NCBI GenBank assembly: GCA_949285105.1 | Contig: CASDXH010000010.1 | Coordinates: 1-35,408 of the forward strand | DNA length: 35,408 bases | Source: an uncultured Mycoplasma sp. | Lineage (GTDB): Bacteria; Bacillota_I; Bacilli_A; Mycoplasmatales; Mycoplasmoidaceae | Direction of reading: 5' to 3' | Part shown: one piece after another, positions 1 to 35,408 of the stretch | Numbering within the stretch: position 1 is the stretch's first letter | Layout of the letters: each line of letters opens with the position of its first letter | Translations under genes and position numbers: made by a program | Notes under the pieces: model-generated | Told to the model about the DNA's origin: nothing | Seen by the model: only the letters and a program-made list of their open reading frames with translations | The model's database searches: none

Positions 1-1
1 A

Positions 2-67
2 AATAATATGCCAAGAAAAATGTTTGGTTATAAAACAGCTTATCAAATGTACCAAGAAAATATTTAA
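2..67 (+). CDS. IS30-family transposase, C-terminal fragment
   Basis: The frame is open from the first base and ends at TAA 65-67. The last residues read NNMPRKMFGYKTAYQMYQEN. This resembles the C-terminal tail of IS30-family DDE transposases, where a PRK/R...GYKTP.E pattern closes the protein. Only about 21 residues are visible, so no catalytic residue can be checked. The missing part lies upstream of the window. Confidence 0.6.
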   Translation, partial: NNMPRKMFGYKTAYQMYQENI

Positions 68-74
68 AATAAAA

Positions 75-108
75 AAACTCTCAACTTATATTTTAAAGTT
101 GAGAGTTT
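75..108 (+). terminator. Terminator hairpin after the IS30 transposase
   Basis: A perfect 13-bp stem (75-87 with 96-108, arm AAACTCTCAACTT) encloses an 8-nt loop. It starts 7 nt after the transposase stop, and A and T runs at its base could make it work in both directions. Confidence 0.75.
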
Positions 109-152
109 AATGTAACATTAAAGTGTTGCACTTCACATGTCAGTTAGGGAAA

Positions 153-177
153 AAGCCTTGTGCTTTTTATTTTTTAT
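153..177 (+). terminator. Short A/T-flanked hairpin
   Basis: AAAAAGC, a 5-nt loop, then GCTTTTT followed by a T-rich run. It looks like a weak intrinsic terminator between the IS30 end and the IS256-like element. No gene is visible in 143-245. Confidence 0.4.
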
Positions 178-245
178 TTTATTTATAAATTTTTATTTTG
201 TAATATAATCAATAATTAAAAAATAAATGTATTCGATGAGTAACT

Positions 246-1567
246 GGTAGTGTAGCAATTTTTGGAGAAACTCATTTTTAGGTTATCTTTTAAATCGCTT
301 GATAACAACTATTTTATCTCACATAATCCATCTGGAAATAATATAGTTAGTTGATTTAATATTTGATGTCAGTTGTCAATAGCTCTTGAATCATAATCTT
401 CTTAGATGTTTACTAAACACATGTAAATTATTTTTATAACAATTGGGTGTTTGTAAAAGCATCTTTTGTTTTTGTAATCTTTCCGATATTTCTATTTAGA
501 TTTTCTATTGTGTTTGTTGTGTAGATCATTTTTCTAATTTCTGTTTGATAGTTAAAAAATGTTACTAATTCATCAAAATTATTTTTTCATGATTTGATAG
601 CATATGGATATTTTTCTCCACAAGATTTTTCAAAATAATCAAGTGCTTTAAGAGCAGCATCATAGCTTGGTTATTTATAAATTTTTTTCATATCACTTGT
701 GAATGACGCAACATCTTTTGAAGATACATGTTTTATAGAATTTCTTATTTGATGGATAAGGTATTTTGAATTTGAACATTTGGAAATGCAGCTTTTAAAG
801 CTTATGATATTCCCTTCAAATTATCACAAGAAGTTGGCAAAACATCTTTTACACATCTTGTTTTAAGTTCATCAAAAATCATTAATCATTGTTTAGATGA
901 TTTAGATTCAGCTATCCAAAAGCCCAAAATCTCTTTTTCCCTCAATATTAACACCAATTATTAAATGAACTGATTTTTCTTTGTAGACAGAATCCTCTCT
1001 AATTTTGAATCTGATCCCGTCTATGTACATAATTGGATAAACAGACTCTAACGGTCTTTGTTGTTGCATTACAATTTCTGAAATTATTTTATCTGTAATT
1101 CTAGAAATTGTGTCTTTGTCTAAATCACAATAAAACATTTGATATATTGTTTCCTGAATGTCTCTAGTAGACATTCCTTATTAAATATAAAAAAAGTATT
1201 TGATCTTCAATTCTTGATATATTTCTTTCATGTTTTTTAACAATCTTTGGTTCAAATGTTGATAGTTGTTCTCTTGAAACTTTAATATCAATTTTTCCGT
1301 TATCAGTTGATATTATTTTCTTAGTTTTTCCTTTTCTATAATTGTTAGAAACATCTCTAGAATTTTGATTGTGTTTTTGATAACCCATATGTTCATCAAA
1401 TTCAGCATCTAAAGTAGATTCAATAAAATGTTTTTTAATCTTACCAATTAGTTTGTTTAAATCTAACATTTGTCTTTGTTTTCTTGTTTTTTTGACATAA
1501 CTTGCTCCTAAAATTTATTTCAAACTTTTTTCTAAGAATAAGTTTCTCCAAAAAATGAGACAGTACC
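246..1567 (-). mobile_element. IS256-like (Mutator-type) element, decayed copy 1
   Basis: An element of about 1.32 kb whose transposase lies on the minus strand. The ends are imperfect inverted repeats of about 27 bp: the left end is at 246-272, the right end at 1541-1567, and both share TTTTTGGAGAAACT. The interior aligns by eye along its whole length with a second copy at 19389-20752. No target-site duplication is visible in the flanks. The transposase is broken, so the element is probably immobile on its own. Confidence 0.8.
312..1498 (-). pseudogene. IS256-family transposase pseudogene (copy 1)
   Basis: Reading starts at ATG 1498 behind an AGGAG-like site and soon meets TAG, because about 43 nt present in the other copy (around 20618-20660) are missing near 1470. 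After that the frame is broken again: one segment covers about 1469-1164 and another about 1174-908. The rest continues in other frames to a stop near 312. Recognisable stretches are the N-terminal region with EFDEHMGYQKHNQNS and, downstream, a degraded DDE region. The family assignment follows from alignment with copy 2 and the Mutator-like ending IYTTNTIE seen there. Several independent lesions make function very unlikely. Confidence 0.8.
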
Positions 1568-1809
1568 AATTTTCATATACTTGTATATTTGCTTTATCTT
1601 TATCAATAGGATTAATATTATTAGTTATCATTATCTCTGTATTGCAATATAGAGTTTATAGTCTATCTAACATATTTATTTCTTTAGTAATTAATTTACT
1701 CCATATATTTATGGTGTTGTTTTCATTATTCTTAATATTGTTTTCAAACTTCTTGGTAATCTTAATTCTTTTCAAAAGAGCTAATTTGAAAAAGACGATT
1801 ACAAATTAG
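1555..1809 (+). CDS. Small hydrophobic ORF starting inside the IS end (doubtful)
   Basis: An 84-codon frame with at least two strongly hydrophobic segments and a basic C-terminus (KRANLKK). Its only ATG (1555) lies inside the right inverted repeat of IS copy 1, and there is no Shine-Dalgarno sequence in front of it. It is most likely the 3' remnant of a membrane-protein gene whose beginning was lost at the IS junction, or a chance AT-rich frame. I see no matching 5' part to the left of the element. Confidence 0.3.
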   Translation: MRQYQFSYTCIFALSLSIGLILLVIIISVLQYRVYSLSNIFISLVINLLHIFMVLFSLFLILFSNFLVILILFKRANLKKTITN

Positions 1810-1839
1810 ATGTGCCCTGCATATCTTTTTTCTTTATTT

Positions 1840-1866
1840 TTAGCACTCTCATTTACAAAGTGCTAA
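1840..1866 (+). promoter_or_regulatory. CIRCE operator (HrcA-binding site)
   Basis: TTAGCACTC, exactly 9 nt, then AAGTGCTAA. The CIRCE consensus is TTAGCACTC-N9-GAGTGCTAA, so 17 of 18 arm positions match. HrcA binds this element and represses heat-shock genes in Firmicutes and mollicutes. It ends 37 nt before the start of the 120-aa gene. TAAAAT at 1864-1869, partly inside the right arm, or TATATT just after it, could be the -10, so a bound repressor would block transcription. Confidence 0.88.
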
Positions 1867-1903
1867 AATAGTGTTATATTATTCTTACCAGGAGGTATTG
1901 AAA

Positions 1904-2266
1904 ATGAATAGAATAAACGAATTAAAAATTAAAGAAAGAAAATTACACAACCAACTTGTAAACTTGGTTACATCAAATGATATTAATGATGAATCAATTA
2001 AAACTATTAACCAAATTAAAACTGAACTACAAACTATAGCTAATGAAATTAAAGATATAGAACATTCTAAAAATAATTGAGAATGTTTCCATATGTATAA
2101 ATCAGTTAATGGGAAGGTTGAAGAAGTTTTTAAAATAAATGATAAAGAAGTAAATAAAGAAGAATATTTAGAATTCATAAATAAAAATAACGAAGAAAGA
2201 TCAATAAAAAGATTATTAACTGAAGATTTATTAAAAACAATTTTTTCACCAATCTTTTTAATTTAA
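1904..2266 (+). CDS. Hypothetical 120-aa protein, putatively HrcA-controlled
   Basis: I do not recognise the family. The start is ATG 1904, 7 nt after a strong AGGAGGT ribosome-binding site. One in-frame TGA is read as Trp, and TAA 2264-2266 ends the gene. Residues 1-55 are charged and helix-forming, with regular leucine/isoleucine spacing (INELKIKERKLHNQL), so a short coiled coil is likely. Residues 56-120 contain a small acidic/basic mixed region with EEYLEFINKNNEE and end in a hydrophobic tail. There is no signal peptide. The gene stands alone between a CIRCE operator and a strong terminator, so it is probably a monocistronic heat-shock gene. A chaperone-like or adaptor role would be a guess. 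Confidence 0.8.
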
Positions 2267-2269
2267 GAT

Positions 2270-2310
2270 AATGCAGATATAGAATTAATTTCTATATCTG
2301 CATTTTATTA
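2270..2310 (+). terminator. Strong intrinsic terminator
   Basis: A perfect 15-bp stem (2270-2284 with 2290-2304), a 5-nt loop, then a T-rich tail. It begins 4 nt after the stop codon of the 120-aa gene. Confidence 0.88.
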
Positions 2311-2408
2311 TTTGAATCTTGAATCATTAAAATAAAAAATTATTTTAATATTGACATCACAATGGTTTATAAAGCTTAAATTAAATATCTATTTATTTGA
2401 ATAATCTA

Positions 2409-2439
2409 AATTGACATAGTCAATTCTAAATTTTAAAAT
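2409..2439 (+). promoter_or_regulatory. Promoter with a palindrome over the -35
   Basis: TTGACA at 2411-2416, a 17-nt spacer and TAAAAT at 2434-2439 make a near-consensus sigma-70-type promoter for the lipoprotein gene. The -35 lies inside a perfect 7-3-7 palindrome (2409-2425, AATTGAC ATA GTCAATT). This could be an operator, or just symmetry built on the hexamer. Confidence 0.65.
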
Positions 2440-2476
2440 AAGGGTAAAGAATTGCCTTTTGTGGAGTAATAAATAT

Positions 2477-4303
2477 ATGCGATACAAGAAAATCTTTTTG
2501 TCACTTTCTATAATATTTCCTTTCTTTGGTGTAACTTCTAGCTTGTTATCTTGCGCAAGTTTGTCTTCAAATATCGAACAATCAAAACCAGATGGTGGAG
2601 AAAATAAACCAAATATTGAAGGTGATCATCAAATAAGTTTTGAAACTTATAGTGAACAAGAAAAGATTTTCTTTGGAGAAAAAAGTATTCCAAATAAAAA
2701 TGAAATTTATACTTTTGATAAACAACTAAAAGATTTTAAAACTAAATTAGATGTTATGGATCAAACAAGTGTTGAAAAATTTTATACTGAAGTAAATTCA
2801 ATACTAAGACAATCTTTTAATGAGAGAGTTTATATTATTAAAAATATTAAAGATAAAGTTTTAAATGATCAAATTTCTTTCCAGGATGCTTTTAATGAGT
2901 TTAATCAATATGTTTTAGATAAAAGGTTTATTGCATCGGATTGAATTCAAATAATGAACATCTCAAAAGAAAGATTTATAGCTGAAGCAAGACATACTCA
3001 AAGTTCGAGCGAAAAAAGCATTGGAGACCATGCTTCAGTAATAGAAAATATATGAATTAAAAATGATGAAATTATCAATAAAGATTATTTAAAACTTGCA
3101 GATTTTTTAAATACTTTTGGATTTATTGATTTAATTTATAAATATCAATATGAACTAGCTATATATCCTTTTTTATATGAAAAACAATTTAACCAAATTT
3201 ATGGTAACTATTTAGAATCATTAGATTCTAAAAACCAATATGATAATGACCCAATTGTAATTTTCTATAGAACATATAAAGAGATTAGTTTAATTAATGA
3301 TTGTTTGAATTGATATGGTATTAGTCCAACTACTAGCAACTCTTTTTGATACAACTGAATATTGAGTGTTAAACATATATTAGATGAGTCATATGAAAAA
3401 TATGCAGTAAAACTTAATGGAGATTTTATGTCATGAAAACCTGGTGATTGAGATAGAGTTGTAGATAAAAGAATTAATGAAAATGAAATTAAAAATTATT
3501 TACCTAGTGAAATAAAAAAACAAGGGCAAAATGCAGTAGATAAATACATTAAAGAATTAATTCATATAATTGAAGGAACGGTTGGTGACATGAGTGATGA
3601 AAAAAGATTAATGATGCTTAATGATGTATTTAAAAAAATATGTTTTGCAATTGAATTCAATGCTTATAAAAGTAATTTTTTCTTACAAAAATATATTTTT
3701 TCAACAGATATAAAACTAAAAAATGTTTTTAACAATTCATTATTTAATGTTGATATGAGCATTAAACAAACTAATGAAATATTAAATTCTAATCTTGACG
3801 ACGAAAAGATTAGAGCTTTATTCTTTATGGGTGAAAAACCTGCTAATGGTTCAAGTGTGTTAACTGAAGAAGAAGTGATAAAAAATCTTGAATACCTTGA
3901 AAATGAATATCAAGTGCAATCTAAAGCATCAAACATGCATAAAATTTATTTAGCAAATAAATATATAAGAGAATTTGACTTGTTCAAAGAAATTTATTTT
4001 GAATTATCTATATTCCCATATTTATTTGAAAGAGTTGTAGGTTATAAATATGCTGGCTGATTTCAAGGATCAAATGTTTCTAATAGTAAATGAAGTTATT
4101 TATATAAAGATTATTTAATGGAAAAATATCTTTTATATAGAGATTGAAATATTTACTATAACAAATACAAATACAAAGCTAAAACAGATAGAGTAAAATA
4201 TTTTGAAAAATCTACACTTGAATCAAATTGATACAATTGATTTTTAGAAGTTGATTTTAAATACCATTTCTATACATTCACTGGATTGGTTCCAGAGAAA
4301 TAA
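2477..4303 (+). CDS. Putative surface lipoprotein, 608 aa
   Basis: The N-terminus is a classic lipoprotein signal peptide: basic MRYKK, a hydrophobic core, and lipobox LLSC at about residues 21-24. The mature protein would start at that Cys and be lipidated by Lgt (encoded at 11013) on the outer face of the membrane. The chosen ATG at 2477 lies 10 nt after GGAG; an in-frame TTG at 2459 is a less likely start. The frame crosses many TGA(Trp) codons to TAA 4301-4303. The mature part is rich in Lys/Glu/Tyr/Trp and looks helical. Two regions share a YF/LYKYQYELAIYP-like pattern (about residues 220 and 515), which suggests an internal duplication. The function is unknown; surface exposure is inferred. 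Confidence 0.85.
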
Positions 4304-4388
4304 TTTATATTTAATTATTAAAAAATTAGCAAATTAAATAAATAAGTATTTTTCAAACTTTTGTTGTATCATTTTAATGTAGTTACTG

Positions 4389-4428
4389 CAATAAGTAATA
4401 GGGAGACCTATTACTTATTGTTTTTATT
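4389..4428 (+). terminator. Leader hairpin / possible attenuator upstream of nusA
   Basis: A perfect 14-bp stem (4389-4402 with 4407-4420) closes a GAGA loop, which fits the GNRA class, and is followed by TTTTTATT. This is a full intrinsic-terminator signature placed only 21 nt before the nusA start. It could end transcription from the lipoprotein gene, or act as an attenuator in a nusA leader transcript. No anti-terminator pairing is obvious by eye. Confidence 0.75.
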
Positions 4429-4441
4429 AGGAGAAAATAAA

Positions 4442-6160
4442 ATGAACATGTCAAAAATTTTTACACTTGTAGAAGATGTAGCTAAAAGTAAATCAATTGA
4501 TAAAGACAGAGTTATTGATGTTTTTAAATACGCTTTAGAAAAAGCTTACTTAAAAGAATACCCAGACTCTAATGTTGAAGTTATTATTGATGACTCTGAA
4601 GGACTTTTAGAATTATATGAGTTAAAAACAGTTGTTGATAAAAATGAAGATGATATTGATGATGATATTGAAATTCATTTAGAAGAAGCTAAAAAGCATA
4701 ATCCAAAGATAAATCTAAATGATATTTATAAACAAAAAATTAACATTGAGGATTTTGAAAGAAGAGTTGCAACACACGTTTTAAGTATTTTCCAACAAAA
4801 AATGAATGAAATAACAAACGTTCAAATATTTGAAAAGTTTAAAGATGATGTTGGCAAAGTTGTTTCAAGAGAAGTAGACAAGGTTGAAAAGAAATATGTT
4901 GAAGTAAAAATGGAAGACTCTATTATGGGGGTTTTACCACCATCAGAACAAATTCCAAATGAAGATATAAAAGCAGGAAAAAAATATGCTTTCCTTATTA
5001 AAAATGTTAAAGAACAATCTAAAGGATGACCAATTGTTCTTTCAAGAACAGATAATAAATTATTAGAATTCCTATTAAAAACTAATGTTCCAGAAATTGA
5101 TGATGGAACTATAGAAATAAAAGCTATAGCAAGAGTTCCTGGAAACAAAGCTAAAGTTGCTATTATGACTAATAACCCAAATGTAGATGCAATTGGTACT
5201 TGTGTTGGAAACAAAGGTGAAAGAATTAAAAATATTTCTAAAGAATTAAACAACGAAAAAATAGATGTATTTTTATATGATGAAAATCCAAAACAACTAT
5301 TAATAAATGCAACAAGTCCTGAACAAATTATTGGTTTAGAAATAACTAATGATGAAGATGATCCGGAAGTTAAATATGTAACTATTGTTTGTAAAGATGA
5401 TGAAGACTTGGCAAAAATGATTGGTAAGATGGGCGTAAATGTTAAATTGCTATCAATGTTAACAAAATGAAATATTGATATAGTAACTCAAGCAGTTGCA
5501 ATTGAAGACAAAATTGAATATGAAGATGTTTCTGCATTATTGCCACAAAAAAATACAAGAAGAGCAAATACATCAAATAATACACATAATAAATGAAACC
5601 AAAGAAACAAATCTAATATGAACAATTTATATGCATCAGATTCAATGAATGATACAAGTTATGATGATAATTGAAATTCATCAAATAGCATAATTGATTC
5701 ACTGACTGATGAAGATGTTGAAAAACTTTTAAACTCTAATGACATTTCAAAAAAGAAAAAGAAAAAAGTTGAAATGGATGAAGAGGATGAAGTTGTATTC
5801 ATTAGTAAAAAAGATATCGATAATGAGAGTTCATTTACTAATGAAGAAACTTATACAGCTCAAGAAGAAGTTGAAGACACTAAATCAAATGATGATAATC
5901 ATTCTCAATTAAATACTTCTAAAGAAAAAGAAAAAGAAACAAAAAATGACAGTACTACCACTCAAAGCATTGATGATTTTTTTGATGAACCAGATACAAA
6001 AGAAAAATATGAAGGTGTAAAACACAGTGTAAAAAATTCTAAAAAACCTAAAAAAGAAAAAGTTAACATCTTTGATGAATTTGATGTTTCAGAAGATGAT
6101 TATGATGATTCAGCTGAAGCAATTGATATTGATGATTTAGACTACGATGATCTAGATTAA
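4442..6160 (+). CDS. nusA: Transcription termination/antitermination factor NusA
   Basis: NusA binds RNA polymerase and nascent RNA and modulates pausing, termination and antitermination. The start is ATG 4442 behind TAGGAG. Domain order in the 572 aa: an RNA-polymerase-binding N-terminus (1-130), an S1 domain opening with VGKVVSREVDKVEKKYVEV near residue 137, then two KH domains (about 205-350) with ARVPGNKAKVAI and the hallmark DAIGTCVGNKGERI near 248. From about residue 370 there is a long low-complexity tail rich in Asp, Glu, Ser and Lys that ends in repeated acidic motifs. B. subtilis NusA is about 370 aa and lacks this tail; extended NusA proteins are known in mycoplasmas. It is first in an operon with ylxR and infB, whose start overlaps or closely follows each preceding gene. 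Confidence 0.95.
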
Positions 6161-6432
6161 TGAATAAAAAAGATGATAAGCAAATTTTTAGAAAATGTGT
6201 TTTATCAAGAAAAACTTTTGATAGAAATGAATTAATAAAAATTACATATGTAAAATCAAGTAACAAAGTTTATGTTGACTTAAAAAACAAATATAAAGGA
6301 AGTTCTATTTACTTTCATGTTGATAAGATAAAAGAAGTAGGGGTCCAAAATATAGTTAAGATAGTTAACAAGAAATTTAAAGTTTTAATTAATGATGATG
6401 AACTTGACATTTTAAAAGAATTATTTAAATAG
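6160..6432 (+). CDS. rnpM: YlxR/RnpM family RNA-binding protein
   Basis: A 90-aa basic protein whose ATG overlaps the nusA stop (TAATG), so translation is coupled. The family signature is near the N-terminus: RKCVLSRKTFDRNELIKI (residues 11-28), matching the R-x-C-(I/V)...ELIRI pattern of YlxR. It is followed by the short beta segment KVYVDL and the GSSIYFHV strand that corresponds to GRGAYL in relatives. In B. subtilis, YlxR (RnpM) binds RNase P RNA and lowers its activity; the nusA-ylxR-infB order is conserved in Firmicutes. The family is clear; the role here is by homology. Confidence 0.88.
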   Translation: MNKKDDKQIFRKCVLSRKTFDRNELIKITYVKSSNKVYVDLKNKYKGSSIYFHVDKIKEVGVQNIVKIVNKKFKVLINDDELDILKELFK

Positions 6433-6443
6433 TGAGGTAAAAC

Positions 6444-8288
6444 ATGAAAAAGAACGGTAATAACAAAAATAACAAAAAAGATAATAGAAAAAGTTTCGAT
6501 TTAAAATCTCAATTTAAAAAAGTTGAAACAGGTATACAAGATGGAGTGTTTGTTTATGTTGAACCGCTTTCAATTAGTGAGTTTGCTTCAAAACTAAACA
6601 AACCATCATCAGAAATTATTAAGTTTTTATTCCTTAAATCTGTTGCTTGTAATTTAAATACAATCTTAACAGAAGAACAAATGGGTGAAATTTGTCTTGA
6701 ATTTGGTTATGACTTTAGAAAAGAAATTCAAATTAATGAGGACAATTTCTTTGAACAAATAGTTATTAAAGATGATGAAAAAGATCTTGAAAAAAGACCT
6801 CCTATAATTACTATTATGGGCCATGTTGATCATGGTAAAACAACTCTTTTAGACACTATAAGAAAAACTAATGTGGCTTCAAATGAGGCTGGTGGGATTA
6901 CACAAAATATTGGTGCTTATCAAGTAAATTGAAAAAATAATGTAATTACTTTTTTTGATACTCCAGGTCATGAGGCATTCTCTTCTATGAGAGCTAGAGG
7001 TGCTGATTTAACTGATATTGTTATTTTAGTTGTTGCAGCAGATGATGGTTTAAAACCTCAGACAGAAGAGGCGATAGATCATGCAAAATATGCTAAAGTT
7101 CCAATCATTGTTTTTATTAATAAAATGGATAAACCAAATCCAAATGTGGAAAAGGTTTTATCACAATTAGCTGATAAAGGTGTTATGTGTGAAGAATGAG
7201 GGGGAAACTCAATTGTTGTAAAGGGTTCAGCACTAAACAATCAAGGGATTGATGAACTACTTGAAGCAATTATCTTAACATCAGAAATGATGGACCTTAA
7301 AGCTAATAAAAAACGTCTTGCAAATGGTGTAACAATTGAAGCTTTTGTTGATAAAGGTTTAGGTCCTGTGGCAAACATCTTAGTTCAAAGTGGAACACTA
7401 CAAGTTGGTGATTACATTTTAGTTGGTGAATGCTGAGGGAAAATTAGAAAAATGCTTGATTCTCATAATAGAGAACTTAAAGAAGCTGGCCCTTCAGTAC
7501 CAGTAAAAATTAGTGGTTTAAATGGAGCACCAAATGCTGGTGATAAATGAATTGTAACTAAAGATGAAAAACTTATTAAGGACTTAGCTTCTAAAATTTC
7601 AGCAAATACTACTAAAAGAAAACTTGCTGCTTTAAATCAACCAACATCATTAAAAAAAGATGAATCTGGTGAAATTAAAGAATTGAATGTAATATTAAAA
7701 GCAGATGTACAAGGTTCTGTTGAAGCCCTAAAAGCAACTTTAAGTGATATAGATGTTGAAGGGGCAAAAATTAATATTATTAGATCTTCAGTTGGTGCAA
7801 TCTCTGAATCAGATGTTAATTTAGCAAAAACAGCAAAAGCAAAATTATTTTCATTTAACATGAAACCAAACTCACAAGTTATAGAGTTTGCAAATTCAAT
7901 GGATGTTGAAATTAAAGTATTTAATATTATTTATGAAGTAAAAAATGAAGTTGAAAAAATGTTAAAGGGAACTCTTGATCCAGTGTATGAGGAAGTAGAA
8001 GTGGGCCAAGTTGAAATAAAACAACTATGAACTCATTCATCAATAGGAACTATTGCTGGATGTAGAGTAACAAGTGGTGAAATAATTAGAAACGGATTGG
8101 TAAGACTTATTAGAAACAAAGAAGTCATTATTGAAAATAAAAAAATTTCATCACTAAAACATGGTAAAGAATCTATATCATCAGCAAGCGCTGGTAAAGA
8201 ATGTGGTTTTACTGTAGATGACTTTAATTCATTTGAAGTTGGAGATATTGTTACAATATATAAAATGGTAGAAAAAACTCATGAATAG
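6444..8288 (+). CDS. infB: Translation initiation factor IF-2
   Basis: A GTPase that places fMet-tRNA on the 30S subunit and promotes subunit joining. It has 614 aa, short like other mollicute IF-2 proteins. ATG 6444 follows GTGAGG. Residues 40-110 match the IF2_N region ([20 protein letters not shown]). The G domain follows: G1 GHVDHGKTT near residue 127, the switch II motif DTPGHEAF, and G4 NKMD. Then come domain II and the C-terminal IF-2 domains; [18 protein letters not shown] near 415 is the conserved start of domain III. The last codons overlap rbfA by 8 nt. Several Trp positions are TGA. Confidence 0.96.
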
Positions 8289-8628
8289 TAAAACAATAAA
8301 AAAAGAAAGACTTGAATCACAAATTAAAGAAATCATAAACGAAACTATAGTAAAAGAAATTTATGATGACTTAATTAAAAAGGCAACTATTGTTGATGTA
8401 AGATTAACAAATGATAAAAGTATTGCTAAAATATATATAAGTTGCTACCCTAAAGAAAAAACTGACATGGTTCTAAAAAAGATAACATCAGCAACTGGTT
8501 TCTTTAGAAAAATGTTATCCATGGAATTAACACTTAGAAAAGTTCCAAACCTTATATTTGTAAAAGATAATGCTTCAGAAAATTATGAGATAATAGAAGA
8601 CATATTAAAGAAAATTAAGGAGCAATAA
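8281..8628 (+). CDS. rbfA: Ribosome-binding factor A
   Basis: A 115-aa KH-type protein that binds the 30S subunit and helps mature 16S rRNA helix 1. The N-terminus is basic (RLESQIKEIINETI), followed by a strand that typifies the family, ATIVDVRLTNDKSIAKIYIS, and by RKVPNLIFVKDNASE near the end, matching the R..P.L.F..D pattern. Its ATG lies inside the end of infB (8-nt overlap) and its TAA abuts the next ATG (8629), so it sits in the middle of a tight operon. Confidence 0.92.
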   Translation: MNSKTIKKERLESQIKEIINETIVKEIYDDLIKKATIVDVRLTNDKSIAKIYISCYPKEKTDMVLKKITSATGFFRKMLSMELTLRKVPNLIFVKDNASENYEIIEDILKKIKEQ

Positions 8629-9285
8629 ATGAAGGAAAACAAAAATAATAATCTTGGTAATGCTCCTAGAGCAAATCAGAATAGCAATTATGAAGAAAAC
8701 AATGTCAATGAAACTAATGAAGTAAACAACTCTTATGATGTTCCAAACGATTATGTTTCAACTGATGCTAATAGTACTTTCTTTGAAAAGTTTGAAAAAA
8801 CTAAAAAAGATTTTTTAAAAGAAAAAAGACAAAAAGACTTTTTAGCTAAAAGGTCTTTATCATCAAAATCAAAAGCAAAAGGTCTTGATAACAAATTAAG
8901 AGACGATAAGTTTGCAAAAGATGCTTGAATATCTTTTATTGTTATAGGTTTATTTTTATTTGCTTATGCTTGTGTTGTAATTGGTTTTTTAGCTACTCAG
9001 TTTAATGGCTCAACATCAAACAAGTGAGCATATATAGATTTATATTCTGATATGAATAAAACAACTATTATTTTTTCAGGGATAATAGCATGTTTAATTC
9101 CAATCCCTTATATTTATTTGTTGGCCTCATGGTTTGTTGGAATAAACAATGTACATAGAAGTAAATCATTTTTCATAGTTAATATGTCATTTATAGGAAT
9201 AGCAATTTTATTGTTTATATGTGTACTACCAATGTCATCAATAATTTTTGCAGGCGTAAATAACTTTACACCAATAGCTTCTTAA
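8629..9285 (+). CDS. Hypothetical membrane protein, 218 aa
   Basis: Not recognised. The first 95 residues are hydrophilic and Asn/Lys-rich (low complexity, then charged KKDFLKEKRQKDFLAKRSL). Three or so hydrophobic segments follow at about 101-121, 144-170 and 181-205, consistent with an integral membrane protein whose long N-terminus probably faces the cytoplasm (many Lys/Arg next to the first segment). TGA at 8926 is read as Trp. The start directly follows the rbfA stop, so it is translated from the nusA operon. A strong terminator begins right after its stop. Confidence 0.8.
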
Positions 9286-9317
9286 AATACTCTTTGCTAC
9301 CAAAGGGTATTTTTTTA
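9286..9317 (+). terminator. Intrinsic terminator of the nusA-infB operon
   Basis: An 11-bp stem (9286-9296 with 9301-9311, one G-U pair), a 4-nt loop and a T run. It starts immediately after the stop codon of the membrane protein. Confidence 0.88.
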
Positions 9318-9364
9318 TCTATTTGTTCAATACTATTTGTTAATAAGTCATACTATTTTTTGTT

Positions 9365-9370
9365 TATAAT
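9365..9370 (+). promoter_or_regulatory. -10 element upstream of the coiled-coil gene
   Basis: A perfect TATAAT 28 nt before the ATG at 9398. I see no convincing -35 at 16-18 nt, so the call rests on the hexamer, the preceding terminator and the distance to the gene. Confidence 0.5.
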
Positions 9371-9397
9371 TGAATGGATATATTTTGGAGCTAGTTT

Positions 9398-10057
9398 ATG
9401 GCAAAAGTAAATATAAATAAAAAAAATAAAGCAAATAAGAAAAATGAACTTGCTAATCAAAAAAAATCTAAAGAAGGTATTGAATTAAAAAGACAGCAAG
9501 AAGAAAAAGCTCAAAAAGAAATAATTGAAAAAACAAATAAGATAATTTATGAATTAAAAGCTGAGTTAAACAAAAAGACTTTATTTAAAAAAAAGGATAA
9601 GCAAATAATAAATAATCAAATTAATGAATTACAAAACTATTTAGATAATAATGAATTTGGTGTCTTAAAAACTAAAATAGAAGAACTTGAAAGAATTGTT
9701 TCTCAAGAACAAAAAGAACTTGAGGAAATAAATAAAAAAAAGACTAAAGAAAAAAAAGAGAAATTAAGTGTAAGAATTAGAAATTTCTTTAAAGAAGCAA
9801 GATACCCAACTTATTCTAGAATTAAAAAGATTATTGAAAATGAAGATAGAACTATTAATTCTTCTTTTGGAAAAATAAATATGAAAGCACTAAAAATAGT
9901 TGGTGTAATTTTATTAGATTTATTATTGATTGGTGTTGCTGTTGTAGGCTTACTTTTACTTCTAGGAATTATTAATTATTCTATATCATCAGATAGCTCT
10001 AGAATTTTTCCAATAATGCTATTAGCAGTTCCTGTAGGATTGCTATTTGCTGTTTAG
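9398..10057 (+). CDS. Coiled-coil membrane protein, 219 aa
   Basis: Not recognised. Residues 1-125 are almost entirely charged, with a very high Lys/Glu/Gln content and heptad-like Leu/Ile spacing (IIYELKAELNKKTLFKKKDKQ), so a long cytoplasmic coiled coil is likely. Residues 126-160 are basic, and two hydrophobic segments follow at about 166-190 and 200-219, ending at the C-terminus. The likely topology is a cytoplasmic coiled-coil arm anchored by a C-terminal hairpin. It has a GGAG site 7 nt before ATG 9398. hprK follows after 12 nt, so the two are probably cotranscribed. Confidence 0.8.
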   Translation: MAKVNINKKNKANKKNELANQKKSKEGIELKRQQEEKAQKEIIEKTNKIIYELKAELNKKTLFKKKDKQIINNQINELQNYLDNNEFGVLKTKIEELERIVSQEQKELEEINKKKTKEKKEKLSVRIRNFFKEARYPTYSRIKKIIENEDRTINSSFGKINMKALKIVGVILLDLLLIGVAVVGLLLLLGIINYSISSDSSRIFPIMLLAVPVGLLFAV

Positions 10058-10069
10058 TTGGAGATTAAT

Positions 10070-10969
10070 ATGATAACTTGAAAAGATATTAAAAATAAAT
10101 TTGATTATCCAATAGTAAATGAAGGGGAAGTTAAACCAATTGTTTCTCAAAGAGTAACAAGAACGGGTTTGGAGTTTGCAGGATTTTTTTCTCATACTGA
10201 TATCAAAGCAATTGTTTTATGGGGAAAAGAAGAATTCAATTATTTAGAGCAATATGATAACAATATAGTTACAGAAAAACTTGAAAGAATTTTTAAATTA
10301 AAACCATCTCTAATCGTATTATCAAGATCTTTCAAACCTTTTCCGATTTTGATTGAACTATCTAAAAAATATAATGTTACTGTAATGGCTACAAATTCAT
10401 CTTCATCTGAAATTAATACACTTATTAATATATTCTTAGCTGAAGCTTTAAGTGAAATAGTTACTTTGCATGGTAATCTTTTAGAAATATATGGAAAAGG
10501 TGTTTTAATAATTGGTGATTCTGGTATTGGTAAATCAGAAACAACAACTGAGCTAATCAAAAAAGGACATATGTTTATTTCTGATGATGCAGTTGATTGT
10601 CGTAAAGTTTTTCATAAATTAATTGGTTCCCCTCCAAAATTCTCTAAGGGTTTTATGGAAGTTAGAGGTCTTGGAATAATTAATGTTGAAAGATTATTTG
10701 GAATTGAAAAAGTAAAACCAAACTCTGAAATCAATATTGTCATTGAATTAGTTGAATTCAAACGTGGAGTTCATAATGTTGAAAGACTTGGAGTAGATTT
10801 ACAATATAAAGAAATTTTAGGAATTAAACTACCATATTATTTAATACCGGTTACTAGTGGTAAAAAGATTTCTGATTTAATTGAAGTTATTGTTGCTAAT
10901 TTTAAATTAATTGAATCAGGATATATATCTTTTAAAGATTTTGATGAAAAATCAAAATCAGATAATTAA
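10070..10969 (+). CDS. hprK: HPr kinase/phosphorylase
   Basis: A bifunctional enzyme that phosphorylates Ser46 of HPr with ATP or PPi and reverses the reaction, controlling sugar PTS and carbon regulation. It has 299 aa (the family is usually about 310). ATG 10070 is preceded by GGAG. The N-terminal domain (1-130) includes KPSLIVLSRSF. The catalytic domain has the P-loop GDSGIGKS at about 148-155 and the HprK signature EVRGLGIINVERLFG at about 196-210. The aspartates around SDDAVDC match the conserved region between the two. Residue W4 uses TGA and a later Trp uses TGG. The gene order hprK-lgt-trxB is common in Firmicutes. Confidence 0.95.
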
Positions 10970-11012
10970 TGTTATATTTATCTTATACCTATATTTTTAA
11001 AGGGAGGTCATA

Positions 11013-12104
11013 ATGAAATGAAATTTATCTAATGTATCATTGTCTGTTTTAAATGCATTAAATCCCATTGCTTTTAAACTTGGAACTTTAGAAGTTAGAT
11101 GATATGGAATTTTTATTTTCATTGGTTTTGTTTTAGCTATTATTTTTGCATGTATTAAATTAGCTAAATGATACAAAGTATCATATGATCCTTTCTTTTA
11201 TTTTATTTTTATAGGTGTTCCAGTTTCTATTCTTGGAGCAAGGCTTTGAAGTTTTATAATTGGTGATGCACAAGTCCAACCTGGAAGCAATTTCTTTATT
11301 GATTATTGAAATTTTCAAGGTGGTGGTCTTGCAATCCAAGGTGGGGTAATATTTACATTATTAGCTGCTTGTATATGATTCCCATATATATTAAGAAAAC
11401 CAAAATATAATGTGAAAACAAAATTTAATAATAATGTCTATGTAAGACAAGTATCTATGTGAGTTTATGCAGATGCAATTATTCCATGTATTCTTGTTGG
11501 GCAAATAATTGGTCGTTGAGGTAATTTTTTCAATCAAGAAGTTTATGGTGCAATAGTAATTAATCCAGAGGTTTCATTTGCTTGATTAAAAACATTGATG
11601 CCAGCTGTTTATGACAACATGTTTATTAATGGTTCATTTCGTCAACCATTATTCTTATATGAATCATTTGCAAACTTTTGAGTATTTTTAATTTTGTATG
11701 TTGGTTTAGAGTTTGTTAAGTTTAGAAAAGCTGGTGATCTTGGTATTTTATATTTTGTCTTTTATGGTATTGTTAGACTTATTATGGAACCATTTAGGGA
11801 TAATGATTTTGAATTTGTTGCAACAATTGTTACATCAGTTTTATTTATAGTAATTGGAATAACTTTATTAGTTTTAAATCATCTAGTTATTTCTAAAAAT
11901 AGAAAAACAAAAGTTTGATTTATGCTTTGAGTAAAAACAAAATATTATTTAAACTTTAATAATTGAAGACAAGTTAGAAATAATAATCTATCTAATAGCA
12001 ATACAAACAAAAAAGAAATTAATAAACCAAAAACTTATGGATTTATAAAACCACCAGTATTTACTAGAACTGAAGAAGAAATGTTGTTTTATAACAATCA
12101 TTAA
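11013..12104 (+). CDS. lgt: Prolipoprotein diacylglyceryl transferase
   Basis: A membrane enzyme that moves diacylglycerol from phosphatidylglycerol to the lipobox Cys of prolipoproteins. It has 363 aa, longer than the usual 270-290 because of a hydrophilic C-terminal extension from about residue 295. A perfect GGGAGGT site lies 8 nt before ATG 11013. Multiple hydrophobic segments are seen. The family signature GRWGNFFNQEVYG begins near residue 167, and LGTLEVRWYG (about 26-35) and GGGLAIQGG (about 105) match conserved motifs. Many Trp codons are TGA. It is required for proteins such as the lipoprotein at 2477. hprK is upstream and trxB follows after 14 nt. Confidence 0.95.
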
Positions 12105-12118
12105 TTTAAGGAGAATTT

Positions 12119-13075
12119 ATGAGAGTTGACACTAACTATATTAACAATCCACATTTTTATGATCTGATCATAATTGGTAGTGGACCAGCAGGGCTTACTG
12201 CTGCAATTTATGGACAAAGAGCAAATTTAAAAACTGCATTTATTGAAAAAGATACTCCTGGTGGTAAGGTTGTTAAAACAGGTTTTGTAGAAAACTATCC
12301 TGGATTTGAAAAAATAAATGGACCAGATTTAGCTATGAATTTTTTTAAACAAGCCACAAGTCTTGGTTCTAAATTTATTTATGGTGAAGTTATTAACATT
12401 TTTAAAGTTAACAATATCTTTCATGTTACTACTAGTGATAACATGGTTAGGTATTCAAAGGCTGTCATTATAGCAAGTGGAATGAGTGAAAAAAAGCTTG
12501 GTGTTGAAGGTGAAACTAAATACTATGGTAGAGGTGTATCTTATTGCGCTGTATGTGATGCTGCTTTATATAAAAATAAAACTGTCGCTGTAATTGGTGG
12601 TGGAAATACTGCTCTTGAAGAATCTTTGTTTTTAGCAGATATTGTAGGAAAAGTTTATTTGATCCACAGAAGACAAGGTTTTAGAGCTGATGAGTCTGTT
12701 GTAGAAAGAGTAAAAAATAATAAAAAGATAGAATTAATTCTTGATACAATTCCAACCGAATTTATAGGTGATGGTAAAAAAATAAATTCTATCAAAATTA
12801 AAAATGTCTTAACAAATGAAGAATCAGTAAAAGAAGTTGATTGTATTTTTCCTTTTATTGGATTTATCCCTGTTAATAATTTTTTTGGTAAGTTAGAAAT
12901 AAAAAACGAAAATGGTTTCATTATTGTAGATGAAAACATGCAAACAAATGTTGAAGGTTTATTTTGTGCTGGTGATATTTTATCTAAACATGTAAGACAA
13001 ATATCAACTGCTGTTTCTGATGGTACAATAGCTGCTTTATCAGCTAAAAAATTTATTGAAGAAAAATTTGAATAG
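12119..13075 (+). CDS. trxB: Thioredoxin reductase
   Basis: An FAD/NADPH flavoenzyme that reduces thioredoxin. It has 318 aa, a normal length. The FAD-binding GSGPAGLTAA is at about 20-29, the redox-active pair CAVC at 143-146, and the NADP-binding GGGNTALEE at about 160-168. The C-terminal FAD motif is CAGDI. ATG 12119 follows AAGGAGA. It is the third gene of the hprK-lgt-trxB cluster, and the next gene starts 9 nt after its stop. Confidence 0.96.
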   Translation: MRVDTNYINNPHFYDLIIIGSGPAGLTAAIYGQRANLKTAFIEKDTPGGKVVKTGFVENYPGFEKINGPDLAMNFFKQATSLGSKFIYGEVINIFKVNNIFHVTTSDNMVRYSKAVIIASGMSEKKLGVEGETKYYGRGVSYCAVCDAALYKNKTVAVIGGGNTALEESLFLADIVGKVYLIHRRQGFRADESVVERVKNNKKIELILDTIPTEFIGDGKKINSIKIKNVLTNEESVKEVDCIFPFIGFIPVNNFFGKLEIKNENGFIIVDENMQTNVEGLFCAGDILSKHVRQISTAVSDGTIAALSAKKFIEEKFE

Positions 13076-13084
13076 GAGATTGTT

Positions 13085-13510
13085 GTGAGAAATACAAAAC
13101 TTGAAAAGAGTGCCAAAGGAGATATTAATCAATTACTGAAAAAAAGTGATGACAAAAAATCTCTTTCTAAAGCAGTTGATTTTCTAAAGTCTAAAAAAAT
13201 AAACTATTCAGATATTGATGTAAATAAAACTTTGTACTGTAATTCTAGACCAATAAAAGCTGATGTAGTTTGTTATCTTAAATCTTCTAGTCACATATTA
13301 GAAAACGTGTGACTTATTGTAGATACAAAAAAATATAGTCAAGAAAATGAAAGTCTTTTAAAGATGTCTAGATTTTATTTTTCAGAAATTGATGATCTTC
13401 AAATGGTTCTATTTACAAATTATGATAAACCTATTTTGTTTTTTAAAAAATATATTAATGGCACTTATAGAATATGTAAGACCATTAAAGTTCCAAATTT
13501 TTATGAGTAA
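13085..13510 (+). CDS. 141-aa protein with possible PD-(D/E)xK nuclease-like fold
   Basis: The start is GTG 13085, 6 nt after a GGAG-like site that overlaps the trxB stop. It has one TGA(Trp) and TAA 13508-13510. After a basic helical N-terminus, residues 55-110 read like the N-terminal domain of type I restriction R subunits. RPIKADVV gives D60, WLIVDTKK gives D80-x-K82, and a short Tyr-rich helix follows. MVLFTNYDKPILFFKK then corresponds to the (L)LTNG...(I)FF strand pair of that family. D...(D/E)xK is the metal-site signature of the PD-(D/E)xK superfamily, here with Asp in place of the usual Glu. No restriction or modification gene is nearby. The fold call is an inference; the gene itself is well supported. 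Confidence 0.7.
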
Positions 13511-13514
13511 ATAC

Positions 13515-13540
13515 CTATCAATCAATTGATAGATTTTTTA
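13515..13540 (+). terminator. Terminator of the hprK-lgt-trxB cluster
   Basis: CTATCAA (13515-13521), a 4-nt loop and TTGATAG (13526-13532) are followed by ATTTTTTA. It lies 4 nt after the stop of the 141-aa gene. Confidence 0.8.
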
Positions 13541-13547
13541 TTATTGA

Positions 13548-13606
13548 GGTACTGTCTTAATTTTTGGAGAAACTCATTCTTAGAAAAAAAGTTTAAAATA
13601 AATTTT
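13548..13606 (-). mobile_element. Solo IS256-like end (relic)
   Basis: About 59 nt match the terminal sequence of the two IS256-like copies, from the outer end GGTACTGTC through TTTTTGGAGAAACTCATTCTT to AAAATAAATTTT. The match stops where the transposase ribosome-binding site would begin. No second end or transposase sequence follows, so this is a deletion relic or the footprint of a lost element. Confidence 0.75.
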
Positions 13607-13838
13607 TAATCTTGTATATAAATATATTACAAATACATAAACCACTTAACTGTTATTGTAAAATGATTTATTAATTTTTATTATTTAAAAGAAATTTAAT
13701 AATTCTTCATAACTATATTTTTTTCTTTTGACTTTTAAGTTTTCTTTATAATGATGAATTGCTGTTTAAATTCATTTTGACTTTATTTTATTGAACTAAA
13801 AATCATTTTTTTGTTAGAATGATTATGTCTTATAAGAT
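13607..13838. other. AT-rich non-coding stretch
   Basis: No frame with a plausible start and ribosome-binding site is seen on either strand. Beyond weak promoter-like hexamers near 13811 and 13831, nothing can be assigned. It is part of a gene-free stretch of about 1.06 kb between the hprK cluster and def. Confidence 0.5.
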
Positions 13839-13970
13839 ACCGATATTAGTTAATGTATTTTTGATCACTATATATTAACTATCCCAGAGTGTGGCGGAAT
13901 ATAAATTACACTATTTAATTTGCGCAATGGCCTTAAAAAACTTCCTTTTGATCGGGAGGTTTTTTATTTT
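13839..13970 (+). ncRNA. Candidate small RNA with its own terminator
   Basis: A region of about 130 nt stands out by its higher G+C and stacked complementary segments. Helix A pairs TAGTTAAT near 13847 with ATTAACTA near 13876. A middle hairpin is closed by GGC/GCC with an inner AAATT/AATTT stem and two purine-rich internal-loop strands. A terminator follows at 13937-13965 (AACTTCC paired with GGGAGGTT, then a T run). A TATAAG box at 13831-13836 could be the -10. I see no reading frame. The motifs of SRP RNA, RNase P RNA, tmRNA and T-box leaders are absent. It could also be an orphan riboswitch or leader. Confidence 0.5.
13935..13970 (+). terminator. Intrinsic terminator of the candidate RNA
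   Basis: The stem AACTTCC/GGGAGGTT (with one G-U) is extended by A-T pairs, has a loop around TTTTGATC, and is followed by TTTTTATTTT. The A run on the other side would let it also work weakly on the minus strand. Confidence 0.75.
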
Positions 13971-14050
13971 AATTTTGGAAAGATTTTTCATTAATTTATA
14001 AAACTAATATCTATTAACATTCTTTTAAATAAAGAGAATATGTTACTAAA

Positions 14051-14080
14051 TAAAAAACCCATAACAGTTTTGTTATGGGT
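14051..14080 (-). terminator. Minus-strand terminator hairpin
   Basis: A perfect 10-bp stem (14057-14066 with 14071-14080, ACCCATAACA) encloses a 4-nt loop. On the plus strand it is followed by mixed sequence. On the minus strand it is followed by six T, so it fits termination of leftward transcription arriving from def or from an unseen transcript between 14136 and 14574. Confidence 0.65.
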
Positions 14081-14104
14081 ATAATTATTAATTTTTGGGG
14101 GAAT

Positions 14105-14139
14105 AAAAAAAACAGAGTGATGAATTCTGTTTTTTATTT
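14105..14139. terminator. Bidirectional terminator-like hairpin
   Basis: An A run, ACAGA, an A-T-rich loop, TCTGT and a T run: symmetrical, so it could stop transcription from either side. It sits 25 nt from the hairpin at 14051-14080. Confidence 0.55.
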
Positions 14140-14498
14140 GTTTCATGTATTTATAAATAGATAAAATAAGTGAAAGGGAGATGGTCTATGGATGCAAAAT
14201 ATGAAAATTAATTTTAATATAATATTATGTTATACAAAATGTGTTATTTCATTTTGACAAACTATGAGTTTGCCAGATTTTAACAAATAAGACCTACATG
14301 AAACATTATTATTATATGTCATTTTTTTGTTTTTTCACATATTTTTTAAAAAAATTTTAAATATTTTTAAAATTGGTAATTTAATTCTTTTATTTTAGAT
14401 TGTTAATTTAACCCTTTATAAAAGATTTATTAACACATTATATATCTAAAATATGAATAATAAGTGTGTTTGTTACATTGTTTTAGCAAATAAAAGAA
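14136..14498. other. Non-coding AT-rich stretch with a seven-codon mini-ORF
   Basis: The only start with a good ribosome-binding site is ATG 14188, 7 nt after AAGGGAG, and it runs just seven codons (MDAKYEN) to TAA 14209-14211. That is either a leader peptide or the stump of a lost gene. A 6-3-6 inverted repeat (CAAACT ATG AGTTTG) lies near 14259. No other coding sequence can be supported on either strand. Confidence 0.4.
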
Positions 14499-14564
14499 AA
14501 TTATAAAAACCATGTTTTTATTAATATTTAGAAAGTCTGCTATTAACACATGGGTTTTATAATT
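14499..14564 (-). repeat. Long inverted repeat downstream of def
   Basis: Arms at 14499-14515 and 14548-14564 (AATTATAAAAACCATGT against ACATGGGTTTTATAATT) are 17 nt long with one mismatch. Within the 32-nt loop, TTAATA and TATTAA can extend the structure. It begins 10 nt past the def stop, so it may be the 3' hairpin of the def transcript, though no T run follows directly. Confidence 0.6.
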
Positions 14565-14573
14565 AGTAATAAG

Positions 14574-15140
14574 TTATCTTCCAACTTCTTTTCAATCTTC
14601 TTCTTTATGGAATGGTTTGTCTTTGTTTATTCTGTCATAATAAAACTTATTATTATTGTGATCTATTTCATGTTGTAAACATATTGACAATAAACCAGAA
14701 GCTCTTATATTAATTGTTTCATTTGTAAATAAGTCAATTGCTTCAACAACTACAATTTCATTTCTAATAGAAAAACCCTTCACATCTTTATCTACAGAAA
14801 GACAACCTTCACCACCTGGTAAAAAGGCTTTATTTAAAGATTGTTTAATTATTCTTGGGTTTGCTAATAAATATTTGTGTTCTATTTCATCTTCATCAAG
14901 ATGAATATAAATAATTTGTTTTGGATATCCTAATTGAATAGCAGCTATTCCAATTCCTGGTCTAATCTTATATTGTTTGTAAGTTCCATCATATGAAGAA
15001 TCTATGTAACTTATCATCTTTGAAATAATTTCGTTATCTTGTTTTGATAATGGAAATTCAACTTGTTTTATTTCTTGTTTCATAATAGGATTGTCATCAA
15101 AAACAAGTCATTGAGATTTAGGGATTATTTTTTTAAACAT
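14574..15140 (-). CDS. def: Peptide deformylase
   Basis: A metalloenzyme that removes the formyl group from the N-terminal Met of new proteins. It has 188 aa from ATG 15140, read through TGA(Trp) near the N-terminus (KSQW) and near the C-terminus to TAA at 14574-14576. A shorter start at 15083 would lose the conserved N-terminus ([12 protein letters not shown]), so the longer one is preferred. All three family motifs are present: [10 protein letters not shown] at about 61-70, EGCLS at about 110-114 (Cys is a metal ligand), and QHEIDH at about 156-161 (two His ligands and the catalytic Glu). It diverges from gmk, with 63 nt between the two starts. Confidence 0.94.
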
Positions 15141-15150
15141 TTTATATACC

Positions 15151-15179
15151 TTGTTAAAGTTTCTTATACAATTAATAAT
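15151..15179 (+). promoter_or_regulatory. Possible promoter of the gmk operon
   Basis: TTGTTA at 15151-15156, a 17-nt spacer and AATAAT at 15174-15179, 24 nt before the gmk start. It lies in the 63-nt divergent gap with def, where the same AT-rich sequence also offers TATTAT-like boxes on the minus strand. It is supported by position more than by consensus. Confidence 0.4.
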
Positions 15180-15203
15180 ATTAAAACAAAGAATGGAGCT
15201 TTT

Positions 15204-15794
15204 GTGAACAAAAAAGGATTATTAATAATAATTAGTGGCCCAAGTGGTGTTGGAAAAAAAACAATAATAGATCAGTTTATTAATGATACTGAATTAAATT
15301 TATCATATAGTGTTTCAATGACAACCCGAGAACCAAGAGAAGGTGAGGTTAATGGGGTTGATTACTTCTTTGTTTCAGACGAAGAATTCACAAAAGCTAT
15401 TGAAAACAACGAATTATTAGAATGAGCTGAGTTTGCTAAAAACAAATATGGAACTCCGCTTAAAAAAGTTTATGAAAAAATAGAACAAGGTAAAAATGTT
15501 ATTTTAGAAATTGAAGTTAAAGGTGCAACTGATGTAATTAAAAAAATAAAAAGGGAAGACTTTGTTTCAATTTTTATTATTCCGCCATCAATTAAAGAAT
15601 TAAAAAGAAGATTAAAGAAAAGAGATACTGAAGATAGAAAAAAAATTAAGATGAGAATCAAGAGAGCAAAAGAAGAAATTAAAATGACAAAAGATTATGA
15701 TCATGTTGTTTTAAACGACGATGCTACAAGAGCTGCTATTGAAATGAAAAAAATTATACTGGGTGACATTTATAGAGTTAATAAGGAAAAATAA
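15204..15794 (+). CDS. gmk: Guanylate kinase
   Basis: It phosphorylates GMP to GDP with ATP. It has 196 aa from GTG 15204, 5 nt after GGAG; the open frame upstream has no usable signal and extends past the normal N-terminus. The P-loop is GPSGVGKK followed by Thr (residues 12-20). The residue after the invariant Lys is Lys19, where relatives usually carry Gly or Ser. The GMP-binding region is well kept: [19 protein letters not shown] (about 34-52). The LID and nucleotide regions follow, with LEIEVKGA, then [10 protein letters not shown] and ending in the YDHVVLND strand. rlmN starts on its stop codon (TAATG). Confidence 0.94.
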
Positions 15795-16858
15795 TGACTA
15801 ATAATGATGTAAAAGAAAGTAATGTTATTTCAATATATTCTTTAACATTACAAGAACTTAAAGATAATTTAATAGCAAATGGATTTAAATCATATGTTGC
15901 AGAGCAAATCTATGATTGAATCTATAAAAAAGATGTTGATGATTTTGAAAAAATGACAAACTTATCAAAGCAGACTATTTCTTTTCTAAAGCAAAATTAC
16001 TTTTTTGACGTTATTAAAATTAATACAATTCAAGAAGATAAAGATGGTACTGTAAAGTTTTTGTTGGAACTTTGTGACAATAATTTAATTGAAGTTGTGT
16101 TAATGTCGTTTGACTATGGCTATAGTGTTTGTGTTACTTCACAAGTTGGTTGTAATATGGGATGTAAGTTTTGTGCATCTGGTTTAATAAAAAAAGTAAG
16201 AAATATAACTACTGGTGAATTCATTAAACAATTTTTATTAGCAAAGCAATATTTATACAAAACTAAAAAAGAAAATTTATCACATATGGTTGTTATGGGA
16301 ATTGGTGAACCATTTGATAACTTTAATAACTTAGTTCAATTCATGAAAGTTATTAAAGAACAAAAAGGACTTGGAATTGGTGGAAGAAAAATTACTGTTT
16401 CAACTTGTGGTTTAGTTCACAAAATTAAAGAATGAGCTGATTTAAATAACCAAGTTAATTTAGCGATTTCTTTACATGGTTCAAACAATGAAATAAGAAG
16501 TAAAATAATGCCAATCAATGGTTCTTTTAATATAGAAAAATTACTAGAAGCTATTGATTACTACTTAGAAAAAACAAACAGAAGAGTCACAATAGAATAC
16601 ATCATGATAAAAGATCTAAATGATAAAAAAGAACATGCCTATGAACTTATAGAAATGTTTAAAAATAGATTGGTTTATATAAACCTTATTCCATATAATC
16701 CTGTGTTTGAAAACTCATATGCTCGAAGCGAGAAATGCAAGGAGTTTTATGATATATTAAAGAATAGTGGTATTACATGTACTATTAGACAAGAAAAAGG
16801 CTCATCAATTGATGCTGCTTGCGGACAATTAAGAAGTAAAAGACTTGGAGTGCTATAG
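15794..16858 (+). CDS. rlmN: Dual-specificity RNA methyltransferase RlmN
   Basis: A radical-SAM enzyme that methylates C2 of A2503 in 23S rRNA and, in characterised relatives, A37 of some tRNAs. It has 354 aa. The iron-sulfur ligands are C120, C124 and C127 in GCNMGCKFC. The methyl-carrying and resolving cysteines of the family have counterparts in SVC (C113) and in DAACGQL (C343). The GEP motif MGIGEPFDN and the STCG and SLHG strands of the barrel are also present. Its ATG overlaps the gmk stop, and the PP2C gene begins 4 nt after its own TAG. Residues before about 30 form the HhH-like accessory domain (LQELKDNL). Confidence 0.95.
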
Positions 16859-16862
16859 GCTT

Positions 16863-17633
16863 ATGAGAGTATCAAAAAATTTGAATGAAAAAAGAATTAT
16901 CTTTAATAAATCCGATACAGGTTTTATTAGAAAAACAAATGAAGATTATGCTTGATCTGGTACTAATTCAGTACTTGATTCATTGCTAATTGTTTCAGAT
17001 GGTGTTGGAAGTTATGAAGGAAGTGATAAAGCATCTGAAATTGTATCTAAAGTTTTTTCAAAAAGTTTTTTGTCACTAGAATACATTTCAATCGATGTTA
17101 AAAAGTGATTTGAAAAAAATATTTTAAGAGCCAAAATGATTATGAAAGAACACATTAAAGAAAATGGTAGACACATTAATATGGCTACTACATTAGTGTT
17201 AGCTTTAATAATTAAAAAAGAAGTTCATGTTTTTTGAATCGGTGACTCAAGAGCCTATCTAATAAATAAAAAAGAAGCAACTCAATTAACTGAAGACCAT
17301 AACTTATTAAATCATTTATTAAATTTAAATTTATCTCATGATGAAATCATGAAATATAAAAAGCATTTACACAGTATTACTAATTCAATTTCAGCATCAA
17401 CTGAATTAGCTCAAAAATATGATTATTTAAACATTCCATTAAAATCTAACAATTTCATTTTTTTAGCTTCTGATGGTTTTTATAACTTTTGTCAATTAAA
17501 TAATTTATTTGACATTATTAGCGATGACACAAACAAAGAAGTTATAACTGATGAATTAGTTAGCAATGCTATAACAAATGGATCTAATGATAACATTTCT
17601 TTTTCTTACTTTGGTTTGTTAAAAGAAAATTAA
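16863..17633 (+). CDS. prpC: PP2C-type serine/threonine protein phosphatase
   Basis: A metal-dependent phosphatase, probably acting on Ser/Thr-phosphorylated proteins in the cytoplasm. It has 256 aa, near the usual 245-260. PPM motifs are in order: TGFIRKTNEDY (about 20-30), VSDGVGS with the metal Asp (DGMGG in most relatives, here DGVGSYEGS), a conserved MATTLVLALI, GDSRAYL, LTEDHN, LASDGF and SNDNIS with the last metal Asp. In B. subtilis and M. pneumoniae the next gene is the partner kinase PrkC; here the next gene is a J-domain protein. The gene symbol is by family and position. Confidence 0.88.
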
Positions 17634-17644
17634 ATATAAATTGT

Positions 17645-17692
17645 TAACTAGAACATGAAAATGCAGTTATGTAAATGTCCTAGTTTCTTATA
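17645..17692 (+). terminator. Imperfect hairpin after the PP2C gene
   Basis: AACTAGAACAT and ATGTCCTAGTT pair with one mismatch across a loop of about 26 nt and are followed by TTCTTATATTT. It is a possible terminator for the gmk-rlmN-PP2C unit, weaker than others in this window. Confidence 0.45.
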
Positions 17693-17711
17693 TTTAAAAC
17701 ATTTCTTGTTA

Positions 17712-17717
17712 TATAAT
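17712..17717 (+). promoter_or_regulatory. -10 box before the J-domain gene
   Basis: A consensus TATAAT 64 nt before the ATG at 17781. No clear -35 is visible. Confidence 0.4.
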
Positions 17718-17780
17718 ATATGCAGTTTTTAAAAATGGCTTAGACTATTTTCTTATTATATTTTATAGTATGGATTGAGT

Positions 17781-18908
17781 ATGATTTTTTTTCTAATAAT
17801 ATTTATTGTTATTTTAGTATTATGTTTTGCAGGTTATTTATTTTATTTTCTTTATAAGAAATTTTCTCTTAAACAAAAAAAGACTAAAAAAAATAAAAAA
17901 TTTTTTTTATGAAAAAAGAAAAAAAATTATAACAGTGTAGATATAGATAACTATTTAACAAATGAAATATTAACAATAACTCAAGACGCCAAAATTCATC
18001 ACGAAATAAATTTGGTAATACAGGAAAATTACTATTCTAATCCAAATGATTTATCCTCAAAATTAATTGAATGAAGCAATAACAATTTAATTGATTTTAG
18101 TGCTTTGTTTACAATATTAAATCTTTATAAAAATAAGCTTACATATAACATAGAACTTTGAATTACTTCTTTTGTTTTTTTTCAGATATTAAAAGAAATT
18201 AAAATATCAAAATGAAATTATAATTTTGAGACATTTAAATCTTTTGGAATTAAAAGAATGGATTATAAAAGTTATGACAATTTCCCAAAATATGGGAATG
18301 CTTTGTATTTTTATAATGAAGAGCATTTTATGTACTTTGGATGTTTCGATGTAAATGATTCAAAAATGCATTTGGTAATTAATGTAATTAAAAATTTGAA
18401 TGTTCATTTTGTCCCTGAAATAATAAAAAAACTCAAAATTTTATCAAATCCCCTTTTGTCTATTTTCGGTAAAAAGGTTGATATTAACAATATTTATAAT
18501 TACATTTCAGATACAATTTATAATTCGGTTATAAATGAAATTAATAGATACTATAAATTTATTTATGATAATTACAACAATAAATTTAGAAACCAAACAT
18601 TTAATAATAATTATCAGCGCAATGAAAACAATCAAAGTTTTGAAAATAACAAAAGCAATGAGACACATAAACAAAACTATAACAATGAATTTGAATATGC
18701 TTCAATTGATGATTTAAAGGAAATGACTTTTGAAGAATCAATTTTGGTTTTAAATATTGAGTCCAAAAATCCTACTATGGATGAAGTAAAAAATGCTTAT
18801 AAAAAAATGGCTAAAAAATTTCATCCAGATGTTTATAAAGAAGGGGATTCAAATAAAAAAATGGCAATCATTAATAAAGCATATGAAACATTGAAAGCCT
18901 CTTTTTAA
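17781..18908 (+). CDS. Membrane-anchored J-domain protein (DnaJ-like co-chaperone)
   Basis: A 375-aa protein that crosses several TGA(Trp) codons. Residues 2-24 form one hydrophobic membrane segment, followed at once by a very Lys-rich stretch, so the rest is probably cytoplasmic. The middle (45-260) is unrecognised and rich in aromatic residues. Residues about 262-310 are Asn-rich low complexity. The C-terminal 60 residues are a J domain: helix II (DEVKNAYKKMAKKF), the H348-P349-D350 tripeptide that triggers DnaK ATP hydrolysis, and helix III (INKAYETLKA). There is no G/F region or zinc finger, so it is a type III J protein. It may recruit DnaK to the membrane, perhaps for secretion or for adhesin folding; that role is an inference. 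Confidence 0.87.
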
Positions 18909-18935
18909 TTAATTTGGACTTTTTTATCTCTTAAA

Positions 18936-18960
18936 AATATCATTAATAAATGATATTATT
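18936..18960 (+). terminator. Hairpin after the J-domain gene
   Basis: A perfect 9-bp AT-rich stem (AATATCATT at 18936-18944, AATGATATT at 18949-18957), a 4-nt loop and a short T-rich tail. It is stable enough to be a weak terminator. Confidence 0.5.
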
Positions 18961-18997
18961 TAAATAATCAAAATAAAATTTTGAAGTGGTTGAGTAG

Positions 18998-19312
18998 ATG
19001 AAAGTATATGTAACAAAAATAAGTAAGAAAAACGAATTAGATATTGAAAAATTTAAGTACAAAGGTAGTGAATTAATTGTTTCGATGGCGATTTGATATC
19101 AACTTTTAGAACCAAGATATGTGATTAATAAACAAGCTTTTAAAAGTCTTTGATTCAGATATACTAATAGTTCTAAAGAAATATGTAGTAGAAAAGAAGA
19201 ATTTGATCCAAGTGCTTTAATTGAATACCTAACCCCATGAAATGTTTATTATCTTGAATGCTTTTTAGAAAAAATATGAATCAACTTTAAATTTATTATT
19301 ACCTTAGTTTAA
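18998..19312 (+). CDS. Hypothetical 104-aa protein (UGA-rich)
   Basis: Not recognised. It is easily missed because four in-frame TGA codons break it under the standard code. Read with UGA as Trp it runs from ATG 18998 to TAA 19310-19312. It starts MKVYVTKISKKNELDIEKFK and continues with a Trp/Tyr-rich segment (AIWYQLLEPRYVI), FDPSALIEYLTPWNVYYLE, and a hydrophobic end. Conserved-looking TGA(Trp) codons and the terminator that follows support a real gene, but the upstream ribosome-binding site is weak. The C-terminus (INFKFIITLV) could be truncated. Confidence 0.55.
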
Positions 19313-19343
19313 TATTGTAATTTTTAGTGTTTAATTAATTTTT

Positions 19344-19375
19344 ACCAATTAGTTTTTAACTAACTGGTTTTTATA
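19344..19375 (+). terminator. Terminator after the 104-aa gene
   Basis: ACCAATTAGTT and AACTAACTGGT pair with one mismatch around a 3-nt T loop, followed by a T-rich run. It lies about 32 nt past the stop and just before the second IS256-like element. Confidence 0.6.
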
Positions 19376-19388
19376 TTTTTTCCTGGTC

Positions 19389-20752
19389 GCTAGTGTAGCG
19401 ATTTTTGGAGAAACTCATTTTTGGGTTATCTTTGAAATCGCTTTATAACAACTATTTTATATACATAATCTATCTGGAAATAAGATAGTTAGTTGATTTA
19501 ATATTTGAGGACAGTTGCGAACAGCTCTTGAATCGTAATCTTCATGGATGTTGATTAAACACATGTAAATTATTTTTGATAATGATTGGGTGTTTGTAAA
19601 AGCACCTTTTGTTTTTGTAATCTTTCTAATATTTTTATTTGAATTTTCTATTGTGTTTGTTGTGTAGATCATTTTTCTATTTTCTGTTGGATAGTCAAAA
19701 AATGTTACTAATTCATCAAAATTATTTTTTCACGATTTAATAGTATTTAGATATTTTTATCCTCAAGATTTTTCAAAAGAATCAAGTGCTTTAAGAGCTG
19801 CATCATAGTTTGGTGATTTATAAATTTTTTTCATATCACTTGTAAATGAAGCAACATCTTTTGGAGATACATGTTTTGTAGAATTTCTTATTTGATGAAT
19901 AACACATTTTTGAATGTGAACATTTGGAAATGCAGCTTTTAAAGCTTCTGATATCCCCTTCAAATTATCACAACAAGTTAGCAAAACATCTTTTACACCT
20001 CTTGTTTTAAGTTCATCAAAAATCATTAATCATTGCTTAGAAGATTTAGATTCAGTATCCAAAATTCCAAAATCTCTTTTTTCCATCGATATTAACACCA
20101 ATTATTAAATAAACTGATTTTTCTTTGTAGACAGAATCCTCTCTAATTTTGAATCTGATTCCATCTATGTACACAATTGGATAAACAGCCCTAATTGTCT
20201 TTGTTGCCACATTACAATTTCTGAAATTATTTTATCTGTGATTCTAGAAATTGTGTCTTTGTCTAAATCACAATAAAACATTTGATATATTGTTTCCTGA
20301 ATATCTCTAGTAGACATTCCTTTTGAATATAAGAAAAGTATTTGATCTTCAATTCTAGAGATATTTCTTTCATGCTTTTTTAACAATCTTTGGTTCAAAT
20401 GTTAATAGTTCATCTCTTGGAACTTGAATATCAATTTTTCCATTATCAGTTGAGATTGTTTTCTTAGTTTTTCCTTTTCTATAATTGTTAGAAAGATCTC
20501 TAGAATTTTGATCGTATTTTTGATAACCCATATGTTGATCAAATTCATCATCTAAAGTAGATTCAATAAAATGTTTTTTTAATCTTACCAATTAGTTTGT
20601 TTAAATCTAACATAGATTCAACACCACTATTTTTTAATAATTCTTGTATATTTAATTTGTCTTTGTTTTCTGGTTTTTTTGACATAATTCACTCCTAAAA
20701 TTTTTTTAAACTTTTTTTAAGAATGAGTTTCTCCAAAAAATGATACAGTACC
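19389..20752 (-). mobile_element. IS256-like (Mutator-type) element, decayed copy 2
   Basis: About 1.36 kb, closely similar to the copy at 246-1567 over its whole length and in the same orientation. Inverted ends share TTTTTGGAGAAACTCATT. This copy keeps about 43 nt near the transposase start that the other has lost, but carries its own lesions. No target-site duplication is seen. It lies directly upstream of the promoter region of the large surface-protein genes. Confidence 0.82.
19457..20685 (-). pseudogene. IS256-family transposase pseudogene (copy 2)
   Basis: It starts at ATG 20685 behind AGGAG (MSKKPENKDKLNIQELL). An extra T in the run at about 20575-20581 shifts the frame, and further shifts lie near 20380, between 20165 and 20026, and between 19763 and 19672. 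The pieces spell a Mutator-type transposase. They include an N-terminal region, a catalytic stretch TCCDNLKGISEALKAAFP with the DDE Asp followed by the CVIHQIRNS motif, and the C-terminal IYTTNTIENSNKNIRK that carries the catalytic Glu. The stop is at 19457. With at least four frame breaks it cannot give a full-length enzyme. Confidence 0.85.
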
Positions 20753-20886
20753 CAATAAATTGACTTCTATCAATAGATTTATTCATTTTAATATAATATA
20801 ATTTAAAGACAATATGTGAATTTTAAATGTTAGATAATATAAAATAATTTTAATTATTTTTAAGATTATTTTTGAAAGGGGAAAAT

Positions 20887-23800
20887 ATGTCAAAATTTAA
20901 AAAGAAAACATATTCAAATATTCTTGGAGTGTCTATAGCTTTAGGAAGTCTAGGTTTAATTGCAAGCGATTTAACAAAATACGAAAGCAAAAATATAGTT
21001 ATTGGACAAGATAATGATAAAAATCTAGTCATTGATAATGAACTAAATTCAGTTACAAGAGCTAGTAATCAATTTGATTACACACCAATTGCAAACAATA
21101 AATATTCTGCTCCTATTTCAACTGAGAGTGGTTATATTGGTTATTCAGATGACCAAAGACAATTAATAATGACGGCTTATGAAGGTGTTGAAATTTGAAG
21201 ATTAGATTTAAATACAAATTCTGATTTCAAATCCTTCTATAGTGCACAATATCCAAATACTAATTCTTCTTCTGTAAAAATAATTTCTTGAAAATATCTT
21301 CAAGAAAAGGACATAATTGTTATATTAGTTTCAGATACAAATAATAATGAATATAAAAATGGTTTAGTATTTGCTGTTGAAGCTTCGACAGGATTGGTTT
21401 TTACTCCAATAAAAAATGCAAACAATCAAGCTGATCCACTTAGCAATTCAACAAAAGTTTTAGATGGTGTTACAGTTTTATATAAAAACTCAAATGGCGA
21501 TATTATTGCTACTGTTGATGGGCAAATGCAAACTAATAATAATTTTCCAACACTTAATATAAAAAAAGCGGGTTATGGTGAAGTTTCAACAAAAATTACC
21601 ATTAGTGGTGTTAATGGTATAAGTTCATTTAGAGGTATTGGATCAAATGCATTAGGAGTTCAAGATGGACAAACATCTGCTGATAAGTGAATTTTAACGG
21701 CACTTGTTGAAGGTAAAAGTGGTTCCAATTCGAACTTTGTATTGCTAACTTCTCCTATAGGAAATGCAGTTTCCGCTGATAAACAAGGTGGAGCATATAA
21801 GCAAAAAATTGTTATGGTTGATGATAATTTAAAACCAATACATAATGCAGGTGGCCAAATTGTATCGGTTGACACAAAATACGGAATGGCTATAACAACA
21901 AACATTTCTAAGGATTTAAACGATATTCCTAAATATGGTTTCTATGCAAATAATGATAATCCTAATATTAGTTCATCGGTTTTTGTTATTGCAGGTAGAT
22001 GTAATGCTGTTTATAAATTTAATTATAATCAAACTAATAAAACAGTTGCCATAGATAAGTTTTTGGATATGCAGGATGGTACTAAAAAATTAGACCAAGA
22101 TGTTTTCTCATTCTATTATGATGATGTAACACAAAGAGTGATTACTTCAAATCTTTGAAGTTCAAGCAATGCATCTGTTGGTTATACTGATCTTTCTGAA
22201 ACAACATTGAAGTATTATAGAATTTTAGCTGGAAATGGAGAAAGTAAACCGATACAAAATGTTAAAACATTTACTCCTGTTTTTTCTAAAACAAAAATAA
22301 ATGAATCGCCAATAATTGTTTTTGATAAAACAGATAAATCAAAAACTTTTGGTTATTATTTTGTAAATGGAAACACTTTAAGTGGGCCTATAAATCTTCC
22401 ATATAGAAATTACAATGATGTAGAAGCTGAGATAAAAAAACAAGATTTCTATAATGGCGCAATCCCAAGCTCAGTGAAATCGGAAGAACTAAATAAATTA
22501 TTGAAATTGTCTGGTAATCCAAATAAAGGAACTTGACATATTTCATCAACTCCAACAGGGGATGATAAAAATGGAACTTTAACTGTTGAATATACAGTAA
22601 AATATCAAAAATGATGATCAAATATTACAACTGACTATGCATCTTTTAATATTAAAAAGGTTATAGATGGTATGTATAAAAAAGATGGTGTATTTAATTT
22701 GGTTACAGAAAGAACAAATGATGAATCAAATAATGTTAAGTTTGATAAAATTAATGAACTTAAATCAATTAAATACCCAAGTGATGTCACTGGCCTAGAA
22801 ATAATCAACAACTTTGTCACATTAAATATGAAAAATAAAAATGGACAGCTTATTCAACTCCAAGAATCAGACATTATAAAAACAGCAAATGATGAAGATG
22901 GAACTTTAAGTATTTCTATTGATATTTCTAAATATCTACCTACCGGATTTGATGAAAGTTATTATAAAAAAACTTTTACTTATGATGGTTTTCTGAATTC
23001 TAAAGGTTATGAAATAAAAATAAATGATAATGCGACACTTCAATCGAATGGTTTTTTAGATCAATATCCTTCCCAAGTTACTCTATCCAATGTATTAGAT
23101 AAATTAGTAGTTTTAGGACCAAAATTTCCTACACCTTCAGATCAATGGGATTTTATTACTATTCCTAATGATGTCGATGGTAGCATAACAATTTCTTTAG
23201 CTTCAAAAAATCAATTTGTTCCTTCAAATAAGAAACAAGTTTTAACTAGTATGAAAATAGATGGTTTTAAATCCATTGGAAATGATTTCAAAAATATTAA
23301 TATAAAAGAATACAATGGATTATTAACAGCACAAGAAATATGAAATGAGTATGATGATGCTGTAAAAAATGGTAAAAACGTTTTAAGCACTACCTTATCA
23401 TCGTTAATTTCTGTTCCATACATGAACTTTGATCAATTGAACCTTTCTCTAAATGGAAGTATTAGTGAAAATATTTTACCATTATCTATTAGTTTTAAAA
23501 ATGGCTCTGTTTCTCAATTATTTATTGGAACTCAACCATTAACTTGAACTAGTCAAAATTTAAATGATTTAATGATATCAAAATTGTTAGAATATCCTTT
23601 TAAAACAAACGTTAAAATCAATACTGCTAATCAGGATTTTTCTTGAAATAAGCCGGTTGACTATCAAGGGAATGCCATAGATATTGATACTTCTGCAAAA
23701 GAAGTTAAAATCGATTTAGGATTGGCTAGATATCAAAATATTAGCAAAGAAATGTATGCTGATGATATTAGCAAAGAAACAGTAATTAATGATTTGTTCT

Positions 23801-24243
23801 CTGCTTCTTACTATGATGTTAATAGTATTGTGCTAAGTCCTAATAGATCTGCTGGTGCATTAGTTGTTACAATTTATGCAACTTCAGGGAGTGGAAGTAA
23901 TCAAGTGTTAAACAAATCTGTTTTTAATGCTACAAATAATTCTATTATTCCAGAAGGTGGTCAAGTTTATAAAAGAATTGAATTAACTGGTTTTAAAACA
24001 CCTATATCTCCATATGCTATATGAGTTCCAGTTATTGCTAGTTTTGCAATTATCGCTGCAGCTATAGTATTTATAGTTTACTTAAAAGTCATCAAACGTA
24101 ATTTAAGAAAAACGGTTAGAAATACGCATGATGTTGAATATCTAAATAAATTAAAAGACAATAACCAAAAGAGACTTGAAACGTTGAAAAATAAAAAACA
24201 CTCAAATGTTATTAAATATGTTGAAAAAAACAGTTCTAAATAA
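20887..24243 (+). CDS. Large surface protein / putative adhesin A, 1118 aa
   Basis: ATG 20887 follows AAAGGGG. A basic N-terminus and one hydrophobic segment (about 12-28) form a signal peptide or anchor with no lipobox Cys. The extracellular part is about 1,010 aa. Residues 60-450 contain repeated strand patterns such as GVEIWRLDLNTNS that look like a beta-propeller. From about 540 onward come repeats of roughly 150 aa. Each has a core like GTLTVEYTVKY or GTLSISIDISKYL and ends near (Y/I)DGF or LTGF, which recalls the mycoplasma lipoprotein-associated domain (Pfam PF04200). A C-terminal membrane helix lies at about 1045-1068, with a basic cytoplasmic tail of about 50 residues. Most Trp codons are TGA; DQWDF uses TGG. 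An adhesin role is inferred from architecture. Confidence 0.85.
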
Positions 24244-24255
24244 TAAGGATTAATT

Positions 24256-27200
24256 ATGAAAAAAATTAAAAAATGATTTTTACCAATAACTTCATCTATA
24301 TTAGGAGTTTCGGCTATTTCTATAGGAATTGTTAATAATTCAAGTATTAATTCAAATGAAGTTACAACTCAATTAAATAATTTCTCTAACAGTAAAAATA
24401 TTAAAGAATCAAGTTATCCCATTTTATCAAATAATAAATTGGACGTAAAACAATCAACAAAGTATGGTTTTTTATCATATGATTCTGGAACAATTTATTT
24501 AACTTCTTTTCTAGGTGATTTAGTTTGAAGTTTTGATATTGCAAAAAGTGGTTTTTTTGCAAATAATGCACTATCTGGAGCTACTATATCTTCTTTAAGT
24601 TTGGGTTATAGTAATACCAACAACATTATTGGTGTTCTAGGACAAATCAGCAATGGAACTAATTCTAATGGAATTTCTTCTTTTTATTTTCAATTAAATA
24701 TGGATGATGGAACACCTTATTTTCCAAATAAAGATCCAAGCGTTGAAAATAGCGAAAAATTTAAATCTTATTTTTTAACTAATAAAAAAGGATTGGGACC
24801 TTTAGTAAATAAAGTATCTATGGATGATAATGGAAATGTCTTCATTTTTAATCAATCTACAACACTTAAACACCAAAGTCCTAATGGATCTGATGGAACT
24901 ATTGTTGTATTAGATTCAAGAAATTTATCTATGAGTTATATTGCTATAGATAATTCTTTAGTTACTTCTATTCAAAACTATTTTTTAAAGAATATAGTTG
25001 AAGTTGAAAAAGGTGTTTATGTACTAGTTACTATTGATAATAATACTAACCCTTCGAAAATACAAATGAATTTAATAAACAATTCTTTTACTTCGATTGG
25101 TAATAGCACTAATAATATTTATACAATTAATGGACCTCAAATTTCTGAGTCGAATATCATATGAAATCCAGCAATCTTTAATAATTCTGATGGCACAAAA
25201 AATATAGTTTTACCTATTATTGGTTCAAATGGAAAATTTGTAAAATTTGTGTTAAGAAATAAAAATATCTCTTATGGTTCTGAAATAAATGTTAATGATC
25301 AAATAGATTATATTGATTATGATGAATCTAACAACAGCATTTACTTTACAAATTCAAGAGGTTTAAATAAATATTCTCTATCTTCTTCTGCTAGTAGTCT
25401 AATTTCGAATGATGAACATTCCAAAAACTCTAAGATTTCGATATTTAATGTAACAGATAATACAACTAATTTAACTAATTTGGTAACTATAAAAAATGGA
25501 ATAATAAAAGGGTTAAAAAATATTTCCTCTACAAATACTCAAACTAATTTAATTAGTGTTGAAAGACCTGTCATAAGTGATTTTAATTCATATGCTACTC
25601 AGCTTAAATACAATGATAAACTAGCAGCAGATTTAACTAACGAAGATGTTATCAAGTTATTGAATGTGTCAAATCTAACTTCTAATGAATATAATACTGA
25701 ACTAGTAAAATTAGATGGAACTGAATATACAGGAGGCGAATCTAAACGTTTTGTTGTTGACAACATAAACGGAACCATAGATTTTAGATTTAAATTAAGT
25801 ATTAAAAATTGATGATCTGATAGCACTTTCTATAGTAGAATTTTACCTGCATCTTCAGTAAATGTATTTAGAAAATATAATGATATGATATTCCAACTAG
25901 TTACAATTTCTTCTATAGACAAAAACAAATATGATAAACAACAAGAAATACTGTCTACTAAATATGCAACTGATATTACATCAAATGAAATATTAGAATA
26001 TTTCATAAATCAAGGAAAAGGTGTTGGAATTACTGAGTCAGATATTAACATATATACAATTAATGAAAGCAGTCAACAAATTGGTTCAAAAGATGAAAAC
26101 AAACAAATAAATGTAAAAGAAGATATAAACACCGGTATTGTAACTATTGAATATTTAATCAAAAAGAATGAAGGAAGCACTTCAATAGGAGAATCAAATA
26201 TTAGAGGTAGCGCTGAATTTAAAACTACCAAAAAATTGGATGATTATAAACAAATTAGTGCAGAAACATCAAAATTATTATCTTTAAAAAAAGAGAAATC
26301 AGTTTTGGATATTACTAGTGCAGATTTGATTAATGTATTATCTTTATCAGATGGTTATTCTCAAAAAGTTAATCAATGAAGTTGAAAACAAAAAAATGTT
26401 AATTATTCAAAAGAATGAATAAATGATATTGTAAATGGTAATTTAAACGGAACTTTAAGTTATATTAAAGACAACAATGTTCCTGACAAAGTTCTAGATA
26501 GTCATCTATCTGTAAGTTTTAGTAGTACAAATTATGGTCAAACAAATGTAGAAAATGGAACAGGGTTCTTGACTTTAGCTGATAAACTTGGAAAATTTGA
26601 AGGAGAAAATTTATCTAATCCATTCTTTGAAGTTGATAGTGCGTTAGCAAATTCTTGATCAGTTACTAAAAATAAAGAAGAAATTTCACAGGATTTTGGT
26701 AAAGAAATTTCTAAATTTGTTAAAACAAAAAATCCATGAATTGATGTTACTAAGCTAAGTTGAACAATTGATGAATCTAAATCTACAAACAACAATGTTC
26801 ATATAGTTATTCAATTACAACCAAATACTGGAACCAATATCCAATTAAGCGATGGTTCTAACTTAGTTCTGACTCAAGATTGGGTTGATGCTTTAAAAGC
26901 TAATGCAAATTCAGCTAAATTATTTGAACCGATAGAAATTGATTTAGGTGCATCTCTTGCTGTTTTTGAATGAAAAAATGATATAGGTGGTAACAAAACA
27001 TTTAGTTCTGCTTCAACTAAACAGGCAAATCTTGGAGTAAATAAGTTGAGTGTTGTTTTACCATCAGAATATGTTGATCGTTATGAAAAACAAGATGGGA
27101 TTGGATATCTTGATTTTCAAGAAAAAACACAATTACTTAAATTACCAGAAGGTTCTTATATAGGAACGCCATCAACTGTAATTGCAAATTCAACTGTTGT

Positions 27201-27537
27201 TTTAAATAATTGAACAACTAGAGAAAGTGATTTATCTCAATTTATTGTTACAAATATTGATTTAGTGCCAGATGATGAAAATGGTATTGTGACAGCTAGC
27301 TATACTTTATATTATCCAAAACTTAATACTTATAGAGTGGCTAGTTTAAGCTTAAGAGGATTCACTAGTATTAATGATATAATTGCTTTTTGAATGGTGA
27401 TTGCTGTACTTGTGGCTATAATTTTATTTTCAGCTTGACTTGCAGCTCACATAATTAAAAAAGAAAAGAAAAAAAATACTGTTTTCTCAACAAAAGAATT
27501 CTATAAAAATTTTAAAAAAGTTAAAGAAGTAAAATAA
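24256..27537 (+). CDS. Large surface protein / putative adhesin B, 1093 aa
   Basis: A paralogue of the gene just upstream, starting 12 nt after its stop behind AAGGA, so the two form one operon. The same plan holds: basic MKKIKKW, one hydrophobic segment (about 8-25), no lipobox Cys. The opening segment (YGFLSYDSGTIYLTSF...LVWSFDI) aligns with YIGYSDDQRQLIMTAYEGVEIWRLDL of protein A. Repeats follow with cores such as GTIDFRFKLSIKNWWSD and GIVTIEYLIKK. The last one, GIVTASYTLYY...LSLRGFTSI, runs directly into a C-terminal membrane helix (about 1042-1067) and a short basic tail. WWS after a repeat core is shared with protein A. Attachment or surface variation is a plausible role but is not shown by the sequence. 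Confidence 0.85.
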
Positions 27538-27550
27538 TTTTATTTTAAAG

Positions 27551-27592
27551 TAAACAAGTACTTATGTATTATAATAAATAAGTATTTGTTTA
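27551..27592 (+). repeat. Inverted repeat enclosing a -10 box before tRNA-His
   Basis: Arms TAAACAAGTACTTA (27551-27564) and TAAGTATTTGTTTA (27579-27592) are 14 nt long with one mismatch and surround a 14-nt loop that contains TATAAT (27570-27575). It starts 14 nt after the adhesin stop and ends 3 nt before the tRNA. It could terminate the adhesin operon while the loop supplies the -10 of the tRNA gene. No good -35 is seen. Confidence 0.6.
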
Positions 27593-27595
27593 TAT

Positions 27596-27673
27596 GGCGA
27601 CTATGGTGAAGTCGGCTAACACACCTGACTGTGACTCAGGCATTCGCGGGTTCAAGTCCCGTTGGTCGCCCCA
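27596..27673 (+). tRNA. tRNA-His (GTG)
   Basis: The full cloverleaf can be drawn. The acceptor stem runs from G27597, with one G-U pair, and the extra 5' G at 27596 faces C27670, as expected for tRNA-His. The anticodon stem CCTGA/TCAGG closes the loop CTGTGAC with anticodon GTG. The T arm is GCGGG TTCAAGT CCCGT with one G-U pair. CCA is encoded (27671-27673). A terminator follows. Confidence 0.97.
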
Positions 27674-27686
27674 TTTAATAAAACTT

Positions 27687-27720
27687 AATGAAATTAGTTT
27701 TGACTAATTTCATTTTTATT
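27687..27720 (+). terminator. Terminator of tRNA-His
   Basis: A perfect 12-bp stem (27687-27698 with 27703-27714), a TTTG loop and a T-rich tail, beginning 13 nt after the tRNA. Confidence 0.88.
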
Positions 27721-27799
27721 TATAATAAATATATCTTTACTTGTTTTATTCAGTTTTAGATATAAAATATTCACATCAAAATTAAGAGAGTAATTTATT

Positions 27800-28348
27800 A
27801 TGATTAGTGTTAGAAAAAAAATAATGGTTCATGCATACAAAAGAAATGGTTGATTGTATAGAGTCTGAGAGTTTCCTAGGGTTGTTGCTGTAACAGATGA
27901 ATATGTATGTGTTTCTTTATATAATTCTAGAGTTATAACTAATGAAAAAAATTCTTCAAGAAATTTTCACTCAAAAAATCTTAAACCTTCTTTTTGATTC
28001 TTTTTTTATGATAAATGATATAACATAATTGCAACTTTAACCCCAAATGATACGATAAATTATTATGTAAATTTTGCTTCACCTTTTATTCATGAAGAAG
28101 AAGCTATCAAATATTATGATTTTGATGTTGATATTAAAATGAAAAACAATGTGTTAGACGAATATAAAATTTTAGATCTAGATGAGTATGACGAAAATAA
28201 AGTAGCATATCATTATGAAAAACAAATATTAAATCAAATTGACCAAACATTAAAATTGTTTAAAGATGAAAATTTTAGAAAAAGCATTTTTGAAAAAATT
28301 AATTTAGATTTAATTAATAAATACATAAAATTAGAACAACAGGAATAA
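27800..28348 (+). CDS. DUF402 family protein (Ntdp-like nucleoside di/triphosphatase)
   Basis: A 182-aa protein that matches the DUF402 family over its full length. YKRNGWLYRVWEFPRVVAVTDEYV corresponds to the KHNG.IHRVWEE start. WFFFYDKWYNIIATL and YYVNFASPF correspond to the core barrel strands, and HEEEAIKYYDFDVDIK is the conserved (D/E)EAxKYxDYDLDIK metal-site motif. An S. aureus relative hydrolyses nucleoside tri- and diphosphates. The first half has many TGA(Trp) codons, so a standard-code search finds only the 3' part. The start at ATG 27800 has a GAGAG site. The next gene begins 2 nt after its stop. Confidence 0.88.
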
Positions 28349-28350
28349 AT

Positions 28351-29079
28351 ATGTCGGATATAGAAAAATATTATGATGAGATAATTGCAAAAGCAGAAAA
28401 AATGTCAAAAGACAAAAAGTATGATGATGCTATTTTTTTAATTGAAGACGAACTTGAAGCTCCATACATTCCATTAGATAAACAAACAATATTGGAAGAT
28501 TTATTATTACAAATCAAAGCAGATAAAAGTTATTTTAGTGAATTGTATGATGTTGAAAATCTAGATAGAAAACAATTAATGAATAAAGTTTTCGAAAACA
28601 GAAAAATCAATCCATCAGCACTATGACTATTTTTTGAGAGATATAATAGTGATTTAAAAGAAAATGAAATCGATTTTTTTGAGGATATATTAGTATCTAA
28701 ATCTGTTTCTAATGAGGATAAAAATTATTTGTTTGAAATGCTTATTTGTTTTGGTGTAGATAAAAATTTTAAGTACCATAATCAAAACATTGGAGAAACA
28801 TTTAATATTAATCCAATTGAAACTAGTTTATTTGAACAAATTGAACTTTATAATAACACAAAAAAAATAATAGATGATTTAGCCTCAAAAGAACCGTCAC
28901 TTCTAAATTTTTGTTATAACATTTTAACTCTTATATATAAATATTATTTCCCAAGCGTTCCAAGTTATGATTATAAAGATTTAGCTAAATCTATATTTAG
29001 TTATATGTATAACACTTTGAGAGGCGAAAAAATTAATAATGATGAAATTACATCATTAATAATTAAAATTCTTCAATAA
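28351..29079 (+). CDS. DUF3196-like mycoplasma protein, 242 aa
   Basis: An all-helical, acidic protein. The start (MSDIEKYYDEIIAKAEKMSKDKKYDDAIFLIEDELEAPYIP, seen across residues 1-42) has the TPR-like helix-turn-helix pattern and the (E/D)ELEAPYIP turn that I associate with the mycoplasma-specific family of M. pneumoniae MPN330 / M. genitalium MG237 (DUF3196). The function is unknown. TGA at 28624 is Trp. It lies 2 nt behind the DUF402 gene, so it is probably cotranscribed, and the CIRCE-dnaJ region follows. The family assignment is from memory and moderately sure. Confidence 0.7.
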
Positions 29080-29113
29080 TTTTTTAGTTTATTTTAAGAT
29101 TGAATATCTTTAT

Positions 29114-29140
29114 TTAGCACTTTATGCATTAGTGTGATAA
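29114..29140 (+). promoter_or_regulatory. CIRCE operator upstream of dnaJ
   Basis: TTAGCACTT, exactly 9 nt, then GTGTGATAA: 15 of 18 arm positions match TTAGCACTC-N9-GAGTGCTAA. It lies 49 nt before the dnaJ start, and TATAAT at 29150-29155 could be the -10. HrcA repression of dnaJ-grpE is expected. Confidence 0.8.
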
Positions 29141-29189
29141 TATATATTTTATAATATTATATTATATAAAAACAGATGGAGTATTCATT

Positions 29190-30353
29190 ATGTCTAAAAG
29201 GGATTATTATGAAGTTCTGGGAATAGATAAAAATGCATCTGAATCTGATATTAAAAGAGCTTTTAGAAAAAAAGCTATGGAGTATCACCCAGATAGAAAT
29301 AAAGCTGCTGACGCTGAAGAAAAATTCAAAGAAGTTAATGAAGCATATGAAGTTTTAAGTGATCCAAACAAAAAAGCTACCTATGATCGTTTCGGACACG
29401 ATGGATTAAATTCACAAGGTTTCCATTCTCAAGGATTTGATCCATTTGACATATTCAACCAATTTTTTGGTGGTGGAATGAGTGATGAAGACGGATACAC
29501 AAATGGTTTTGAAGATATATTCAATGCTTTTAGTGGTTTTGGTGGATTTGGAGGTTTTGGCAGAAAACAATCACAAGAAACAATTAATGCCAATTTATTA
29601 TTGAATATAAATATTACATTTGTTGAATCAGTTCTTGGTGTAAATAAAAAAATAGATTATCAAATAAATGTTGATTGTAAAACTTGTCATGGTTCTGGAA
29701 ACACAAATGAGCCCGATGCTGTTAAAACTTGTGACACTTGTAAAGGTCAAGGCTTTGTATTTACGAGAAAAAGAACTATGTTAGGAATTGTTCAATCTCA
29801 ATCAGTCTGTCCTGACTGTCATGGTGATGGTAAAATTGTAATTAAAAAATGTCATGATTGTAAGGGACAAAAATACAAAAAAGAAAAAGTTTCTTTGAAT
29901 GTTGAAATACCTAGTGGTGTAAATTCGGGTGAAACACTTGTAGTTAGTGGCCAGGGTAATTTAATAAATGGTAAAAAAGGTGACTTATTTATTAATGTTG
30001 ATGTAATACCTTCAAAAATATTTGAAAGAAAAAACAATAATATATATGTAATTGCTAAAGTTGATCCAGTTCAAGCAATTGTGGGTGGTGAAATTGATGT
30101 TCCAACTCCTCATGGAATTAAAATCATAAAAATCAAAGCAGGAACAAAAAATAATGATATTATTACAATTTCAGGTCACGGTTTTAAATCTAATAAAAGA
30201 TTTGGAAGTAATGGTGATTTATTTGCAGTTATTGAGTTAACAAGCCCTAAAAAATATAGTCCATCTGAATTAAAAGAATTATCTAAATTTGCAGAAAGAA
30301 CAAATGATGAAATTAAAAAATATTTAAATGATGCTAAAAAGGAGATTAAGTAA
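29190..30353 (+). CDS. dnaJ: Chaperone protein DnaJ
   Basis: The co-chaperone that delivers clients to DnaK and stimulates its ATPase. It has 387 aa, a normal type I length. The J domain (1-70) has the HPD at 33-35 in YHPDRNK. The Gly/Phe region (about 75-130) includes FGGFGGFGG. The zinc-binding domain carries four CxxCxGx(G/K) repeats between about 163 and 225: [24 protein letters not shown] and CHDCKGQK. The C-terminal substrate domains end near residue 355. ATG 29190 follows ATGGAG. grpE starts 2 nt after its stop, and a CIRCE operator sits upstream. Confidence 0.97.
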
Positions 30354-30355
30354 TT

Positions 30356-31051
30356 ATGGAAAATAAACAAAAGGAATTTAATAAAGACAAAAATTTTTCA
30401 AAAAAAACTAATCCTGTAAATGAAAGCGAAAATCACACAGTGAATTCTGTAAAAAAAGAGAACATTGAAAAAAATGTTTGTAACCCTGATGAATCGAAAA
30501 ATGATAAAATTAATGAACTACAAATTCAAATCGTAAGTTTAAAAAATGAATTAGAAAATAAAAATAATTCAATAAAAAGTTTAGAAAATCAAATAGAAAA
30601 TCTTAATAACTCTCTTGTTTCAAAAGTTAGTGAAAAAGCTAATGAAGCCCAACAAAGATTAGATGAAAAAATTGCTGAATATCAAGCCAAATTTGATAAA
30701 GAAGTTTTTGAAATTAAAAAGTATGCTTTAAAAGATAAAATTGTAGACCTTATTGATATTATAAACAACTTTGAATTAGCAGTTAATAATTCACCAAATA
30801 ATCCAGAAATTCAAAACTACTTAAAAGGTTTTTCAATGTTTAGCAATATGTTCAAAAATTATTTAGCTGATAGTGGAGTTAAAGAAATACAAATAAATGT
30901 TAATGATGAATTTGATCCAAACACCATGGATCCTTTTGAAACGGTTGAAGTTAAAGGTGTTAAACCAAATCTTGTAACAAAAATAATTAAAAAAGGATAC
31001 AAACTTCACGATAGAGTTGTAAAACATGCTATAGTGCAGGTTTCAAAATAA
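30356..31051 (+). CDS. grpE: Nucleotide exchange factor GrpE
   Basis: It releases ADP from DnaK so that clients can be freed. It has 231 aa. Residues 1-45 are a polar low-complexity extension. Residues 50-130 form the long dimerising helix (LQIQIVSLKNELENK and the following heptads). The second half has the family pattern KYALKDKIVDLIDIINNFELAV, then GFSMFSNMFKNYL, and ends in the beta wing: NDEFDPNTMDPFETV, GYKLHDRVVKHAIVQVSK. The last two match the D.N.HEA and GY.L..RVLRPA.V.V signatures, although His of HEA is replaced (MDPFE). It is in the same operon as dnaJ; hrcA and dnaK are not in the window. Confidence 0.93.
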   Translation: MENKQKEFNKDKNFSKKTNPVNESENHTVNSVKKENIEKNVCNPDESKNDKINELQIQIVSLKNELENKNNSIKSLENQIENLNNSLVSKVSEKANEAQQRLDEKIAEYQAKFDKEVFEIKKYALKDKIVDLIDIINNFELAVNNSPNNPEIQNYLKGFSMFSNMFKNYLADSGVKEIQINVNDEFDPNTMDPFETVEVKGVKPNLVTKIIKKGYKLHDRVVKHAIVQVSK

Positions 31052-31058
31052 TTACCTA

Positions 31059-31090
31059 AATAACAACTAATAATGTTGTTATTTTTTTTA
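31059..31090 (+). terminator. Terminator of dnaJ-grpE
   Basis: A perfect 9-bp stem (AATAACAAC at 31059-31067, GTTGTTATT at 31075-31083), a 7-nt loop and a run of T. It starts 7 nt after the grpE stop. Confidence 0.88.
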
Positions 31091-31120
31091 TAATTCAACA
31101 TTTAAAATTGGAAAACAACG

Positions 31121-31154
31121 TTTATGACATAGTCATAAAATTTCATGATAAAAT
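31121..31154 (+). promoter_or_regulatory. Palindrome and possible promoter of the RavA-ViaA operon
   Basis: A perfect 8-3-8 palindrome at 31121-31139 (TTTATGAC ATA GTCATAAA) contains ATGACA (31124-31129), followed after 19 nt by TAAAAT (31149-31154). The core TGACATAGTCA is identical to that at the lipoprotein promoter (2412-2422). A later TATAAT at 31192-31197 is an alternative -10 nearer the gene. Confidence 0.5.
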
Positions 31155-31244
31155 TTTATTATAGCATGTAATATTTATTTTTATTAATTTATATAATATA
31201 ATTAAAATAGTTGTTTGAAAGAAAGGTAATCAATAGGATTTTTT

Positions 31245-32075
31245 ATGGCAGACAAAGAATTGAAAGAAAAAGATCTTACTAATGAACAAGATACAGAAAA
31301 TAAATCTTTAGATTACGAATATGATAGTGAAGAGTTTAAAAGAAACCTTACTTTATATATAAGAATTATTGATAAGAGTGATGAGGTTGTAGGAGTTATT
31401 TATAAATTCATGAACAAAACTCTTGATGCCCCAACTAAAGCCGAAATAGATTTGTACCGTAAATCCATTATCATGGCACTAAGAAAAGGTAATCACAAAA
31501 AATATGGTTACTTATACAAAATAATCGCTAAAAATATTTACGATTATAAAGAATTTGTAAGAGATGAAAATCAAAAAGCTCAAAACCAAGTAATTATAAA
31601 TCCAAACATTTTTGCAATTTCTTGAAATGATTTACAAGCTAATATTAAAGATAAACTTAGAAATACTGACTCTGATATGATATCACCAGCAAGTCTTGAA
31701 AAAGCATATAAAGATGAATTGGATAAAGTTAAAAAATTATATGAAAAACTTAGAGACATGAGAGATAACGGTGTTCCAGTTGCAGATGATGCAATTGATA
31801 TGACAAGATCTACTATGTTGAAACTAACTGACTTGGTAAATATTTTTATGTTAGAAAATTTTGATGAGTTGCAACCAATGATGCAAGAAATTCAAATATT
31901 CGAAAAAAACCATGTATTTTCAACAGAAAAAGAAAATTCAATTTTTATTGATGCCAATTTTAAAAACATTACTAATTTGGCTCAACCAAGAAAAGATACA
32001 GATGCTGCTACAAAAAAATACGTAGATGATCAACTAGAAAGAATTTGAACACATTTAGGAAAAACAAAAAATTAA
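31245..32075 (+). CDS. 276-aa protein with a C-terminal phage tail-fibre-like motif
   Basis: Not recognised as a whole. It is the first gene of the ravA-viaA-type operon (ATG 31245; two TGA(Trp) codons; TAA 32073-32075). Residues 1-25 are acidic and polar. Residues 25-120 are helical and charged. Residues 140-235 are rich in Lys/Glu/Asp/Met and probably helical. Residues about 241-265 read NITNLAQPRKDTDAATKKYV followed by DDQLE. This is the ItNLaxPxxxxDAatKxYVDxxL motif that recurs in phage tail-fibre proteins, often at the base of a trimeric fibre or before a coiled coil. There is no signal peptide or membrane segment. It may be the adaptor or the client of the ATPase encoded next; that is an inference from operon order. 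Confidence 0.82.
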
Positions 32076-32102
32076 TTTTAAATATTGATATGGAGAATTA
32101 TT

Positions 32103-33827
32103 ATGGAAAACAATAAAAATTTAAGTATGAATTCAGAATTATATGAAAAAGTTAAACAAGAAGCAGAATGAATTAGAAATGCAGCAAAAAATGTTGTTAA
32201 CAAAATTGCAGCTGATTTGGTTGAAAGAGAAGAAATTTTAAAACTTTCGTTTCTATGTGCTCTAGCTGGTGAATCAATTTTCATGTTAGGTCCTCCAGGG
32301 ATTGCTAAATCGCTGGTTTCTAGAAAAGTAGAAAGCATTTTTAAAAAAGCAAGTTCATTTGAAGTTTTGATGAATAGATATTCTACTCCAGACGAAATTT
32401 TTGGTCCGATTGACATTACAGAATTAAAACAAGGTAAATATGTTAGAAAAATTGATGGATATTTACCTGATTGTAATATTGGGTTTTTAGATGAAATTTG
32501 AAAAGCGAGTTCATCTATTCAAAATGCTCTTCTTATGATTATTAATGAAAAAATATTTATTAATGATGGTAAACCTACAAGAGTTCCGTTAGCATTGTTA
32601 ATTGCAGCTTCAAACGAGTTACCTGAAAGAAACAAAGGTCTTGAAGCCTTATGAGACCGTTTCATTATTAGAGTTGACATGAAGCCAATTCAAAATGAAG
32701 AAAAATTCATTGAACTATTTACTAACACTGCAAACTTACTTGATAAACAAAACATTACTGATGATGAAAAATTTGATCTTAGTGTTGTTCAAAAAATTGC
32801 TAAAAATGCTGAATATGTAGAAATCCCAAAAAATATTAGAGCATTCATTTCTTTATTAAGAAAGAAAATTGTTGAATTCAACAAGAGAGAGTTAGAAAGA
32901 AACCCAGAAGCAAATGATTTTGATCTAATTTATGTTTCTGACCGTAAATGAAAAAAAATTGGAAATCTTTTAAGAGTTGCTGCATTTATTAATGGTAGAT
33001 TATATGTTGATATTACAGATTGTTTCATTTTAGAAAATGTTATTTGAAACAACCCAACTCAAATTCCTGAAATTAAGCAAATGATCAATGACTGTGCTTC
33101 AAGTATTGAATATGGTATTGATGGAAGATACTCATATGCTATTGAATCTTTCAACAAAATTAGAGAAACAATAATTGATAACATTGCAATTCACGAAGTA
33201 AAAACAGATGTAATCATTAAATCTTATAGAAACAAAAGTGATGTTTACTACTACTTCATGGATGCTGATAAAAATAAATTCTTCTTCAAAAAAGAAGACA
33301 TTGATAACATCCCTAAAAACGAAAATTTCGAAGTTATGGATTGAATGCTAAATTATTGTACAGCAGATGAATTTAAAACTAGTGTTGCTCCATCAAGAAA
33401 AGCATTATTAAAATACGATGGTACTAACTTCTATTTATACAAAGACAATGATGAAAATGGTGAAAAGATAAAAATCTATACAAACTTTGAAGAAAAAGAA
33501 GTTGATCACTACAGATTAATCAGACCAACAGTTGAATTCATTAAAGATATCAAAAACACTGCAACTGCTTTAATCAACAGAATTAACAGTGACATTGAAA
33601 CTTTAAAAACATTAAGAAACAAAAAGTTTGCTGACATGAAAGCTTCTAACCTATTTGTTGAAAACAAAAGTTTAGGATTCTTACAAGAAGCAATCAACAA
33701 CTCAATCTTAGTGTTAGAAGACATTGTTGACAAGATAAAAGATATGTTTGTATATGTTAAATTAATTAACTACGGATTTACTACAAAAGATAAACAAAAA
33801 ATCTTACCAGCACTTGATTTACAATAG
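32103..33827 (+). CDS. ravA: RavA-type MoxR AAA+ ATPase
   Basis: A 574-aa ATPase of the MoxR family, RavA group. Walker A is GPPGIAKS at residues 63-70. FEVLMNRYSTPDEIFGPIDI, then GYLPDCNIGFLDEIWKAS with Walker B D130-E131, match E. coli RavA closely. Sensor 1 is AASNELPE, and the arginine-finger region is GLEALWDRFIIR. The C-terminal 250 residues are helical and probably hold the lid and an accessory domain; they are longer than in E. coli RavA (498 aa). A GGAG site precedes ATG 32103, and the gene lies 27 nt after the tail-fibre-motif gene and 26 nt before the VWA gene. RavA-ViaA pairs act as a chaperone-like system in E. coli, linked to stress and respiratory complexes; the substrate here is unknown. 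The symbol is by homology. Confidence 0.87.
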
Positions 33828-33853
33828 TTTTTAAATTTTAAAGTCAATAACCC

Positions 33854-35260
33854 ATGGAATTAAATTTAAAAGACATGATAGTTGATTTATTAACTAATAG
33901 TGAGACTACAGTTAATAAATTATATGAATTTGTAAATGGTAGCGGTAGTAAACCAAATCGTAAAGAGTTTGAAACATTTAGAAAAGATCTGATTAACTCA
34001 GTAAAAAAGAAAAAAGAAAATGCACTAGAACTTTTCCCAATAATTAAATACTTTGAATCTAAAAGACTAACAGAAGAAGATTTACAAAATGATGAAACAC
34101 TATTTACTATTCCATCAGAAGAAAGAATAGCAATTGCTTCTCCAATTGAAATCTTACAAGAAGTGCCAGAAAAACAAGATTACAACATGCACTTCATGTG
34201 AGATAACATTGATATTGAAGAAAGAGAATCTTTAGTTTATAAAGCTTTTAATAATTATTATGAAATTATTAAAGATGATGAAAACATTAGAAAAGCTATT
34301 CAATCCTGAGGTACTTTTGTTGAAAAAAACTTGTTCATCACTCAAACAGAACGTGATTTATTTTTAGAAGATATTCCACAAGAAGTTTTCTCTCTGCACC
34401 AAAGTGATAACTTAAGTGGATTATTACCTACAGAAATTGCGCAACTTGATGATCCAGATTTAGAGTTAGTATTCTATAAGAACTTTGTAGAAAAGAAATT
34501 ACTTTCTTACCAACTATGAGGGATTGAAAGAGAAATCGTAGAAGAAATTGATATCTTTGAAAAAGATATAAAAGATAGAGGTCCACTTGTTTTATGTGTC
34601 GACACTAGTGGTTCTATGAGAGGTTTGAAAGAAATTTTCTCAAAAGCTATTGCTATGGTAATAGTTAATATTCTAGAAGAACTTAAAGTTAATGTTATCT
34701 TATTAACTTTCTCAACAAAAGCTAGATCAATTGATCTTTCAGATTCAAAAAATAAACTTAAATCAACAAGAGATACTTTTAAAAAATCATTCTATGGTGG
34801 TAGTGATATCTCTGTTGCGATTGATGAAATATACAAAGTATTGGGAAATAAAAAACATAGAAAAGCAAATATATTGATTATTTCAGATTTCTTGTTTAAA
34901 AATCCAAGTAGAGAAACTCTTCAAAAGATTAATAAACTAAAAGAAAGAGAACATCATTTCCACTCTTTAAAAATTAACAACAAAGATAACAAATCAACAT
35001 TAGAAACTATGTTTACAACAAACTGAGCTTATAAATATAATTTCAATGGTTTAAATCTTGAAGAAGATGAAGAGGAAATGATTAATGAAATTGCTGAAGC
35101 AAATGTTGCAAGCAAAAACAATCTAGAAACAATTAAAGCGTTTGGTTTTATTAAGAAAATTAAGGATTGGGATTTTGTTGCTAAGACTGATGAAGAACTT
35201 AAGCAAGAAGGACAAAATGTTGACCAACCAGCTGATAATCCAGCTCCATTGGATATTTAA
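33854..35260 (+). CDS. viaA: ViaA-type VWA-domain protein
   Basis: A 468-aa partner of the ATPase encoded just upstream. The N-terminal half (1-240) is helical and acidic, as in ViaA. GPLVLCVDTSGSM begins the C-terminal von Willebrand A domain. D250-S252-S254 form the DxSxS part of the metal-ion-dependent adhesion site; the third MIDAS element is GGSDI (about 316) and the fourth is ISDF. The family usually has Thr where this protein has Ser in GGSD. A hydrophilic tail ends in PADNPAPLDI. The frame crosses several TGA(Trp) codons; one Trp is TGG. The Shine-Dalgarno sequence is weak, so translation may be coupled to the ATPase gene. Confidence 0.87.
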
Positions 35261-35267
35261 TTAGTTA

Positions 35268-35311
35268 AACAATCACACAAAGATATATTACATATTACTA
35301 GTGTGATTGTT
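35268..35311 (+). terminator. Hairpin downstream of the RavA-ViaA operon
   Basis: Perfect 11-bp arms AACAATCACAC (35268-35278) and GTGTGATTGTT (35301-35311) across a 22-nt AT-rich loop, 8 nt after the stop. No T run follows, so it may stabilise or end the transcript less efficiently than a standard terminator. Confidence 0.6.
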
Positions 35312-35318
35312 GCTCGAT

Positions 35319-35408
35319 TGACATGTGAAGTGCAACACTCAGAAAAAAAGAGTGTGCACTTCATTTGTTTTATTTGTAAGTGTTCACCAATAAAAAGATA
35401 ATAAGTAT
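35319..35408 (+). mobile_element. IS30-like element, 5' end only
   Basis: The left terminal repeat (35319-35339, TGACATGTGAAGTGCAACAC and one more base) is the exact reverse complement of the repeat at 122-142. Inside it, GAAGTGCAACACTC (35327-35340) pairs with GAGTGTGCACTTC (35350-35362) with one bulge. This makes a hairpin at the very start of the element, a position where insertion sequences often block transcription entering from outside. The transposase start lies beyond the window. Both IS30-like copies face the same way. Confidence 0.72.

What the first reader, a model, noticed from the sequence alone, without database searches (positions are those of the whole stretch)
1840..2266. Near-perfect CIRCE site in front of an uncharacterised 120-aa gene
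17 of 18 CIRCE arm positions match, better than the site at dnaJ in this same window (15 of 18). CIRCE regulons in mollicutes are small and mostly chaperones or proteases. A small, non-secreted, probably coiled-coil protein with its own strong ribosome-binding site and terminator would be a new HrcA-controlled heat-shock gene.
Basis: partly seen in the sequence, partly recalled or inferred. Interest (0 to 1): 0.7.

Follow-up and report, generated by a model that had tools for sequence, protein, structure and literature searches.

The report
Lineage-specific heat-shock gene under HrcA
A small protein of unknown function in Malacoplasma bacteria carries the same heat-shock control site as the classical chaperone genes, in most relatives that have the gene, so it is probably an unrecognised stress protein of this genus.

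Summary
A 17/18 CIRCE operator (1840-1866) lies 37 bp before a 120-aa ORF (1904-2266, one TGA read as Trp). About 0.0003 such sites are expected by chance in this 1.06-Mb genome. The genome encodes HrcA, and its other CIRCE-like sites are weaker: clpB 16, dnaK 15, dnaJ 15, lon 14 of 18. Orthologues occur in 7 of 10 Malacoplasma genomes, and 6 of these 7 have a 17-18/18 CIRCE directly upstream, the best site in each of the six genomes. The arms stayed fixed (16 of 18 columns) while other upstream DNA diverged (13 of 79), and the gene lies in different neighbourhoods. Of 71 other loci of the family with CIRCE at 16/18 or better, 66 lie beside dnaK, dnaJ, clpB or lon and 5 are this gene. The protein (dN/dS 0.13) has no recognised family: a predicted coiled-coil hairpin, a three-stranded beta meander and a C-terminal helix. 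I read it as a genus-restricted, HrcA-repressed heat-shock protein, probably a chaperone accessory. Regulation is well supported; function is a guess. HrcA binding and heat induction are untested.

The parts
1808..1826 (+). terminator-like hairpin that would close the upstream transcript
1840..1866 (.). CIRCE operator, 17 of 18 arm positions (arms 1840-1848 and 1858-1866)
   Evidence: conserved before 6 of 7 orthologues
1852..1880 (+). likely promoter TTTACA-17-TATATT with TG before the -10; its -35 lies in the CIRCE spacer
   Evidence: consensus match only, at chance frequency
1890..1896 (+). ribosome-binding site AGGAGGT
1904..2266 (+). 120-aa HrcA-regulated protein of unknown family, TGA=Trp at residue 59; predicted helices 3-23 and 29-57, strands 61-68, 71-78, 81-83, helix 85-114
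   Evidence: dN/dS 0.13 against G022
2270..2304 (+). intrinsic-terminator-like hairpin, 15 pairs, T-rich tail
29114..29140 (.). comparison: weaker CIRCE (15 of 18) in front of dnaJ

Best explanation
The gene is a Malacoplasma-specific member of the HrcA regulon. Without stress, HrcA sits on the CIRCE, which overlaps the -35 region, and keeps RNA polymerase off; when HrcA loses activity under heat or protein-folding stress, the single-gene unit is transcribed together with clpB, dnaK, dnaJ and lon. Because its operator is the best in the genome, it should be among the most tightly repressed. The product most likely acts as a small cytosolic accessory of protein quality control (a holdase or co-chaperone-like oligomer built on a coiled-coil hairpin, with a conserved beta meander and a hydrophobic or Phe-rich C-terminal tail). 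Shown by sequence: operator, its conservation, HrcA, constraint on the protein. Inferred: binding, induction. Guess from regulon company and shape: the chaperone-like role (about 0.35 on its own). The confidence given is for the regulation.
For: Operator 17/18, about 0.0003 expected per genome. Own genome encodes HrcA above the family cut-off. CIRCE of 17-18/18 before 6 of 7 orthologues, in each of those six genomes better than any other listed site. Arms invariant at 16 of 18 columns, spacer 2 of 9, other gap-free upstream columns 13 of 79. The operator follows the gene through different neighbourhoods: G000/G022, G023, G024, G028/G029. 66 of 71 surveyed family CIRCE loci adjoin dnaK, dnaJ, clpB or lon, the other 5 are this gene. 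dN/dS 0.13. HSP20 found in 0 of 10 genus genomes, and no GroEL found in G000, G022 or G023, which leaves room for an accessory chaperone. Precedent for HrcA control of a lineage-restricted gene of unclear function: wcw_0502 of Chlamydiota, with ChIP-qPCR support (PMC12038028, passages).
Against: The G025 orthologue has no CIRCE (best 10/18) although G025 has HrcA and 15/18 sites at dnaK, dnaJ and clpB. No orthologue was found in G026, G027 and G030 (90, 78 and 80% complete). The distant homologue in genus g6 (G021) has no CIRCE either (best 9/18). The six rows include two close pairs, so there are about four lineages. No fold or family match tells function. In M. gallisepticum, CIRCE promoters rise only about twofold on heat, like many CIRCE-less ones (PMC5138195, PMC4245973, passages).
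Confidence: 0.85

Rival explanations
1. The protein is not a chaperone accessory but a regulator or adaptor of the heat-shock response itself, for example a partner that modulates HrcA or hands substrates to Lon or ClpB, possibly a Lon substrate through its hydrophobic C-terminal end.
For: Six of seven orthologues end in a hydrophobic or aromatic run (IFLI, FFLI, LLNW, EFFF, KFFF twice). Its operator is the best in each of six genomes, which would suit a feedback component. G000, G022 and G023 lack a detectable GroEL, the known modulator of HrcA elsewhere (PMC7737663, passage).
Against: The gene also exists where GroEL is present (G024, G025, G028). The G025 protein ends in a Cys-rich stretch instead. 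No interaction evidence of any kind.
Confidence: 0.2
2. Metal-stress protein: in one clade the C-terminal tail is rich in Cys and His (G024, G025, G028, G029), so the protein buffers or delivers metal under stress.
For: Tails with CxC and His clusters: 2 Cys/2 His in G024, 2/6 in G028 and G029, 6/9 in G025.
Against: The window protein and those of G022 and G023 have no such tail, yet share core and CIRCE. The one core Cys (Cys61) is kept in 7 of 7 but is Pro in the g6 homologue.
Confidence: 0.12
3. The CIRCE is a leftover or serves the neighbouring gene, and the small gene is incidental.
For: In G024, G028 and G029 a divergent membrane-protein gene starts 56-111 bp from the CIRCE on the other side.
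Against: In G000, G022 and G023 the upstream gene is unrelated and not divergent; the small gene is the only shared element. Arms are fixed while flanks diverged. In the window a terminator-like hairpin separates the upstream ORF.
Confidence: 0.05
4. The inverted repeat arose by chance or acts only as an RNA hairpin.
For: CIRCE could form a stem if transcribed from a promoter further upstream.
Against: 0.00026 expected per genome, found again before 5 other orthologues, in four lineages with different spacers; the letters of the arms, not just their pairing, are kept.
Confidence: 0.02

Closest known systems
HrcA/CIRCE regulon of mycoplasmas (dnaK, dnaJ, clpB, lon, groESL)
   Same: same operator sequence, same 27-bp layout, similar distance to the start codon (37 bp here; 32-49 bp at clpB and dnaK in L083-L086) and co-occurrence with hrcA
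   Different: the target is not a known chaperone or protease and is found almost only in Malacoplasma
wcw_0502 / ctl0271 of Chlamydiota (PMC12038028, passages)
   Same: lineage-restricted gene of unclear function with a conserved CIRCE, heat-induced
   Different: that one is a type III secreted effector; no sequence comparison was made
COMM domain (COMMD proteins and a bacterial COMMD-like octamer)
   Same: weak structural match of the beta meander plus helix (6bp6 Z 4.3, rmsd 3.7 over 58; 8f2r Z 3.9, rmsd 4.3 over 61; 9q6c Z 3.2, rmsd 3.6 over 59)
   Different: Z in the range of common arrangements; no sequence match
SurA-like N-terminal domains (SurA_N_2) of peptide-binding foldases
   Same: shared strand-NG-strand-helix motif; weak hits in 4 of 8 C-terminal fragments, best E 0.011; profile hit to a PrsA/SurA-like lipoprotein in G622, E 8.5e-7 (the name is my reading of its sequence)
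   Different: weak E-values only; not secreted; the same motif also occurs in SMC heads

Membership tests
HrcA/CIRCE regulon | CIRCE TTAGCACTC-N9-GAGTGCTAA with at most two mismatches (limit used by PMC4245973 and PMC5138195) upstream of the gene | tested here: met
   one mismatch, 37 bp before the ATG
HrcA/CIRCE regulon | HrcA encoded in the same genome | tested here: met
   G000:C19:7108-8115, TIGR00331 above cut-off
HrcA/CIRCE regulon | operator conserved before orthologues | tested here: met
   6 of 7 Malacoplasma orthologues; G025 lacks it
HrcA/CIRCE regulon | HrcA binds the site and heat raises the transcript | not testable with these tools
   needs gel shift, ChIP or RNA
Small heat-shock protein (HSP20) | alpha-crystallin domain (PF00011) | tested here: not met
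   no PF00011 match for the window protein at E up to 10, and none in 10 genus genomes
COMM domain | COMM fold and family sequence signature | tested here: inconclusive
   Z 3.2-4.3 only; no COMM family among the Pfam hits shown
SurA_N-type chaperone module | significant Pfam SurA_N match | tested here: inconclusive
   4 of 8 fragments match SurA_N_2, best E 0.011

The most novel reading that the evidence does not exclude
This is the founding member of a new class of heat-shock protein: an HrcA-controlled oligomeric chaperone made of a coiled-coil hairpin and a small beta-meander domain, which in Malacoplasma takes the place of absent small heat-shock proteins and, in the GroEL-less lineage of the window, may also feed back on HrcA in place of GroEL.
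Probability: 0.2. Interest if true: 0.75.

Novelty: new member of a known kind. Interest (0 to 1): 0.52.

Why it matters
HrcA regulons of mycoplasmas are tiny, and the papers read here list only classical chaperones and proteases in them. A conserved extra target with the best operator in each genome points to a proteostasis component that annotation missed, in a genus with named species (M. iowae, M. penetrans, M. muris) where it can be tested directly.

Tried and rejected
Family searches gave only chance-level coiled-coil hits: Pfam (Vps54_N reached E 7.6e-6 in 2 of 7 members and was taken as coiled-coil noise), NCBIfam, PHROGs (phrog_10 'major head protein', 2 of 7 members, best E 0.0003, taken as noise), solved-structure sequences. 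Foldseek gave no match at E 0.001 or better for the whole model or for the C-terminal model. Against the whole model VIA-align listed only helical hairpins over residues 1-60; among these an Hsp104 row (6azy, Z 8.5) was not taken as meaningful, since many unrelated hairpins score the same.

Weak homologues in G152 and G037 were read as chance: the G037 match lies in a frame that looks like seryl-tRNA synthetase (my reading). The idea that the His/Cys tail came from a Helicobacter-like GroES (M. penetrans GroE came by lateral transfer, PMC5810989, passage) was rejected: the five GroES read have no such tail. A second candidate new target in the own genome, C37:512-538 before a 123-aa ORF, is 14/18 and within chance. 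The first listing of 'no chaperone' loci L095, L097, L098 and L119 was resolved as dnaK, dnaK, dnaJ and lon by tblastn. A first HrcA tree used a wrong ORF for G022 and was replaced. A scan of named genomes with the window protein alone found nothing; with the alignment it found four.

Limits: the CIRCE listing was cut after G038; one search left out G090; of the sites listed only 40 were fetched; loci L046 and L047 were not classified. Papers: searches in the open-licence library listed no paper that I recognised as describing this gene; only passages of five papers were read. Papers outside that library were not seen.

Full report
What was checked. The CIRCE is real: TTAGCACTC-N9-AAGTGCTAA at 1840-1866, 17 of 18. 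The only other window match with up to 3 mismatches is the dnaJ site at 29114 (15 of 18). Shuffled windows gave none in 100; by base composition 0.00026 such sites are expected in the genome of 1,055,329 bases. The ORF 1904-2266 encodes 120 aa, with TGA read as Trp at residue 59. It looks like a single-gene unit: terminator-like hairpins at 1808-1826 and 2270-2304, a promoter-like pair at 1852-1880 whose -35 lies in the CIRCE spacer, and AGGAGGT at 1890-1896. The promoter call is weak, since such pairs are as frequent in shuffles.

Which organism. Relatives of the gene lie in records named Malacoplasma sp. and uncultured Mycoplasma sp.; the contig of L069, titled Malacoplasma sp. isolate MAG2, has the same length as G025:C8. 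The genus is therefore taken as Malacoplasma (Mycoplasmoidaceae). That G024, with a 1,358,633-base contig, is M. penetrans HF-2 is recalled from memory.

The own regulon. HrcA is encoded. Other CIRCE-like sites of the genome: clpB 16 of 18 (C29), dnaK 15 of 18 (C36), dnaJ 15 of 18, lon 14 of 18 (C2). The lon site is at chance level by sequence alone and is believed only for its position. The small gene has the best operator.

Orthologues. A protein search over 95 family genomes found clear relatives in 7 genomes, all of the window's genus: G000, G022 (75% identity), G023 (39%), G024, G025, G028, G029 (31-35%) (six further genomes matched only at E 0.0009-0.008). A profile search of 320 order genomes gave 10 matches: these seven, G021 of genus g6 (E 5.6e-10, 113 aa, same layout) and two chance-like ones. 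A sample of 395 class genomes gave only the own genome and a segment of a large lipoprotein in G622. With a lax threshold, G026, G027 and G030 still had none; they are 90, 78 and 80% complete, so absence is not certain.

CIRCE before orthologues. G000 17, G022 17, G023 18, G024 17, G028 17 and G029 17 of 18, with 30-63 bp between the operator and the likely ATG. G025 has none (best 10 of 18 within 300 bp); its dnaK, dnaJ and clpB sites are all only 15 of 18, so its network looks weakened as a whole. G021 has none (best 9 of 18). In each of the six genomes the site at the small gene has the fewest mismatches of all sites listed. In the alignment of six upstream regions 16 of 18 arm columns are invariant, against 2 of 9 spacer columns and 13 of 79 other gap-free columns (Fisher p 9e-9, not corrected for relatedness). 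By the HrcA tree the six genomes are G000 with G022, G023, G024, and G028 with G029, so about four separate lineages. Neighbourhoods differ: G000 and G022 share a lipoprotein gene and the nusA-infB genes downstream; G024, G028 and G029 share a divergent membrane protein; G023 and G025 lie elsewhere (gene names are my reading). The operator has thus stayed with the gene.

Is it usual for CIRCE to mark such a gene? I classified 71 loci of the family with a CIRCE of 16 of 18 or better (not all that exist; see limits under Tried and rejected). 66 adjoin dnaK, dnaJ, clpB or lon (62, 4 more) and 5 are orthologues of this gene (count of 71). Papers on M. gallisepticum and M. pneumoniae name chaperones and proteases as HrcA targets (PMC4245973, PMC5138195, PMC7737663; passages). 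PMC5138195 states that functional CIRCE have at most two mismatches. Closest precedent for an unusual target: wcw_0502 of Chlamydiota (PMC12038028, passages).

The protein. dN/dS between G000 and G022 is 0.13 (dN 0.15, dS 1.17), so the protein is under purifying selection. AlphaFold2 on the seven-row alignment gives mean pLDDT 79: helices 3-23 and 29-57 as a hairpin, strands 61-68, 71-78 and 81-83, helix 85-114. Invariant residues in the seven rows include Cys61, Asn69-Gly70, Asn79, Val83 and Tyr88. G024, G025, G028 and G029 have longer tails with Phe-rich, acidic and Cys/His-rich stretches; G000, G022 and G023 end shortly after the last helix. Family and fold searches gave nothing firm: COMM domains at Z 3.2-4.3 and SurA_N_2 at E 0.011 are leads only.

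Proteostasis context. No HSP20 gene was found in any of 10 Malacoplasma genomes. GroEL is found in 6 of 10 and not in G000, G022, G023 and G029 (the close relative G028 has it, so G029 may be incomplete). In G024, G025, G026 and G028 a 14-of-18 CIRCE-like site stands before groES. Two clades thus differ: short protein and no GroEL, long tailed protein and GroEL. With two clades this is a coincidence until shown otherwise.

Reading. The regulatory claim is strong: operator, regulator, conservation across about four lineages and relocation of the gene, and the company of chaperone genes. The functional claim rests on that company and on shape only. I commit to a stress-induced accessory of protein quality control (holdase or co-chaperone-like), about 0.35, against a regulator or adaptor (0.2), a metal-stress protein (0.12) and other roles. 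It is a new member of a known regulon, encoded by an uncharacterised, nearly genus-restricted protein family.

Noticed in passing
window 902-1469, minus strand: Two adjoining ORFs that read like pieces of an IS256-type (mutator) transposase, apparently broken, just upstream of the finding. The name is recalled from the look of the sequence, not searched.
   Followed up: no
L008 (G025), upstream of the CIRCE-less orthologue: A perfect palindrome TGTAACATaATGTTACA stands about where the other orthologues have CIRCE; it could be another operator or chance.
   Followed up: no
L138, L139, L140, L141 upstream of groES: A 14-of-18 CIRCE-like site stands before groES in G024, G025, G028 and G026, but not in G027 (L142); G026 has no detectable hrcA.
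   Followed up: partly
L095 and L097 (G075): Genome G075 has two separate dnaK-like loci, each with a 17-of-18 CIRCE and each divergent from a glycosyltransferase-like gene.
   Followed up: partly
G024, G025, G028, G029 orthologues (L009, L008, L010, L011): C-terminal tails rich in Phe, acidic residues, His and Cys occur only in the clade of Malacoplasma in which GroEL is found.
   Followed up: partly
G000:C37:512-538 (L087): A 14-of-18 CIRCE-like site 24 bp before a 123-aa ORF of unknown function; about 2.6 sites at this level are expected by chance per genome.
   Followed up: partly

Follow-up and report, generated by a model that had tools for sequence, protein, structure and literature searches.

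The window analyzed here, a stretch of 35,408 nt, corresponds to contig 10 in the genome of a mollicute (Malacoplasma; 1.06 Mb) that uses genetic code 4. Tryptophan is encoded by TGA, as at W127 of a 276-aa protein that we call P0001, where the residue is part of an SW pair that is invariant in the family alignment. Under this code, the three open reading frames (ORFs) that a sequence-only reading had placed at the locus were all found at the coordinates it gave; they encode P0001, a RavA-type MoxR AAA+ ATPase, and a ViaA-type VWA protein (Table 1). All three genes lie on the forward strand, with 27 nt between P0001 and the ATPase gene and, as reported earlier, 26 nt between the ATPase and ViaA genes. 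Their neighbors in the window are dnaJ, grpE, DUF3196, and DUF402. The ATPase more likely starts at the ATG at 32103 than at 32085, given a GGAG at 32092. Because predicted hairpins follow both grpE and viaA, the trio probably forms a single transcription unit distinct from dnaJ-grpE, and the hairpin 3' of viaA is its probable terminator. None of 200 shuffled sequences folded as well as the grpE-side hairpin, which was absent from the output of a consensus scanner owing to its A+T-rich stem. A simple consensus scan detected no excess of promoters or terminators, and the boundaries of the unit rest on the predicted folds.

Table 1. Features of the P0001-RavA-ViaA locus (positions in the window)
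Feature	Position	Strand	Remarks
Terminator-like hairpin, 10-bp stem then U run	31058..31091	+	3' of grpE; -8.6 kcal/mol, z -4.6
P0001, 276-aa third component	31245..32075	+	ORF, code 4
ViaA-type N-terminal helical domain of P0001	31332..31574	+	residues 30-110, core 37-95
Fiber-neck motif of P0001, SIFIDANFKNITNLAQPRKDTDAATKKYVDDQLE	31938..32039	+	residues 232-265; predicted trimerization element
RavA-type MoxR AAA+ ATPase, 574 aa	32103..33827 (alternative start 32085)	+	AAA+ and lid ~residues 24-337
C-terminal domain of the ATPase	33135..33824	+	residues 345-574; specific to P0001 carriers, plus one degenerate homologue (G011)
ViaA-type VWA protein, 468 aa	33854..35260	+	VWA ~residues 243-375, MIDAS DTSGS 250-254
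N-terminal domain of ViaA	33854..34093	+	residues 1-80; common to ViaA and P0001
Strong hairpin then T-rich stretch	35325..35370 (hairpin ~35325-35362)	+	3' of viaA; -25 kcal/mol, z -4.9, 0/200 shuffles

The best NCBIfam match of the ATPase was RavA (E = 2e-74, residues 38 to 337), and the solved RavA structure 3nbx matched residues 24 to 337 (E = 3e-76). Its Walker A (GPPGIAKS) and Walker B (FLDEI) motifs are intact, and the AAA domain also matched Pfam bpMoxR. The best NCBIfam match of the VWA protein was ViaA (E = 4e-45), with residues 171 to 399 aligned to positions 249 to 479 of the 487-position model, and all nine members tested matched this model; the MIDAS motif DTSGS is intact, and the gene adjoins ravA. 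Both proteins scored below the respective equivalog cutoffs, the ATPase with 251 against 681 bits and a match that stops at residue 337, and the VWA protein with 155 against 500 bits, and we therefore treat them as RavA-type and ViaA-type relatives rather than equivalogs. The "clear RavA signature" of the sequence-only reading holds for the MoxR AAA+ assignment and the best family, and its ViaA-type MIDAS protein for the VWA/MIDAS domain, the best family, and the position beside ravA, but neither protein reaches the equivalog level. The lack of an LdcI counterpart, first remarked on for the window, was borne out more widely: no gene of the LdcI family (OKR_DC_1) was found in six carrier genomes tested, in a search for which control genomes gave positives.

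The C-terminal domain of the ATPase was missing from the RavA partners of the other mollicute MoxR-VWA pairs examined. A poor model of the ATPase (seven alignment rows; pLDDT, 40), on which no claim was based, predicts a helix-beta-helix order that is suggestive with regard to the RavA criterion of a LARA domain between triple-helix segments with LdcI as the partner. One genome from a different genus of the family encodes a RavA homologue (G011:C2:67085-68782; L067:8586-10292) that retains the C-terminal domain (E = 3e-20) but in which neither Walker motif (A or B) is still recognizable; it is flanked by neither a VWA gene nor a P0001 gene and is possibly a pseudo-ATPase.

Domain scans placed P0001 in no Pfam or NCBIfam family, and no domain other than the two elements described here was recognized. 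Toward its C terminus, PHROG tail-fiber, tail, and head-decoration profiles matched residues 235 to 263 (E = 3e-5 to 1e-4), and phrog_6518 and phrog_2647 were matched by all 11 P0001 members tested. Against the PDB, the P0001 family profile gave weak best matches (E = 0.02 to 0.7), mainly to trimeric phage tail spikes or fibers and to the trimeric autotransporter adhesin AtaA; a ribosomal protein, which is unrelated, was also among these matches. The segment that had originally been likened to the base of phage tail fibers is thus no chance resemblance and scores as a fiber neck, not as a generic coiled coil. Every P0001 member retains it, even where overall identity falls to about 40%, and at E below 0.2 it occurs in Malacoplasma genomes in P0001 only. 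A survey of alpha/beta coiled coils describes a homologue of the short neck of trimeric autotransporters ("TAA short neck homolog"), DPTANDHAATKAYVDKAISELKKL, in the tail-fiber hyaluronidase of an S. pyogenes prophage (PMC4786415). The P0001 segment QPRKDTDAATKKYVDDQLERI closely resembles it and shows the same pattern. In the necks of fibers and autotransporters, beta structure passes into a trimeric coiled coil (PMC4786415, PMC7247746), and we infer that P0001 may trimerize through its neck; a stable trimer is not certain because the helix that follows is short (about 15 to 20 residues).

The middle region of P0001 is strongly conserved and helical. No signal peptide or membrane segment was evident by eye, and P0001 therefore fits a cytosolic partner. 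Neither a single-chain model of the protein (mean pLDDT, 56) nor the ATPase model gives support for docking, and a fold search with the weak P0001 model returned no PDB match below an E value of 0.5. Searches of viral contigs, phage records, and plasmids found no full-length relative, the phage likeness being limited to the motif. We rejected P0001 as a phage tail fiber protein, as it does not lie among phage structural genes and has no full-length phage relative. Elsewhere in the order, the neck motif also occurs in mollicute prophage-like ORFs, one of which is present in several copies in a 2.1-Mb mollicute genome (L013, ORF of about 601 aa; G038, about six places); such ORFs are a possible source of the P0001 neck.

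At its other end, P0001 resembles the neighboring co-chaperone. When a P0001 profile was searched against whole genomes, the N terminus of the adjacent ViaA was matched in two of them (E = 1.3e-4 and 1.6e-4), and hhalign aligned P0001 residues 37 to 95 with ViaA residues 8 to 65 (E = 5e-5; probability, 67%). A hidden Markov model (HMM) of the ViaA N-domain recovered 12 of 12 P0001 proteins (E = 8e-8 to 4e-5), whereas the best E value was 0.15 in a background set of 1,754 ORFs, to which several hundred sequences had been added in shuffled or reversed form. The reverse search was weaker: the P0001 N-domain HMM matched 9 of 12 ViaA proteins at 9e-4 or better, one further ViaA at 0.017, and one at 0.08, while reversed sequences reached about 0.01. 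With a joint profile of the two N-domains, exactly two places per carrier genome were found at E < 1e-20, namely P0001 and ViaA, and three non-carrier genomes gave no match. By these comparisons, about 80 N-terminal residues of P0001 are homologous to the N-domain of the adjoining ViaA, a relationship newly recognized here. P0001 and the ATPase itself, when compared, showed no homology.

This ViaA-type domain had gone unnoticed in the sequence-only reading, and it lends independent support to the idea, raised there, that P0001 is an adaptor; docking through the domain would be its putative role. The E. coli-type N-terminal part of ViaA (NTV) had no detectable match in Malacoplasma ViaA, in which only residues 171 to 399 align. 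In other mollicute ViaA-like proteins, similarity to the ViaA profile begins only at position 94, and none of the other mollicute MoxR-VWA pairs examined had the N-domain. Outside the carriers of the trio, neither P0001 nor the N-domain of ViaA nor the C-domain of RavA was seen, with the degenerate RavA of G011 as the sole exception; the three elements therefore travel together, a pattern typical of parts in contact.

The trio was found in 12 genomes: all 10 sampled Malacoplasma genomes, G010 from a different genus within the family, and G157 from a different mollicute family. The order P0001, RavA, ViaA is constant in all of them, so that the neighborhood survey proposed in the sequence-only reading found P0001 conserved beside ravA-viaA in related genomes (12/12). 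Flanking genes vary; none is common to all carriers, and the most widespread is present in 7. Overlapping draws of genomes from the order (320), the class (296), and the phylum (392) yielded no further P0001; the only other matches were to the short motif or to the N-domain of ViaA, except for a single marginal one (G236). This last match was small and was discarded, as the region around it was unrelated and neither the MoxR nor the VWA profile matched nearby. Identity to congeners other than the nearest was 72 to 81% for P0001, 73 to 84% for RavA, and 46 to 57% for ViaA; P0001 is as well conserved as the ATPase, and its higher conservation relative to ViaA marks it as a core part. The earlier remark that the system was kept in a reduced genome calls for caution: the trio is missing from the majority of the genomes sampled in this family. 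In G157 (L066:7506-8865), a stop or frameshift divides ViaA between two ORFs, with P0001 and RavA intact; the machine may work there without ViaA, or the split may be an assembly error.

Between G010 and G157, identity was 55, 52, and 41% for P0001, RavA, and ViaA, respectively, compared with 37, 40, and 25% between G010 and the window genome. DnaJ showed the opposite contrast (34% between G010 and G157 and 42% between G010 and the window genome), and the DnaJ of G157 groups with its own family. These values suggest a transfer of the trio from one mollicute lineage to another, but faster evolution on the Malacoplasma branch would account for the contrast as well. We dropped a tree-based proof of horizontal transfer, as an unrooted split of three lineages is uninformative, and the identity contrast remains.

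Several further arrangements were seen around these genes. An 82- to 83-aa gene lies directly upstream of P0001 in 6 of the 10 Malacoplasma genomes (L025 to L028, L030, and L031), where it is preceded by an alpha/beta-hydrolase-like gene; not being universal, it was rejected as a part of the system. The closest relative (L023) has a transposase-like ORF of 324 aa (IS30-like by eye) between grpE and P0001. One Malacoplasma genome (G006) carries a second, distant MoxR-VWA pair without P0001 (L074:6868-9936). In three other mollicutes of the order, a protein of 206 to 222 aa precedes a MoxR-VWA pair (L071:8401-9021, L072:6443-7102, and L073:6661-7329). These proteins are mutually similar and have several apparent membrane segments, and thus a different third gene occupies the same position.

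Among known systems, E. coli RavA-ViaA is the best family match for both proteins and likewise pairs a MoxR AAA+ ATPase with an adjacent VWA protein. The Malacoplasma locus differs from it in scores that fall short of the equivalog cutoffs, an added third gene, the absence of the LdcI family, and a ViaA in which the E. coli-type N-terminal part is unrecognizable. NorQ-NorD, CbbQ-CbbO, and other MoxR-VWA pairs resemble it in combining a motor with a VWA co-chaperone for the remodeling of a dedicated client (PMC9976466), but the literature searched describes no trimeric third adaptor for them. The MoxR-vWA ternary systems (PMC7159879) also comprise three genes around MoxR and VWA, and the AAA domain here matches Pfam bpMoxR; the third component, however, is without their defining domains, and the trio is conserved in a lineage that is reduced and unicellular. 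With the short necks of phages and autotransporters (S. pyogenes prophage hyaluronidase, 2C3F; AtaA, 3WPR), P0001 shares the pattern NITNLA-P-DAATKKYVD and a beta strand followed by a helix, whereas its own neck is C-terminal, has no fiber shaft or receptor-binding part attached and no apparent export signal, and sits beside an ATPase. The virion-associated MoxR ATPase of Acidianus two-tailed virus ties such an ATPase to a virus particle, but the similarity is limited to the AAA+ region, with no link to P0001. In the open-access literature, we found nothing naming M. penetrans with MoxR and nothing on MoxR-VWA pairs in Spiroplasma; MoxR and Mollicutes were co-mentioned only in passing, which is not proof of absence.

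RavA-type ATPases are hexameric motors, and ViaA-type proteins are their VWA co-chaperones. From the observed gene order, co-inheritance, shared N-domain, neck motif, and intact ATPase and MIDAS motifs, we propose, with confidence that is evenly balanced, that P0001, the ATPase, and the ViaA-type protein make up one ternary MoxR-VWA remodeling machine in which P0001 is a trimeric adaptor lacking a VWA domain. P0001 would then be a dedicated second adaptor beside ViaA. Its ViaA-type helical N-domain would dock it on the ATPase or on ViaA, its conserved helical middle would bind the client or act as a stator, and its C-terminal phage-fiber-type neck would hold three copies together; such a trimer would fit the six-fold ATPase ring, with two subunits per arm. 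The N-terminal part of E. coli ViaA binds RavA and alone suffices for this (PMC9489729), a result that carries over to Malacoplasma only by analogy because the N-domain has no detectable match to that part. For NorQD, a proposed model has the hexamer pore plugged by a single VWA partner, with the client bound at the MIDAS of that partner (PMC9976466); the ring plug in this model is the VWA domain and not the N-domain, which counts against our explanation.

P0001 could instead be the client, a structural and perhaps cytoskeletal trimer that RavA-ViaA assembles or remodels, and we regard this as a lesser but real possibility. The shared N-domain would then serve as a handle for recognition by ViaA through like-with-like pairing, in keeping with the dimeric state of E. 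coli ViaA. The gene for the client often lies next to those of a MoxR-VWA pair, and P0001 is highly conserved and carries a structural trimerization motif. On the other hand, a second adaptor would more naturally have a domain in common with the co-chaperone than a client would, the known pairs act on large enzymes or membrane complexes, and P0001 has no other recognized domain. The same paralogous N-domain, present without a VWA domain, would also suit a regulator that competes with ViaA for its site on RavA and switches the motor off or into another mode, with trimerization raising avidity. We think this unlikely, since the conservation of P0001 exceeds that of ViaA, suggesting that it makes more contacts than a pure competitor would need, and its middle region is strongly conserved as well.

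The remaining readings set P0001 in other contexts. A biological-conflict system akin to the MoxR-vWA ternary (VMAP, iSTAND, FtsH, beta-propeller) systems would share the MoxR-VWA core with a third gene, and a sporadic distribution with possible transfer between families would agree with it. Pfam scans of the three proteins, however, revealed no effector domain, VMAP, iSTAND, FtsH, or beta-propeller, and PADLOC gave no meaningful match; a hit to DpdF (E = 0.009) in which no stretch passed alone was judged to be chance. As every sampled Malacoplasma carries the conserved trio, unlike a fast-evolving defense locus, we hold this reading to be quite improbable. More improbable still is that P0001 is the remnant of a prophage fiber gene that came to lie beside ravA-viaA by chance. 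The fiber motif and the mollicute prophage-like ORFs that bear it speak for such an origin, but no phage, plasmid, or viral contig searched encodes the whole protein, its N-domain is related to ViaA, and its strong conservation and fixed order in 12 genomes contradict the reading.

Within the ternary machine that we favor, a more specific and more tentative proposal, to which we give somewhat less than even weight, is that P0001 is a three-fold adaptor, combining a ViaA-type docking domain with a phage-fiber neck, and that the neck sets the symmetry with which the client is presented to the six-fold ring. We found no description of a three-fold adaptor on a six-fold MoxR ring in the open-access literature searched. 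A phage structural motif would here apparently have been reused inside a cytosolic chaperone. The settings to which RavA-ViaA has been tied in E. coli, namely respiratory complexes, membrane lipids, and aminoglycoside entry, are largely missing in wall-less fermentative mollicutes. A compact ternary version, whose third component shares a docking domain with ViaA, would offer a small system for testing how MoxR machines recognize their adaptors and clients.
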